This document shows positions 1 to 54,187 of a stretch of DNA of 54,187 bases, one piece after another. The DNA is from a virus: IMG/VR virus record IMGVR_UViG_3300043436_000647, positions 1 through 54,187 of that record; one strand, 5' to 3'. The translations under genes were made by a program, and so were the position numbers. The notes under the pieces were generated by a model. The model saw nothing but the letters and a program-made list of their open reading frames with translations, had not been told where the DNA came from and ran no database searches. The first letter of the stretch is position 1; each line of letters starts with the position of its first letter.

Positions 1-1328
1 TAGCGGCAACTACTCCGTGTTTCGATAGTCCTTATGGATGGCGTTGTTCTCCATTTGTTATCGGAACTTCGGGAGACATGAGTAAAGCTGCTGACCTAGA
101 AGAATTATTTAATAACCCAGAAGCTTATAACTTCCTACCTGTAGAGGCAAACGAAACAGGTAAGAGTTATGGATTGTTTATTCCAGGAACTAAATCTCTA
201 AAAGTACCAAAGGAAGAAAAATCCTTAGGACTTTATCTAGGTAAAGAAGAGGCTTCTGAGTTAGACTTAATTAAGATTTGGGTAGCAGACGAAGAGAAGG
301 GTAAAGAACTTATCTTAAAGTCTAGAGAACAGATTAAAAAGTCTAGTGGATTAGAGACTTACTTAAAAGAGGTAATGTACTATCCTCTCACGCACGAGGA
401 GTGTTTCTTAGAGTTATCTCAGAACATTTTTCCAGTAGACTTACTTCAAGAACAACTACAGAAGTTAACTGCCCAAGAGATTGTAGCAGACAACGTAGAA
501 CTCTACATGTCAGCAGACGGAACAGTACGTCACAAGTTTACCGAGAAAAAGGCTGTTACGAACTTCCCTGTTAAACCAACAGATAATATTGAGGGTTGTG
601 TACAGATTTGGGAATATCCTCTGTCAGAAGCCCCCTATGGACTTTATACAGCAGGAACGGATCCATACAAACAATCACAGGCACACTACTCAACTTCTTT
701 GGGGTCTACTTACATTTATAAGCGAGTACATAATCTTAACGGAGAAGGCTGGCAGAATATGGTAGTAGCTTGTTATACAGGTCGTCCTAAGAAGATTGAA
801 ACCTGGTACGATACTACTAAGATGCTTCTTAAGTATTACAATGCTAAGACTCTTTGTGAAAACATGGACTATGGTTTTATCCAGCACTGTGTAGATAAGC
901 AAGAGTCTCCTAGAGTTTTAGAGAAGACACCTAAGTTTCTTAACGACATCCACCCTAACTCTACAGTTAATCGTGACTATGGAATTCACATGACCAAGGA
1001 TATTAAAAACTATTTAATGTCGCTTATCATTGAGTACATCACAGAAGTAGTAGATATAGAAAGAGATGCAGATGGTAACACTATAAAAGAACGTTTAGGA
1101 GTTACTAGAATCTTAGATCCTGTCCTAATTAAGGAATTAATTAAGTTCACACCTAAGTTAAACGTTGACCGAGTTATTTCATTTGGTCTTACTTTAGCTA
1201 TGGCTAAGTCTTTAAACACTCAAGTAATTATTTCTGATGCAAGTCAGGATACTAGAATGCAAGCATACTTTAGAGAGAAGAAAGGCTCATCTCTTTTTCG
1301 TACAACTTCATCACCTTTTCGCTATTAA
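1..1328 (+). CDS. terL: Terminase large subunit (TerL), 5'-truncated by the window edge
   Basis: This is the packaging motor and nuclease that cuts and pumps DNA through the portal. The reading frame is open from base 3 and runs through the ATG at 78 without a stop, so that ATG is internal and the ATPase half lies outside the window. The visible part begins near a GTSGDM motif, which usually sits at the end of the terminase ATPase domain. The RNase H-like nuclease domain follows, with a GTDPYK motif (Asp codon at 660), an acidic residue in the CEN motif (858) and a third Asp in the VDRVISF motif (1167), matching the D-E-D metal-binding layout. It lies 22 bases upstream of the portal gene, the normal crAss-like order. 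The family call is firm; the exact catalytic residues are inferred from position. Confidence 0.9.
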   Translation, partial: AATTPCFDSPYGWRCSPFVIGTSGDMSKAADLEELFNNPEAYNFLPVEANETGKSYGLFIPGTKSLKVPKEEKSLGLYLGKEEASELDLIKIWVADEEKGKELILKSREQIKKSSGLETYLKEVMYYPLTHEECFLELSQNIFPVDLLQEQLQKLTAQEIVADNVELYMSADGTVRHKFTEKKAVTNFPVKPTDNIEGCVQIWEYPLSEAPYGLYTAGTDPYKQSQAHYSTSLGSTYIYKRVHNLNGEGWQNMVVACYTGRPKKIETWYDTTKMLLKYYNAKTLCENMDYGFIQHCVDKQESPRVLEKTPKFLNDIHPNSTVNRDYGIHMTKDIKNYLMSLIIEYITEVVDIERDADGNTIKERLGVTRILDPVLIKELIKFTPKLNVDRVISFGLTLAMAKSLNTQVIISDASQDTRMQAYFREKKGSSLFRTTSSPFRY

Positions 1329-1350
1329 CTAAAACTAAATAACAAATACA

Positions 1351-3804
1351 ATGATTATTGAATCTCTCAAAGAGTACACTGATCCAGTCAATCACGCCTA
1401 CTTTTATCCTGAGCAGTTTGTAAGCTTATCGGATAAAGAAAAGGAGAGCTGGATTAAGTCTACTATGGACTACTTTGCAAATATTGCATTTGCACAGTAC
1501 AAGCAGAATATCACCTTTAGAAAAAACTATAGGTTGCTTAACGGAGAATTTAACTTCTCTGACTACACAAACATTCCTGAGATGCAGGAACTAATCAGTT
1601 ACTTAAATGATGTACCTGATCAAGAGCCTGAAGTACCTCAGCACTTAAAGCACTATCCTATTGTTAATCCTCCTATCAATCAGTTGAAGGGAGAGTTGAT
1701 TAACCGTCCTCACAAGTACAAGGTTAAAGCAGTAGATGACGAAGCTGTAAACGAGACTATTGATTTCCGTACAGAGTTAATTAAAGAACATTTTGTAAAG
1801 AAGTTAGAAGCTCAGTTAGAAGGTCAGCCTATTGATCCCGAACAAGAAGCTCAGATGCAACAAGAACTACAGAACAAAATCTTGGATTATACTTCTGTTG
1901 CAGAAGAGTGGGGCAACAAAACTTTAAATGCTCTTAAGTATCACTTTAACTTTAGAGAGAAGTCTCAGCAAGCTTTCTTAGATTTCTTGGTAACAGGTAA
2001 AGAGTTTCACCACTTCTACCCAGATAATTCTCGTTTAGGATTTACTTACAAAACAGAGAACCCATCTAACGTATGGTACTTAGCTAATCGTAATGCTCAG
2101 TACACATCTGACTGTTGGGCTTTAGGTTTGATTGAAGTTCTTTCTATGAGTGAAATCGTAGAGAGATATAATCTTACAGGAGAAGAAGTAGAGCATTTGA
2201 AGAATCGTTCTTTACAGAACTTAAGAAACAACGAATACTCTCCCTTAGCTCCAGCTTTACCAGATCCTAATGATCCTTTGTGGCAGTTAACCTTCGAGAA
2301 CGTAGGTGACTTTGCTAACGGAGGTATTGATCATAACGTATTCTCATTTAACTCTCAGCACTCTTACACAGTTGTTACTTCTTACTGGCAGTCTAAGAAA
2401 CGTATCTTCAAACGTACCTACTTAGATGAGGAAGGATTCCAACAAGAGATGTTTGTATCTGAAGATTACAAGATGGATAAAACCTTAGGTGATATTACTC
2501 TTGAGGAACTTTGGATCAACGAATGGTGGAGAGGTATTAAGATTGGTGCAGACATCTACGTAAATGTAGAACCTTTAGAGTTTACTCAGAGTGCTCCTAT
2601 TGTAGGTATTATTAATACCACTCGTAACACTCAAGGTAAGTCTTTGTTAGATCTTCTTAAACCCTATCAGGTTCTTTACAACATCTGTATGAATCAGTTG
2701 TGGGAATTGCTTGAGAAAGAAATTGGTGTTGTATTCTTGGGTGACTTAAAAGTAGTTCCTAAGAAAGACTCTCAGGATCCTATCGAGACAATGCTATGGA
2801 ATGCTAAGAACAGAGGAACTCTTTTGATTGATACTTCAATTGAGAACACAGGAGGAGCTGTACAGTTCAACCAATTCTCTCGCCTTGATCTTACTCGTTC
2901 ACAAGAGATTCAAGCACGTATCCAATTAGCTCAACAACTTCGCTTAGAAGCTTATGAGTTAGTAGGTCTTACTCGTCAACGTCTAGGTAACTCTCAAGCA
3001 TCAGATACAGCTACTGCTGCTAACAATGCTTTGATTCAATCTTTTGCTCAGACAGAAACTTGGTTTGCTTGGCACGATAACATCTTGCAGAAAGTTTATC
3101 AGACTATTTTGGATATGGCTCAGTACATCGAGTTACAGAAGCCTACTTCTACTTTAAACTATTTAAACTCTGAACTAGAGACTGTATTCTTGAGAGTTAG
3201 CAAACAAGAACTCTTACACGAACTATTTGTTTTTGTTTCTTCTTATGCAGAAGACAAGGTTACTCTCGAACAGTTGAAGCAATTGGCTCAGCCTGCAATG
3301 CAGAATGGAGCAGAGCTTTCTGAGATGGTAGATTTGTTTACAGCTAACTCTGAAAGAAGCTTACGTAAGACTTTAGGTGATGTACAGAAACGTAAAGAAG
3401 CTATTCGTCAACAAGAACAAGCGCTTAAGCAACAGCAGTTGGAGCAACAACAAGCACAGTTTGAGCAGAAGATGCAGATGGATGCAGCTCAGAACGCAGA
3501 AGATGCTAGAAGAGAAGATATGAACAAGCAGCTTGATCGTGAGAATAGACTGCAAGTAGTACAGCTTCAAGGTATTGCTAACGAAGGTTCTTATAATCCA
3601 GATGTAGATACTACAGGTCTTCTTATCCAACAGACAAAACTTGCTCAAGAAGTTTCTAAACAGACTTACGAGAAAGTAGCTAAAGATAAAGAGTTAAGTC
3701 TTAAAGAAAAAGAGCTAGCACTCAAAGAAAAAGACATTGACAATAAGCTTAAAATAGCTCAAACAAATAAAAACAAGTACGATTCAGGCTCAAAAAAGAA
3801 ATAA
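1351..3804 (+). CDS. Portal protein
   Basis: An 817-residue protein directly after TerL and ahead of the MCP, which is the portal slot in crAss-like phages; portals of this group are of similar size. It would form the dodecameric ring at the capsid vertex through which DNA passes. The central part (about residues 200-560) is the conserved core with many aromatic residues. The last 180 residues are Gln-, Lys- and Glu-rich and strongly predicted as coiled coil (runs of EQALKQQQ type), ending in a basic tail. The leader AAACTAAATAAC sits 8-19 bases before the ATG, and there is no Shine-Dalgarno sequence. I assign it by position, length and general resemblance; no short diagnostic motif exists for portals. 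Confidence 0.85.
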   Translation: MIIESLKEYTDPVNHAYFYPEQFVSLSDKEKESWIKSTMDYFANIAFAQYKQNITFRKNYRLLNGEFNFSDYTNIPEMQELISYLNDVPDQEPEVPQHLKHYPIVNPPINQLKGELINRPHKYKVKAVDDEAVNETIDFRTELIKEHFVKKLEAQLEGQPIDPEQEAQMQQELQNKILDYTSVAEEWGNKTLNALKYHFNFREKSQQAFLDFLVTGKEFHHFYPDNSRLGFTYKTENPSNVWYLANRNAQYTSDCWALGLIEVLSMSEIVERYNLTGEEVEHLKNRSLQNLRNNEYSPLAPALPDPNDPLWQLTFENVGDFANGGIDHNVFSFNSQHSYTVVTSYWQSKKRIFKRTYLDEEGFQQEMFVSEDYKMDKTLGDITLEELWINEWWRGIKIGADIYVNVEPLEFTQSAPIVGIINTTRNTQGKSLLDLLKPYQVLYNICMNQLWELLEKEIGVVFLGDLKVVPKKDSQDPIETMLWNAKNRGTLLIDTSIENTGGAVQFNQFSRLDLTRSQEIQARIQLAQQLRLEAYELVGLTRQRLGNSQASDTATAANNALIQSFAQTETWFAWHDNILQKVYQTILDMAQYIELQKPTSTLNYLNSELETVFLRVSKQELLHELFVFVSSYAEDKVTLEQLKQLAQPAMQNGAELSEMVDLFTANSERSLRKTLGDVQKRKEAIRQQEQALKQQQLEQQQAQFEQKMQMDAAQNAEDARREDMNKQLDRENRLQVVQLQGIANEGSYNPDVDTTGLLIQQTKLAQEVSKQTYEKVAKDKELSLKEKELALKEKDIDNKLKIAQTNKNKYDSGSKKK

Positions 3805-3839
3805 GAGATACAAATAAGTAATAGATTATAGCACTAAAG

Positions 3840-3873
3840 TAGGGGGTTTTTGAGCCTAAAAATCCCCTATTTT
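3840..3873 (+). terminator. Intrinsic terminator after the portal gene
   Basis: A 12-bp stem (3840-3851 with 3858-3869, one G-T wobble) closes a six-base GAGCCT loop and is followed by an ATTTT tract. The G5T5/A5-C4 arms are characteristic. It lies 36 bases after the portal stop and 39 bases before the next promoter, so it separates two transcription units. Confidence 0.75.
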
Positions 3874-3911
3874 AACTTATTGTGCATATCGTAACCTAAT
3901 TTATTAATCTC

Positions 3912-3941
3912 TTGTGTTAATTTTTTAAAATATTACTTTTG
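3912..3941 (+). promoter_or_regulatory. Bacteroidota-type -33/-7 promoter for the scaffold/MCP unit
   Basis: TTG at 3912-3914, a 19-base spacer, then TACTTTTG at 3934-3941, matching the Bacteroidota sigma-ABfr consensus TTTG/TAnnTTTG. The ATG at 3962 follows 20 bases downstream. The leader holds AATTAAACCAAAC (3942-3954), a motif repeated before two other late genes. Confidence 0.7.
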
Positions 3942-3961
3942 AATTAAACCAAACTAACCTT

Positions 3962-5092
3962 ATGACAACCAATAGTCCATTAGAGAATTTAGAGTTCTTT
4001 GACAGTTTTTCCGTAGATGATCCACTAGATTTAGATACTACTACAGAAGATCCTAATGCCAACATTAAACCAGATATTTTAGGAGGAGAAGATTTTGATC
4101 CCCTAGAAGAAGATGAAAATCCTGAACCTATAGATCCTCCAAAACCTCCAGCACCTGCCGAAGAAGAAGAGGAAGAAGAGGAAGAAGTAGATTTAGAAGA
4201 AGGCGAAGATGAAGACGATGAAGATAATTACTTTGAAGTCTTTGGTAAGGGTCTTGTTAAAGCAGGAATGCTTAACGTAGAAGAAGGAGAAGAAATTGAG
4301 TGGAATGAGCAAACGTTCTTAGCTAAGATGAACGAGACTATCGAAGATAGAGCTTGGAATCAATTAGAAGAACTTGCTACTGAAACTTACGGAGAAGCAG
4401 GAGTACAGATGATTGAAGATATCTTCATTAACAAAGTACCTGTGCAAGAATACTTACAGAAGTTCTCAAACGAACAAGTAGTCGAGAATGTAGACTTATC
4501 TGTAGAAGGAAACCAAGAAAGAGTTTTCCGTTTGTATTTAGCTAAGACAGGAATGGATGAAGATGAAATCGAAGATCAACTGAACTACGCTAGAGATAAT
4601 GATCGCCTAGAAGCATATGCTCAAAAGTATCAAGTTAAATTGGTAGAGAAGATGCAACAGGAAAGAGCAGTACTTGCACAACAAAGTGAAGCTCGTGTAC
4701 AAGCGATTAAACAGAAAGAAGAAGAAAGAGAGCAACTATATGCTGATGTATTAGATAAAGCTATTACTTCAGGTAACATTGAAGGATATCCTTTGAATGA
4801 GTCTTCTGCTAATGAGTTGTTTGACTTTGTTCTTTCTAAACCCCACGTTCTTCCAAACGGTCAGCGTATCAGTGAGTTTGAATACAAACTTGCTAAGATG
4901 CGTCAAGAGGATCCTTCTAAGTTTTTAGCTGTAGCTAGATTAGTTCAAAATGATTTAGATCTAACTCCTGTAAAAAGAAAAGCTGTAACAGAAGAGACCA
5001 ATTCTCTATTCAATGATTTAAAGACCAAGAGTAAAAAGTCTGGTAAGCCTTCAAAATCTAACGATGACTTATTCTCACGGTACTTCAAATAA
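3962..5092 (+). CDS. Acidic head protein, candidate scaffolding/assembly protein
   Basis: A 376-residue protein between portal and MCP, where head scaffolding or assembly proteins usually sit. The first 90 residues are extremely acidic, with a run of nine Glu around residue 66 followed by mixed Glu/Asp and a Pro-rich stretch (PPKPPAPA). The rest (about residues 95-330) is mainly helical and charged, with Gln/Glu-rich coiled-coil segments around residues 215-260. The C-terminus is basic and Ser/Lys-rich (about residues 335-370), as in scaffolds that dock on the MCP through a basic tail. No enzyme motif is visible. It is the first gene after the 3912-3941 promoter. The scaffold role is inferred from position and composition. 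Confidence 0.55.
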   Translation: MTTNSPLENLEFFDSFSVDDPLDLDTTTEDPNANIKPDILGGEDFDPLEEDENPEPIDPPKPPAPAEEEEEEEEEVDLEEGEDEDDEDNYFEVFGKGLVKAGMLNVEEGEEIEWNEQTFLAKMNETIEDRAWNQLEELATETYGEAGVQMIEDIFINKVPVQEYLQKFSNEQVVENVDLSVEGNQERVFRLYLAKTGMDEDEIEDQLNYARDNDRLEAYAQKYQVKLVEKMQQERAVLAQQSEARVQAIKQKEEEREQLYADVLDKAITSGNIEGYPLNESSANELFDFVLSKPHVLPNGQRISEFEYKLAKMRQEDPSKFLAVARLVQNDLDLTPVKRKAVTEETNSLFNDLKTKSKKSGKPSKSNDDLFSRYFK

Positions 5093-5123
5093 AACATAAA
5101 AACAAAAATAATAAATTACTACT

Positions 5124-6647
5124 ATGCCTAATCAAAGTATTCCAAGGGTTAACGGGAGAGTTATAGCTAACGCTCACATGACCAGCTCATTCTATTCTAA
5201 AAATGGTTTGGGTAAATTGACAGACAAGAACTTCGTTGAAACCATGCTGCGCACTAAGCCTGATCAGTATGACAAAATGATGATTCGCCTTTTCACCGAC
5301 ACTAAATTGTACAAGAACGACTTGTTGGATTTGGTAATGAAGACTGGTAAGCCTTTTATGGTTAACGATCCTAACGGAGTTTTCACCTACAAAATCAAGA
5401 AGCGTGCTGAGTTACCTAAGATCATTGTATCTACTGCTGCTACCTACCCAGGTCGTGATGGTTCTACTTTCGAATTGGTATTTGACAAGAACGTGTTTGT
5501 TGTTAACGACATTATCACCGGCCACCGCTATGAGCAAGAAACTCAAATCCAAATCGTTTCTGAAGGTGAAAAACACCAGAACGGTTTCAAGTACAAGTGT
5601 ACTGCAGTAGGTGCTTCTTCTAGCGACTACGTAGCTGCTACTTTCTTGGCTGTAGGTGTTGAGTACTTCAAGATCGGTAACGTATTGGGTGAGTACACCA
5701 CTTCATTCTCTAGCTTGGGATTGTTCGATGGTAACTTAGAAGTTATGGCTGATGTATTGCAACAGTATGGTGTTGAACACACTATCACTGACTGGGCTGA
5801 TGCAACCAAATTGGGTATGCAGACAGACGCTTCAGGCAATCCTATGGACATCACTTACTACTCTGTAAGCGATCCTATGGCTGAAGGTGAGAAAACCAAA
5901 ATCGTTGGTTGGGAGCCTACAGTATCTCGTTTGCTCCGTATGGAGATGATGCGCATGAAAGCTAACACTTTGATGTGGGGTCGTCAAGGTAACGGTAAAG
6001 ATGAAAAAGGTCGTCCTACTCGTGCTAAGCAAGGCTTATGGCAGCAATTGCACTTGGGTAACGTTATCTACTACGATCGTGGTCAGTTCTCTTTGAACTT
6101 GATTCGTACTGCTATCGGTGACTTGTTCTACAACCGTGTGTTGTTGAAAGACCGTAGCGTGAAGATCTACACCAACCGTTCTGGTATGGAGTTGGCTTCT
6201 ACTGCTATCCGCAAAGACTTCAACGGTCAGAACTTCATGGTATCTGCTGATAAGTTCTTGGATGGTAAAGATCGTACTAAGCAAGGTTATGCTTTCCAAT
6301 TCGATCACTTTATGACTACTGAGACTGGTCCAGTTGAATTCGTAGAATTAGAGCAATTGAATGAGCATGCTACTTTCTTGGAGTTGGGTCCTAACAAGAA
6401 GACTCCTCCAATCTTCATCATCTTGGATGTAAGTGGTCAAGATGACGCAGGTATCCGTGAGGTAAAATTGTCTACTCGTCCTAACATGTACTACCAGTAC
6501 ATTGCAGGTTCAGTAGGATTCGGTGCTCAACAGACATCAATCGCTAGCAAAGATCCTTATTCTACCTACATCATGAAAGACTTCGCAGGTATCTTCTTGG
6601 AAGATCCTACCAAGACTGTGATCATTAAAGAATTCCCTCGCATCTAA
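5124..6647 (+). CDS. Major capsid protein (HK97-fold family expected)
   Basis: A 507-residue protein in the MCP slot, 31 bases after the scaffold candidate. The sequence resembles crAss-like MCPs along its length, including an N-terminal arm with MTSSFYSKNGLGKLTDKNF and a motif NVLGEYTTSFSSLG near residues 189-202. Crass virions use an HK97-fold MCP, so that fold is expected. Codon use differs sharply from the portal and tail genes: Leu is mostly TTG, and Asn, Lys, Phe and Tyr favour C- or G-ending codons, typical of a very highly expressed product. A strong hairpin follows the stop. It shares this codon bias with the 8412-9479 protein. Confidence 0.88.
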   Translation: MPNQSIPRVNGRVIANAHMTSSFYSKNGLGKLTDKNFVETMLRTKPDQYDKMMIRLFTDTKLYKNDLLDLVMKTGKPFMVNDPNGVFTYKIKKRAELPKIIVSTAATYPGRDGSTFELVFDKNVFVVNDIITGHRYEQETQIQIVSEGEKHQNGFKYKCTAVGASSSDYVAATFLAVGVEYFKIGNVLGEYTTSFSSLGLFDGNLEVMADVLQQYGVEHTITDWADATKLGMQTDASGNPMDITYYSVSDPMAEGEKTKIVGWEPTVSRLLRMEMMRMKANTLMWGRQGNGKDEKGRPTRAKQGLWQQLHLGNVIYYDRGQFSLNLIRTAIGDLFYNRVLLKDRSVKIYTNRSGMELASTAIRKDFNGQNFMVSADKFLDGKDRTKQGYAFQFDHFMTTETGPVEFVELEQLNEHATFLELGPNKKTPPIFIILDVSGQDDAGIREVKLSTRPNMYYQYIAGSVGFGAQQTSIASKDPYSTYIMKDFAGIFLEDPTKTVIIKEFPRI

Positions 6648-6662
6648 TTGCGAATCTATGAC

Positions 6663-6686
6663 GGAGGGGGTTTAATAGCCCCCTCC
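6663..6686 (+). terminator. GC-rich hairpin after the MCP gene, probable partial terminator or 3' stabiliser
   Basis: GGAGGGGG (6663-6670) pairs perfectly with CCCCCTCC (6679-6686) across the loop TTTAATAG. No T-run follows (TAAATAGATAAAG), so it may be leaky, or may protect the 3' end of the abundant MCP message. The next gene's leader contains AATTAAACCAAAC at 6711-6723. Confidence 0.55.
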
Positions 6687-6728
6687 TAAATAGATAAAGT
6701 TAGAACCAAAAATTAAACCAAACCAAAA

Positions 6729-7667
6729 ATGAGTAAAGAAATAGCACAGGGAGTGCGAATTATTCGTCCCTACAAAAGACAACCTTCTAGCATGCGCACA
6801 TTAGAAGGATCATTGTACCAGAATGGATATAACTTCATTCCAGGAACAGTAAGAAAGTTTTTCCCACGAGTTGATTCACGTGGAGTAATTAGAACAGGAT
6901 TAGATGAGAACTCTCCGAAGTTCCGTGGAATCTTGGACACAAAAGCTAGAGAGCAAGAGATGCAGAGAGTTAAGCAACTTAGAGAATACTATGAGTCGCT
7001 TCTTGATGAATCATTACTGCCTGCTAGTACGTTCTATGACGAAATTAAAGAAAACGGATATACCCTAGAAGATGGAGATAACATCTTCAATATGGAGAAT
7101 CCTAGAGAAGCAATTAACTTTTATTGGTTAATGGAAACCGAAATGGTTGCTCACTCTATGGATGATATAGAAAGTGGTAAGATAGATACCGCTATTGTAA
7201 AGTTCTACGTTTACAATGGAGAGGTAGAAACTAAGACTACTTTTGAACGTAAGAAACGCATTAACAGTGCAATTGCATCTTTAGATAAGATGACTGCAAC
7301 TAAGCGTAAAAAAGTTCAAAAGCTTATTGGCTTAGGATTACCAATGGATGCTACAGAAGAAGAAGTTTACAATGCAGTAGATGAGTTCTTACGTACACCA
7401 GCATCAGCTCTTGATCGAGATCCTATTGATCAGTTTAACAAGATTATGTCATACAGTGACGACTTGTTAGATGTGAAGGCTCTTGTAAAAGATCTAGTAG
7501 ATAAAAACATCATTAGAATTAAAGGTTCTATTGTATACGAAGGAGAGCATGTATGGGCTAAGTCAATCGAAGAGTTTGAATTATTCCTTGCAGATCCTAA
7601 AAATACAGAAGAGTATACATCCTTTAAGGATAAGTTGAAAAACAAAGCACGAATTGACGCTCTATAA
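6729..7667 (+). CDS. Conserved crAss-like structural protein downstream of the MCP
   Basis: A 312-residue soluble protein with no signal peptide or membrane segment. The N-terminal 60 residues are basic and Arg-rich; the middle is helical and charged; a short Lys-rich block (about residues 190-200, TATKRKKVQK) precedes a final mixed region that resembles a small winged-helix-like layout (IIRIKGSIVYEGEHVWAKS). In crAss-like phages the genes following the MCP encode portal-vertex, collar or head-completion components, and this is the likely role. The start is supported by the AATTAAACCAAAC leader 6-18 bases upstream. I recognise no catalytic motif, so the specific function is unassigned. Confidence 0.6.
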   Translation: MSKEIAQGVRIIRPYKRQPSSMRTLEGSLYQNGYNFIPGTVRKFFPRVDSRGVIRTGLDENSPKFRGILDTKAREQEMQRVKQLREYYESLLDESLLPASTFYDEIKENGYTLEDGDNIFNMENPREAINFYWLMETEMVAHSMDDIESGKIDTAIVKFYVYNGEVETKTTFERKKRINSAIASLDKMTATKRKKVQKLIGLGLPMDATEEEVYNAVDEFLRTPASALDRDPIDQFNKIMSYSDDLLDVKALVKDLVDKNIIRIKGSIVYEGEHVWAKSIEEFELFLADPKNTEEYTSFKDKLKNKARIDAL

Positions 7668-7683
7668 AAACTAAATATATAAC

Positions 7684-8400
7684 ATGATCCCTGTTGAGGA
7701 ACTCATCTATGAGTTTAAACTAACTTTAAATAAAATCAATCGTCAGGATAATATAGATATCCCGATTGAAGATATTATAGTTTACCTCAACAAGGCTCAG
7801 GTTAGTTGGATTAAAACTAAACTTAATCCTAACAATATTTATAAAGTAGGCTACGATTCTATCAGAAAGCGTATTGATGATCTCCAGATATTGAAGACCA
7901 GCAATGTGCCTCTGAATCCCGTAAAAACAAATGATCTCTTTCACGTTGGCTATGATTGTCCTCTGAAAGACGCAGCAAACTATATGTTTTATATTTCGTC
8001 TTACGCAATAGCAAAGAATGGAACCTGTTCTGAGCCCATTACTATAGACTTAGTTAGACATGGAGAACTTACTACTAAGTACCTTGACAACAATTACAGC
8101 CCTTCGTTTGAGTGGAGAACAACTTTAGCCACACTGGGGAATGATAACTTGACAGTCTACACTGATAGTAAGTTTAAGATCGAAAAAGTGTTTGTAACAT
8201 ACTTACGTTATCCCTTAGATATAGATGTAGAGGGCTACGTTAAGTTTGATGGAACAAACTCTAAGAATCAAAACTCAGAACTCCCTGAGTATGCTCAGTC
8301 AGACTTAGTCGACTTAGCTGTTAAGTTCGCTGCTCAATCAACTGATAATCAAGCACAAGCTGTGTTTGCTGAAGATCGTTTAAACAAAAACTCTGAATAA
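7684..8400 (+). CDS. Head-tail connector / ring protein candidate
   Basis: A 238-residue protein, 16 bases after the previous gene. The N-terminal part (VEELIYEFKLTLNKI and IEDIIVYLNKAQVSWIKTKLN) is a helical pattern with the conserved YLNKAQ element common in gp6/gp4-like adaptor proteins that stack beneath the portal. The C-terminal part is beta-rich (FVTYLRYPLDIDVEGYVKFDG) and ends with a helix carrying PEYAQSDLVDLAVKFAAQ, again as in phage adaptors. Its place between MCP-linked genes and tail components agrees with a ring protein of the crAss neck. The assignment to the adaptor fold is inferred from the pattern. Confidence 0.6.
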   Translation: MIPVEELIYEFKLTLNKINRQDNIDIPIEDIIVYLNKAQVSWIKTKLNPNNIYKVGYDSIRKRIDDLQILKTSNVPLNPVKTNDLFHVGYDCPLKDAANYMFYISSYAIAKNGTCSEPITIDLVRHGELTTKYLDNNYSPSFEWRTTLATLGNDNLTVYTDSKFKIEKVFVTYLRYPLDIDVEGYVKFDGTNSKNQNSELPEYAQSDLVDLAVKFAAQSTDNQAQAVFAEDRLNKNSE

Positions 8401-8411
8401 TATATAAAACT

Positions 8412-9479
8412 ATGAATCACAAGATCACACAAATCTTTGTACCTAGCGCAGTAGATTCTGCTGCTGCTAGCACTTTTGCATTGGCTAATAAGTCAATCGC
8501 TGCTTTCGATGCTGATGGTAACTCTAACTTGGGTGCTACTCCTGCTGTTCCTGCTTCTTTCAAATTGGTTTTTGGAACTGGTACTAACAACAAATTTGGT
8601 ACTTTCAAAACTAGCGTTATCAAGCAAAGCAATATTTTGTCTGTAACCAAGACTAACGCTGACTTGACTGTAACCCAGCAAGTTTCTTACATTGGTTGGG
8701 ATGAAGCTTCTGCTGCTACTCCTGTTTTCAAATGTGACGAAGAATACGTTGTTACTTTGAAGATTGACGAGTACTGGAGCAAAGGTATTTACCAGCCCTT
8801 GATTCAAGAGTCTGTAGTTGTTAAAACTGCATGTTGCTCTGAATGTGGTGGTGACTGCGATGCTTTGTCTGCTTCTACTTACATGACTGCTATCGTTACC
8901 AAGATCAACGCTTCTCCTTTGTTGAGCAAGTACGTTGTTGCTTCTTTGGTATCTAGCGGATCTAACTACGGTGTTAAATTGGTAGGTAAAGCTTTGGATG
9001 AATTCGGTAACGCTTGTGTTCCTGATGCAGTTCCTTACGTATTCAACTTGGTACGTTTCAAAGTAAAAGTTCACGAAGGTCCTTACAACACTCAAGACTT
9101 CGATATCGAAGATGCTTGTGCTGCTTGGACTATCACCTATGCAACTAACGTTAAGTATCCTATCGGTGCTAAAGCTGCTATGGCTGAAATGGAGCGTCAC
9201 TACTTCCGTAACAACTTGCCTAACGTAGCTGAAGCTCGCTACTACTGGAATCCTATTTACAACGAAGATGTAAATCAGTTCTTGTACGTAGATGACTACA
9301 CTGCTGCTACTGGTTTTGAAATGTACGAAATCACTTACTTGGAAGATTCTCCAGTAGGTTTCGAAAACAAAAGTAAAAACACCCACTCTATCATCATCTT
9401 GAGTGAAGAGGGTGGAGCAGGTGAAGCTGGCATCCGTGCCTTCATCAATGCTTTGACTGGTTTCTCTTTCGTAGACTAA
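8412..9479 (+). CDS. Abundant virion protein, auxiliary capsid or neck protein candidate
   Basis: A 355-residue beta-rich protein. It shows the same strong TTG-Leu and C-ending codon preference as the MCP, the best in-window sign of very high expression, so it is probably a multi-copy virion component. A cysteine cluster (CCSECGGDCDAL, about residues 141-152) sits between two beta-rich halves; the second half has Ala-rich helices and aromatic motifs (EARYYWNPIYN). The C-terminus is Gly-rich and then hydrophobic (LTGFSFVD). It is 11 bases after the connector gene and is followed by an intrinsic terminator, closing the head unit. A crAss auxiliary capsid protein is my first choice; a major tail protein is an alternative. 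Confidence 0.5.
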   Translation: MNHKITQIFVPSAVDSAAASTFALANKSIAAFDADGNSNLGATPAVPASFKLVFGTGTNNKFGTFKTSVIKQSNILSVTKTNADLTVTQQVSYIGWDEASAATPVFKCDEEYVVTLKIDEYWSKGIYQPLIQESVVVKTACCSECGGDCDALSASTYMTAIVTKINASPLLSKYVVASLVSSGSNYGVKLVGKALDEFGNACVPDAVPYVFNLVRFKVKVHEGPYNTQDFDIEDACAAWTITYATNVKYPIGAKAAMAEMERHYFRNNLPNVAEARYYWNPIYNEDVNQFLYVDDYTAATGFEMYEITYLEDSPVGFENKSKNTHSIIILSEEGGAGEAGIRAFINALTGFSFVD

Positions 9480-9490
9480 TCAAGAGATTA

Positions 9491-9519
9491 TGTGGGGGAT
9501 TAATCTCCCCCACTTTTTC
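9491..9519 (+). terminator. Intrinsic terminator closing the head unit
   Basis: GTGGGGG pairs with CCCCCAC around an ATTAATCT loop (9492-9513) and is followed directly by a TTTTTCTT tract. It lies 12 bases beyond the 8412-9479 stop. Confidence 0.8.
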
Positions 9520-9541
9520 TTACCTATTAACTTAAAACAAA

Positions 9542-9838
9542 ATGAAAGATATCAATCTCAAACCTGGAACATTCAGTGAGACCTTGGAAAATGCTTCTGG
9601 CAGAGGTCCTGGGAAGTCACTTGTAAAATTTATCTTAGGCGTATTGTCTAGCAGTTCTGCTTGTTGCGCTAAGGTGTTTGCTTACGGTACAGTTAATAAC
9701 TCTACCATCACTCTTCTTTCTTACAGCACATCAGAATTAGCTGCTTTGACTGGAATGACTGAAGGAACCTTGGCTTACGATACTACCTTGAACAAAGTTC
9801 ATGTGTATAACGGATCTGCTTGGGTAGCTCTCCACTAA
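9542..9838 (+). CDS. Small head/tail fibre protein
   Basis: A 98-residue protein. The C-terminus (GTLAYDTTLNKVHVYNGSAW, about residues 75-94) is the common trimeric-fibre motif seen at the ends of many phage fibre and spike proteins. The N-terminal 40 residues, with a short hydrophobic stretch KFILGVLSSSSACC, could anchor the trimer to the capsid or tail. Its position after the head unit and before the fibre cluster suggests a head fibre of the crAss type, but a tail-fibre tip is equally compatible. It is bracketed by terminators (9491-9519 and 9851-9877). Confidence 0.6.
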   Translation: MKDINLKPGTFSETLENASGRGPGKSLVKFILGVLSSSSACCAKVFAYGTVNNSTITLLSYSTSELAALTGMTEGTLAYDTTLNKVHVYNGSAWVALH

Positions 9839-9850
9839 TCTCTAAATAAA

Positions 9851-9877
9851 TGGGGGAGATAACACTCCCCCTTTTTT
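9851..9877 (+). terminator. Intrinsic terminator after the small fibre gene
   Basis: GGGGGAG (9852-9858) pairs with CTCCCCC (9865-9871) around ATAACA, followed by six T. It begins about 13 bases after the fibre stop and 9 bases before the next ATG, so it may regulate expression of the downstream cluster by readthrough. Confidence 0.8.
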
Positions 9878-9885
9878 AAAAAACT

Positions 9886-10392
9886 ATGAACGTACAACTT
9901 AACTTAGAAGCACTTAAAGCAAAGGATTGCTCTTACTTGTCTATCCTTGATACATCAGTATACCCATTAGCTCCTGATACTGCAGAGATTTCTATCTCAG
10001 TACCTGGCTATGATAATCCTTTTACCTTCGATTACACTATTGGTGAAGTAAACATATTCAACTCTTATAACTTTGGATTTACTACTTCTTCTACCAGTGG
10101 CTTTACTGCTTTACCTGATGGCGTTTATACTTTAACTATTACCACTTGTCCTGATACTGGTATCAACACTCGCTACCACTTGAGGACTTGTAAGATTGAT
10201 TGTCGTCTTGGAGTACAGTGGGCTAAGTATGTAGACTGCTGTGATGACGAGAAGACTCTTATTTACTTGGACAAAATTGAGTTTTTGCTTAAGGGTGCTG
10301 AAGCACATGCTGATTTATGCAACCCTGCAAAAGCTACTGAATTATATAGAAAAGCCGATGACTTACTCAGAAGACTTGAGTCTGACTGTTAA
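9886..10392 (+). CDS. Structural protein of the fibre cluster, unknown role
   Basis: A 168-residue protein. The first 100 residues look like a single beta-sandwich (alternating hydrophobic strands, DGVYTLTITTC near 84-95). A cysteine-rich link follows (RTCKIDCRLGV and YVDCCDDEKT). A C-terminal helical segment (residues 125-168) ends in ESDC. This beta-domain-plus-Cys-helix layout recurs upstream of the fibre genes in related phages, where it is usually called a structural protein, so a fibre adaptor or chaperone is plausible. Its last 35 bases overlap the next gene in another frame. Confidence 0.5.
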   Translation: MNVQLNLEALKAKDCSYLSILDTSVYPLAPDTAEISISVPGYDNPFTFDYTIGEVNIFNSYNFGFTTSSTSGFTALPDGVYTLTITTCPDTGINTRYHLRTCKIDCRLGVQWAKYVDCCDDEKTLIYLDKIEFLLKGAEAHADLCNPAKATELYRKADDLLRRLESDC

Positions 10393-10546
10393 GAAGAAAC
10401 TTGCTCATGCTGCTTACAAAGAGTTACAGCATATCAAGTACTTAACAAAACCCTATTACAAAAAGTCTAAAGCACTAGCACGCTTCTTGAAGTATGCTGA
10501 ATGCATAGACTGCGATACAAAAGCAACTCTGAAAATTAAACTTTAA
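10358..10546 (+). CDS. Small basic protein overlapping the fibre-cluster gene
   Basis: A 62-residue Lys/Tyr-rich helical protein (KKLAHAAYKELQHIKYL, then KPYYKKSKALARF) ending in ECIDCDTKATLKIKL. I place the start at the ATG at 10358, 35 bases inside the preceding gene. The frame stays open further upstream, to an ATG at 10241, but that extension is basic, lacks the character of the rest and lies wholly in the coding frame of the 9886 gene. It stops 4 bases before the next ATG, so translational coupling is likely. The Cys pair suits the Cys-rich proteins around it. Function is unknown. Confidence 0.55.
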   Translation: MTYSEDLSLTVKKKLAHAAYKELQHIKYLTKPYYKKSKALARFLKYAECIDCDTKATLKIKL

Positions 10547-10550
10547 AACA

Positions 10551-11081
10551 ATGACTAACTGCTGCCCTAATAACAACTGCGTAGAAATCGTTCCTTCTGG
10601 GTGCGTAAAGTATACAGGTACTCCTACTCCAGGAGGTCTGATTGATTCTTTTTCTTCTTGTGACCATCCTTATTTAAATGACTTACTTAAGTTATTAGAT
10701 GATAAAGTAGTTAATATAGATACTCGTGTAGGATTAAATAAAACTGCATTTGATGCAGCTAACACTGCATGTGGAACTACTTCAGTAATTTCGACAGTAG
10801 GCCTTACAGTAACAGATGATAAATATTATTCTGCTGAGGTAGTACTTAAACTTGTAGGAGTTATTTGTGAGTTGCGTTCTCGTTTAAACTATTTGTCTGC
10901 AGAAAACATCAATACTAATAACGGAAACTTACATTGGGAAGATCTTCCATTAAGTCCTGATTTTCTTGCTTATATAAGAACTAAATGCTTAGGAGATGAT
11001 CCTTGTGGTACTGGAGTACCTACTACCCTTGGAGGAGTTCTTAGAGCTATCATTAATAAACTTTGTACTTGCTGCCCATAA
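10551..11081 (+). CDS. Cysteine-rich fibre-associated protein, short paralogue of the next gene
   Basis: A 176-residue protein with a cysteine-rich N-terminus (NCCPNNNCVEIVPSGCVKYTG) and C-terminus (TKCLGDDPCGTG, then NKLCTCCP). The N-terminal arrangement, Cys pairs followed by C-x-K/T-Y-T/S-G, is echoed at the start of the 566-residue fibre gene that follows, suggesting the two share an attachment domain. The middle contains a helical block (YLNDLLKLLDDKV and VVLKLVGVICELRSRLNYLS) typical of trimeric fibre shafts. It is probably a short fibre, collar or adaptor component. It carries no enzyme motif. Confidence 0.5.
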   Translation: MTNCCPNNNCVEIVPSGCVKYTGTPTPGGLIDSFSSCDHPYLNDLLKLLDDKVVNIDTRVGLNKTAFDAANTACGTTSVISTVGLTVTDDKYYSAEVVLKLVGVICELRSRLNYLSAENINTNNGNLHWEDLPLSPDFLAYIRTKCLGDDPCGTGVPTTLGGVLRAIINKLCTCCP

Positions 11082-11083
11082 CT

Positions 11084-12763
11084 ATGTCTACTTGTCTTGA
11101 TTGTTTCGGAACACATATATCAACTACACCTTGCACTTCTGTAGGATGTTTGTCAACTAACTACGCTAAATGTATTACCTATTCTGGGTTGCCTTTAGCT
11201 TGCGGCACAGGAGCTATTTCAACTGTAAGTAAAGCAGGTTTAGCTTTAAGTCCTACAGTTATTACCGAATACACTGTATCTCCTACAGGAGGATCAGGTT
11301 CGGGTGCATCTGTTAAGGTTACTCGTACTCCTGGTTCTAATGTTTATACAGTTACTTTACTTAACGGTGGGTCTGGATACACAGTAGGAAACTTCTTAAC
11401 TGTCTTAGGAACCTCATTAGGTGGAGCTACTCCTGCAAATGATTTGACTTTGCAAGTAACTACTCTTGCAGCTATTATTGCAACAGGAACTAACTTGGAT
11501 GTAGTTGTATCTAATCTTCACCAACGTATCTGTAACTTAACAGCTTCTGGCTTAGATTATTCAGCATACAACTACGGTTGCTTACGCTTAGGCGGTAACT
11601 TAGATAGTATTGGAACTGCTATTACTAGTGCTCAAGGATTTGTAGAATCAGTTGCTACAGCTCTTTGTTCTGTAGACAATAGAGTAGTTGCTTTAGAAGT
11701 TCCTACTTTTACTGCACCTGGTTGTATTTCTGTAACTTCTGGCGTATCTACTTTAAGTCAAATCTTAACTGCTTACGGATCTAAGATCTGTACTATCAAT
11801 ACTAATGTAGATATGACAGGTGTATTGGGTAATCCTTGTATAGCTTATTCTTTCACTACTAAGCCGACTACTGCTGTAGTTTCAGATTACTTTAACTGGA
11901 TTACAACTAACATGTGTGGTATGTACGGTGATCTACAAGGCGACTTGGTTACTGTAGGTGCAACTGTAGATAGTTTGAAAGCATACATTGCAGGTGTAGG
12001 ATCCATTCCTACTTCAATTAATACTTCTTGTATTTCTGGAGGATCTAGTACTAGTACTTTAAGTGCAGCAGCTATCTTGTTTACAAGTCAGATCTGTGCA
12101 ATTAATACTGCTTTAGCTTCTATCCCAGCTACAAACTATGCTTTGACTTGGGCTACCAACTTTGGTTCTACTGCATACTACGGTTATACTTTTAACTACA
12201 CCAACACTTCTACTACTTTACAAACTCAATTAAATAGAATAGTAGATACTTTAGGTAGATTAAAACTTAAGTTAAATCCAGCACACTTTACTGCTACTAG
12301 TGATTCAGATGGTTTGAATATATCTTTAGTTAGCAGTGGTGGATCAACTACTCCAAGTTTTGTAAACTTAACTGCAGGAACTTTAACTAATGCAGTTGTA
12401 GTTTCTTCTGCTAGATTCCCTATTGGTAGTTTGCCTAAACTCCAAAAGTATGGTAACGTAGTTACAGTTATTGGAAGCTTAGCTGTAAATGCTACAGGTT
12501 CATTTACTTGGACTCACGGTCAATCTTTAACAATCGCAAACATTCCTGCAGGATATGCTCCTCTTTATACTCAAGTCTTTAGTGTTCTTATTCTTAAGTA
12601 TGCAACAACTTCTGGTACTCCTTCAACCGCAGTTTATCAAGGTGCATGCTATATGAACGGTACAGACTTAGTAGTAGAGTTAAACAATCCCGCAGCTTCA
12701 GTGACTTTATCTGGTACAGAGTCTTTAGAGATTTTTGTAGGAGGTAATTCATACGCAGTATAA
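11084..12763 (+). CDS. Tail or head fibre protein, cysteine-rich with internal repeats
   Basis: A 559-residue fibre-like protein rich in Thr, Ser, Gly and Ala. I prefer the ATG at 11084, 2 bases after the previous stop, to the upstream in-frame ATG at 11063, which would overlap that gene. The N-terminus is Cys-rich; residues about 65-130 are beta-rich with the Gly/Ser motifs common in receptor-binding proteins. The middle repeats a unit of the form Gly/Ser-Cys-Ile/Leu, Ser-rich turn, helix, then CxI/VN (copies near nucleotides 11570-11690, 11730-11805 and 12025-12110), suggesting stacked trimer modules. The C-terminal 150 residues form a beta-sandwich tip. It closes the cluster ahead of the structured gap at 12774-12838. 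Receptor binding is inferred. Confidence 0.6.
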   Translation: MSTCLDCFGTHISTTPCTSVGCLSTNYAKCITYSGLPLACGTGAISTVSKAGLALSPTVITEYTVSPTGGSGSGASVKVTRTPGSNVYTVTLLNGGSGYTVGNFLTVLGTSLGGATPANDLTLQVTTLAAIIATGTNLDVVVSNLHQRICNLTASGLDYSAYNYGCLRLGGNLDSIGTAITSAQGFVESVATALCSVDNRVVALEVPTFTAPGCISVTSGVSTLSQILTAYGSKICTINTNVDMTGVLGNPCIAYSFTTKPTTAVVSDYFNWITTNMCGMYGDLQGDLVTVGATVDSLKAYIAGVGSIPTSINTSCISGGSSTSTLSAAAILFTSQICAINTALASIPATNYALTWATNFGSTAYYGYTFNYTNTSTTLQTQLNRIVDTLGRLKLKLNPAHFTATSDSDGLNISLVSSGGSTTPSFVNLTAGTLTNAVVVSSARFPIGSLPKLQKYGNVVTVIGSLAVNATGSFTWTHGQSLTIANIPAGYAPLYTQVFSVLILKYATTSGTPSTAVYQGACYMNGTDLVVELNNPAASVTLSGTESLEIFVGGNSYAV

Positions 12764-12773
12764 TAAAAATCTT

Positions 12774-12838
12774 GGCAGGGTTTTTTTGGTTGGTTTTCCT
12801 GTCATCTTGCTAGTAGGAGCCTGCGAAAGTGGGCTCTT
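12774..12838 (+). other. Structured intergenic element, two hairpins between fibre and tail modules
   Basis: The first hairpin pairs GGCAGG (12774-12779) with CCTGTC (12798-12803) and holds a T7 tract and GGTTGG in its loop. The second pairs AGGAGCC (12815-12821) with GGCTCTT (12832-12838) around a GCGAAAG-containing loop. Neither is a standard terminator because the T-run lies inside the first loop. The promoter at 12858-12888 follows. The element may be an atypical terminator or a processing site. Confidence 0.45.
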
Positions 12839-12857
12839 CTAGTTCTTAAATAAACAC

Positions 12858-12888
12858 TTGACTTAACTTTAAAATTAATTTATATTTG
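12858..12888 (+). promoter_or_regulatory. Bacteroidota-type -33/-7 promoter for the tail module
   Basis: TTG at 12858-12860 (in CTTGACTT), a 20-base spacer and TATATTTG at 12881-12888, the consensus -7 element. The ATG at 12923 follows. The leader carries AATTAACCCAAAC (12901-12913), near-identical to the leaders at 3942 and 6711. Confidence 0.75.
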
Positions 12889-12922
12889 TAATAAGCCTTA
12901 AATTAACCCAAACTATATACTA

Positions 12923-13564
12923 ATGTATACTAACTCAGACTTAATCGCTAGGGTAAAGAGCGCTAACAAGTTCATCAGTGATGATGATATGATTAGTGAC
13001 CGCTACATTTACGGCTTATTAAAAACTAAAGCTTCTACACTATTACGTAGAGAAATCAACTTACGAAGACTTCTTACTTCAGATAATGTGTATCAAGCAT
13101 ATGAGTGTTTACATTTAATTGAGGCTCCTGGTTCTGAATGTGATCTTAACTGTCCTATACGTAGAAGCAAAAACAAACTACCAAAGATAGATGAGGGGTT
13201 GTATTCGTACTTTATTCAGGGGGTGTTCAACACTTCTAACTCGCAGGAACTTTTTCCTACTACTATTAGAGATTTTATTAATCATAATTCTTTACGTTTT
13301 AAGACCCCTAAAAAGTACTATACTATCCGCAATGGATATCTTTACGTTTTAGATCCAGATGTAGAGTGTGTGAATATGTACGCTTACTTTACTGAGTCTA
13401 TCGAAGATCTTGATGGCTTACAGTGTATGAGTATGTATGATAAACAATTTAAGTTTCCTGGCTACTTGCTAGATACTTTGATTGAAATGTGTAATCAGTC
13501 TTTAATCAACTATCATAAGTTGCCTTACGAGACTGAAGACAACAACAGGGATGAACCCAACTAA
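12923..13564 (+). CDS. Tail/neck ring protein candidate
   Basis: A 213-residue protein that starts the tail module. The N-terminal helices (NSDLIARVKSANKFISDDDM, then SDRYIYGLLKTKASTLLRRE) resemble those of crAss ring proteins that stack between portal and tail hub. The rest is mixed alpha/beta with Cys residues (GSECDLNCPIRRS) and a C-terminal helix LDTLIEMCNQSLINY. It is 2 bases before the IHF-like gene, so the two are translationally coupled. The position before the IHF-like, adaptor and muzzle genes is the conserved crAss order. The specific ring identity is inferred. Confidence 0.6.
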   Translation: MYTNSDLIARVKSANKFISDDDMISDRYIYGLLKTKASTLLRREINLRRLLTSDNVYQAYECLHLIEAPGSECDLNCPIRRSKNKLPKIDEGLYSYFIQGVFNTSNSQELFPTTIRDFINHNSLRFKTPKKYYTIRNGYLYVLDPDVECVNMYAYFTESIEDLDGLQCMSMYDKQFKFPGYLLDTLIEMCNQSLINYHKLPYETEDNNRDEPN

Positions 13565-13566
13565 TT

Positions 13567-14055
13567 ATGTCGAAAGACTTTATAAAACCAAACCCAAGAA
13601 AACAAGTTAGGAAAAAAGAGAAAGATACAACTTCGGATACGAACTATCTTTCCCTTAGAGCCTACCATCTGTTCTTAAAAGAAACTAAACGCAAAGACAT
13701 TAGCTATAAGCAGTTTTGTGGCATTCCTAAAAAGATTCACATTAAACTTATAGAGAGGTTACTACGTGGAAGATACTCATTACGGTTTCCAAACTTCGGA
13801 TCAATTAAAATTGTAAAGACTGAAAATGCAATTAAAGAAGGTAAACATACAATTATTAACTGGAAGCTCTACAATGAAACTGGCATCAAGGTGCCTTATA
13901 GAAATTCACATACCGATGGTGCAGTCTATAAATTTCATTTGTATCCATATTCTAAACGAATAGTTGAGTTTGGTTTCTACGATCTAAGAATGTCTAACAG
14001 ACATAAGACAGCCTTAGCTCAAGCAATCAAAGACAACAAACTAAATATAAGGTAA
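13567..14055 (+). CDS. IHF-like / conserved crAss tail-module protein
   Basis: A 162-residue, strongly basic protein. The core has the motif RFPNFGSIKIVK (residues about 75-86), then NWKLYNETG, then YRNSHTDGAVYKFHLYP, a pattern I associate with the small crAss tail-module protein that has been described as an integration host factor-like subunit. The first 25 residues are Lys/Arg/Asn-rich and probably disordered. In the virion such a protein could bind DNA near the neck or be structural. The IHF relationship is remote and I base it on the conserved gene order as well as the motif, so the name should be read as tentative. Confidence 0.55.
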   Translation: MSKDFIKPNPRKQVRKKEKDTTSDTNYLSLRAYHLFLKETKRKDISYKQFCGIPKKIHIKLIERLLRGRYSLRFPNFGSIKIVKTENAIKEGKHTIINWKLYNETGIKVPYRNSHTDGAVYKFHLYPYSKRIVEFGFYDLRMSNRHKTALAQAIKDNKLNIR

Positions 14056-14066
14056 ACTAAAATAAA

Positions 14067-14909
14067 ATGAAATACGATAACACTAACTTTATTTCCTCTG
14101 AGCCTTTAGTTGCTGAAGTAAAGCAAGAGCTCAAGTCGTACTTTGAAGCTGGTGCTATCAGTGAGGTTCTTATTCCTACTTTCATTGATCAGGCTTTACG
14201 CAAACTTCGTGTAATGGTATTGAAGCCTGAAGAAGCTGTACTTACTTTCTCTAATTATAAATCTGAATTACCCTGTGACTTTTCTTTGTTAGACTATGCT
14301 TTGATTTACGAAGCAGATGTACAATGGACTTCAGGTGTTAATTCTATGCAGGGATACTGGTGGCAGAATCTAGAATGTACTGGAGGTTGTGATGCAGGAG
14401 ACTGTGTCAAGCAAGAAAACTATTACGAGACTATCAGTGTACCTACACCTGGTTTTAAGATTACTATGCAACACCCTAAGATGCTTAGAGTGTATCATGG
14501 TTCTAAGACTATGTGTATTGAGGGTTGTGAAAACCTCAATGTGTCGTCAGCTGATGTATTACAAATTTATCCAAATAAAACAGTTAGTGCAACGTTTGAA
14601 ACAGGTTGTGTTTTCCTTAGATATTACTCACGTCCAATGGACGATGATAACATACCTATGGTGCCAGAAATTCTTGAGGTTGAAGAGTATGTCAAGTCTT
14701 ATCTTAAGTTTAAATTTTTTGAGCAGCTTTGGCATTCAGTAGTAGACGAAAGTCAACGTCAAGTAGAATCTAAGTTTCAGTACTACAGACAAGATCAATT
14801 AAATAAGTTACAGGCTGCTAATGGTTACTTGTTAACCTACACCAAACAGCAGATGGCTGATAACGTAGCCCGTACTAAAAATCGCTTCACTAAGTTCCAT
14901 ATCTCTTAA
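14067..14909 (+). CDS. Tail adaptor/ring protein (P22 gp4-like slot)
   Basis: A 280-residue protein between the IHF-like and muzzle genes, the place of the crAss ring/stabilisation protein. The first 60 residues are helical (FIDQALRKLRVMVLKPEEAV). The middle is beta-rich with several Cys pairs (CTGGCDAGDCV, CIEGC). The most recognisable element is a C-terminal helix with VPEILEVEEYVKSYLKFKFFEQLW (residues about 208-231, here split as VPEILEVEEYV and KSYLKFKFFEQLW), followed by a Gln-rich coiled segment. A short ORF in frame +1 (14389-14742) is a shadow. Likely role: ring that joins neck to tail hub. It ends 5 bases before the muzzle ATG. Confidence 0.62.
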   Translation: MKYDNTNFISSEPLVAEVKQELKSYFEAGAISEVLIPTFIDQALRKLRVMVLKPEEAVLTFSNYKSELPCDFSLLDYALIYEADVQWTSGVNSMQGYWWQNLECTGGCDAGDCVKQENYYETISVPTPGFKITMQHPKMLRVYHGSKTMCIEGCENLNVSSADVLQIYPNKTVSATFETGCVFLRYYSRPMDDDNIPMVPEILEVEEYVKSYLKFKFFEQLWHSVVDESQRQVESKFQYYRQDQLNKLQAANGYLLTYTKQQMADNVARTKNRFTKFHIS

Positions 14910-14914
14910 GTTTA

Positions 14915-17900
14915 ATGGATAACAAGATCAATCAGAATGTAGCAGGTTTAAACCTTGATTCGGTTAATTACCAGATCAAGGAGAACATGATTACGTTTGC
15001 TCTAAACGCAAACATTCAGTCTCATGATGGTAACTCTACCACATACACTAATGAACCTTCTAACCAAATCTGTTATGATTTTACAACTAGTTATCCTGGC
15101 TATAGAATAGTAGGCACACTTAATATTACAGAACAATCTAAGTTAATTGTATTCCTAGCTCATCCTGATGGACGTTCCTTAATAGGTGAGATAACTAACT
15201 TAAGTAAAGATTGTACTAGTCTTATAGAAACAGAAAAAGATTGTGGATGTATTTCTGGAACTGTTGTTACAAACGTAGTTACAGAAGATAGTTCTTGTTG
15301 TTTGTTTACTCCTTTAGTAGTCGACAACTGTTGTGACTGTACAGACTGCTATAGATACGATGTACAGGCTACAGACAACCAACCTTTTACAGTTGTATTT
15401 GTAGACTGTAATGGAGTAGAAACAAGTGAGACGTTTCCGTCAGGAATAGGAACTTTTACAGCAAAACGAAATAGATTTATCTTACCTGTTAATGTAGAGA
15501 TTCTATATTCAATCCTAGACTCTCAAGGAACATGTACTCCTAAGAGTGCTCCTTGTTGTTTGGGTTTGTCTCCAGACTTTCCTGTTTACTCAGAATACAG
15601 AGTAGATAACTGTGAGACTAAGGTTTACTTTATTGCTCGTAATATACAACCTCGTTATTTCTCATTAGAAGAGCCTTATGGCAGAGATCAATGTGGAGAT
15701 GCCATTGACTGTATTACAGACTCTTGTGAACGCTTAAAACTATTTCCAGACTTCTGCCAACCTGATATCTATCCTACTGCGGTAGACTCAGGAGGAACTT
15801 TAAAAGGTGGAGTATATTCTTTCTCTCTTGCTTACGCAGATGAGAATGGTAAAGAACTTACAGACTACGTAGATTTCTCTAACCCGATTCCAATCTTTGA
15901 GAGGGCTATTACTGAACAGACTGAATACGAAACCTCTCAGTCTATTAGAGTTTCTATAGATCACAGTACAGCAATCTTTGATTACTTTAACTTAGTTGTA
16001 GCTGAGAACATTAACGAAGTAACTACATACCAGTTGGTAGGTACTTATAGAGTCAACCAATCTACCTACAGAGATTCTTTGGTTTATACAGGAGATTACT
16101 CTTCTACTTTCTCTTCTATTGTTCCTTTGATTCGTAGTCCTCACTACGAGACTGCTGAGATTATTGAAAAGCAGAATGACATTCTGATGTTAGCTGACTT
16201 AGTAGAAACTCCTAAGTACAATTTTCAACTATTAGCAAACCAGATTAAACTTCGTTGGGAAACAGTTAAGATGCCTGTAGATAATAAGTTTGACTTTTCT
16301 AATCCAGAGATTGCTTATTTCTTCCGCACTTACCAGAGAGATGAGGTTTATCCTTTTGGTATTAAGTTTAAACTAAAGAACGGAAAGTATACAGATGTAT
16401 TCCACATTCCTGGTAGAGAAATATTTGTAAACTCTAACGAAGAAGAATTACTTTACTCTTCTAGTAATCCTGATGCTTTTGGTACATCTAATGATTGTAT
16501 TGTAACTACAGCACAACCTAGATGGAAAGTTTATAACACAGCTACTACAGGACTTACTCCTCCAAACAATACTCCTTCTTTGCAAGAAGTTCAATACTCT
16601 TGTAAGATTACTGTTGAAACATCTGGAGAGTTTGCTTACTGGGAGTCTACTGAAACTTATCCTTGTTATGAGGATGTTTGGGGAACCTTAGCAGGTAAAG
16701 CTATACGTCACCACAAGTTTCCTGAGAATGCTAAGTCTCACATCCATGCAGATGGAGATGACTTTATTTATCCTATTGGAGTACGTATTTGGAATGAGTC
16801 TTTATTTGAAGGCATACTAGACCAAGAAACTGTTTACGATCCCTTAAACACTTACGGTAATCATCAGATTCCTGTGAAGGAACTTATCTGTGGTTACGAG
16901 TTAGTAAGAGGTAATCGTGTAAATAACAAATCAGTTGTTGCTAAGGGACTTATCTATGATGTAGGAACTTTTATAAATGCTAAAACTCAAAAGTCTTACT
17001 ACTATCCTAACTACCCCTATAACTCTTTAGAGGATGATCCATACATTAAATCTACTCCTGATTGGTATAATAAAGCAGATAGAGGCATTGAGGAGGATCA
17101 GTACGGAATGGAATTGCATAAAGGATTTAATACTATTGGATCTCGCTATACATTCCACTCACCTGACACACACTTTCAGTATCCTAAAATCGGTACAGAA
17201 CTTAAACTAGAAACTGTAGAATACGGTAAAGTACAAGGACACTTTGTTCCTGTATTAGATCACCCTAAACATAAGTTTTTAACAATAGCTGATTATACTA
17301 CTGCTGCAACACTCGCTAATGCATTAGCTCTGGCATTTGAAAGTGATACAGCCGTAGATACTACCGTTCCACCTCCTCCTGGAGTAAGTACAACTGTTAG
17401 TAATAAATCTAAAACAGATGCACTTTCTATTATAACTAACAACCAAGCGTTTATAGACTTAATAGAAAAGTTAATTCCTTTAGCAAACTTTGCTTATCAG
17501 TTTAACTCTGTTGGGGAATATAAAAGATTCTTACCGATTACTACAGTAGGTAATAGAAGAAGATTCTTAGACATTGGACTTTACGCTAATGATAAGATTG
17601 TAGAACTGAATGATGACAAACCTATTCATAACAGATTAAGAGAGACTTCTGTTTATCTTAAGACAAACGGATCTTTCTCTACAGAATATGCAAGTATCAT
17701 AGATAATAGTCGCTATACTATTGGACAAAAAAACTTAGCAAAGGATCCAGAGCAGATAGTAGAATCTGATACTAGAGCCTACTATGCTTCTATCAAGAGA
17801 GACTTTCCAAATCAGTATGGACAAATAGAAAACATTAGATATGTTTCTACTGGATATTCTTGTTCTGTATATACAGATATCTCAGGAACACTTAAAATTA

Positions 17901-19996
17901 AAACTAAGTACTATCCTGCATTCGGTGGAGACACTTACATTAATAAGTTTGCACTTAAGCGTAAGCACTCTTTCTTTACTCGTAACTTAGCTAACTTACC
18001 AGCTAAAGTAGATAATGTTCCTTTTGATTATTGGCTGTATCCTAACTTAGGCTACCCTACTTACTACATCGGAGAGTCTCCTGAAGATTTAAGTTCAGTT
18101 GGTGCCGAAACAGCAATAGCTGGGATTGTAGCAGCTGCGGCTGCGGCATTAGCTGGAGGAGTTGTTACAGGAGCTTTAGTAGCAGGTGGTGTCTTAAATG
18201 CTGCTCTTACAGGAGTATTGGCTTCAATCTACAGTTTGTTTGTAAAGAAGAATAATCTAGATGCAGATCCTCAACCTTACTTCTATCAGAAAGGATTCTT
18301 CTACACAGCTTCTTATGGTATTCCAGTATTCTATGTAGAGTCTGACATTAACGTAGACTTACGTCATGGAAGAAATGAATTAGAAGAAAACTTCTATCCT
18401 AACGTAGGAGATGGTATCCCAGATGATTGGTTGCATGAAGTAAACGTACCTATTAAGTTTGATAATTTTTATAGTTACAATGCTACTTACTCTGCACAGA
18501 ACTTAAGTCCTAACTTTCCATATAGATTAAAGTACCCTAAATTAGAGTGTTTGTCTATTCACCATAACCGTGTAATTTACTCTGATCCTGCAAACTCTTC
18601 TAACTATCTTTCAGATGCTTGGAGAGTATTCCGTCCAGGCAATTTCTATGACTTCCCTAAGCAAGGAGGACGCTTAATAGATTTAAACGCAGGAGAGAAC
18701 GAAAGAGTACATGCTAGGTTTGAAAACACTACTAAGGTCTACAACTCTCGTATTACTTTAACTACTACTTCCCCTTATCAGTTAGAGATTGGAAGTGCAG
18801 AAATGTTCAAACAAAAACCTGTAGATTTAGCTAAGACTGATCTAGGTTACATAGGAACTCAACACAAAGCTTATGTTAAGTGTGAGTACGGAACATTCTG
18901 GGTGGATGCTAAGCGTGGACATATCTATCAGTTGACAGGTGAAGGCTTTAACGAGATTAAAACTGAAAACAACTTTAACTGGTTTAAGCAAAACTTACCA
19001 TTTCAAATTCTTAAAGACATTCCTAATGCAGACATCGACAATCCCCCTATTGGATTAGGAATTGTAATGGGATGGGATGAAAGATACGAGAGAGTATTTA
19101 TTACTAAACTAGACTACAGAGTTAAGCCTGAGTATAGACCTGGAAGTCCTTCAGTAGTTAAGTATATTACAGACACTTCAGATAGCAACTATCGTAAGTA
19201 TGTTTTAGATAGTGGAAGTATTGAGGTAGAGATTACTTTTGGTGATCCAGCATTCTTCGAGAATAAATCTTGGACAGTTGCCTACTCACCTAAGTTAAAG
19301 AACTTTATTTCTTTTTACTCTTTCCTTCCTAACTTCTTTGTTCCCCAACTAGGTCACTTCCAAACCATAATCAATACTTCTACAGGAGCGTCTACTTGGA
19401 ATCATAACTTGTCGCTTTACAGTTATCAGACTTATTACAATATACTCTATCCTTATATAATTGAGTATAATGTAAACTCTTTCCCACAAGTATCTACAAT
19501 CAACTCTGTTACTTTGATGCAGGACATTCAAGAATACTATTCTGATTACGAGTACTATTCTTTGTCTACTGCTAACAAGAAGAACTTAGCAAACTTTACT
19601 AAGGCTATCATCTATAACAAAGAGCAGTCTTCTGGTATCATTAAGTTGATCCCTGAAGAGTTTGGTAACACAAGACAGAAGATTACCTATCCTAGAATGA
19701 CAGCAACAGGTATAGAAGCTCTTATCTCTCGTAGAGAACACTTGTATACCTTTAATGGATTTTGGAACGTTGCAGCTCAAGGAAATGGTCAACCTTTATG
19801 GTCAACTCAGTGGAGTGACTTAGTTACTCAATACCCTATAGACAAAGTACCTAACACTAAGAGTGTAAGACCTGTGTCTGTATCTTATCAGAAGTCTAAG
19901 ATCAAGTCTGACTTTGCTAAAGTAAGATTGATTCAGGATCAATACTCTAGATTTAAGTTTATTAACACCATTCAAATAACCCAAACCAACCCATAA
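14915..19996 (+). CDS. Giant tail-hub / muzzle protein (P22 gp10-like slot)
   Basis: A 1693-residue protein. The N-terminus (INQNVAGLNLDSVNYQIKEN) and the beta-propeller-like, Asp/Tyr/Thr-rich body match the long crAss tail tubular/muzzle proteins that gate DNA exit. Residues about 100-270 are cysteine-rich (many CC and CxxC pairs). Residues about 1063-1112 (nt 18101-18250) are an Ala/Gly/Val segment with almost no charge, strong enough to span a membrane. The C-terminal 500 residues are Tyr-rich beta structure ending in FINTIQITQTNP. It overlaps no neighbour and is followed by a ferritin-like gene after 4 bases. Family call by position, size and N-terminal resemblance. Confidence 0.72.
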   Translation: MDNKINQNVAGLNLDSVNYQIKENMITFALNANIQSHDGNSTTYTNEPSNQICYDFTTSYPGYRIVGTLNITEQSKLIVFLAHPDGRSLIGEITNLSKDCTSLIETEKDCGCISGTVVTNVVTEDSSCCLFTPLVVDNCCDCTDCYRYDVQATDNQPFTVVFVDCNGVETSETFPSGIGTFTAKRNRFILPVNVEILYSILDSQGTCTPKSAPCCLGLSPDFPVYSEYRVDNCETKVYFIARNIQPRYFSLEEPYGRDQCGDAIDCITDSCERLKLFPDFCQPDIYPTAVDSGGTLKGGVYSFSLAYADENGKELTDYVDFSNPIPIFERAITEQTEYETSQSIRVSIDHSTAIFDYFNLVVAENINEVTTYQLVGTYRVNQSTYRDSLVYTGDYSSTFSSIVPLIRSPHYETAEIIEKQNDILMLADLVETPKYNFQLLANQIKLRWETVKMPVDNKFDFSNPEIAYFFRTYQRDEVYPFGIKFKLKNGKYTDVFHIPGREIFVNSNEEELLYSSSNPDAFGTSNDCIVTTAQPRWKVYNTATTGLTPPNNTPSLQEVQYSCKITVETSGEFAYWESTETYPCYEDVWGTLAGKAIRHHKFPENAKSHIHADGDDFIYPIGVRIWNESLFEGILDQETVYDPLNTYGNHQIPVKELICGYELVRGNRVNNKSVVAKGLIYDVGTFINAKTQKSYYYPNYPYNSLEDDPYIKSTPDWYNKADRGIEEDQYGMELHKGFNTIGSRYTFHSPDTHFQYPKIGTELKLETVEYGKVQGHFVPVLDHPKHKFLTIADYTTAATLANALALAFESDTAVDTTVPPPPGVSTTVSNKSKTDALSIITNNQAFIDLIEKLIPLANFAYQFNSVGEYKRFLPITTVGNRRRFLDIGLYANDKIVELNDDKPIHNRLRETSVYLKTNGSFSTEYASIIDNSRYTIGQKNLAKDPEQIVESDTRAYYASIKRDFPNQYGQIENIRYVSTGYSCSVYTDISGTLKIKTKYYPAFGGDTYINKFALKRKHSFFTRNLANLPAKVDNVPFDYWLYPNLGYPTYYIGESPEDLSSVGAETAIAGIVAAAAAALAGGVVTGALVAGGVLNAALTGVLASIYSLFVKKNNLDADPQPYFYQKGFFYTASYGIPVFYVESDINVDLRHGRNELEENFYPNVGDGIPDDWLHEVNVPIKFDNFYSYNATYSAQNLSPNFPYRLKYPKLECLSIHHNRVIYSDPANSSNYLSDAWRVFRPGNFYDFPKQGGRLIDLNAGENERVHARFENTTKVYNSRITLTTTSPYQLEIGSAEMFKQKPVDLAKTDLGYIGTQHKAYVKCEYGTFWVDAKRGHIYQLTGEGFNEIKTENNFNWFKQNLPFQILKDIPNADIDNPPIGLGIVMGWDERYERVFITKLDYRVKPEYRPGSPSVVKYITDTSDSNYRKYVLDSGSIEVEITFGDPAFFENKSWTVAYSPKLKNFISFYSFLPNFFVPQLGHFQTIINTSTGASTWNHNLSLYSYQTYYNILYPYIIEYNVNSFPQVSTINSVTLMQDIQEYYSDYEYYSLSTANKKNLANFTKAIIYNKEQSSGIIKLIPEEFGNTRQKITYPRMTATGIEALISRREHLYTFNGFWNVAAQGNGQPLWSTQWSDLVTQYPIDKVPNTKSVRPVSVSYQKSKIKSDFAKVRLIQDQYSRFKFINTIQITQTNP

Positions 19997-20000
19997 TATC

Positions 20001-20381
20001 ATGAAAGAAAAAGAACTCTTCACAACAGTTAAACCCGAAATAGTACTAGGACAGTTATTCCAGTCTAGGGACATCATTCACTTAGCTCATTTACAAACAA
20101 CTTCGTTTAGTGAGCATAAAGCTTTAGATGGTTACTACTCAGAAGTAATTGGTCTATTAGATGATTTAGTAGAAGCATACTTCGGAACTATTGGAAAACG
20201 CTTAAACTTTAAAATTCCTGGATCAGAGTATATGAATGCTAAAGCTCATCTTACTTACATGAAAGATTATGTAATGAAGCATCGTAATGTATTCGGAAAC
20301 GAAAACACCCACTTACAAAACATCGTAGATGAGATCATTGCTTTGATTACTTCTACTTTGTATCAATTGACACTAAACTAA
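20001..20381 (+). CDS. Small helical protein of the DUF5856 / ferritin-like type
   Basis: A 126-residue all-helical protein. It carries HLAHLQTTSFSEHKALDGYY, then EVIGLLDDLVEAYFG, and later helices with KAHLTYMKDY and HLQNIVDEIIALI. The spacing of His, Asp, Glu and Tyr across four helices resembles Dps/ferritin-like small proteins, and short proteins with the HLQT-(S)-SEHKALDxYY pattern are common in crAss-like and other large phages. The metal-binding role is inferred from the fold and is not shown by a diagnostic motif. It sits between the muzzle and the basic proteins, so it may be packaged with them. The leader before it contains AATAACCCAAAC (19975-19986). Confidence 0.55.
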   Translation: MKEKELFTTVKPEIVLGQLFQSRDIIHLAHLQTTSFSEHKALDGYYSEVIGLLDDLVEAYFGTIGKRLNFKIPGSEYMNAKAHLTYMKDYVMKHRNVFGNENTHLQNIVDEIIALITSTLYQLTLN

Positions 20382-20399
20382 ATAACTAAATTAAACTAT

Positions 20400-20795
20400 A
20401 TGAATCGTTTAAAGAAAGCTTATTCTTCCTGCATGATGTGTGGAGGTAAGAAGATGAAGTCAGGCGGTAACTGGATCAAGAGTGCTATTAAGAAACCAGG
20501 ATCTTTTACTGCACAAGCTAAAAAGGCTGGTATGTCTGTACCTGCATTTCGTGATAAGGTATTAGCTAATAAAGAAAAGTTCTCAAGTACAACTGTAAAA
20601 AGAGCTAACTTGGCTAAGACTCTTTCTAAGATGCGTAAAGGTGAAGATGGAATGTTGAATACGTCTGGTGTTAAGACTGTAAAAAATATACCTATAAAAA
20701 CTACTAAAGGTCAAACTAAGGAAATGCCAAAAATGAGTACCGTAGCATCTAGGGATAAGTACGGTGTACGTAACGCTTCTTATCGTAAGAAATAA
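20400..20795 (+). CDS. Basic virion protein with a GxWIKxAIKKPG motif
   Basis: A 131-residue Lys-rich protein. Residues about 23-80 contain GGNWIKSAIKKPGSFTAQAK and, further on, RANLAKTLSKMRK. This motif pair recurs in small basic structural proteins of crAss-like and other Bacteroidota and marine phages. A short CMMCGGKK element near the N-terminus could bind a metal. The rest is Lys/Thr-rich and probably disordered. Such proteins are thought to pack with DNA in the capsid. The last base of its stop is the first base of the next ATG (TAATG), so translation of the two is coupled. DNA binding is inferred from charge. Confidence 0.65.
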   Translation: MNRLKKAYSSCMMCGGKKMKSGGNWIKSAIKKPGSFTAQAKKAGMSVPAFRDKVLANKEKFSSTTVKRANLAKTLSKMRKGEDGMLNTSGVKTVKNIPIKTTKGQTKEMPKMSTVASRDKYGVRNASYRKK

Positions 20796-22471
20796 TGTTT
20801 GTCCCAGGAGTAAATGGTTCTGTAATTCCAAGTGCACCCTCAGGCTCTAGGCTTAAGGGTGCATATAAGAATTCTAAGAAGCGTAAGATGCCTAATGGAG
20901 GCATCAAGAGTTCTATTGAGAATGTTTCTCCTCAAGGAGATGTACAGTATAACGTATCAAAGAACTTAAAGAACTTTAGAGCAGGTCTACAAGGATCAGT
21001 TAATGCTCCTAGTATGTATGCTGGTTCTGTTACTCCTACCTTATCTTATAGTAAGAATAAGTTTTCTTCCTACGTATCTCCTAATTCCTTAGGAGCATCT
21101 CTAGAGGGAGACAAAGCTTATTTGAATTACAATCAAACTAAGGAAGGAAAAACTATGTACAGAGACGCTTCTGCAGGATACAATACCGACAAAGTAAATT
21201 TAAATGCAGGAGTAAACTTTAGAAACAACTCCTTAGAGAGTGGGCAGATTAGTGGAAGTTATAACTTCAATCCAAATCTTGCTATAACAGGAAACTATGG
21301 AGTCAGTCAAGGAGAGTCTGGTTTAGATAAAAATTACTTTGCAGGTTTAAGATTCAATAAGACCTTTAAAGCAGGAGGTAAAACAATGGATAATGGGGGA
21401 TGGGCTAACTGGACTCCTAATACAGGAAAGCCTTACTTAAGAACTAGTCCTGCAGGTAATGCAGGTTACTCTGATAATACTAAAGTAATTACTCAAAATA
21501 CAAACGTTACTGCAGCTAATAGAAAAGCAGCAGAAGCTGCAGAGTACGCTAAACGTGTAGGTAGTGTTAGTCAGGGTAAAGTTAAATCAAATTATGAGAA
21601 AGCCAAGGAAGCTACTTCTTTCGTAGCTCAGGGAGAAAAACGTAATGGTTCTGCATCCCCATTAGACTATGTATTAGATATGGTTAATCCCGCCTCACTT
21701 GCATTTGCAGCAACTGATTTAATAGGTAATACAGGATCTGCTGTATCTAATGCTGCACAAGGTAATTTTAAAGCAGCTGGTGGTGACTTAGCAAATGCTG
21801 GTCTTAATGCTTTATCTGTATTACCAGCTGCTGCTGAATTACGTGGACCATTAAAATCAGCTAGTAAATATCTTACTACTAATACAGCATTAAAAAATAC
21901 ATACAAATACAATCCTTTAGCATTTAAACCTAATCCTGAATCTTATTATAGAGTAATGCCAGATGCAGGTGCGGAAGATTTAATTAATTCTGGATTTGTA
22001 AGACCTGCAAAAGGTTCTCTTACATCTTATTTTAATAAAGGAGTACCTCTTGATATACGAAGAGCAAGAACTTTTGGAAATGATACTCGTGAAGCTTATC
22101 ACGGTTACAAAGGACCCTATATGGTTGAATCAAATAATCCAAATGCATTTGATCCATGGCTCCAGTTTCCAGAACCTAGTTTAAAATTTTATCAAACAAA
22201 AGCTCCTATTCCAGCTAGTGATATCAAATTATATAAAGAAGATTGGTTAAAGGGATATAAACAAATTAAAAAACCAGGATTAAAAAAAGGAGGAGAGATA
22301 GATCATGATGACGATAAAGAAATGGTTGATGGAGTAGCAAGTATTCTTCGTAGGGTAGAAAGTAAACCCAATAGATTACAACTAGCTAATCAATTATCTA
22401 AACAGTTTAATAGAGAAAAAGTAAATTATAATTTAGCTGAATTCTTAAAGAAATCTAAAGTAAAGAAATGA
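20795..22471 (+). CDS. Composite virion protein: beta-strand-rich half plus possible ADP-ribosyltransferase-like domain
   Basis: A 558-residue protein with three parts. Residues about 36-195 are alternating beta-strands with Gly/Ser/Asn/Tyr, ending in YFAGLRFNKTF, which resembles an outer-membrane beta-barrel and its C-terminal aromatic signal. Residues 200-360 are Ala-rich and helical (SPLDYVLDMVNPASLAFAAT). Residues 384-490 read YYRVMPDAGAEDLINSGFVR, then TSYFNKGVPLD, GPYMVES and PIPASDIKLYKED; the Arg386, TSYF and downstream acidic residues suggest an R-S-E ADP-ribosyltransferase-like fold. Codons in the last 800 bases favour AAA and AAT over AAG and AAC, unlike the flanking genes, which suggests an acquired module. 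It overlaps the next gene by 4 bases (ATGA). The functions are inferred. Confidence 0.5.
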   Translation: MFVPGVNGSVIPSAPSGSRLKGAYKNSKKRKMPNGGIKSSIENVSPQGDVQYNVSKNLKNFRAGLQGSVNAPSMYAGSVTPTLSYSKNKFSSYVSPNSLGASLEGDKAYLNYNQTKEGKTMYRDASAGYNTDKVNLNAGVNFRNNSLESGQISGSYNFNPNLAITGNYGVSQGESGLDKNYFAGLRFNKTFKAGGKTMDNGGWANWTPNTGKPYLRTSPAGNAGYSDNTKVITQNTNVTAANRKAAEAAEYAKRVGSVSQGKVKSNYEKAKEATSFVAQGEKRNGSASPLDYVLDMVNPASLAFAATDLIGNTGSAVSNAAQGNFKAAGGDLANAGLNALSVLPAAAELRGPLKSASKYLTTNTALKNTYKYNPLAFKPNPESYYRVMPDAGAEDLINSGFVRPAKGSLTSYFNKGVPLDIRRARTFGNDTREAYHGYKGPYMVESNNPNAFDPWLQFPEPSLKFYQTKAPIPASDIKLYKEDWLKGYKQIKKPGLKKGGEIDHDDDKEMVDGVASILRRVESKPNRLQLANQLSKQFNREKVNYNLAEFLKKSKVKK

Positions 22472-23040
22472 AACAAATGATAAAACGTAAGGATGGATCT
22501 TACTCACAAAGAGGTTTGTGGGATAACATCCGTGCTAAGAGAGGTTCTGGAAAGAAGCCTACTCCAGAGATGCTTAAACAAGAACGTAAGATTAAAGCTA
22601 AGATGGCTGATGGTGGTAAGATGCCTACCTCAGTAGCTAAGGCAAGATTTGTAGCAGCTAATAGCGGAAACGTAAAAGAAGCTAGACAAGATGCTTCTAA
22701 GTACGGTTACAAGTTTATGTCAGGTGGCAGACTTAAATCTGCTTACATGGCTAAAGGAGGAAACATTGCTAAGACTACTAAAGGTCCAGGAGCAAACTAT
22801 CGTCCTACTAAACAAGGAGCAGGTATGACTAAGAAAGGTGTAATGGCTTATCGTAGAGCAAATCCTGGATCTAAACTAAGTACTGCGGTTACAGGTAAGG
22901 TAAAGCCTGGTAGCAAAGCAGCTAATCGTAGAAAGTCTTATTGTGCTAGATCATTAGGTCAGTTACGTAGATCCTCACAAGCTACACAGAATGATCCTAA
23001 CAGTAGAATCAGACAAGCACGTAGACGTTGGAAGTGCTAA
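22468..23040 (+). CDS. Basic virion protein with the KKGVMAYRRANPGSK / NRRKSYCAR motif
   Basis: A 190-residue Lys/Arg-rich protein. The N-terminal part has GLWDNIRAKRGSGKKPTPEM. The C-terminal 75 residues carry MTKKGVMAYRRANPGSKL, then KPGSKAANRRKSYCAR, and end NDPNSRIRQARRRWKC. This C-terminal block is a widespread conserved domain in large phages (the DUF6321 type, as I recall), found in head or inner-body proteins. Functions reported for it are uncertain; DNA or RNA binding is likely from composition. The 4-base overlap with the previous gene and the next small basic gene (23076-23231) make a run of positively charged products. I am confident of the family, less so of the role. Confidence 0.65.
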   Translation: MKQMIKRKDGSYSQRGLWDNIRAKRGSGKKPTPEMLKQERKIKAKMADGGKMPTSVAKARFVAANSGNVKEARQDASKYGYKFMSGGRLKSAYMAKGGNIAKTTKGPGANYRPTKQGAGMTKKGVMAYRRANPGSKLSTAVTGKVKPGSKAANRRKSYCARSLGQLRRSSQATQNDPNSRIRQARRRWKC

Positions 23041-23041
23041 A

Positions 23042-23072
23042 AACTAAATAAACTAAATAAACTAAAACTAAA
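23042..23072 (+). repeat. Tandem AACTAAATA leader repeat
   Basis: Three to four imperfect copies of AACTAAAT(AA) lie directly before the small basic gene. The same unit occurs before the starts at 1351, 7684 and 20400 and at 49128-49160, so it looks like a reusable A-rich translation leader in place of a Shine-Dalgarno sequence. Confidence 0.6.
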
Positions 23073-23075
23073 TAT

Positions 23076-23231
23076 ATGGCCGCTAAAGCATCTAAATCAA
23101 AATCAACTTCTACTGCTTCTAAGTTTAAAGTTAAACCAAAGATCCGCAGAAAAGGAGTAGTAGCAAAAACTAAAGCTTCAAAGTTAAAGTCTAGTAAGAA
23201 CTACTTAAAGAAATCAAGAGGTCAGGGGTAA
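23076..23231 (+). CDS. Small Lys/Arg-rich protein (51 residues), probable DNA-binding packaging protein
   Basis: A 51-codon gene, too short for a usual ORF cut-off. It starts MAAKASKSKSTSTASKFKVK, then KPKIRRKGVVAKTKASK and ends KKSRGQG. About a third of the residues are Lys; Arg and Ser make up most of the rest. There is no hydrophobic core, so it probably wraps nucleic acid. The ATG is preceded by an array of AACTAAATA leader repeats. Its stop codon (23229-23231) lies inside the 5' arm of the terminator hairpin, so translation to the end could affect termination. It closes the 20001-23231 set of basic genes. Confidence 0.6.
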   Translation: MAAKASKSKSTSTASKFKVKPKIRRKGVVAKTKASKLKSSKNYLKKSRGQG

Positions 23232-23255
23232 GCAATTACCCCTTGCTTTTTTTTA
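23225..23255 (+). terminator. Intrinsic terminator overlapping the stop of the small basic gene
   Basis: GGGGTAA (23225-23231) pairs perfectly with TTACCCC (23236-23242) around a GCAA tetraloop, followed by TTGCTTTTTTTT. The first arm includes the TAA stop of the 51-residue gene. Confidence 0.85.
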
Positions 23256-23272
23256 TTAATCTTGTATATTTG
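23243..23272 (+). promoter_or_regulatory. Bacteroidota-type -33/-7 promoter for the cargo-protein operon
   Basis: TTG (23243-23245), a 19-base spacer and TATATTTG (23265-23272). The -33 box and its spacer are the T-rich tail of the terminator at 23225-23255, so one sequence ends one unit and starts the next. The ATG at 23336 is 63 bases downstream. Confidence 0.75.
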
Positions 23273-23335
23273 TATAACTAGCTTATTTCCAAGCACTTAT
23301 TAACATCTTAAGTTAATAACATTAATCATTAAAAC

Positions 23336-25993
23336 ATGTTAAGAAGCAATCTTTTTAAGAGATTCAGTAAGAAGAAATTCGAAGATGCAGGTACTGTAAC
23401 AAAACCTGAAGAAACAGGTTTGTCTATACCTACCGTAGAAGATATTAAAAAGAACTTTGGTATTAATAATCCCTTTGTTCTAGATGGTTATACTACTCCC
23501 GAACAACCTAAGGGTACTGTTAGTACTACTGAGAGTTCTTTTGCCCCAGGTACATTTAGTGACCTAGTTAAGAGTCCTATGTTTACTACAGGATTCTCTC
23601 CTTTGAATCCTTACGATATTAATCCTAAGACTCCAGAACCAGAGCAAGGTCCAATGACTAAGGAACAGAGTGATTACTTTGTTCTAGATCAAAGTATGCC
23701 AGAAACTAAAACTCCTGAAACCAAAGAAGATAACAGACCTGCTATGGTCTCTTTAGGCTTACTAGGATTTAATGCTTTACTTGGTAAGAACGAAGATTTA
23801 AAGAATCAACAACAATTTATCGAATCAATTCAACAAAGAAACTCTAAACCTATTAATGACTATAACTTTAAGTACGGTCCTAATAGCAGTGGAGGTACAG
23901 AGTATCAACCTACAATCAAAGCCGAAATGGGTGCAAAAATAAACAAACGTTATGCTAGTGAAGGCATGAACGATGTAGAGATTGAAGGAGGAGAGTTTAT
24001 CCAACTTCCAAACTTAGAGACAGAAATGGCTGAAGGGCCTTCTCACGAGAATGGAGGTATTCCTACTAATCTACCTAATCAGACTCGTGTCTACTCTAAC
24101 AACTTAAAGCCAGAAGGTTCTAAGAAAACTTTTGCTCAGATTGCTAAGAACTATGATACTACTTCATATAAGAAAATCTTAGACAATAACTTCGCTAAGC
24201 AAGTAGATAAAGATACTGCACAGATAATGATGCAAAGAAACCAAAAGATCTTAGATCAATTGTTTTCAGATCAACAAGCAATGAATGGCAACTCTAACGG
24301 AGAATTAGAGGCTAAGAATGGAGCAGGTATTAATAACCCAGGATTCAAATCATTACCTGATTATGTACAAGCTAAGATTATGTCTAACATGGCTGATGGA
24401 GGAGTAGATAATCCACTAGACGAATTGCCTAGAGTAAAAGCAATTGATCCATTAAACTTAGCAGCTATGAGTACTCTTAATGCAATTGATCCTGCACAAG
24501 AGTCATTTATGCCTACTGCTATGCCTGGTGGTCAAGTACCTCCTACTAATAAGATGGAATATTTTGAGAGAGCATACTCTGATATCCTTTCTCAGAAGTT
24601 AAAACCTAGAGCAATGATGATTGATCCTAGTGGTGATCTTCCTTCTGTGCAAGCTATTGATCCTTTGAATCTAGCTGCTATGACTACTTTAAACCAGTTA
24701 GAGTCTCAGTCTAACGTAGATGCACAAGGAAACCCTGTTTCTAGTGCTTCTCCTGCAATGACTGCAGCAGCTAAGACTTCTAACATTGCAGCTCGTAGTA
24801 AAAATGCAATGTTTGATCCTACCAAACCTGCAATGCCTGCACACACTGGTCCTGAAAAACAATTCTTAACAGGTATAGATCCTAGTATAGATCCAAGTTT
24901 ACAGATGGTTCCAGGAGTTCAACCTAGCTTAGGTACAGGTGTATACGGAGAGGCTTCTAACATTGAGACCTTTACTAAGAATTATGGTTGGTATTTGGAT
25001 GACTTAAAAGCAAGTGGAGATACATTCGATCCTAAAAATGAAGGTAGTGTTCGTAGAGCACAGGTTGCCTTTACAGAAGAAGCTTACAATAGATTTAGAA
25101 GAGAAGGACTGTCAGAACAAGAAGCAAGAACTAGAGCAGATGAAGTAGGATTTACTGCAGTAAAAGGTTTACAGAATTCTGTAGATGACATGTTAGGATT
25201 GTATACAGCAACACGTGTACTTCCTGAAAGCAAAAAGACTCCTACTCCTGCTACTGAAAATAAACCTTTTATGGATTTGCTTGACGGAGAAACTCCTAAG
25301 CCAGAAACAGCTAAGTCTACTACTACTAGAACAGGAGAAACTCCAAAAGGAACTCCAGGAAGAACCTTTACTCCTGCGGGATCTCCTGCTAAAGGTAAAT
25401 ATATTCCAGGACAGTTTCCTTTGTATCAGGCTATTCCTGAAGCTATGGGATTAGCTCAAGCACAACAGATCTATCCTTATGCTATTCCTGAGATTGACTC
25501 ACCTTACGTACGTCCTCAGACATTAAACATTCAAAGTCAATTACAAGATATTGATAGCATGGCTACTGCAACTCAAAGAGCAGGAGGAGATCCTTTGACT
25601 ACTTACATTGCAGGATTAGACGCTAAACAAAAAGCTTTCCAAGCTAAGCAAAACTTTGATGCTCAGGGACGTTCTCAAGCTGATATGGCTAATGCTCAAA
25701 CTAGAATGCAAGCTGATCAAATCAACGCTCAGTACTTTGATCGTGTATATAATAATTTAGTAGGTCAAGCAAGAGATGCACAGTCTGCAGAAAAACAAGC
25801 AGCTATTGCAAGCGTTACAAATAAAAAGGCTAAATTTACACAGGACGAAACTAAGAAGTCTGCTTACATTAATGCTTTAATGGAAAACTACGATATAGAC
25901 TCTAAAGGTAACTTTACTCTAAAGCCAGGTAAGAATCCTGTTATAAATTCTAATCCAGCAAAAACTGCCAAGAAAGGCATGTATAAAAAATAA
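23336..25993 (+). CDS. Large virion (cargo) protein with the VEIEGGEFIQLP / GPSHENGGI block
   Basis: An 885-residue, mainly disordered protein, Pro-, Thr- and Gln-rich. Residues about 205-300 have the recognisable block VEIEGGEFIQLPNLE, GPSHENGGIPT, then KTFAQIAKNYD, seen in large proteins near the RNAP genes of crAss-like phages. An internal repeat pairs LPRVKAIDPLNLAAMSTLN (nt about 24425-24482) with LPSVQAIDPLNLAAMTTLN (about 24640-24695). A C-terminal coiled segment (about residues 735-840) is Gln/Ala-rich and the end is Lys-rich. Its neighbours are other large cargo proteins, so it may be packed in the capsid and ejected. No catalytic motif seen. Confidence 0.6.
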   Translation: MLRSNLFKRFSKKKFEDAGTVTKPEETGLSIPTVEDIKKNFGINNPFVLDGYTTPEQPKGTVSTTESSFAPGTFSDLVKSPMFTTGFSPLNPYDINPKTPEPEQGPMTKEQSDYFVLDQSMPETKTPETKEDNRPAMVSLGLLGFNALLGKNEDLKNQQQFIESIQQRNSKPINDYNFKYGPNSSGGTEYQPTIKAEMGAKINKRYASEGMNDVEIEGGEFIQLPNLETEMAEGPSHENGGIPTNLPNQTRVYSNNLKPEGSKKTFAQIAKNYDTTSYKKILDNNFAKQVDKDTAQIMMQRNQKILDQLFSDQQAMNGNSNGELEAKNGAGINNPGFKSLPDYVQAKIMSNMADGGVDNPLDELPRVKAIDPLNLAAMSTLNAIDPAQESFMPTAMPGGQVPPTNKMEYFERAYSDILSQKLKPRAMMIDPSGDLPSVQAIDPLNLAAMTTLNQLESQSNVDAQGNPVSSASPAMTAAAKTSNIAARSKNAMFDPTKPAMPAHTGPEKQFLTGIDPSIDPSLQMVPGVQPSLGTGVYGEASNIETFTKNYGWYLDDLKASGDTFDPKNEGSVRRAQVAFTEEAYNRFRREGLSEQEARTRADEVGFTAVKGLQNSVDDMLGLYTATRVLPESKKTPTPATENKPFMDLLDGETPKPETAKSTTTRTGETPKGTPGRTFTPAGSPAKGKYIPGQFPLYQAIPEAMGLAQAQQIYPYAIPEIDSPYVRPQTLNIQSQLQDIDSMATATQRAGGDPLTTYIAGLDAKQKAFQAKQNFDAQGRSQADMANAQTRMQADQINAQYFDRVYNNLVGQARDAQSAEKQAAIASVTNKKAKFTQDETKKSAYINALMENYDIDSKGNFTLKPGKNPVINSNPAKTAKKGMYKK

Positions 25994-26004
25994 AATTTAA
26001 ACCT

Positions 26005-27693
26005 ATGCCAATTTCAGCACAACATACCAGATTTGTCTATCCCGATTATGTGTCTGCTTTACCAGCAGACGACTTAATCAATCTTGCTGTTAAGAAGCAA
26101 GAGATGTACACTGAGGGACTAGCTAAAGTACAACAGAACGTAGATGCTTATGGCCAGTTAAGAAACAACATTAAAACAGACGTAGAGCGTGAGTACTTTG
26201 ATAAAACAATGGATAACCTAGTTAACACCATTAACCAAAGTGCAGGCTTAGACTTTTCTATGAAAGGTAACGTACAAGCTGTTTTAAACATTGGAAAACC
26301 CTTAGAAAGAGACGAGTACATTACTACTGCTATTTCTAACGGTAAAGAGATTACTCGTAGACAAGAAACTTTATCTAAACTTAAGTCTAATGAAAGAAGT
26401 GCTGCTAATGATGCAGATTACTTTGAAGATGTTGAAGACTACATGAAGAGTGGTAAACTAGGTTACAAGTTAGGCACTAAAGAATACACTCCATACATTG
26501 ACATTTCTAAGGAGATCAATGAACGTATGAAGGGAGCTAAAGAAAACGGTACTGTAGATATTATGATGGATGGTAAATACATTCGTACTGAATCTACAAA
26601 AGGTTTAACTAATGATCAAGTTGCTGCAAAAATTAGAGCAGGACTAGGAAGTAAAGAATATAATCAACTTCGTATAGATGCAATGTATGACCTTAAGCAA
26701 AGAGGAGTAGAACAGGGACATGCTGAGGTTGTTAACTACTATAGTAATCTTAAACAAACAAGCGAAGCCATTCTATTACAAAGCCAAAACAATCTTAAAG
26801 CAGCACAAGATGCTTACGCTAAAGCTCCTACAGAAAGTGCAAGACTAGATCTTGAGGCTGTTAGAGGTCCTTTAGAAGAAGCGAGAACTCAAGTAGAAGT
26901 TGCTAATAAAAACTTAACTCAAGTATCTGATATAAACAATTTCAATCCTAATCAATACGTTAATTTGTTTACAGATAAGTTTATCTCTAATCAGTCTAAT
27001 GCATATGTTTACAAACAGGTAGAAGCAAAAATTGAAGCTGATCCTTACGGTACAATTGAAGCAAATTCGAAAAAAGCAATGAACTTAGCTGCATTTAATA
27101 GTCAGTTACGTAGAGAAGAAGATAAAGAAAAAGAAAATAGAGCTGCTGCTAAACTTCCTGCTGATGCACGAGTTATCTCTGGTCTAGATGTCTATGACTT
27201 AGGAAGAGATCCAATTAAGTTGATGGATAATATAGTACAGAACTCTACTAAAGTAGATCCTCAAATAGGAACTGATATAACAGAAGCTAAGGCTTTATTA
27301 GAAGCAGCAGCTATTTCTACTAATCAAGGAAGAGCAGACATTCAAAAAGCTATTACTTCTTTAAGAAATTCTTACAATTCTCTTTTAACAGATCACGATG
27401 TACAAGACAAAGCTTTAGATGGTCTGATAAGAAAGACTCAAGCAATACTTTCAGGATACAATAATTATGAAAGTAAACTTTCAGCTAAAGATAGTAAGTT
27501 TAAGAAAGGTGAATTCCCTGAAGTAAATTATGGTCCTGGATCAATGCCTGCTGACGAATACTTTAAACTTCCCTTTATGGAGTTGTTACAATCTGATCAG
27601 ACACAGATTTACTCTAGATCTCAAAGATCCGAAGGTAGCATGGATTGGATGAACAACGTTCCTGTTACTCCTCCTTCTCGACCAACAACATAA
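26005..27693 (+). CDS. Helical virion (cargo) protein
   Basis: A 562-residue, mostly helical protein. It begins MPISAQHTRFVYPDYVSALP and DDLINLAVKKQEMYTEGL, resembling the long helical proteins that precede the giant ejected proteins in crAss-like phages. Residues about 255-320 are an Ala/Gln-rich coiled coil (LLQSQNNLKAAQDAYAKAP). There is no signal peptide, membrane segment or Cys. The C-terminal end is Ser/Pro-rich. It lies 11 bases downstream of the 885-residue gene and 11 bases before the start chosen for the next. A structural or cargo role is inferred from context. Confidence 0.55.
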   Translation: MPISAQHTRFVYPDYVSALPADDLINLAVKKQEMYTEGLAKVQQNVDAYGQLRNNIKTDVEREYFDKTMDNLVNTINQSAGLDFSMKGNVQAVLNIGKPLERDEYITTAISNGKEITRRQETLSKLKSNERSAANDADYFEDVEDYMKSGKLGYKLGTKEYTPYIDISKEINERMKGAKENGTVDIMMDGKYIRTESTKGLTNDQVAAKIRAGLGSKEYNQLRIDAMYDLKQRGVEQGHAEVVNYYSNLKQTSEAILLQSQNNLKAAQDAYAKAPTESARLDLEAVRGPLEEARTQVEVANKNLTQVSDINNFNPNQYVNLFTDKFISNQSNAYVYKQVEAKIEADPYGTIEANSKKAMNLAAFNSQLRREEDKEKENRAAAKLPADARVISGLDVYDLGRDPIKLMDNIVQNSTKVDPQIGTDITEAKALLEAAAISTNQGRADIQKAITSLRNSYNSLLTDHDVQDKALDGLIRKTQAILSGYNNYESKLSAKDSKFKKGEFPEVNYGPGSMPADEYFKLPFMELLQSDQTQIYSRSQRSEGSMDWMNNVPVTPPSRPTT

Positions 27694-27704
27694 TTAGACT
27701 GCTA

Positions 27705-30700
27705 ATGCCTAAAGAACCTGTATATAATGTATCACCTAAAAGTGGGATATTAACTAGTCGAACAGTAAACTTAGCAGATCCTAATGTATCTAACGCATTA
27801 GTTTATGCAGACATAAGTGCTAGAAATACTCAAGCACAAGTAGCTCAGATTAATCAAAAGAAAGAAGCAGAAAGACTTAAAGCAGCAAATGATGCTAAGA
27901 TTGACGGAGCATTAGAGGCAGCAGCTAAGATTAACTTAGAAAGCGCAGGAGCACTTAGACCAGGAATGTTCTTCCCTCCTCCGTCTGCTAAGGGAACAAT
28001 GGGTCCTCAGTTGACTGCAGAGTACCAATTAGTTAATCAAGAAAAGAATAGATCTAAGCAAATCATTACTGAGAGTTTTGCAGAGAAGGATCCTATCTCT
28101 GAAGAGTTAAATAGAAAGATTGGACAAGTAGAAGATCAACTAGATTCTGTTATTTCTAGTAAACAAAGTGGTTCTCCAATTACTACTGGAGAAGGTGGAG
28201 GAGGTGCAGGTTTATTTCTACAAGACTTTATTAAAGAAAAAGCATTAGGAAAAGACGTCAGTATAGAGAAGGAGAAGGAGTTAAGAACTACACTTGCAAA
28301 TCTTAGTCAAGCTCAAGTGAGTATTAACAGGTTTAAGACAGATATTCAATTAGCTAAAGCTACTGAAGACTATTTGCTTAATCTTAAAGGAAAAGGACAA
28401 AAGATAGATCAAAATACTATCAAAGGACTAGTAGACATATCTAAAGACATAGTAGCAAAACAGAGAGCAGCTACTAGAGGAGATGAATTATATAATCCTG
28501 ATACCTATGAAACATATATGACTCAGATTAAAGGAAACAATGATTTCTTTGATTGGAGACATACTGACATTAGTATAGGAAGCACACTTGAGGCTGTAAA
28601 TAACAAAATTAAAGAAGATCCAAGTAAAGCAAAAGAATTAATACCTGTCTTAAATGAACTTCAAAATGTTTATAAACAGCATGAGAAAACTAATAAGGAT
28701 GCTTACGATAATTATTATGGAGCACAAAAAAGATATCTAAAAGAAGGAATGTCTGGTAGTACCTATTTAAAGAGCCAAGTTGTAGGTTCTATAGGTGAAG
28801 GTTTTTATAATTTTGCTTCTCCCTTTGTTACTACTAGTTTAGATCTATTAGGGCTTCGTAAAACTGCTTTTGAAGCAAGACAAGCTAAAGATAAAACTTA
28901 TTCAGGAGCTGTACTATATGCCGATCTTAACAAAGACCAACAACTAGATGAAAGAGATTGGGACATACATAAAAACTATCAACGAGTAGGACAAGACGTT
29001 ACCTATATAAAACAAGACGGAAGTAGAGGATATCTTGCAGAGTCTGTTTTAGGTGCTTCGGTTAGAACCCTAGCAGAAATGGTTCCAACACTTATTGCTA
29101 CTAGAGGATTAATGGGAGTTGGAATGGGAGCACGTGCTGCTACATTTCTTCCTGTTGCTGTTTCTTCTGGAGTAAGATCTTTTGAAGAGAATAAGAAGTG
29201 GTACAAGGATAAAACAAATGCTGCAGTAGTAGGAACTATTCAGGGTATTATTGAAGGTGCTACTGAGTCTATTGTTCCTGATATTAATTACTTTTTAGGT
29301 AACAAGAAACTTGCAACTAAAGCATTAGGAGCAGGTGAAAAGAAATACTTTATTGCTCAAACTTTAGTTCCTGAGTTTACTACTCTTTCTACAGCTGCTA
29401 AAAACTTTTTAACAAGTTCTGCTTACGCAGGAAAAGCTATTGCTTCTCAATCCTTACAAGAAGGATTTGAGGAAGAGATTTCTATGTTTGCTAACTACTT
29501 CTTAGATAAAGTTTATAAAACTAAAGATGATCAATTTGGAGAGAAGCCTCAAGAATTAGATACTTCTAGTATCTTAGGTTTTGGAAATTCTATGATTACA
29601 ACATTTATTAACTCAGCTGCTTCTGGTCTACTTATGTCTGGTGCATCTATTGCAGCTTCTCGTAATCAAGATAGGAACTATATGCGATTTAACATTGCAA
29701 ATAATCCTGAGTTATTTAAGCAAGAACTTACTAAACAATTACAAAACAATCAGATTACCCAAGATCAATACAATAGAGGTATATTAGAAACAAATCGCTT
29801 AACTCAGTTAAAAGAAAGAGCTAATAGCACCATGATGAATCTAGTAGATGGAGCTACACTACTAGAGGATAAAGATCAACAGTATGACTACTTCTCTAGA
29901 CTTTTAAGAAGAGATGACCTATTACAGAAAGTAGACTATACTGCTATGTCTGATGAAGACAAAGTAGAATACGCTAAACAAGTAGAAACAGTAGAGAAAG
30001 AAATAGACTCTTACGAAAACTTAGCTAAGCAATATGCTGAGATGCCTCAAGAAAAGAAAGAGGAAGTTTTAGCTAAGATGGTACAGAGACAGTTGGACAC
30101 TGTACAGTCTACTAACAGTCCTGCAGTTCTTGCTAAAAACTTAGAAGCTATTGATGATGCTATTCAGATAGGAGAGAAGACTGGTAAAGGTACTCCTATT
30201 ATGACTTCGGGTAGACAGCAAGTAAGAGAAGCTGTAATTGCTCGTATGGAGCAATTAAACGATGTTCAAGACAACGGCAATACTGCATTCGAGAATCAAC
30301 TTCTAGACACTCCTGTAGAGTCTATGGGTGAGTCTATGCAGGTGAGTAATGTTGTTCGCTTAGAGAAACTTCTTCTTGAGAATAATGAAATGATTAGTCC
30401 TCAAGTAAGACAAGAATTACTTGGTCGTATTGCAACAGCATCTGTTACCGCACAAGAACAACTTAAATCTCTTTCTAAAAAAGAACAGAAGAAAGTTATT
30501 GCAAGAGAGTTAGCTAGAGTAGAACTTCTACATCCTGGAACAGCGTTTAGCGATGAGAGACTTCAAAAACTTTTTGCTATAGAGTTTACTCCAGAAGAAA
30601 AGTCTGAGCTTATCAGAGAGACTGCGGTAACTATAGCTAGAGAAAAAGAAAAGATTCAAGATGAAGATATCTTCCAACCTACAGAGAAAGATACTGTAAT

Positions 30701-32384
30701 TGATTCTTTAATCAAGTCTTTTGAGTCTCAGCCTTTAGAAGTTCAAGTAGAGAACGAACAAGGTAACTTAGAGACAGTAAGAAACGAAGAAAGAAAGACT
30801 AGGGAGATGAGAGCAATCTTTGCCATTCCTAGATCTAAATCTAAAGAACAAGCTAAGAATAGAATTAAATCTATTTTTAAAGCTATTGGATATAGTGCAG
30901 AGGATATTAACAAAGCACTAGAAGATCTTAACCAAGTGTTTGATAACCAAGAGGTTACAAATCCTGGTGACATTTATACTTCATACTTAAGATTCTTAAA
31001 TCCTACTTTACTTAAAGGTTTACCTGATAAGGTTGTTCCACAAGAAGACATTCTAGCAGAAGAAGCTCCTACAGAAGTAGCAGCAACTCCTACAGAAGTA
31101 ACTCCCGTTGTTGAAGTTACTCCTTCTACCTTAGAAGAAGACGAACTATTTGGAACTAACGAAGAGATTGATGCAGCAAGAGAAAAGAAACTAGAGATTC
31201 CTGAAGTAGATCCAGCTGACGAAGTTGTAGAAGTTACAGTAGAAGCACCCGTAGTAGAAGATGAGTTTGATGGCTTAGAGGTAGTTCCTGTAAGTAAAAT
31301 AGAATCTCCTGACTTAGTAGCAACTACTCCTACTGTATTTACAAGTAGTAATGCAACAGTACAGGGTTCTATTATGAAGACTATAAGCAACTCTGTAGAG
31401 TCGTTTAACTTAAAGTTGGTAGATATGTTCTCTTTCATTAGAGAGACTTTAGGAGAGTCATCTATGTCTACCCTAGAGAGCATCTATAATAACGTAACAG
31501 AGGCGCTTAAAATAAACGATACAGAAGCTATTGCTAGACTTAAGGAAGACTATTTAGCTGTGTTTAGTGGAAGTACATTTGCTAATGAGCAGTTAGAGTA
31601 TATTTGGAACGAACAGTATGTAAAAGGAAAACCTGATGCTTCTATTCCTTTCCAAGAAGCTGCCTATGTAACTAACCCTCAGTTTGCTTTAGCCTATCAA
31701 GGAGAACCAGTAATTGTTACTGGAGTAAATAAGCAAACAGAAGAGATGTTTACTTACAAAGCAACTGTAACAGGTAATGTAAACGAAGCTAACCAGATTG
31801 AAGTTAAGACTGCAAAAGGTGCCTTAGTTTATATTAAGAAAAGTAACCTCCAAACAACTACAACTAAACCTGTCAACGTAAGAACAACCTTCAATCAAAC
31901 TAACTCTGTAATGATTACTGCAGTAGATAGAACTAGTGGAGAGATTGCTAAGTTTAATTCTAACGGAGAAAGAGACGCTCAAGGAGATACTCAGTTAAAT
32001 GTGTTTGCTCCTAGAGAAAACGATACAATGAAAGAAGTAAGAAAGAATCTTGCTTCAGGTCAACCTATTGCTCATACTCTTCCTATTCACGCAGTAGCTA
32101 GAATAAACAATAGTGCTGCTTATAAAAAAGGAAAGAACTCTGTTTACTTAACTGCGTCAGTTGCAGGTATAGATACTAGTATTCAAACAGTAGAATCTAT
32201 ACAAGAGGAAGTATTATCAGAGCAGGTTACCGAACCAGAAGTAACTACTAACTTAAGTAAAGATGAGTTAGATATTCTTTCTTTTGATGTTAGTTCTATT
32301 GAAGGACTTGAAGGAGCTACTGAGTCTTTAGACCAGAATACTAGCAAAGAGATAGACGATGCAGGTAGCTGTAAGATTAATTAA
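27705..32384 (+). CDS. Giant virion (ejection) protein with hydrophobic segments, upstream of the virion RNAP
   Basis: A 1559-residue protein. I start at the ATG at 27705 (MPKEPVYNVSPKSG), which follows the previous stop, instead of 27645, which is inside that gene. Hydrophobic segments occur at nt 28780-28860, 29056-29170 (LAEMVPTLIATRGLMGVGMG) and 29570-29665 (TFINSAASGLLMSGASIA), with an EGFEEEISMFANYF helix between them; this pattern suits an ejected protein that lines a channel in the envelope. The stretch at nt 31030-31330 is a Glu/Val/Pro/Thr-rich disordered linker. It ends in AGSCKIN, with a Cys four residues from the end. The role is inferred from context; no enzyme motif was identified. 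Confidence 0.55.
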   Translation: MPKEPVYNVSPKSGILTSRTVNLADPNVSNALVYADISARNTQAQVAQINQKKEAERLKAANDAKIDGALEAAAKINLESAGALRPGMFFPPPSAKGTMGPQLTAEYQLVNQEKNRSKQIITESFAEKDPISEELNRKIGQVEDQLDSVISSKQSGSPITTGEGGGGAGLFLQDFIKEKALGKDVSIEKEKELRTTLANLSQAQVSINRFKTDIQLAKATEDYLLNLKGKGQKIDQNTIKGLVDISKDIVAKQRAATRGDELYNPDTYETYMTQIKGNNDFFDWRHTDISIGSTLEAVNNKIKEDPSKAKELIPVLNELQNVYKQHEKTNKDAYDNYYGAQKRYLKEGMSGSTYLKSQVVGSIGEGFYNFASPFVTTSLDLLGLRKTAFEARQAKDKTYSGAVLYADLNKDQQLDERDWDIHKNYQRVGQDVTYIKQDGSRGYLAESVLGASVRTLAEMVPTLIATRGLMGVGMGARAATFLPVAVSSGVRSFEENKKWYKDKTNAAVVGTIQGIIEGATESIVPDINYFLGNKKLATKALGAGEKKYFIAQTLVPEFTTLSTAAKNFLTSSAYAGKAIASQSLQEGFEEEISMFANYFLDKVYKTKDDQFGEKPQELDTSSILGFGNSMITTFINSAASGLLMSGASIAASRNQDRNYMRFNIANNPELFKQELTKQLQNNQITQDQYNRGILETNRLTQLKERANSTMMNLVDGATLLEDKDQQYDYFSRLLRRDDLLQKVDYTAMSDEDKVEYAKQVETVEKEIDSYENLAKQYAEMPQEKKEEVLAKMVQRQLDTVQSTNSPAVLAKNLEAIDDAIQIGEKTGKGTPIMTSGRQQVREAVIARMEQLNDVQDNGNTAFENQLLDTPVESMGESMQVSNVVRLEKLLLENNEMISPQVRQELLGRIATASVTAQEQLKSLSKKEQKKVIARELARVELLHPGTAFSDERLQKLFAIEFTPEEKSELIRETAVTIAREKEKIQDEDIFQPTEKDTVIDSLIKSFESQPLEVQVENEQGNLETVRNEERKTREMRAIFAIPRSKSKEQAKNRIKSIFKAIGYSAEDINKALEDLNQVFDNQEVTNPGDIYTSYLRFLNPTLLKGLPDKVVPQEDILAEEAPTEVAATPTEVTPVVEVTPSTLEEDELFGTNEEIDAAREKKLEIPEVDPADEVVEVTVEAPVVEDEFDGLEVVPVSKIESPDLVATTPTVFTSSNATVQGSIMKTISNSVESFNLKLVDMFSFIRETLGESSMSTLESIYNNVTEALKINDTEAIARLKEDYLAVFSGSTFANEQLEYIWNEQYVKGKPDASIPFQEAAYVTNPQFALAYQGEPVIVTGVNKQTEEMFTYKATVTGNVNEANQIEVKTAKGALVYIKKSNLQTTTTKPVNVRTTFNQTNSVMITAVDRTSGEIAKFNSNGERDAQGDTQLNVFAPRENDTMKEVRKNLASGQPIAHTLPIHAVARINNSAAYKKGKNSVYLTASVAGIDTSIQTVESIQEEVLSEQVTEPEVTTNLSKDELDILSFDVSSIEGLEGATESLDQNTSKEIDDAGSCKIN

Positions 32385-32410
32385 TAAGAGTTAAAAGTAC
32401 TAAACTAAAG

Positions 32411-32418
32411 TATATTTG
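32411..32418 (+). promoter_or_regulatory. -7 element immediately before the virion RNAP start
   Basis: TATATTTG at 32411-32418 matches the Bacteroidota -7 consensus. No convincing -33 TTG lies 19-20 bases upstream (TTAAAA at 32391 is the nearest). The ATG at 32424 is only 5 bases downstream, so a message from here would be nearly leaderless. Confidence 0.4.
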
Positions 32419-32423
32419 TAAAG

Positions 32424-35400
32424 ATGGCAAAAATAATCTGCCCTACCAGGGAAAATAAAGACTTTTCAAACTTAAGCAATGCTATAGGTAGTGATGCCTT
32501 AGCAAGATATGTATGGCTTCAACACGGTAATCTTCCTTTAAATGTAACTGAAGATGCTGAAGGAAAAGTTATTCCTAATGAGACATATGAAAGAATCTTA
32601 AACGAGGTTGCAGACGGTAATGAAAATCTTGCCTTAGGTATTACTTCTTTGATGTACTATCCTAGCTTTAGAGAGAAGTATGCTGAAGAAGATCCTGCTT
32701 TTATTGTAGATTACATTAAACAGGAAGTACAAGACAAACAAGAGAAAGCAGCTAGAAGACAGGCTCAGATCGAAGAAGAGAAAATTATTCCTGGAACAAA
32801 AACTCTTTACATTCAATCACCTGAAGGAGACGTTGTATATACCCAAGAAGAAGGAAAAGAAATCTTTGATAGCTTAGAGTACTTAGCGTCTACTAAAAAA
32901 GGTTGGAAGGGTGTAGTCGAATCATTGAAAGAAAGACTTACAGACATTCAAACAAGAATTAAGAATGGTGCAAGCGATCCTGAAGTAACTGTTACTCCTC
33001 AAGAACTTTTAATTGGTAAGAACTTAGTCAACCTTCTTAAGCATTGGCCTCAAGTAAAAGCTTGGTATCTTAGTCAAGATACAAACTTTGGCTTAGAGTT
33101 ACTTGAAGATGAAGTAGATCAAGAGACAGGAGGAAGTGTATACAATAAGAATGCACATGAACGCAGTCAGATGGATTTAGCATCTGCTGAAGTTATCAAA
33201 TTAGTACAGTCTCTTCCTAGGTATAATAAACTTACTACACAAGATCGTAAGGACGTTAAAGAAGGCAAGAAGAGTATTACAGACTTTCAAGTAATCAGTA
33301 ACCTAACAGGCTTTCCTGTAGTGGGAACCTTCTCTACTAACTGGAACGTACTTACCTCTAGTTTGTCTGGTATTACTAAGTATGATAAAATCTTACAAGA
33401 GTTAGAAGTAGTTGCTCAAGAATATCCTCAGTTTAGAGACTTAGCTAACATGCTTCCTAAGGAAGATATACAAGATGCAGATCTAAAGACTGCAAACTTT
33501 GTAGCTTCTTTTGTACAGACTGTATCCTTGCCAGAGATTGCTGCTTTTCAATTATCTATAGGTAAGAAGAACGTAGGAAAAGAAACTAAGACTGTTACTA
33601 AAGTATTCCAACTAGGTACTAGAACTGTAGACAACTTAATCAGATACTTCGATGAAGATTACTTTAAGTCTAATCCAAAGTATGGTATTGCTAACGCAGA
33701 AGGTAAGACTGTTTTAAACATTCCTAAACTGCTAGAAGACTTTGCAAGTATCAAAGACATAAGAAGATTCTTTGCAGAACGTGGAGACATAACTTCGCCT
33801 GAAGGAAGAAAAGTGCTTCAGAACATTCATAAGTTCTATACTGCTTTAGGTATTATCCCTAGTAACGCACTCTATCAAAAAGATAAAAAAGCTCTATATG
33901 CATTCTTAGCTGATACTACATTTGAAGTTAGAGAACTGTATGATAAATTAGACGCTAGCATAGATGACACTACAGTTACTCAGCCTTTGCAGTTCTTAGC
34001 AAGACCACAAGGTAAAGGAAAAGAACTAGGTCCTAAGTTTGATATCATTAATAAGGTAGTAGGATACTACGGTAAGTTTGAGAGAGAGTTCGCTTCAGGT
34101 TCTTACTATAACCCCGAAGATAAACTTCAGTACAATCGTGTACAATACTTCTACCTAACTCAGGTAACTAACGCTATCAATAGTGTTAATAGCTATAAAG
34201 AGTTAATTGCTATGCCTGAGTTTGCTCATTTAGACTTTAGATTAAATCCTAACATCTTAGGATCTCTTTGGATGGAAAGAATGTTTGGTCTAAGTATTAA
34301 AGACAAGACAATAGCTCAGCTTAAAAAAGAATTAGATGGAGGCAAAGAGTTTTCTAGACTTAAAACTAGATTTAGTAAAGAGCCTTTCAAGATCAACATA
34401 GTAAACTACTCTGGATTAAGTATTGATGCAGATGTAAAAGATGGAGTTACTACCACAGAACTTACAGCTGAGGATAAGATTACACAGGACTTCTTGTCTT
34501 TCTTTACCTCAGGTTTAGTAGAGAATATTCGTTTTGGTGATAAAGGAACTTCTTATGCAACTCAAACTTCAGGTAAGATAGAAGAAAGAATCTATATTCC
34601 TTTGAACGGTGAGGTTATGTCATCGACTGAAAAACCTATTTCTGTAGTAGAGAAGACTTTAGTAGACCAATTCAAATCATACCTTGCTTCAGAAGTATAC
34701 CGTGTTTTAGCGATTAACAAAGATACTAAGAAGCACACTTACAATAAGAACGGAAGACAGTTGTTCTTATTTAAAGATATCATTTCTAAAGAAGACTACG
34801 ATGCACTAACTAGTGAAGATAGTAACGTAGTCAAAGAAGCTTTCACAAGAGTATCTAATGAACTGCCTACATACTTAGGTAACTACTTTTCTCAACAGAC
34901 TCAAGCATATAAGAGTCGGTTATTGGATTCTGTAGTAGGAGACACTACTGCTATTAAGACAACCTCAGAAGAGGTTAGAGAAGATCAACTAATCAACTCT
35001 CTTAATGCATTAGGGTTTATGGACCCTGCATTGTCTAAAGTAGCGCTGAATAAACAAAACTTAGATTACGTTATTGCAAACTACTTAAAGAATGACTTTA
35101 TTCATAAGGCAGAGTTTATGAAAGTGTTTGTGGGAGATATCGCTAACTTCCAAGTTAAGGGTGACTTCCGTGAGGTATTTAAGCGTATTCCTCTTACCTC
35201 TTCTCCTGGATTTATTTTCCAAGACAATGCAATAGTAATGGCACACTTAAATAATAGTAGTGCTACTAATGGTTTGTACAAAGCCCTTAGAGGGGGTGTA
35301 AGAAAGTTTGGTAAGACTGTAAGAACTGTAGTATTTAATGACGTTAATACTTTTTCTAAAGAAGATTGGCCTACGTATAGAGCTGCTTTAGGACTTCCTG

Positions 35401-38400
35401 ATACTATGGAGTATCAAGAGTATGTAAACTCTCCTAAGGAAGCAGATGCACAAGGTCTAGTTAGTTTAGATTTTTATCGTAACTATCTTATTGGTCTAGG
35501 ACAGTGGTCTCAGGAGCAAGAAAATGCTTACTTGAGTGAAATTGAAATCTTCAAGATTCTTAATAAGAAAGAAAAGACTGAGGAAGACTATGCTAAGATG
35601 CAAGAGTTAAAGGCTTCTATGAATTACGTAGGTTTCCCTCCACTTAAGTTGGGACACTATGGACCTATTGTAGAAGATCCTAAACTTACAGCCTTACACA
35701 AGTATTCTTTAGCTCCTATGATTCCTTCTATGATTGCAGGAACACAGTTAGAAGAGTTAAACAAACAAATGATAGCTAAGCAAATTGACTATGCTACATT
35801 TAACTCAGGATCTAAAGCCTCTAACTACGGAGATGCTCTAGACTTTTATGTTCCAGATGCAGACAATCAAGGAACTCTTAAAGTTAACCCAGGAATTAAA
35901 GGTAACAACGTTACTACTCTACACTTAACTAATCTTAAACAACAACAGTATATTGCTCCTAAGTTTAAAAACGAAGCTACTTTAGCTACTCAGATGGTTA
36001 AGCTTATCTTTGGTGACTTCTTTGCTCAAGGTAAACTAACTGACTTAAACGCAAGTACTGCACAGAACATCTCTAACCTTTACAGAGAATATACAAACGT
36101 ATTAGGAAATATTATCGGAGCAGAAGAAGCTAACCTGTTTAATAAGTTAGGCATTAGCAAAGACTCTAACGGTAATATTGTAGGCTTTGATAACAAGAAG
36201 TTTTATAACTTCCTAAAAGGAGAGTTAGAAAAGAGAGACACAAGTGCTTCTCTTAAAAGATATATCCAATTAGATGCAGCTGGTAACATCAAATATCCCT
36301 TAGATGCTACTAAGAACAGAGCAGAGATAGAAAACATCTTACTCTCTATTATCAATAACAAGATTATCTCTCAGAAGATCCACGGAGAATCTTATGTACA
36401 GATGGCTTCTACAGCTCAAGGTACCACAAGATTTGCTAAACCTACTGAAGAACAAATTAAGAAGTACGGTATTAACGGATTACGATTCTACCGTAAGGGT
36501 CCTGATGGTACAGAACCTGCAGATGTAAAGATTGCATTCAATCCTAAGAAGCATGCAGGTTTACTTAATCTTACATTTAAAGGTAAGAAGATTGGAACTA
36601 TAGAAAACCTTAACAAGATTATTAAGTCTGATAACAGAGAAGCTATTGATTGGGTAAACCAACACACTAAGAAACTTAGCTTAGTAGGTGTGCGTATCCC
36701 AGTACAAGGATTAAACTCTATGGAGTACTTTAGAGTAAGAGAGTTCTTACCTACTAGTGCAGGTCCTGTTATTGTAGTTCCTTCTCAGATTGTAGTTAAG
36801 TCTGGTTCTGACTTTGACATAGACAAGTTGACTATGTTTGAACCTAAGTTGAATGCTAACGGAGAGTTAGTAGATGATGGAGGATTTACATTAGACACAT
36901 ACAAAGAGAACCTTCCTAGTCAGAAGGAAGCTATGAGAATGCTTAAGACTCTTACTGAAGCTAAACAAGCTTTAACAGAAGTGTTGGCAGCAACTCCTGC
37001 TTATGTAAACAAAAAGCAATTAGAGAAAGAAATCAAAGAGCTAACTGAGTCTATCTCTACGACAGAAGAAGAGATTGGTAAGTTCTCTAACAAGAAAATG
37101 AATCTAGAAGAACTACAGGCACTTATGTCTGAGGGATCTAGCGAGAAAGAAAACTTAATTAAAGCTAAGATAGAAGAAGCAAAAGCACTTGCTAAATCAG
37201 GTGATCTAGCTGCATCTCTTCCAGTACTTAAAGCACTTAAGTCTGAAATCAAAAACTACGTAGAATCAGTTAATGGAGTAAGAAACTTTAAACAAGCTAA
37301 CATCAACAAGTTGATTGATGTATTTAGTTCTGTTCTTTCTATGAAAGAAAACTACGATAAGCTAGTTCTTCCTAACACTAACACTGTACTTACAGAAATA
37401 TCTGATAAGCTAGATGCTAATCCTATCACTTCTACTGAACTCTTTAGTCCTCTAACATCTAATCGTGTATACGGAGACAATATTGAGTCTAAGAAGGCCT
37501 TAGGAATTGACGCTAAGCTGAACACTATGCAGAAGGAATTCCAGATTGCAGGTCTTGTTTATACAAACGAGTATAGTTCTATGTATACTTTTCCTGCAAA
37601 TTACTCAGAAGGAGGAATTAGTTTAGGAGAAAAGACTCTTACAGACGGAACTTCTATCTCTCGTGTAATAAGTGAAACTATTAATGGTCACGTAGATATT
37701 GCAAAAGAAGATTGGATTATCTTGTTAGGATTAGATAAAGCTAAGACTCCTTTATTTCATGCTATGATTCTTGCAGGTACCCCTGTGAAGACTGCCTTAG
37801 ATTTCTTGAATAAGCCTTTAGTAAAACACGTTCTTAAAGAATCTACTAGAGGACCTTTGTTCAAACAATTAGGGGTCAGAAGAGGAAGACCTGTCAAACA
37901 AACTTTCAAAGAAGTGTTAGTGGATACTTTTAAGAGTTTAAATGTATCTAACGAGTCAATGGGAGTTATTAATGACATCATCAAGACTAATACTAGTGCA
38001 GCAGGTGCTAACGTAAAGAAAATCATCCAAGCTCTGAGTGAAAGTTCAGCATTTCAAGAAAATGAACAGGATAAAGGACAGGTAAATGATTTGATTAACT
38101 TGTTTGTTGTTAAGGAGTTACAAGGTTCTATTCAACAATTAACTAGTCTTGTAGATTACAATACAAAAAGATTTCAAAACTCTTACCAAGTTAAATCTGA
38201 CAAGATTACTGCAGCTAAACTTAGAGATAGCTTCAACGCCAAAGGAATATATAACCTAACTAAAAAATCTGCTTTGTCTAAGTTTAATCAGTCTAATACT
38301 ATCGAGTCTTTGATGCCTCAAGTATTTGATGTATCTAATCACCCTAGCGTGCTAGATGCTATCGGAATTTACTCTAGTTTTGCAGGATTATTTACTGAAG

Positions 38401-39512
38401 AAGACTTAGTTAAAGCTTCTAGAAAAGTTAAAGATAACTACTTAGTGGCTATGGTACAACTCTTTGGAGTAGATAACACAGGTACTAAGTTGCAAGATAA
38501 GTTTTTCTCTCAAGCAGGATTACTTAATAAGACCAATCCTAATAACCTAGCTAAGCGTATTGCAGACATTACAGAAAAGTACAGTGACCTGTCTAAGAAT
38601 CAGATTTTAGCAAATCTTTACACAGCTGAAACTAACTCTAACAATATCATTTTTAAACTTAGAAATGCTAACTTAGATAATTACCTTATTGGAGAATACG
38701 AGAAAGCATTTATTGAAGGACTTAATGACGTACGTGAAGACGTACGTGAAGTATTTCAGAATTTAGGTTTAGGAACATTTCTTCAATTTGGATTTGCTAA
38801 AAACTCTTATGGGTTGTCTCAGGTAATTCCTTATGAAACTTACGTAACTCACACTACCCAAGCAGTTGCTAGACTTAAAGAAGGATTAAATGATCCCATG
38901 TTTGCAGAGTCTATGTCTAGATATATAGGGTTAATGACTAATTTTAATGATAGTAAGAATGTTTCTACCTTAGTTTTAAATTCTAGAGTAGCTGATAGTT
39001 TATATCCAGGAGACTTTGAAGCTAATTTTATAGATAAAATTAAAACAGTAATAGAATCATCCCTTAAAAACATTGCTAACTTTAATAGTAAGTCTTATAC
39101 TAACTTTGAGAACATTAAATCTAAAGGTAAGTTTAGAACCTTGCCTATAGAGTTAGTAGATGTTATTCCTACTAAGAAGACTACTCCTGTAGCTATGAGA
39201 AATAGAGAGGGTACTATTCTTATTGATGAGAAAGTGTTCATCAAGAAGTTTAACGACAAAGCTTGGACTCAGCCTGTTAAACAATTAGATGATACTTTTG
39301 CTACTCCGTTAGCTTTAGATGAATTTCAATCTATGGAAGAGTTTTTGACGTTTGCTCTTATTCATGAAACAAAGCATAACACAGTCAAGAGAGTAGACGG
39401 AGAGACTGAGGGACAATACGAAGACAGAGTTAATCAAGCTGCTTTACAAGACTTACGTTACAGTTACCGTAAAGGAGAATCAAGCAGTGTAGTAGATCCA
39501 TTTAAATGTTAA
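32424..39512 (+). CDS. Virion RNA polymerase (single-chain, DFDID catalytic motif) with C-terminal HExxH domain
   Basis: A 2362-residue protein, the largest in the window. Residues 1463-1467 are DFDID, followed by KL; the three Asp match the magnesium-binding triad of the beta-prime-like double-psi barrel in crAss vRNAPs and YonO-like enzymes. Upstream is RIPVQG (R1424-P1426), equivalent to the conserved Arg-x-Pro segment of beta-prime; KIHGE (K1318-G1321) is a candidate for the beta-like barrel Lys/His region. A long coiled coil (nt about 36940-37270) follows. Near the C-terminus, HETKH (H2314, E2315, H2318) is a zincin-type motif. The protein would enter the host with the DNA and transcribe early genes. 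It ends in DPFKC. RNAP identity is firm; the beta-barrel equivalences are inferred. Confidence 0.88.
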   Translation: MAKIICPTRENKDFSNLSNAIGSDALARYVWLQHGNLPLNVTEDAEGKVIPNETYERILNEVADGNENLALGITSLMYYPSFREKYAEEDPAFIVDYIKQEVQDKQEKAARRQAQIEEEKIIPGTKTLYIQSPEGDVVYTQEEGKEIFDSLEYLASTKKGWKGVVESLKERLTDIQTRIKNGASDPEVTVTPQELLIGKNLVNLLKHWPQVKAWYLSQDTNFGLELLEDEVDQETGGSVYNKNAHERSQMDLASAEVIKLVQSLPRYNKLTTQDRKDVKEGKKSITDFQVISNLTGFPVVGTFSTNWNVLTSSLSGITKYDKILQELEVVAQEYPQFRDLANMLPKEDIQDADLKTANFVASFVQTVSLPEIAAFQLSIGKKNVGKETKTVTKVFQLGTRTVDNLIRYFDEDYFKSNPKYGIANAEGKTVLNIPKLLEDFASIKDIRRFFAERGDITSPEGRKVLQNIHKFYTALGIIPSNALYQKDKKALYAFLADTTFEVRELYDKLDASIDDTTVTQPLQFLARPQGKGKELGPKFDIINKVVGYYGKFEREFASGSYYNPEDKLQYNRVQYFYLTQVTNAINSVNSYKELIAMPEFAHLDFRLNPNILGSLWMERMFGLSIKDKTIAQLKKELDGGKEFSRLKTRFSKEPFKINIVNYSGLSIDADVKDGVTTTELTAEDKITQDFLSFFTSGLVENIRFGDKGTSYATQTSGKIEERIYIPLNGEVMSSTEKPISVVEKTLVDQFKSYLASEVYRVLAINKDTKKHTYNKNGRQLFLFKDIISKEDYDALTSEDSNVVKEAFTRVSNELPTYLGNYFSQQTQAYKSRLLDSVVGDTTAIKTTSEEVREDQLINSLNALGFMDPALSKVALNKQNLDYVIANYLKNDFIHKAEFMKVFVGDIANFQVKGDFREVFKRIPLTSSPGFIFQDNAIVMAHLNNSSATNGLYKALRGGVRKFGKTVRTVVFNDVNTFSKEDWPTYRAALGLPDTMEYQEYVNSPKEADAQGLVSLDFYRNYLIGLGQWSQEQENAYLSEIEIFKILNKKEKTEEDYAKMQELKASMNYVGFPPLKLGHYGPIVEDPKLTALHKYSLAPMIPSMIAGTQLEELNKQMIAKQIDYATFNSGSKASNYGDALDFYVPDADNQGTLKVNPGIKGNNVTTLHLTNLKQQQYIAPKFKNEATLATQMVKLIFGDFFAQGKLTDLNASTAQNISNLYREYTNVLGNIIGAEEANLFNKLGISKDSNGNIVGFDNKKFYNFLKGELEKRDTSASLKRYIQLDAAGNIKYPLDATKNRAEIENILLSIINNKIISQKIHGESYVQMASTAQGTTRFAKPTEEQIKKYGINGLRFYRKGPDGTEPADVKIAFNPKKHAGLLNLTFKGKKIGTIENLNKIIKSDNREAIDWVNQHTKKLSLVGVRIPVQGLNSMEYFRVREFLPTSAGPVIVVPSQIVVKSGSDFDIDKLTMFEPKLNANGELVDDGGFTLDTYKENLPSQKEAMRMLKTLTEAKQALTEVLAATPAYVNKKQLEKEIKELTESISTTEEEIGKFSNKKMNLEELQALMSEGSSEKENLIKAKIEEAKALAKSGDLAASLPVLKALKSEIKNYVESVNGVRNFKQANINKLIDVFSSVLSMKENYDKLVLPNTNTVLTEISDKLDANPITSTELFSPLTSNRVYGDNIESKKALGIDAKLNTMQKEFQIAGLVYTNEYSSMYTFPANYSEGGISLGEKTLTDGTSISRVISETINGHVDIAKEDWIILLGLDKAKTPLFHAMILAGTPVKTALDFLNKPLVKHVLKESTRGPLFKQLGVRRGRPVKQTFKEVLVDTFKSLNVSNESMGVINDIIKTNTSAAGANVKKIIQALSESSAFQENEQDKGQVNDLINLFVVKELQGSIQQLTSLVDYNTKRFQNSYQVKSDKITAAKLRDSFNAKGIYNLTKKSALSKFNQSNTIESLMPQVFDVSNHPSVLDAIGIYSSFAGLFTEEDLVKASRKVKDNYLVAMVQLFGVDNTGTKLQDKFFSQAGLLNKTNPNNLAKRIADITEKYSDLSKNQILANLYTAETNSNNIIFKLRNANLDNYLIGEYEKAFIEGLNDVREDVREVFQNLGLGTFLQFGFAKNSYGLSQVIPYETYVTHTTQAVARLKEGLNDPMFAESMSRYIGLMTNFNDSKNVSTLVLNSRVADSLYPGDFEANFIDKIKTVIESSLKNIANFNSKSYTNFENIKSKGKFRTLPIELVDVIPTKKTTPVAMRNREGTILIDEKVFIKKFNDKAWTQPVKQLDDTFATPLALDEFQSMEEFLTFALIHETKHNTVKRVDGETEGQYEDRVNQAALQDLRYSYRKGESSSVVDPFKC
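38727..38750 (+). repeat. Perfect 12-base tandem duplication inside the vRNAP gene
   Basis: GACGTACGTGAA occurs twice in direct tandem (38727-38738 and 38739-38750), each containing the palindrome ACGTACGT. It encodes DVREDVRE. An in-frame duplication by slippage is the likely cause. Confidence 0.8.
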
Positions 39513-39516
39513 ACAC

Positions 39517-40029
39517 ATGGCAAGTTGCGACTTAAAAACAACAAACAGAGAATACATGATATCTACGGGAGCCTTAGAACAAGGTTCTCGTAAGATAAAA
39601 AACGAAGGTCTCTTTGATGTAAAGAATGCAGAGATTAGAGATGCTGCTAATCAACGTTACAATCTAAACACTCAAGAACTTCCTTTCAGTAAAACAGAAA
39701 GAACTATTTCCAGAAGTGAGTATCTTAAAAGAGGGTCTGACTATTTTGTAGAATGGAACTTTAATGATAAGTTCTTTGATGAAGTAACTCCCACAGTAGA
39801 GTTTTATAAGTCTATGGAAGAAAATGAAATAGAAGATGAGATCCTACCTACTTATGATCAGTTGCAGATTCCATTCGAAGAGTTAATAGATGAAGATGTG
39901 ATTGTTAAAGACAGTCCTACTAGATCTACCTTTCCTTTTGAAGCTGAAGACTATCTGGAAGATGTTAAGCCAGAAACTAAAGCTAATTTAAATAAACTCC
40001 AATTCAAAGAACAACAGTGTGGTCTTTGA
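39517..40029 (+). CDS. Small acidic protein between two giant virion proteins
   Basis: A 170-residue acidic protein, not recognised. It starts MASCDLKTTNREYM and ends KEQQCGL, with a Cys near each end, echoing the ends of the giant proteins beside it. The body is Glu/Asp-rich, with a short Pro/Thr linker (DSPTRSTFPF). It begins 4 bases after the vRNAP stop and ends 35 bases before the next giant gene, so it is probably co-expressed and could be a packaged partner or inhibitor of the RNAP. That role is a guess from context only. Confidence 0.5.
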   Translation: MASCDLKTTNREYMISTGALEQGSRKIKNEGLFDVKNAEIRDAANQRYNLNTQELPFSKTERTISRSEYLKRGSDYFVEWNFNDKFFDEVTPTVEFYKSMEENEIEDEILPTYDQLQIPFEELIDEDVIVKDSPTRSTFPFEAEDYLEDVKPETKANLNKLQFKEQQCGL

Positions 40030-40030
40030 T

Positions 40031-40038
40031 TATATTTG
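40031..40038 (+). promoter_or_regulatory. -7 element before the 2009-residue protein
   Basis: TATATTTG at 40031-40038 matches the consensus -7 element, 26 bases before the ATG at 40065. The expected -33 site, around 40008-40011, is not a clear TTG, so the promoter is probably weak or activator-dependent. Confidence 0.4.
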
Positions 40039-40064
40039 TATATATTCTAACTTAAGATAAAATA

Positions 40065-43000
40065 ATGTCCTGTAAAGCAACTATAAAATCTCCTATTACT
40101 GGTAAGACAGTTATGTCTACTACCTACTTTCAGTTAACTAATGTGTTTGACAAAGAGAAGGCTGTAGATATTTATAACAGTATGTATACTCCAGCATTCC
40201 AAGACTTACTTGGATTTGATTGGACTACTAATAAACAGTATAGAGAAGAGCTTAACTTAAACGGAGAGCCTAAGATTGAGTACCTTAATAAGATACTTGA
40301 TTTGGAAATGTCTGATTATCAGATAGATGCGATCAACTCTCAAGAGGATATCTTGACTCAGTTAGATCCTATGCAGAACTTTCCTAGCTATGAAGAAGCT
40401 CAAGTTGTTGCAGCTCAATTTAACTTAAACCCAAGATACAAGAATGTATCTGCAGAAGTATTAAGAACAGATGATGGATTTAGAGTAGGAGTAGGTGTTT
40501 ACAGTATAGCTAAACCAGAAACTAAAGAAACTTTAAGTGCTCTTAACTTTGGAGAGATTATCTCTCAGTTCTTTCCTAGTAGCGATACTAATTGGAATGA
40601 TGTAGTATCAGGATTACTTACTAGTGATCGTATCTCCGATACTCAAAAGACTATTTTATCTAAATTACAAGAACTACAAAACATCAACCCTAGTATCAAG
40701 CTAGTAGTTTTTGATGATACAGACTCTATGGATGCAGGTCAAGTAGCATTCTATGATAACAACTCACGTACGATCTACATAGGTAAGACTGTAAGTGAGA
40801 GTATGGATGATTCTAAGCTCATTAGAGACATTATCCACGAGTCTATGCATGCTTACACCATTAAAGCTTTGAATGAACCTGTAACAGATCAAGAGAAAGC
40901 ATTTAAGGCAGAGATGGAAAAGGCTTACAACTCTTACTTGAAGAAGTTTCCTAACTTAGTTGTTAATTACGGATTTAACAATGTAGAAGAGTTTGTAAGT
41001 GAGGTAGTATCCAACCCCGATTTTAGAGCAGCTTTAATCACACAACAAGAGTCGCTTAAAGAAGATAAGAACTTCTTAAGAAACATGATAGAGAAAATTA
41101 CAAACTTCTTAAAGGGTTTGTATATTGACGTTCCTAGTTTAGAGGAGATTGATTCTATCATCAACAATTATCTAGATCACTTAGTTGAGACTAGGGATAT
41201 GCCTGTTACTCAGGGAGAGTATGACTTAAGATTCAGAAATGAAAAGTTTAATCCCAACGGAGTTACAGATTTAGAAAGATTTCCAGAGTTACAGAAGTTT
41301 GTAAACTTCATTAATAAGAACTCTTCTACTAAGATGTGGGGACAGATCACACAATCCCTTAAAGAGATTGATTCTTCTCTTAGAAACACTGGTAGACTAC
41401 AAGAACGTTTCACTAGTATTAATGCTACTAATGCTAAAGATATCTTAGCTAATACTGTTAGTTATTTAAATTCAGCTTTATCTACTCTTTCAACTGTACA
41501 GAATCAACTAGAACTTTATAAGAAGAATGCTTCTGAGTTTGAAGACTTTGCAATCATTAAAACTTTTAACTACGCTAAGAACTTAAGTGGAGTAATCAAA
41601 GACCAGCTTAATGAGTTTGAAAAAGAGTTTAACTCTATCTTTAACGTAGAGGATATAACAGACATGCAAGAGAGAGCTAGCACTATTGAGGCTTTTGAAA
41701 TGTCTGTACCTAACTACGAAGAAGTAGTTAGAGAGATTTTAAGCAGTATAGAAGGTACTCGTAAGTTAGCGGACTCTATTGACAGTAACTATAACAATGC
41801 AGTAATTGCTCCTATTGCTAGAGAGTTGTCTAGTTCTTTTGGAGAGAGTGCAACAATCGAAGGTAAGAAAAAAGTACAAGAACAACTTGCAGCATTAGTT
41901 GCAGCTAAAGCCAAAGCAGATGCTACAGGTAAAACAGCTTTATCTAAAGTTTTAGCTAGAGAGATTGAAGACTTAAGACAGTTAGAGAAGTTTATTCCTA
42001 CAGCTAAGAACATTGAAGAGCTTCTTAAAAACGATAAGAAGAACGGAAGAGAGACTAGTTTGTTAGGTATGTGGATTAACAATGCAGTTCAAGGTAAGAA
42101 TCCTACTGTCCAAATTGTTAAACAGTTTATTGATAAGGCTACTGCAGAAGCTCAGGTAAACTCTGGTAAGTTTAGTAAGCGTGCTCAAGACATTTTTGAT
42201 AGACTACGTGCCCTTAGAGGTAAGTTAGCTACTGAGGTAATGACTTACCAAACCTTATATAAAGGTTTTACTAGAGAGGTAGAAGTTTTACATAAACAAC
42301 CAGATGGTTCTTTCAAGAAAGTAAAACAAGCAATCTTAAACACTAAGTTAAAAGAAGAGGAGTTCCAAAATGATCTTAAGCTTCTTTTACAAAGAGAAGA
42401 CGATGCTTTAAAGACAGGTAATCAATCTGCTATTGACTCTACCAAAGAAGCTACTAATAAGTTCTTAGAAGAGTATGCTATGCGTCCTTACACAGACGAG
42501 TACTACAAGATTCAAGAATTACTTACAGAGGAAGCTAAGCAAGCAAGAGAAGAAATCTTATCAGAGATTAGTTTCTTATCAGAAGATCCTAATCCTGAAG
42601 AAGGAACTAAAGACGAAATCAAAAGACTCTTAACTGAGTTTAATCGCTTAGGTTCTCTTTACTATTCTAATGGAGATGAGAAGCCAGCAGGAAGTAAAGA
42701 AAGAAGAATAGCTGAATCTATTATGGCTTGGAAGAAGGAAAGAAACAATCGAGATGTTTTAACCTACGACAACCTAACTAAGAGAAAACAGTGGCAGATC
42801 CAAAAGAATGAGATAGATGAACAGTACTCTAAAATTTTAAAGAGAAAGAATGCTTCAGATATTTCTATGTCTATGGCAGGATTTGCAGAAGTGGCAGACG
42901 AGAATCTGGCAGAACAGAATGAAAAGATTACTAAAGAGTTTGAAGAAGCTAAGAAAGTAAGAGATCAATGGTACGAGGAGAACACAAAAACAGAGATTGC

Positions 43001-46000
43001 ACCTGAGTTCTATCGACAACAACAAGCTATCACTGATTCGATTAATGCTATTCTTAGTAGGTATCCTACTTTTGATGCACAAGATCTTACTGATGCTTAC
43101 CAAAGATTAAACAATGCAGTATTAGGCTTTAGAGATAACGATGGAGCTATCCAAGGTAATGACGTTGTTAATGCTGGTAATTTGTTTCAGACTGTAAAAG
43201 AAATAGAAGAAGAGATAGAAACCATTAAGAAAAATAGTCAGGCTAGGGAAGTAAGCAAAGATGACCAAGAAGAGTTGGCTAGACTGTATAAGATGCTTAA
43301 TGCTTTGCAGGGTAGAAAAGAAACTCAATACTACAAAGACAAAGTATCAGAAGTACAAGCAAGTATCAGAACAGAGTTAGCTCAGGATGAAGAGTTCATA
43401 AAGGGCTTGGATGAAAAAGCTAAAGCTAGAAGAGATTCTTACATTGCAGCACAGTTAATGAATACTTTTACAACAGTAGAAGATGTTAAACAAGCAATGA
43501 TTGAGGAAGAGATAGAAGATAGGTTTAGAGCAACCCAATGGTATAAGGACAATCACATCGTTACAGAAGAAACTAGAATCGTAAACGGAGATACAGTAAC
43601 AACTACAAAAGAAAGACCTTCTTATATCTGGACTCAGGTAGTACCTAAAGATCCTAGAAACATTATAGAAGAATCTCCTTCTTTTCAGTGGGCTATTCCT
43701 GTAATTGATGAGACGTTCAAGAACAAGGATTATCGTTTTACTACAGAACCTAGACCTAGAGAAACTCAAGATGGTAAATACTCTAACCCAGAGTATTCTA
43801 GCTTACCTGCACAAGAGAAAGCCATTCTAGATGATATTATTGCTTTACATGAAGACGTACAGAAAGAGTTGCCTAAGAGTCAACGTGTAGGGTATGCTAT
43901 TGTAAACGAAAACAAGACAGCATTTGAAACTCTATCTACAGCTTTAAGAAAGCCTCTAGATACATTCTCAGGAATCTATGAGTTATTTAAGTTAACCTTT
44001 GCACCTAACATAGGATCTGCTGAGTACGAAAGACTAGATGACTCAGAAGTAGAGGTTATTAGTGGAAGAAAGGTACAATTAATTCGTAGTCGTTATAAGA
44101 CTCCTTTAAACACTAACCAAGTATCTTATAATATTCTAGGTAACATTGCTAAGTTTGGTGTTTACTCTTCCCACTTTGCAGCCATGCAGAAGATTATGCC
44201 TACTGTGTTCAGCACAAGAGACGCATTAGAGAGAAACAAATCAGCAGAAAGTACTTTATCTACAGTAGACTTTGAGATCTCTAAGAACTTCTACGGAGAA
44301 GAAATTAGTTCTATGGGTAACAATAAGTATGTAAAACTTATTAGTCGTCCTTTAAACAAGTTCTTATCTGTAGGTCAACGTAAAGCTTTACAGTTTAACG
44401 TAATTGCATCTATAAAGAACTTTGCAATCAACTTATGGAACGCAGGTATAAACAATAACCTAGCAGGTGTAACTAGAGCAGAGTTCATTCAAGGTATGTG
44501 GAGAGGTATCAAACAATCAGATAAGATGTTTGAAGTGTACAGAGGAGGAGGAAATGTTTCCTACTACGCAGACCTACTGATGCATTTTAATGCTATGCCA
44601 CAAGCACAACCTGGAGCTAAAGCAGATACTATCCATCAGACTATGTTGAATAGGTTTGTTTCTAGTGAGACTGCAGGATTTGTAGTACGTGGATACTTAG
44701 AAAGTATTTCTACTATTGCTGTATTTGAATCTATCATGAACCAATATAACGTTCAGATAGAACAGGGAGGAACAACAAGAACTATTAAGTTAGCAGAAGC
44801 TTACGAGCAAGTAAATGGTAAACTTCAGCTTAAAGCAGGAGTTAAAGTAGAGAAAATAGATCGCTTAGAGCAAGAAATCAGAGATAGAATCTTTAACTAC
44901 TTTACTGGGTCTCAAGGTAACTACTATAAAAGAGGTTCTGCTCAGTACGAAAGATACATTATTGCTAGAATGATAATGAGTATGAAGCGTTGGGTAGCTA
45001 CTACATTTAATAATAAGTACGGAGCAAGAAGACTTCAGTTAAACACAGGTAACCTAGAGAAAGGATTTAACAGAGAAGTTATGTCTTACGTCCAGTTGCT
45101 AGCTTTGGGAGGTAGTTCTATGGCTAACCAAATGACTACTGATCAACAGAAATCTAGAATGCGTACTGCAGCAACTAACTTAGTAGCTATGCTTGCTGTT
45201 CAACAAGCTTTAATTACTACTATGGGTATACTTGCTAAGTCCTTAGATGATGATGATGAAGAGCCTACTAGTCCTTTCTTGGCGTTTATTGGTAATATTC
45301 TTCAGGGTATGCATGATGAGTTAAGTACCTTCAGTCCTTTAGGAGCTGCAAACTGGGCTTACAAATCACTCCTACAAACTCCTCAGAAACAACCAGGAGA
45401 GAGTGATGCAGTAGCAAGAGCTAAACAAATAAGTTGGAGTTTGATTGGAGGTACAACTAAAGCTTCTTATGATGCTTTAACTCCTTTCTTTGATAAGGAT
45501 ACTTGGTTAGATCCTGCAGGTTCTTTTACTTATAGATATACAAATGGTTTACCTGACTCTTTTAGTACTCCTGAAGCATTAGAAGGTAAGTCAAGCTTAC
45601 TTGCAGCTTTCATGATTTATACAGGAGCAGAAGTGGGTATGAGTCAGTTCCTACAACCAGAGAAGAAGCTTTACACAGTTCTAAAATACAATCCAAGGTT
45701 AGACTTCACAGAGGAAAGAAGAATTAAACTAGATCCAATGGGAAGCTATAATGAGTTAAGTGAGAGGGTAACAGCAATAAAGAAAGAGTTGAAGTCAGTA
45801 AAGCCCTCAGAGATAATAACAGATAGAGCAGAAAGAGACGCTAAGATTTCCGAAATACTAGTCCTAGAGAAAACCATGGAAACAATAGGAGAACAATATT
45901 CATATGTAGGAGCATACTATAGAAATAGAAAGTTTGCTTCTTCTTTGGGTAGTTCAGAAGCAGCAGATCTAGATAAGGAGATTAAAAGATACCAAATACA

Positions 46001-46094
46001 GAATAACCCACAAGATTTTATTAGAGAAAAGATAAAGTCTAAACAGGAAAGTCTAGAAAATAAAAGAGCTAAGGAGAGACTAAGGGGAAAATAG
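40065..46094 (+). CDS. Giant virion protein with a zincin-like metalloprotease domain
   Basis: A 2009-residue protein starting MSCKATIKSPITGK. Residues 258-262 are HESMH (in IIHESMHAYTIKAL), and about 45 residues later NVEEFVSEVVSNPDF supplies the downstream Glu and NPxF pattern of phage zincin-like proteases, so a zinc peptidase domain is likely. The middle (nt about 41400-43500) is a very long coiled-coil, Glu/Lys-rich region. The C-terminal 700 residues include a hydrophobic helix near nt 45165-45245 followed by DDDDEE, and a Lys/Glu-rich coiled tail. It is probably packaged and ejected; the protease could process virion or host proteins. It ends with a TAG stop before the 46108-46137 promoter. 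Confidence 0.72.
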   Translation: MSCKATIKSPITGKTVMSTTYFQLTNVFDKEKAVDIYNSMYTPAFQDLLGFDWTTNKQYREELNLNGEPKIEYLNKILDLEMSDYQIDAINSQEDILTQLDPMQNFPSYEEAQVVAAQFNLNPRYKNVSAEVLRTDDGFRVGVGVYSIAKPETKETLSALNFGEIISQFFPSSDTNWNDVVSGLLTSDRISDTQKTILSKLQELQNINPSIKLVVFDDTDSMDAGQVAFYDNNSRTIYIGKTVSESMDDSKLIRDIIHESMHAYTIKALNEPVTDQEKAFKAEMEKAYNSYLKKFPNLVVNYGFNNVEEFVSEVVSNPDFRAALITQQESLKEDKNFLRNMIEKITNFLKGLYIDVPSLEEIDSIINNYLDHLVETRDMPVTQGEYDLRFRNEKFNPNGVTDLERFPELQKFVNFINKNSSTKMWGQITQSLKEIDSSLRNTGRLQERFTSINATNAKDILANTVSYLNSALSTLSTVQNQLELYKKNASEFEDFAIIKTFNYAKNLSGVIKDQLNEFEKEFNSIFNVEDITDMQERASTIEAFEMSVPNYEEVVREILSSIEGTRKLADSIDSNYNNAVIAPIARELSSSFGESATIEGKKKVQEQLAALVAAKAKADATGKTALSKVLAREIEDLRQLEKFIPTAKNIEELLKNDKKNGRETSLLGMWINNAVQGKNPTVQIVKQFIDKATAEAQVNSGKFSKRAQDIFDRLRALRGKLATEVMTYQTLYKGFTREVEVLHKQPDGSFKKVKQAILNTKLKEEEFQNDLKLLLQREDDALKTGNQSAIDSTKEATNKFLEEYAMRPYTDEYYKIQELLTEEAKQAREEILSEISFLSEDPNPEEGTKDEIKRLLTEFNRLGSLYYSNGDEKPAGSKERRIAESIMAWKKERNNRDVLTYDNLTKRKQWQIQKNEIDEQYSKILKRKNASDISMSMAGFAEVADENLAEQNEKITKEFEEAKKVRDQWYEENTKTEIAPEFYRQQQAITDSINAILSRYPTFDAQDLTDAYQRLNNAVLGFRDNDGAIQGNDVVNAGNLFQTVKEIEEEIETIKKNSQAREVSKDDQEELARLYKMLNALQGRKETQYYKDKVSEVQASIRTELAQDEEFIKGLDEKAKARRDSYIAAQLMNTFTTVEDVKQAMIEEEIEDRFRATQWYKDNHIVTEETRIVNGDTVTTTKERPSYIWTQVVPKDPRNIIEESPSFQWAIPVIDETFKNKDYRFTTEPRPRETQDGKYSNPEYSSLPAQEKAILDDIIALHEDVQKELPKSQRVGYAIVNENKTAFETLSTALRKPLDTFSGIYELFKLTFAPNIGSAEYERLDDSEVEVISGRKVQLIRSRYKTPLNTNQVSYNILGNIAKFGVYSSHFAAMQKIMPTVFSTRDALERNKSAESTLSTVDFEISKNFYGEEISSMGNNKYVKLISRPLNKFLSVGQRKALQFNVIASIKNFAINLWNAGINNNLAGVTRAEFIQGMWRGIKQSDKMFEVYRGGGNVSYYADLLMHFNAMPQAQPGAKADTIHQTMLNRFVSSETAGFVVRGYLESISTIAVFESIMNQYNVQIEQGGTTRTIKLAEAYEQVNGKLQLKAGVKVEKIDRLEQEIRDRIFNYFTGSQGNYYKRGSAQYERYIIARMIMSMKRWVATTFNNKYGARRLQLNTGNLEKGFNREVMSYVQLLALGGSSMANQMTTDQQKSRMRTAATNLVAMLAVQQALITTMGILAKSLDDDDEEPTSPFLAFIGNILQGMHDELSTFSPLGAANWAYKSLLQTPQKQPGESDAVARAKQISWSLIGGTTKASYDALTPFFDKDTWLDPAGSFTYRYTNGLPDSFSTPEALEGKSSLLAAFMIYTGAEVGMSQFLQPEKKLYTVLKYNPRLDFTEERRIKLDPMGSYNELSERVTAIKKELKSVKPSEIITDRAERDAKISEILVLEKTMETIGEQYSYVGAYYRNRKFASSLGSSEAADLDKEIKRYQIQNNPQDFIREKIKSKQESLENKRAKERLRGK

Positions 46095-46107
46095 TCCCCC
46101 TAGTTTC

Positions 46108-46137
46108 TTGACTTTATTTTTAATTAAAGTATTTTTG
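46108..46137 (+). promoter_or_regulatory. Bacteroidota-type -33/-7 promoter for the lysis/terminal module
   Basis: TTG (46108-46110), a 19-base spacer and TATTTTTG (46130-46137). A structured leader follows at 46141-46170, where TACGGACT can pair with AGTCGTA and GACT with AGTC. The ATG at 46184 is 46 bases after the -7 box. Confidence 0.7.
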
Positions 46138-46183
46138 TTATACGGACTACGGTCGGACTTAACAGTCGTAAAGATAAATATTT

Positions 46184-46522
46184 ATGGAAACACATGACAT
46201 TCTCAGAGAGCAATCAAAGAAACTTCGTCACATCGAAGGTCAACTTTGTTGCATCAACGCTAGCGTAACTGCGGAAGCAGGTATGAACGGCAGTAAAGTA
46301 ATCTCAGGCACATCACCAGTTACAGGTACTTTTCAGTACTTTGTTGTTAACGCATCAGCTGTAGTTAGTGCTATCTTGGATCAGAACGCAGCTAGTCTTA
46401 TGACAAGCTTAGGTCTTTCAGGAGTTACTTTGGCACCAGGAATGAAGATTAGCGTAGCTAAAGGAACAACTATCTCTTCTATAACACTTGCTTCAGGATC
46501 TATTATTGCTTACAACGCTTAA
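46184..46522 (+). CDS. Small fibre-tip-like protein
   Basis: A 112-residue protein. Residues 1-35 are helical (LREQSKKLRHIEGQLCCINASV). The rest is a small beta-domain that ends ISVAKGTTISSITLASGSII, similar to the short beta ends of phage head-fibre or decoration proteins. It stands alone after its own promoter and before the holin, away from the main fibre cluster. The two adjacent Cys of the CCIN element echo the cysteine pairs of the fibre proteins. Probably a virion decoration or fibre protein; not certain. Confidence 0.45.
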   Translation: METHDILREQSKKLRHIEGQLCCINASVTAEAGMNGSKVISGTSPVTGTFQYFVVNASAVVSAILDQNAASLMTSLGLSGVTLAPGMKISVAKGTTISSITLASGSIIAYNA

Positions 46523-46525
46523 TTG

Positions 46526-46951
46526 ATGAAGACCCTTTTAGTAACTATCACCACAGTATGTGCCTTTTTGGGCACATATTTTTTAAATCTAACTGCAGAT
46601 AACGCAGAACAATACTTAGCGATTGTTGCTGTTGTATTTGTAGATGGATTTTTTGGTGTATGGGCAGGTACTAAGAAGATTGGTTTTCAAACAAGAAAAG
46701 CAGTTAAAGTACTTCAGACTTTGTTTGCTTGGGTAATGATTCTTTCTGCTATCTTAATGGTAGAGAAAGGATTTGATGGTACGTTCTGGCTTTCAGAAAC
46801 TTTCTGTGCTCCTTTTATCGTCTTCCAACTTATTAGTGCTCTTAAGAATGCTAACACAGTAGGAGTAATAAACAACAGTGTACTATCTCAGATCTTAGCA
46901 AAGATAGATCAACATAAATTTAACCACGATAATGAAAAACCTCTCGATTAA
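46526..46951 (+). CDS. Holin of the phage_holin_4 type
   Basis: A 141-residue membrane protein that would form holes in the inner membrane at the time of lysis. I use the ATG at 46526; a TTG one codon earlier (46523) directly follows the previous stop and is less likely. Hydrophobic segments occur at residues about 3-24, 30-48, 66-82 and 92-108. The element DGFFGVWAGTKKIGFQTRKA between segments two and three matches the D-x-x-x-G-x-x-A-x-x-x-x-G pattern of phage_holin_4 proteins, with a charged C-terminus (KFNHDNEKPLD). It overlaps the start of the next gene by 20 bases, as in lysis cassettes. I saw no endolysin near it. Confidence 0.72.
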   Translation: MKTLLVTITTVCAFLGTYFLNLTADNAEQYLAIVAVVFVDGFFGVWAGTKKIGFQTRKAVKVLQTLFAWVMILSAILMVEKGFDGTFWLSETFCAPFIVFQLISALKNANTVGVINNSVLSQILAKIDQHKFNHDNEKPLD

Positions 46952-47249
46952 ACTTAATATTATCTTTTTCTTCATCATTGCTTACTTACTTTTTAAGTAT
47001 GAGTATGTACAGGAACAAGATACTAACCAAGTAATATCTTTTATTGATTCTATAGATAAACAAAACGATACCTACTTTGAAAAGATTGACTCTCTAGAAC
47101 ATATAAAGCACGAAGAGTATTTCCGTTACGAACAAATCACCCTAAAGTATGACACAATTCAGATTGCTATTGACACTATGCCTGATATTGACGGCACAAA
47201 ATTCTTACTCACAATCAGTAGACAGCTTACCCTTAAAGGAGTTGAATGA
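46932..47249 (+). CDS. Inner-membrane spanin-like protein (Rz-like)
   Basis: A 105-residue protein overlapping the holin by 20 bases. An N-terminal membrane segment (LNIIFFFIIAYLLFKY, residues 8-23) is followed by a charged helical domain rich in Asp/Glu/Ile/Tyr. This one-TM plus periplasmic-helix layout and its place next to the holin fit an i-spanin. Its last 101 bases overlap a second ORF in another frame (47149-47508), as in Rz/Rz1 pairs. Spanin sequences are poorly conserved, so the call is by architecture and position. Confidence 0.55.
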   Translation: MKNLSIKLNIIFFFIIAYLLFKYEYVQEQDTNQVISFIDSIDKQNDTYFEKIDSLEHIKHEEYFRYEQITLKYDTIQIAIDTMPDIDGTKFLLTISRQLTLKGVE

Positions 47250-47508
47250 TGAGTTCCTAAAAGGAATTCAAGCACGTGAGAGAGTAGTAAGTCTTAAGAA
47301 GATTATCAAGACAGATAGCGTTCAGTTATCCTTGTATAAAGATTCTATTATCCCTAACTATAAAAAGGCTTTAGATACCGCTAAAGTAGAGATAGTTCGC
47401 TTAGATACTAAAGTTAGGTCTCAAGCAGAAACAATTAAAACTTTAAAGAACGTTTTGAAAGGCGGGTTATTTGCTATAGCTTTGTTAACCATAGGGTTAA
47501 TACTTTAA
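47149..47508 (+). CDS. Overlapping secreted partner with C-terminal membrane anchor, spanin-like
   Basis: A 119-residue protein that starts inside the previous gene in a different frame. Residues 1-22 are a Sec signal peptide (FRLLLTLCLILTAQ) with a likely cleavage near SYS. Residues about 30-100 are a Lys/Asp-rich coiled coil. Residues 103-119 are a hydrophobic helix (GGLFAIALLTIGLIL) at the extreme C-terminus. No lipobox is present, so it is not a classical Rz1 lipoprotein. With a signal at one end and an anchor at the other it might bridge the envelope, or face its partner across the periplasm. The overlap supports that both are real. Confidence 0.5.
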   Translation: MTQFRLLLTLCLILTAQNSYSQSVDSLPLKELNDEFLKGIQARERVVSLKKIIKTDSVQLSLYKDSIIPNYKKALDTAKVEIVRLDTKVRSQAETIKTLKNVLKGGLFAIALLTIGLIL

Positions 47509-47519
47509 CCTACCAGCCT

Positions 47520-48839
47520 ATGATGCCAATCTCAAAACAGATTATCCAACACTACATGGATAATCCAAATACGGATGAGTCAGCTTTAGAAGTTGCTATT
47601 CGTTTCAACTACCAACCAGAAGTATATAATGAACTAAGAGCTAAGCGAGTTCGTGACTTAAAAAGAACTGCTATGTATAAGTTGGGTGCAGATAAACCTT
47701 TAACGCCTAACGATCAACCTACACAAATTACAGGAACTTATGATGAGAATCTAGATAAAGGTACCCTTGAGGTATCTAAACTAGTTTCTACTCAACCTAG
47801 ATCTTCTGAAGAAATCATCGAAATCCACAAGATAGATAGATCTAAGTGGAGATTAGTACAGTATTGGAGTAAAGAAAAACAATCAGGTTGGCTAGTGTCA
47901 GCCTTATTTGCTTCTATAAAGCCTGAGGACACTTTTCCTCAAGACATAGAGAACGTTCTCAGAGAGGTTTTCCTAGAATCTAATATAACTCCGTACCCAA
48001 CACCTAGAAAGTCTCCTATAGCGTCTAAGAGAGGCTTATTCGTCTACATGAGTGACAAACACGTAGGTGCTCTTACTCATCCTAACTCTATTTTCAACAA
48101 TCAGTACAACGAAGATGTCTTCGAAGTACGTATGATGAGAGTATTAGAAGAGATAGAGAAGCAAGTAAAGACCTATGGAAGGTTAGAAGATCTTTTTATT
48201 TGTGATTTAGGAGATTCATTAGATGGTTGGAATGGTCATACTACTAGAGGAGGACATGCACTTCCCCAGAACATGAATAACAAAGAGTCTTTTATGACTT
48301 ATCTTTATGCTCATAAGCGATTCTTTGACCTGTTAGTAGAGAAAAACTTAGCTAATAACATTCACGCTATTATGCAGACAGAAGATAACCACTCAGGTTC
48401 TTTTGGCTACATAACTAACCAAGCACTAACTCTTTATTTAAATACGGCTTATCCTTTTATCAAAGTAACGATAATGGAGAAGTTCTTAGAACATTTTGAC
48501 TATGGAAAACATACATTTATTTTTACTCATGGAAAAGACTCTGAGGATCTTAAGCATGGTCTTCCCCTTTTCTTAACCGAGAAAGCAGAAAATTTCCTTA
48601 ACAAGTATATAGATCACCACAATTTAGGAGAGAATAAAAACATCTCAATAGTAAAAGGTGACCTACATACAGAGAGTATGCAACAAGTTTACAAGTTTAG
48701 ATATAGGAATGTATTGTCTATGTACGGCTCTTCTAAGTGGATAATGAATAACTTTGGTCCTGGTTATCCAGGAGTTTCGTTTGATTTAGTAGAAAAAGAT
48801 ACGGATTTAATATATTCGTTTTATATTCGCTTTAAATAA
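47520..48839 (+). CDS. Calcineurin-like metallophosphoesterase
   Basis: A 439-residue protein with the full metallophosphatase motif set: SDKHVG (D179, H181), GDSLDG (D232), EDNH (N290, H291), THG (H337) and GDLHTE (D381, H383). These residues hold two metal ions in phosphoesterases such as Mre11/SbcD-like nucleases and phage DNA repair exonucleases. The N-terminal 130 residues are a helical extension whose start (SKQIIQHYMDN, then DESALEVAIRFNY) looks like a helix-turn-helix. Its position at the end of the late block is unusual for a DNA nuclease; it could instead modify DNA ends at packaging or degrade host DNA. The substrate cannot be told from the sequence. Confidence 0.8.
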   Translation: MMPISKQIIQHYMDNPNTDESALEVAIRFNYQPEVYNELRAKRVRDLKRTAMYKLGADKPLTPNDQPTQITGTYDENLDKGTLEVSKLVSTQPRSSEEIIEIHKIDRSKWRLVQYWSKEKQSGWLVSALFASIKPEDTFPQDIENVLREVFLESNITPYPTPRKSPIASKRGLFVYMSDKHVGALTHPNSIFNNQYNEDVFEVRMMRVLEEIEKQVKTYGRLEDLFICDLGDSLDGWNGHTTRGGHALPQNMNNKESFMTYLYAHKRFFDLLVEKNLANNIHAIMQTEDNHSGSFGYITNQALTLYLNTAYPFIKVTIMEKFLEHFDYGKHTFIFTHGKDSEDLKHGLPLFLTEKAENFLNKYIDHHNLGENKNISIVKGDLHTESMQQVYKFRYRNVLSMYGSSKWIMNNFGPGYPGVSFDLVEKDTDLIYSFYIRFK

Positions 48840-48846
48840 AATTAAG

Positions 48847-49077
48847 ATGATTAAGATAGCAGATATAGATAAACTTATAAACCAGTTCTATTTAGACTCA
48901 GAGAAGGATGGGTTAGCAGTAAGACCTAATGTGGTACTGCTTACAGAAGATCAGTTTGAAGATCTATTAAAAGAAATGGGAGTAGAGGAAGAAGACGATG
49001 TTGTAATAGAAAGTATACTAGGATTAGATGTCGTCATAGCAAACGGGATAGAACATCCAAGAGTAATAAGATTATAA
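48847..49077 (+). CDS. Small acidic protein of unknown function
   Basis: A 76-residue acidic protein starting 7 bases after the phosphoesterase stop. It has an acidic run (EEEDDVV) near residue 50, a LLTEDQFEDLLKEMG helix and a short beta end (GLDVVIANGIEHPRVIRL). It is the last gene of the plus-strand block and its stop abuts the bidirectional terminator. No family recognised. Confidence 0.55.
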   Translation: MIKIADIDKLINQFYLDSEKDGLAVRPNVVLLTEDQFEDLLKEMGVEEEDDVVIESILGLDVVIANGIEHPRVIRL

Positions 49078-49110
49078 AAAAAGGGGCCCTATTAAGAGCC
49101 CCTTTTCTTT
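49077..49110. terminator. Bidirectional intrinsic terminator between the two convergent blocks
   Basis: A hairpin with GGGGC (49083-49087) paired to GCCCC (49098-49102), an A-run to its left and a TTTTCTTTT tract to its right, giving a T-run on both strands. It lies between the stop of a plus-strand gene and the stop of a minus-strand gene. Confidence 0.75.
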
Positions 49111-49127
49111 TGGTTGGTAAACTAAAT

Positions 49128-49160
49128 AACTAAAAACTAAAACTAAATAAACTAAAACTA
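49128..49160 (+). repeat. AACTAAATAA leader array before a nine-codon remnant
   Basis: Four imperfect copies of AACTAAATA/AAACTAAAA run into an ATG at 49160 that opens only 9 codons (MITSLVVLL) before a stop. The same leader precedes real late genes elsewhere. Here it lies next to the end of a minus-strand gene, so it may be a leftover of a lost plus-strand gene. Confidence 0.5.
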
Positions 49161-49163
49161 TGA

Positions 49164-49487
49164 TTACATCGCTTGTGGTCCTCCTGTAGCAGCTAAGAAA
49201 GCAAGAACTTCTTCTTTCACTTTCAGCTCTACTACGATTGGCTCACTTGTGATTTCAAATTTAGTGATTTTTACTGGAACTTTTTGCTTAGTTGCAGGAT
49301 CAATTTTGTATTGATAGTCTACAGGGTTAAGTTTATCAGCGTTACCTTCTAAGACAACGGCTAAACCATTCTCTGTAGGGTAAGTCATAAGAACCTTGTG
49401 GATGTTAAAAGAGAAACCTTTCTTGATGATCAATTCCATCTCTTCACCGTTCTCTACTTTTTCTTTTTCTGTGTAATAGAATAACAT
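49164..49487 (-). CDS. Hypothetical protein downstream of the co-chaperonin
   Basis: A 107-residue beta-rich protein, not recognised. I start at the ATG at 49487, which has an A-rich leader; a TTG at 49508 would extend it by seven residues into the GroES-like gene and is less likely. The core has KGFSFNIHKVLMTYP and ITSEPIVVELKVKEE strands; the end is FLAATGGPQAM. It is the last gene of the minus-strand operon, 15 bases after the GroES-like gene, and may be linked in function to it. Confidence 0.5.
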   Translation of the reverse strand: MLFYYTEKEKVENGEEMELIIKKGFSFNIHKVLMTYPTENGLAVVLEGNADKLNPVDYQYKIDPATKQKVPVKITKFEITSEPIVVELKVKEEVLAFLAATGGPQAM

Positions 49488-49501
49488 ATTTGTCTTTTTA
49501 A

Positions 49502-49783
49502 TTACCAAACGATAGCAATGTCTCGATCACTTACCATGATCTTTTCTTCTCCTTCTACTTCAACTAACTCTGCTGATTGAAGGTACATGATGTTTACATA
49601 AACGAAGTCTCCTACTTTTACGTTGGTTACTTCTTCTCCGAGAGCGTATACTTCTAAACGCTTAAGGTTAGCCAACTCTTTCATGTTCAACTCTTCTTCC
49701 ATCTCTGGTGTAAGTTGAATGAGTCTTTCTTCTCTCTTAGGACGCTTGAGTAATACTCGGTGTCCTTTTACTGTGATTGCCAT
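49502..49783 (-). CDS. GroES-like (Cpn10) co-chaperonin
   Basis: A 93-residue protein. The N-terminus HRVLLKRPKREER, the middle LEVYALGEEV and VKVGDFVYVN, and the end EKIMVSDRDIAIVW match the GroES pattern (RVLVKR, VKVGD, then MSESDILAIV) in order and spacing. Residues about 16-35 fill the place of the mobile loop that contacts GroEL, but are Glu/Leu-rich and differ from the usual GGI loop. No GroEL lies in the window, so it would use the host chaperonin, as T4 gp31 does for its capsid protein. It is 6 bases before the next minus gene. A good family match; partner inferred. Confidence 0.75.
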   Translation of the reverse strand: MAITVKGHRVLLKRPKREERLIQLTPEMEEELNMKELANLKRLEVYALGEEVTNVKVGDFVYVNIMYLQSAELVEVEGEEKIMVSDRDIAIVW

Positions 49784-49789
49784 ATTGTT

Positions 49790-50230
49790 TTAATTTGTTT
49801 TTGCTTTGATTACATCTAGACCTGCTGCTATTAATAGTTCTAATCCTGTTCTATTTCTATAATCTTCTAGATATACAAATGTAGTGATTCCACTTTGAAT
49901 AATCAACTTAGCACAATGCACACAGCATGCATGAGTACAGTACATAACGGCTCCTTCTGTACTGATAGGACTCTTGCATGCTTTAGTAATTGCATTGGAT
50001 TCTGAGTGGAGTACGTATTCAAAGGTTATATCATTTTCTTCACATACATTTGGAAACCCTGAAGGAGTTCCATTATACCCAAAAGAGATAATGTTTCCGT
50101 TCTTTACGATTAAAGATCCTACCTGGAGTCTCTTACAGTAAGATTCTTGAGCAATTCTTACAGCTAAATCTAAGTAAAGTTCAGACTTATCAGTCTTAGG
50201 CATGTTATATATGATAGGTATTTTATACAT
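49790..50230 (-). CDS. dCMP deaminase
   Basis: A 146-residue member of the cytidine/deoxycytidylate deaminase family, which converts dCMP to dUMP for thymidylate synthesis. The zinc site is H75-x-E77 (HSESN) plus C103 and C106 of ACCVHCAKL; E77 is the catalytic residue. The Pro that normally stands before the first zinc Cys (PCxxC) is Cys102 here. Substrate-side residues GYNGTPSGFPN (about 51-61) are typical of phage dCMP deaminases. The frame also offers an ATG at residue 10 that would shorten the protein; the longer start at 50230 overlaps the preceding stop by 8 bases. Part of the nucleotide-metabolism operon. Confidence 0.88.
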   Translation of the reverse strand: MYKIPIIYNMPKTDKSELYLDLAVRIAQESYCKRLQVGSLIVKNGNIISFGYNGTPSGFPNVCEENDITFEYVLHSESNAITKACKSPISTEGAVMYCTHACCVHCAKLIIQSGITTFVYLEDYRNRTGLELLIAAGLDVIKAKTN

Positions 50231-50678
50231 TATTGTTTATTAAAAATTGTTCAGGTGGTACAAATCTACAAAGTTCTCTTGGTACTTCATAAAAATCTTC
50301 CCAACCTTTTCTACCATCTTTAGTTATATACTTTTGTACTTTATGTTCGTATCTAAAAATTACATCAGAAGGTGCCCATATAGCTCCACCATTCCTATTA
50401 CTAATTATAAAATATATAAACCAGTTCTTCTCAGCAAACTTTCGCTTACGAGAAAGAAATGATACTGTTTTATAAAAAGCTTCAGGAGTAGTAATACTTA
50501 TGTCTTTTTTCATTTCTGCCTCAAACAGATATCTATTACCATCCTTATAGGCTAGTATGTCTATATTAAAGTCTTCTTCTTTAGATTCTATTTCATAACC
50601 TTTACTACTTAGAAAATCAGAAAGGAGTTTTATTCCTTTCTGATTATAAGTATTGTATGATTCTTGTATAAACGGCAC
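50223..50678 (-). CDS. Candidate small PD-(D/E)XK nuclease-like protein
   Basis: A 151-residue protein. The segment NIDILAYKDG (D40), then YLFEAEMKK with E55-x-K57, has the spacing and hydrophobic strands of the PD-(D/E)XK restriction-like core; helix residues about 63-80 follow, as usual. The C-terminal part (WEDFYEVPRELCRF) is not part of that core and resembles the end of the neighbouring 152-residue protein. It overlaps dCMP deaminase by 8 bases and the upstream gene by one base. A resolvase, endonuclease or anti-restriction role are all possible. The motif is short, so this is an inference. Confidence 0.45.
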   Translation of the reverse strand: MPFIQESYNTYNQKGIKLLSDFLSSKGYEIESKEEDFNIDILAYKDGNRYLFEAEMKKDISITTPEAFYKTVSFLSRKRKFAEKNWFIYFIISNRNGGAIWAPSDVIFRYEHKVQKYITKDGRKGWEDFYEVPRELCRFVPPEQFLINNNV

Positions 50679-51136
50679 TAAGATAAACTGAGTTCAAATC
50701 TAAAGATTTCTTTTGGAATATCTACAACTACGTCTTTAAAATTTATATCACGATGTAAAAGAGATTTATAATCTTTGGACATGTCATTAAACCTACCTTG
50801 CTTAAATAATTCAATGTCTCTATGATATAAAGAACTAGGTCTAAAGACATACATAACCATGTTATCTACTTCATAATAGTCGTAGAAAGAGTCAAATCCT
50901 GTAATTTTAGTTTCAAACATCTCAAAAGCATCTTTGTCTGTAGGCTTAAACAGAAAGAACAAACAGTTAGTGTACTTACTTTTATACCCGTAATCATCTA
51001 TGTAAACATTAACTAACCCAAAGTTAGCAAGTAAACGAGCAGCATTAGCCCCTGATGTAAATATCATGGGGCTAAGGAACTTTGTGGTATTGTTTGTAGT
51101 ATCTGAGTACACTTTACACAATTCTAAGTCCGTCAT
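50678..51136 (-). CDS. Hypothetical phage protein
   Basis: A 152-residue mixed alpha/beta protein. It has VMYVFRPSSLYHRDIELFK and, further on, GRFNDMSKDYKSLL, a lysine-phenylalanine-gly/arg-tyr-ser element seen in unclassified phage proteins. No catalytic motif. It ends VVDIPKEIFRFELSL, close in form to YEVPRELCRF near the end of the next gene. It overlaps the upstream nuclease gene by 23 bases and the next gene by one base. Confidence 0.5.
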   Translation of the reverse strand: MTDLELCKVYSDTTNNTTKFLSPMIFTSGANAARLLANFGLVNVYIDDYGYKSKYTNCLFFLFKPTDKDAFEMFETKITGFDSFYDYYEVDNMVMYVFRPSSLYHRDIELFKQGRFNDMSKDYKSLLHRDINFKDVVVDIPKEIFRFELSLS

Positions 51137-52082
51137 TCCAGTAGTCCTCCATTGTATATGCCCACATATCGTTTTCTGAGTGCCATTTTAAGCGTTGAAT
51201 TGCTTGGTGGAACCCTTCATACTCCTTACCTAAGTAAGTGCCTCCCATCTTTCCTAAATCCATTAGCTTGTCTGACATCTCATAGATCAAAGGACTGCCT
51301 GGATACTTCTGACTTTCTACGATAAATCTAAAGTTATGTATAGTCAAGTTCTCTCCGTAGATACTTAGGTCTGTTTGTTTAAGAGCTTCTGTGTAAAAGG
51401 CTGCTTGGAAATCATACCTGTGCTTAAGCAACATCTCTATCCAGTAGTTTAAAGAAGTTGTGGTTGTTTTGAGATCAATAGGATATAGGATGTTGTTTAC
51501 TGTGTCAACTACCACTAAATCCAAAAGACCCTTACAAGCAACTCCTTCGTATTCAAACTGAAGAGACTGTTGAGTAAATACTTTAAACTGTGAATTCCCT
51601 ACTACATACTTAGAAGTAAAGGGACTCATCTTAAGAGTGTTTGCTACGTTCTGAATGGTTGCATACTGAATAGGACTTACTACTTTCTTTCCTTCCCCAG
51701 CAATCAAGTCATCATAATAGGCTTTACCCTCTTTCTCGAATCTCTCTCTCACCTTAGCAAGAGTATCACGCTTAAATCCTGCTAATTCGTAGGCTATGTT
51801 TTCTGCCATAGTATCATTACGATTAGCAAATAGATGCCATACAAAGTCTCCCATCTGTCCTGTAGGTCTTTCTACAGTACTAAAATAGAATTGCTCCATG
51901 AATACATCTTCTCCTTGAGTTAATAATAAATCTACTCCATCACCTATAACTGTTACTTCTGCTGGTTCATCCATGTCAGAATTAGGATCGTAGTTAATAT
52001 AAAGGTTAGGGTGTAAAAGTATTTTCTTTAGCCTACTCTGGCTTTGTGCTGTGTTGGATAAATAATCCTCGTCTAAAATCAT
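51114..52082 (-). CDS. RecB/Exo VIII-type PD-(D/E)XK nuclease
   Basis: A 322-residue protein. The catalytic core is GLLDLVVVD (D188), IDLKTT (D203-x-K205) and YDFQAAFY (Q226), the D-...-DxK-...-Q set of RecB-family and RecE/PDDEXK_12 nucleases. The N-terminal 150 residues are helical with SRLKKILLHP, the typical start of this group. It would degrade or process double-stranded DNA ends, for recombination or host-DNA breakdown. A 153-base gap with weak hairpin potential precedes its ATG. There is no partner annealing protein in the window. Confidence 0.8.
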   Translation of the reverse strand: MILDEDYLSNTAQSQSRLKKILLHPNLYINYDPNSDMDEPAEVTVIGDGVDLLLTQGEDVFMEQFYFSTVERPTGQMGDFVWHLFANRNDTMAENIAYELAGFKRDTLAKVRERFEKEGKAYYDDLIAGEGKKVVSPIQYATIQNVANTLKMSPFTSKYVVGNSQFKVFTQQSLQFEYEGVACKGLLDLVVVDTVNNILYPIDLKTTTTSLNYWIEMLLKHRYDFQAAFYTEALKQTDLSIYGENLTIHNFRFIVESQKYPGSPLIYEMSDKLMDLGKMGGTYLGKEYEGFHQAIQRLKWHSENDMWAYTMEDYWNDGLRIV

Positions 52083-52235
52083 TGCTTCGTAAATTTAATA
52101 GTTAGTGTAAACCATAAGAACCCTAAATGAATACTAAACCTCTCTCTAGAGTTAGTGCGACTAAAAGTTAATATGGGTAAAGGATAGAAGAACCAATAAG
52201 GATAATTCCTTTGGCCTTTGGTTAGTTTGGAAAAG
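52083..52235 (-). other. Intergenic leader upstream of the PD-(D/E)XK nuclease
   Basis: A 153-base gap, unusual in this tightly packed operon. On the minus strand it holds a hairpin with AAGGA paired to TCCTT around ATTA, an outer CCAA/TTGG pairing, and a CTCTAGAG palindrome. TAACTTTT resembles a weak -7 element, but no good -33 box is spaced for it. No ORF of useful length is present. It may hold a promoter or a regulatory structure. Confidence 0.4.
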
Positions 52236-52595
52236 TTACTTACTTGGATCTTCATGGGTCAAATCATTAAACTCAGGCTTCTCCCTTAAGATATAGGCAA
52301 TAAACATAGCATTACATTGTATGTGTCCTATATGGTGGATAAGAGATTCTTTGTCGTGAGACTCTCCTGATAACAAACTAAAAGTATGTCTCAACATACT
52401 CTCTAATACTTCGCTAGCTGGCATTCCTTTCTTCCAATTATCTTTAGCGTATTTCTTAGCTCCGAACTCTAGTACTTCTACCATAGGTTCTAAAGACTTA
52501 AAATCTACTAAAGACCACTGAGCCTTACCTTTGTTGTAGCGTAGTGCTTGACTACCCTCATTATAGTCTTCCATAGCAGGAAAATCGTTAGCCAT
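52236..52595 (-). CDS. dATP/dGTP diphosphohydrolase-like protein (DUF5664 type)
   Basis: A 119-residue helical protein. It has LRYNKGKAQWSLVDFKSLEP, then EFGAKKYAKDNWKKGMP and a C-terminal MLRHTFSLLSGESHD followed by HHIGHIQCNAMFIAYIL. The conserved KxDW/KYAxxNWxKG, RHxxxxxxGE and HHxxHxxxN elements match the small phage proteins annotated as DUF5664 or dATP/dGTP diphosphohydrolase N-terminal domain. The His/Asp/Glu residues could coordinate magnesium and nucleotide phosphates. With dCMP deaminase it would adjust the dNTP pool. Enzyme activity is inferred from the family name. Confidence 0.7.
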   Translation of the reverse strand: MANDFPAMEDYNEGSQALRYNKGKAQWSLVDFKSLEPMVEVLEFGAKKYAKDNWKKGMPASEVLESMLRHTFSLLSGESHDKESLIHHIGHIQCNAMFIAYILREKPEFNDLTHEDPSK

Positions 52596-52597
52596 AG

Positions 52598-52870
52598 TTA
52601 ACGTTTTAAGGCACCTGTAGTAGTTTTAGAAATAGGATAAGCAGGAACTACTGTAAGAATAACTCTTCCAAATTTCATAGGAAGAACATTAGTTACAATA
52701 GACATTACTTCATTACAGTTTACTATAGTTCCTAATTGGATAGTTTGACTGTACTCATCTCCATAATAGGTGACCATGTTTTCTCCATAAGCGTAGGAGT
52801 GTGCGACATCAGGGGAGCCAACAGCTTCCACTTTGTCTGATTCTGTGCGGGGTTCTATAATATATAACAT
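52598..52870 (-). CDS. Hypothetical small beta protein
   Basis: A 90-residue protein, not recognised. It is beta-rich (MVTYYGDEYSQTIQLGTIV, then FGRVILTVVPAYPI) with a basic end (GALKR). It ends 2 bases before the next gene, so the two are translated together. No signal peptide or catalytic motif. Confidence 0.45.
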   Translation of the reverse strand: MLYIIEPRTESDKVEAVGSPDVAHSYAYGENMVTYYGDEYSQTIQLGTIVNCNEVMSIVTNVLPMKFGRVILTVVPAYPISKTTTGALKR

Positions 52871-52875
52871 AATTT

Positions 52876-53313
52876 TTAGTCTAGTTCTGGTACTTCCACT
52901 CCCAGGATTTCTCTTGCAAATAAAATCACATCTTGTATAAACTTATGTAATTCGTCTTTCTTACCGTTAGATAAAGAGAGAGGAGTTTTAATAAACTGTC
53001 CTTGGAACATAGTCTCTTCGTAGAAGTACTTGTCTTTAAGGAATGTTACTACGTCCTCTTTGCTATATACTTCCCCTGTAAGCGACTCAAAGCCTGCTTT
53101 TACTATAGGTACTAGGGTACTATAGAAATAAGCTAACTGAGGGTTTGTTTTCTTAGAATCTATTCTAGTAATACAAACTTCTACATCTATACTCGGATCT
53201 TGTTTCATAAGTTCTTTAAAGTATGATTGCATTAACTCTTTATCTCCCTTAAGATAAACGTTACCATCTATATTAAGGGAAAGAGTTGCAGGTATGTAAA
53301 CTCTATTTATCAT
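52876..53313 (-). CDS. Possible NinB-like recombination-associated protein
   Basis: A 145-residue protein. The middle has TRIDSKKTNPQLAYFYSTLV, then SKEDVVTFLKDKYF, and the end is SLSNGKKDELHKFIQDVILFAREILGVEVPELD (quoted in parts: SLSNGKKDELHKFIQDVI and LFAREILGVEVPE). The order of Asn/Gln-x-Tyr-Phe-Tyr, a helix, Ser-rich turn, helix and I/V-x-I/V-P-E end resembles the phage NinB/Orf-type and similar single-stranded DNA recombination-mediator proteins. The match is remote; it may be a different unnamed phage family. It overlaps the upstream gene by 11 bases. Confidence 0.35.
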   Translation of the reverse strand: MINRVYIPATLSLNIDGNVYLKGDKELMQSYFKELMKQDPSIDVEVCITRIDSKKTNPQLAYFYSTLVPIVKAGFESLTGEVYSKEDVVTFLKDKYFYEETMFQGQFIKTPLSLSNGKKDELHKFIQDVILFAREILGVEVPELD

Positions 53314-53563
53314 TAGTTCTCTTTTCTATTTCTTCCAAAAGCAAAAATGCCAACTCTTCGTCTTCTTCTATCTGGTTACTTACGTTTCTCTTCTGCAAAT
53401 ATCCGTCTAAAATTTTAATAAAGTAAGCATTTTTTGCTTTTGCTTCGTTAATTGCTTTTCGTAAATCGTCATTAACAAAATCACGGATAAACTGATACTG
53501 TGTGTTAACTGCTCTAGCAAGGAGATAAGTTCTTCTTACCTCCTTTATCTGTTCATCTGTCAT
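53303..53563 (-). CDS. Hypothetical helical protein
   Basis: An 86-residue, all-helical protein, not recognised. It is rich in Arg, Lys and Glu (EVRRTYLLARAVNTQYQFIR) and has a highly acidic helix near the end (IEEDEELAFLLLEEIEK). It overlaps the downstream gene by 11 bases and the upstream gene by 4 (ATGA), so the three are coupled in translation. Confidence 0.5.
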   Translation of the reverse strand: MTDEQIKEVRRTYLLARAVNTQYQFIRDFVNDDLRKAINEAKAKNAYFIKILDGYLQKRNVSNQIEEDEELAFLLLEEIEKRTNDK

Positions 53564-53937
53564 TCTTCTGCTTTTCTGCCTGGCTTCTTACGAGTCCTAG
53601 TTATAGGCTCTGTAACCTCTAAGTCAAGATTTGATAACTCCTCTTTAGTATAAATAATACTATATCCTTCTATTTCAGCCATCTTTCGATTATCTTGATA
53701 ACATTTGTAGAGTTCAGGAGTATATCTTTCTGCGCATCTCATTAAGTCAAGATAGTGAGCATAATGTAAACGTCTTTTTATCTCGCCAGTCAGTAACTTA
53801 ATAATAAAAGTTTTCGGATAGTACTTACCAGCATCTATTAGGTCAATCTGTTTGCCGTCTATTATTAAGTAGTCCGCAAAGTATTTACCTTTTATACTAT
53901 GCTTTAAGACTTCTTCGTTCTTTTTGTTCTTTTTCAT
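53560..53937 (-). CDS. Hypothetical charged protein
   Basis: A 125-residue protein with Lys-rich ends (MKKNKKNEEV and RTRKKPGRKAEE) and a middle of aromatic and basic residues (KYYPKTFIIKLL, RRLHYAHYLDLMRCAERY). The C-terminal KKPGRK is an AT-hook-like element, so it may bind AT-rich DNA. It follows a 48-residue gene by 2 bases. Otherwise not recognised. Confidence 0.45.
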   Translation of the reverse strand: MKKNKKNEEVLKHSIKGKYFADYLIIDGKQIDLIDAGKYYPKTFIIKLLTGEIKRRLHYAHYLDLMRCAERYTPELYKCYQDNRKMAEIEGYSIIYTKEELSNLDLEVTEPITRTRKKPGRKAEE

Positions 53938-53939
53938 GG

Positions 53940-54086
53940 CTATTTTTTCTTAAGAGATTTAATAATCATTCTAATTTGTTGACCTTCAAGTCTCAATTTA
54001 TGAATTTTTTTGTCTATGTTAACCAATCTACGGTGTAAATACTCTGGGGTTAACTCTCTAAGTTTTAAAATTTCTTCTTGTTTCAT
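53940..54086 (-). CDS. Small basic helical protein (48 residues)
   Basis: A 48-codon gene read directly from the minus strand, below the usual length limit. It begins MKQEEILKLRELTPEYLHRR and has a basic helix (NIDKKIHKLRLEGQQIRMII) ending KSLKKK, with a TAG stop 2 bases before the next ATG. It starts 2 bases after the stop of the partial gene upstream. It has no homology I recognise; the regular Leu/Ile spacing suggests a coiled coil. Confidence 0.5.
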   Translation of the reverse strand: MKQEEILKLRELTPEYLHRRLVNIDKKIHKLRLEGQQIRMIIKSLKKK

Positions 54087-54088
54087 AA

Positions 54089-54187
54089 TTACTTTTTCCA
54101 AAATTTTTCTATGCAAGGATCTGCTTTGAGAGGAACTCTCTTACAAAACTTAGCACCTGCATCTACCATTGCTTTTTCTAATTGTGC
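54089..54187 (-). CDS. C-terminal fragment of a gene cut by the window edge
   Basis: The last 32 codons and stop of a minus-strand gene whose start lies beyond the window. The end reads AQLEKAMVDAGAKFCKRVP, then LKADPCIEKFWKK, with two Cys. Function cannot be judged from this fragment. It shows that the minus operon continues to the right. Confidence 0.55.
   Translation of the reverse strand, partial: AQLEKAMVDAGAKFCKRVPLKADPCIEKFWKK

Follow-up and report, generated by a model that had tools for sequence, protein, structure and literature searches.

The crassvirus muzzle protein encoded in the virus sequence analyzed in this study (IMG/VR record IMGVR_UViG_3300043436_000647; the whole stretch of 54,187 nucleotides is referred to here as the window) carries a predicted hydrophobic helical hairpin in its crass domain, at one of two sites in which the most hydrophobic stretch of related muzzles is found in the great majority of cases. 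Given the measured hydrophobicity of the hairpin and its likeness to the L-loop of phi29 gp9, membrane insertion is judged to be its most likely role, and on balance we favor the view, with considerable reservation, that opening of the muzzle lets the hairpins enter the membrane of the host.

Identity of the muzzle protein

The muzzle gene (14915..19996, + strand) encodes a 1693-aa protein which, judged by its sequence and predicted fold, is the tail-tip gatekeeper of crassviruses. The protein matches Pfam family PF25731 (crAss_MUZ) at 8.5e-40 with 137.2 bits (curated cut-off 27) and PHROG 37948 (virion structural protein) at 1.4e-119, and other genes of the window encode the major capsid protein of a crassvirus and a portal of P22-like type. 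A plain sequence search of the PDB returned no relative of the whole muzzle protein, but a fold search did find one. The AlphaFold2 model of residues 225-1420 (1196 residues, from an alignment of 51 sequences; mean pLDDT 82.8, pTM 0.77) matched the phiCrAss001 muzzle 7QOK_A in Foldseek (E 8.8e-25, probability 1.00), and comparison by VIA gave a Z of 21.1 against 7QOK (4.8 Å over 770 residues) and of 21.5 against 7QOL_P (764 residues).

In the phiCrAss001 structural paper, the muzzle is described as a hexamer at the tail tip; a loop of propeller blade 4 forms its gate, and its crass domain is thought to touch the cell surface (PMC10172136). An earlier note on this DNA, which drew attention to the hydrophobic segment, had called the product a tail-hub protein; that label is imprecise, as Pfam and fold both indicate a muzzle and the tail-hub proteins THA and THB of crAss001 are the products of other genes, gp38 and gp39 (PMC10172136). 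Its further description as a tail gate protein suits a gatekeeper at the tail tip but does not extend to the segment itself, the gate of crAss001 being the loop in blade 4.

Several features of the muzzle locus and its counterparts in related loci (numbered with the prefix L) are also recorded here. Immediately 3' of the window muzzle gene, positions 20001-20381 encode a 126-aa protein matching phrog_858 (starvation-inducible transcriptional regulator; 1.8e-22), while in L038 (csAssE-Sib) an annotated TnpB-family gene (933-2156) lies immediately 5' of the muzzle gene. The muzzles of L005, L006, L015, L025 and L028 contain an insertion of approximately 370 residues past window residue 122, and those of relatives such as L042-L049 are likewise approximately 2070-2090 aa in length. 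The L006 muzzle is split into two ORFs, with the break near window residue 1275 (a frameshift or an assembly error). The muzzles of L099, L100 and L101 (cr273, cr115 and cr109) contain 9, 15 and 18 in-frame stops, respectively, under table 11, and a stop codon is probably read as an amino acid in the structural genes of these three phages.

Composition and predicted structure of the hairpin

Residues 1063-1112, the segment to which the earlier note had pointed, begin at base 18101 and end at base 18250 exactly as it had placed them, and the AAAAAALAGG that it had read there is present from residue 1073 onward. The 50-mer contains 15 Ala and 8 Gly and is a genuine Ala/Gly/Val/Leu run; it is not, however, uncharged throughout as had been claimed, since E1065 on one side and K1111-K1112 on the other flank an uncharged core of 45 aa (residues 1066-1110; 18110..18244, + strand).

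By AlphaFold2 and Kyte-Doolittle hydropathy, this core belongs to a hydrophobic helical hairpin at residues 1061-1107 (18095..18235, + strand), hereafter loop B. Helix 1 is predicted at residues 1061-1084 (24 residues; 837-860 of the modeled fragment; 18095-18166, + strand) and helix 2 at residues 1087-1107 (21 residues; 863-883 of the fragment; 18173-18235, + strand), and in the model both are of sufficient length to span a bilayer. The pLDDT is 59-71 in the hairpin and 90-95 in its flanks. Rough sums of Hessa center values, not position-corrected, are +1.1 kcal/mol for helix 1 and +2.7 to +4.0 for helix 2; these positive sums suggest that helix 2 alone would make a poor transmembrane helix. 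The hydrophobic moments of the two helices are low (Eisenberg scale, 0.04 and 0.13), which points to helices that are evenly hydrophobic rather than amphipathic, and small-xxx-small patterns of Ala and Gly are present in the hairpin.

Loop B was placed on the phiCrAss001 muzzle (gp44) by profile alignment, as a simple MAFFT alignment with crAss001 had misplaced the FGGDT region when inspected by eye. The loop maps to a deletion at gp44 962-963, which falls inside the G-H insertion (940-1012) assigned to the crass domain in the crAss001 paper (PMC10172136).

Within a single protein, the signal of the segment against chance is modest. The Kyte-Doolittle 19-mer peaks in the hairpin are 2.18 and 1.85; a 19-residue mean of 2.18 was reached in 335 of 5000 composition shuffles of the window muzzle, and a 45-residue uncharged run appeared in 18 of 5000. 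Peaks of at least 1.6 were also found in 31 of 117 upstream ORFs of related loci, so that Kyte-Doolittle peaks alone are not diagnostic, and following the shuffle and upstream-ORF controls such a peak was dropped as sole evidence. In a scan of 41 ORFs of the window, peaks of 1.5 or above were also seen in two further large ORFs (566 aa, peak 1.57; 2009 aa, peak 1.83) and in four small ones (98-142 aa). Three of the four small ORFs are probably lysis genes, judged by position and hydrophobicity, and window positions 46523-47508 contain three overlapping small ORFs whose strongly hydrophobic segments number one to three and which probably constitute a holin/spanin-type lysis cassette.

The strong evidence for the segment is instead comparative, namely its recurrence at two sites and its low charge despite free drift of the sequence. 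In full-length relatives, the stretch 5' of the hairpin (residues 1001-1050; 17915..18064, + strand) is highly conserved, with a mean identity of 97%, and the block at residues 1051-1100 has 36% identity, the lowest in the protein, with insertions and deletions. Of the 36 relatives in the first alignment, 33 extend across the segment, and L033, L034 and L036 stop short of it. Across 14 sequences, charged residues make up a mean of 3.9% of positions 1061-1107, compared to 12.9-27.4% of the other variable stretches measured in the muzzle, and one loop-B subclade (e.g., L008 and L011-L013) has a few charged residues inside the hairpin. The hydrophobicity of the hairpin is thus maintained while its sequence drifts.

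Two alternative sites for the hydrophobic loop

A second site, loop A, lies at residues 791-853 of the window muzzle (17285..17473, + strand; AlphaFold2 and 19-mer hydropathy) and is only weakly hydrophobic here. The model places helices at fragment residues 567-581 and 612-629 of this loop, with the tip (586-606) at a pLDDT below 50. The best 19-mer in loop A is 1.17 in the window muzzle, compared to at least 1.45 in most relatives that do not have a hydrophobic loop B. In L086, a muzzle of the loop-A type, AlphaFold2 (40 sequences) predicted two helices of 30 and 48 residues at the loop A site; the 51 and 40 sequences in the two model alignments are a selection from the loci.

With site boundaries drawn on the window muzzle at residues 786-857 (loop A) and 1050-1127 (loop B), the most hydrophobic 19-mer fell within one of the two loops in 55 of 57 non-redundant muzzles, although the loops represent 8.4% of residues. 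The exceptions were crAss001 and the Spirosoma-genome locus L092. This set remained after 36 of 93 muzzles had been dropped because they fell short of 1200 aa or shared 90% identity or more with a muzzle already kept. Because the loops had been delimited after these data were viewed, new relatives were gathered as a held-out test with preset boundaries, which match the earlier ones to within one residue. The held-out collection comprised 83 loci, reduced to 79 by removing L111, L114, L123 and L191 (contigs already used), and then to 67 by removing nine near-copies and three muzzles that shared 90% identity or more with the first set; single-protein scans with L085 and L038 yielded few loci. 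The peak again fell in loop A or B in 60 of the 67 held-out muzzles (loops 12.1% of residues), which come from the same wider group and represent no independent lineage. A value of 1.45 was reached in loop A or B by 61 of them and in neither loop by six; where this value was reached, it was in loop A only, except in L158, where both loops qualified.

Three of the loci are noteworthy for their origin or state. The L076 muzzle has glycine-rich hydrophobic stretches in both loops and is a possible intermediate between the loop A and loop B states. The muzzle relatives L091 (Chitinophaga sp. YR573) and L092 (Spirosoma oryzae) are located in bacterial contigs, one of them 4.8 Mb in length, which suggests crass-like phages that are either integrated or co-assembled. 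In the tree, L092, whose muzzle is without a hydrophobic loop, forms a long branch.

A muzzle tree was built without the loops, with crAss001 and L092 omitted from the careful version. Loop B dominates in a clade of 28 rows and in L080, which is nested among loop-A relatives, and loop A is found in the remaining deep lineages. A tree on which loop B originated only once was rejected (p-AU 3.5e-7, a nominal value, as a first tree had served to define the group). The main hairpin site thus changed at least twice, with loop B becoming the main site at least two times. Loop A is probably the older of the two, given its presence in the other deep lineages, with the qualification that the root is uncertain and rests on the long crAss001 branch.

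Distribution of hydrophobic elements in the muzzle and cargo protein C1

The ejected cargo protein gp45 (C1) of phiCrAss001 has a predicted transmembrane helix at residues 136-158, and the authors of the structural paper state that they expect it to insert in the host membrane and help form a channel (PMC10172136). A homologue of C1 is encoded in the window at 23336..25993 (+ strand; 885 aa), where an HMM built from nine gut C1 proteins matched at 2.9e-5 (a small set was searched); the reciprocal HMM recovered cr115 at 2.7e-10 and cr109 at 1.5e-9, while the other seven gut C1 proteins were unmatched. The gene is downstream of the muzzle gene on the same strand with four ORFs between them, whereas gp45 of crAss001 directly follows gp44. 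The best 19-mer of the window homologue is 0.72, and a hydrophobic element of transmembrane strength is therefore absent from it.

Gut-type crassviruses were represented by 12 phages of the Steigviridae, Suoliviridae and Intestiviridae. A hairpin of this kind was absent from the muzzles of all 12, in which the best 19-mers reach 0.95-1.55. The highest muzzle peaks in this group include those of cr116 (1.55 at residue 64, with a second peak of 1.49, at residue 580, that may be near the loop A site) and crAss002 (1.53, inside a stretch with charged residues). In 11 of these phages, the exception being phi14:2, the first cargo gene encodes a hydrophobic element (19-mer 1.22-1.73), mostly glycine-zipper-like. 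The element was missing from all 25 C1 homologues of loop-B phages (peaks 0.37-0.96) and all six of loop-A phages (0.50-1.05); in the held-out set, eight of nine homologues peaked at 0.68-1.06 and the ninth ORF (L126) at 1.41. These counts refer to ORFs recognized as homologues and not to one ORF per phage. The muzzle hairpin and the C1 element are thus inversely distributed, in a comparison that spans few families and that shared ancestry explains in part. In L092 and phi14:2, both the muzzle hairpin and a clear element in the cargo protein are missing, indicating that such an element is either not always needed or goes unrecognized.

Possible functions of the hairpin

We infer that membrane insertion would proceed as follows, including its timing, the hexameric arrangement and which membrane is crossed. 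The hairpin would be an insertion at a turn of the crass domain, and a hexameric muzzle in the window phage would present six copies around the exit, kept against the tip or the lumen in the virion. Contact with the cell surface would open the muzzle, allowing the hairpins to swing out, enter the host membrane and help cargo proteins and DNA across, in the manner of the phi29 gp9 L-loops. In gut crassviruses, the hydrophobic segment of the ejected C1 probably has a comparable job, which in the window phage would be borne by the muzzle; the hairpin possibly replaces the C1 cargo helix. A broader proposal, toward which we lean less than we doubt it, is that the Crassvirales have one movable membrane-piercing helical element, located in C1 in the gut-type phages or in muzzle loop A or B in mostly environmental groups, with the muzzle acting as the first membrane pore.

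The chief rival is that the six hairpins pack into a hydrophobic bundle, located between subunits or spanning the lumen, which shuts or helps assemble the muzzle and never enters a membrane. The small-xxx-small patterns fit close packing of helices, both loops belong to the crass domain of what is described as a hexameric gatekeeper (PMC10172136), and the L-loops of phi29 are themselves reported to bundle in the tube before ejection (PMC6542822), so that one element could serve as plug and pore. However, packing in a bundle usually leaves little freedom of sequence or length, while the identity of the hairpin is the lowest in the protein and its length varies, and a seal does not predict the loss of a hydrophobic element from an ejected cargo protein. 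Purely as an alternative to insertion, we regard this role as unlikely, but sealing followed by insertion could both hold in sequence.

Considerably less likely still is that the segment is a rapidly changing loop, exposed for contact with a surface receptor, whose variability would reflect changes of host range. The location of the least conserved part of the protein in a tail-tip domain thought to touch the cell surface (PMC10172136) agrees with such a loop, but the near-zero charge and the Ala/Gly/Val/Leu make-up would be unusual for it when other variable stretches are 13-27% charged, and the same composition occurs again at a second, non-homologous site. Similarly improbable is an ordinary hydrophobic insertion buried in a soluble fold without special function: such 19-mers are common in other structural proteins of these phages, as the upstream ORFs demonstrate, and one is not rare for a 1693-aa protein of this composition, yet recurrence at two fixed sites in both sets of relatives, low pLDDT between well-predicted flanks and a level of conservation too low for a buried core all argue against it.

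Insertion into the host membrane, which the earlier note had proposed to happen on firing and to help form the DNA channel, is thus supported in part and remains the reading we prefer. It bears on how crassviruses breach the cell envelope; in the portion of the crAss001 paper concerned with ejection, the authors note that mechanisms may vary as cargo sets vary (PMC10172136). No description of a muzzle hairpin in crassviruses was found in those parts of the open-access literature that were searched. The solved muzzle structure could not have revealed one, because its phage does not have the hairpin. The device itself is known from phi29, while its crass-domain location, the existence of two sites for it and its possible exchange with a cargo protein appear to be new, presenting a case of one feature changing site within a protein and possibly between proteins. 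The element is defined, at 47 residues, and the cultured loop-A phages Cellulophaga phi4:1 and Leptolyngbya phage Lbo-JY46 allow testing.

Comparison with known systems

The closest structural relative, phiCrAss001 gp44, shares family and fold with the window muzzle over the modeled 1196 residues but, unlike it, has a hydrophobic hairpin at neither site (best 19-mer 1.07). Partial fold matches to the window muzzle were obtained with the SU10 nozzle 7Z4B (Z 13.5, 215 residues) and T7 8E4G (Z 8.9, 193 residues), and no segment of T7 gp12 is comparably hydrophobic (best 19-mer 1.08). Phages with T7-type nozzles use separate ejection proteins. Reliance on separate ejection proteins is described specifically for SU10 (PMC9509320), and the crAss001 paper identifies the ring-joining domain and the propeller as the part in common with T7-type nozzles (PMC10172136).

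Hydrophobic elements proposed to enter membranes offer a second set of comparisons. The gp45 (C1) element of phiCrAss001 is likewise a hydrophobic, Gly-rich crassvirus element proposed by its authors for membrane insertion; it sits in an ejected internal protein, whereas the window hairpin sits in the tail tip. The tail knob loops of Staphylococcus phage Andhra, whose host is Gram-positive, resemble the window hairpin as proposed membrane-entering loops, and their extrusion into the host membrane as 12 helices has been put forward (PMC9710869).

A further likeness is to the L-loop of phi29 gp9, which like the window hairpin is a long, nearly charge-free, Ala/Gly-rich helical loop of a tail-tip protein. 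By the same measure, the L-loop has a peak of 1.29 and an uncharged run of 53 residues, so that the window hairpin is more hydrophobic (2.18 versus 1.29) and almost as long. The surrounding proteins differ, and the phi29 host is Gram-positive. Gp9 was not among the listed fold and sequence matches of the window muzzle, although the two may still share a homologous tail-knob fold. A pore-forming loop of phi29 gp9 was reportedly the subject of a 2016 Nature paper. The phi29 L-loops are described as membrane-active; before ejection they lie in the tail knob tube as a bundle of helices, and in emptied virions they have exited and are arranged as a helix barrel that is hydrophobic on its outside (PMC6542822). 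If the broader proposal of a movable membrane-piercing element holds true, hairpin-bearing crassviruses would breach the envelope by means of a tail-tip protein, as phi29 does in Gram-positive bacteria.
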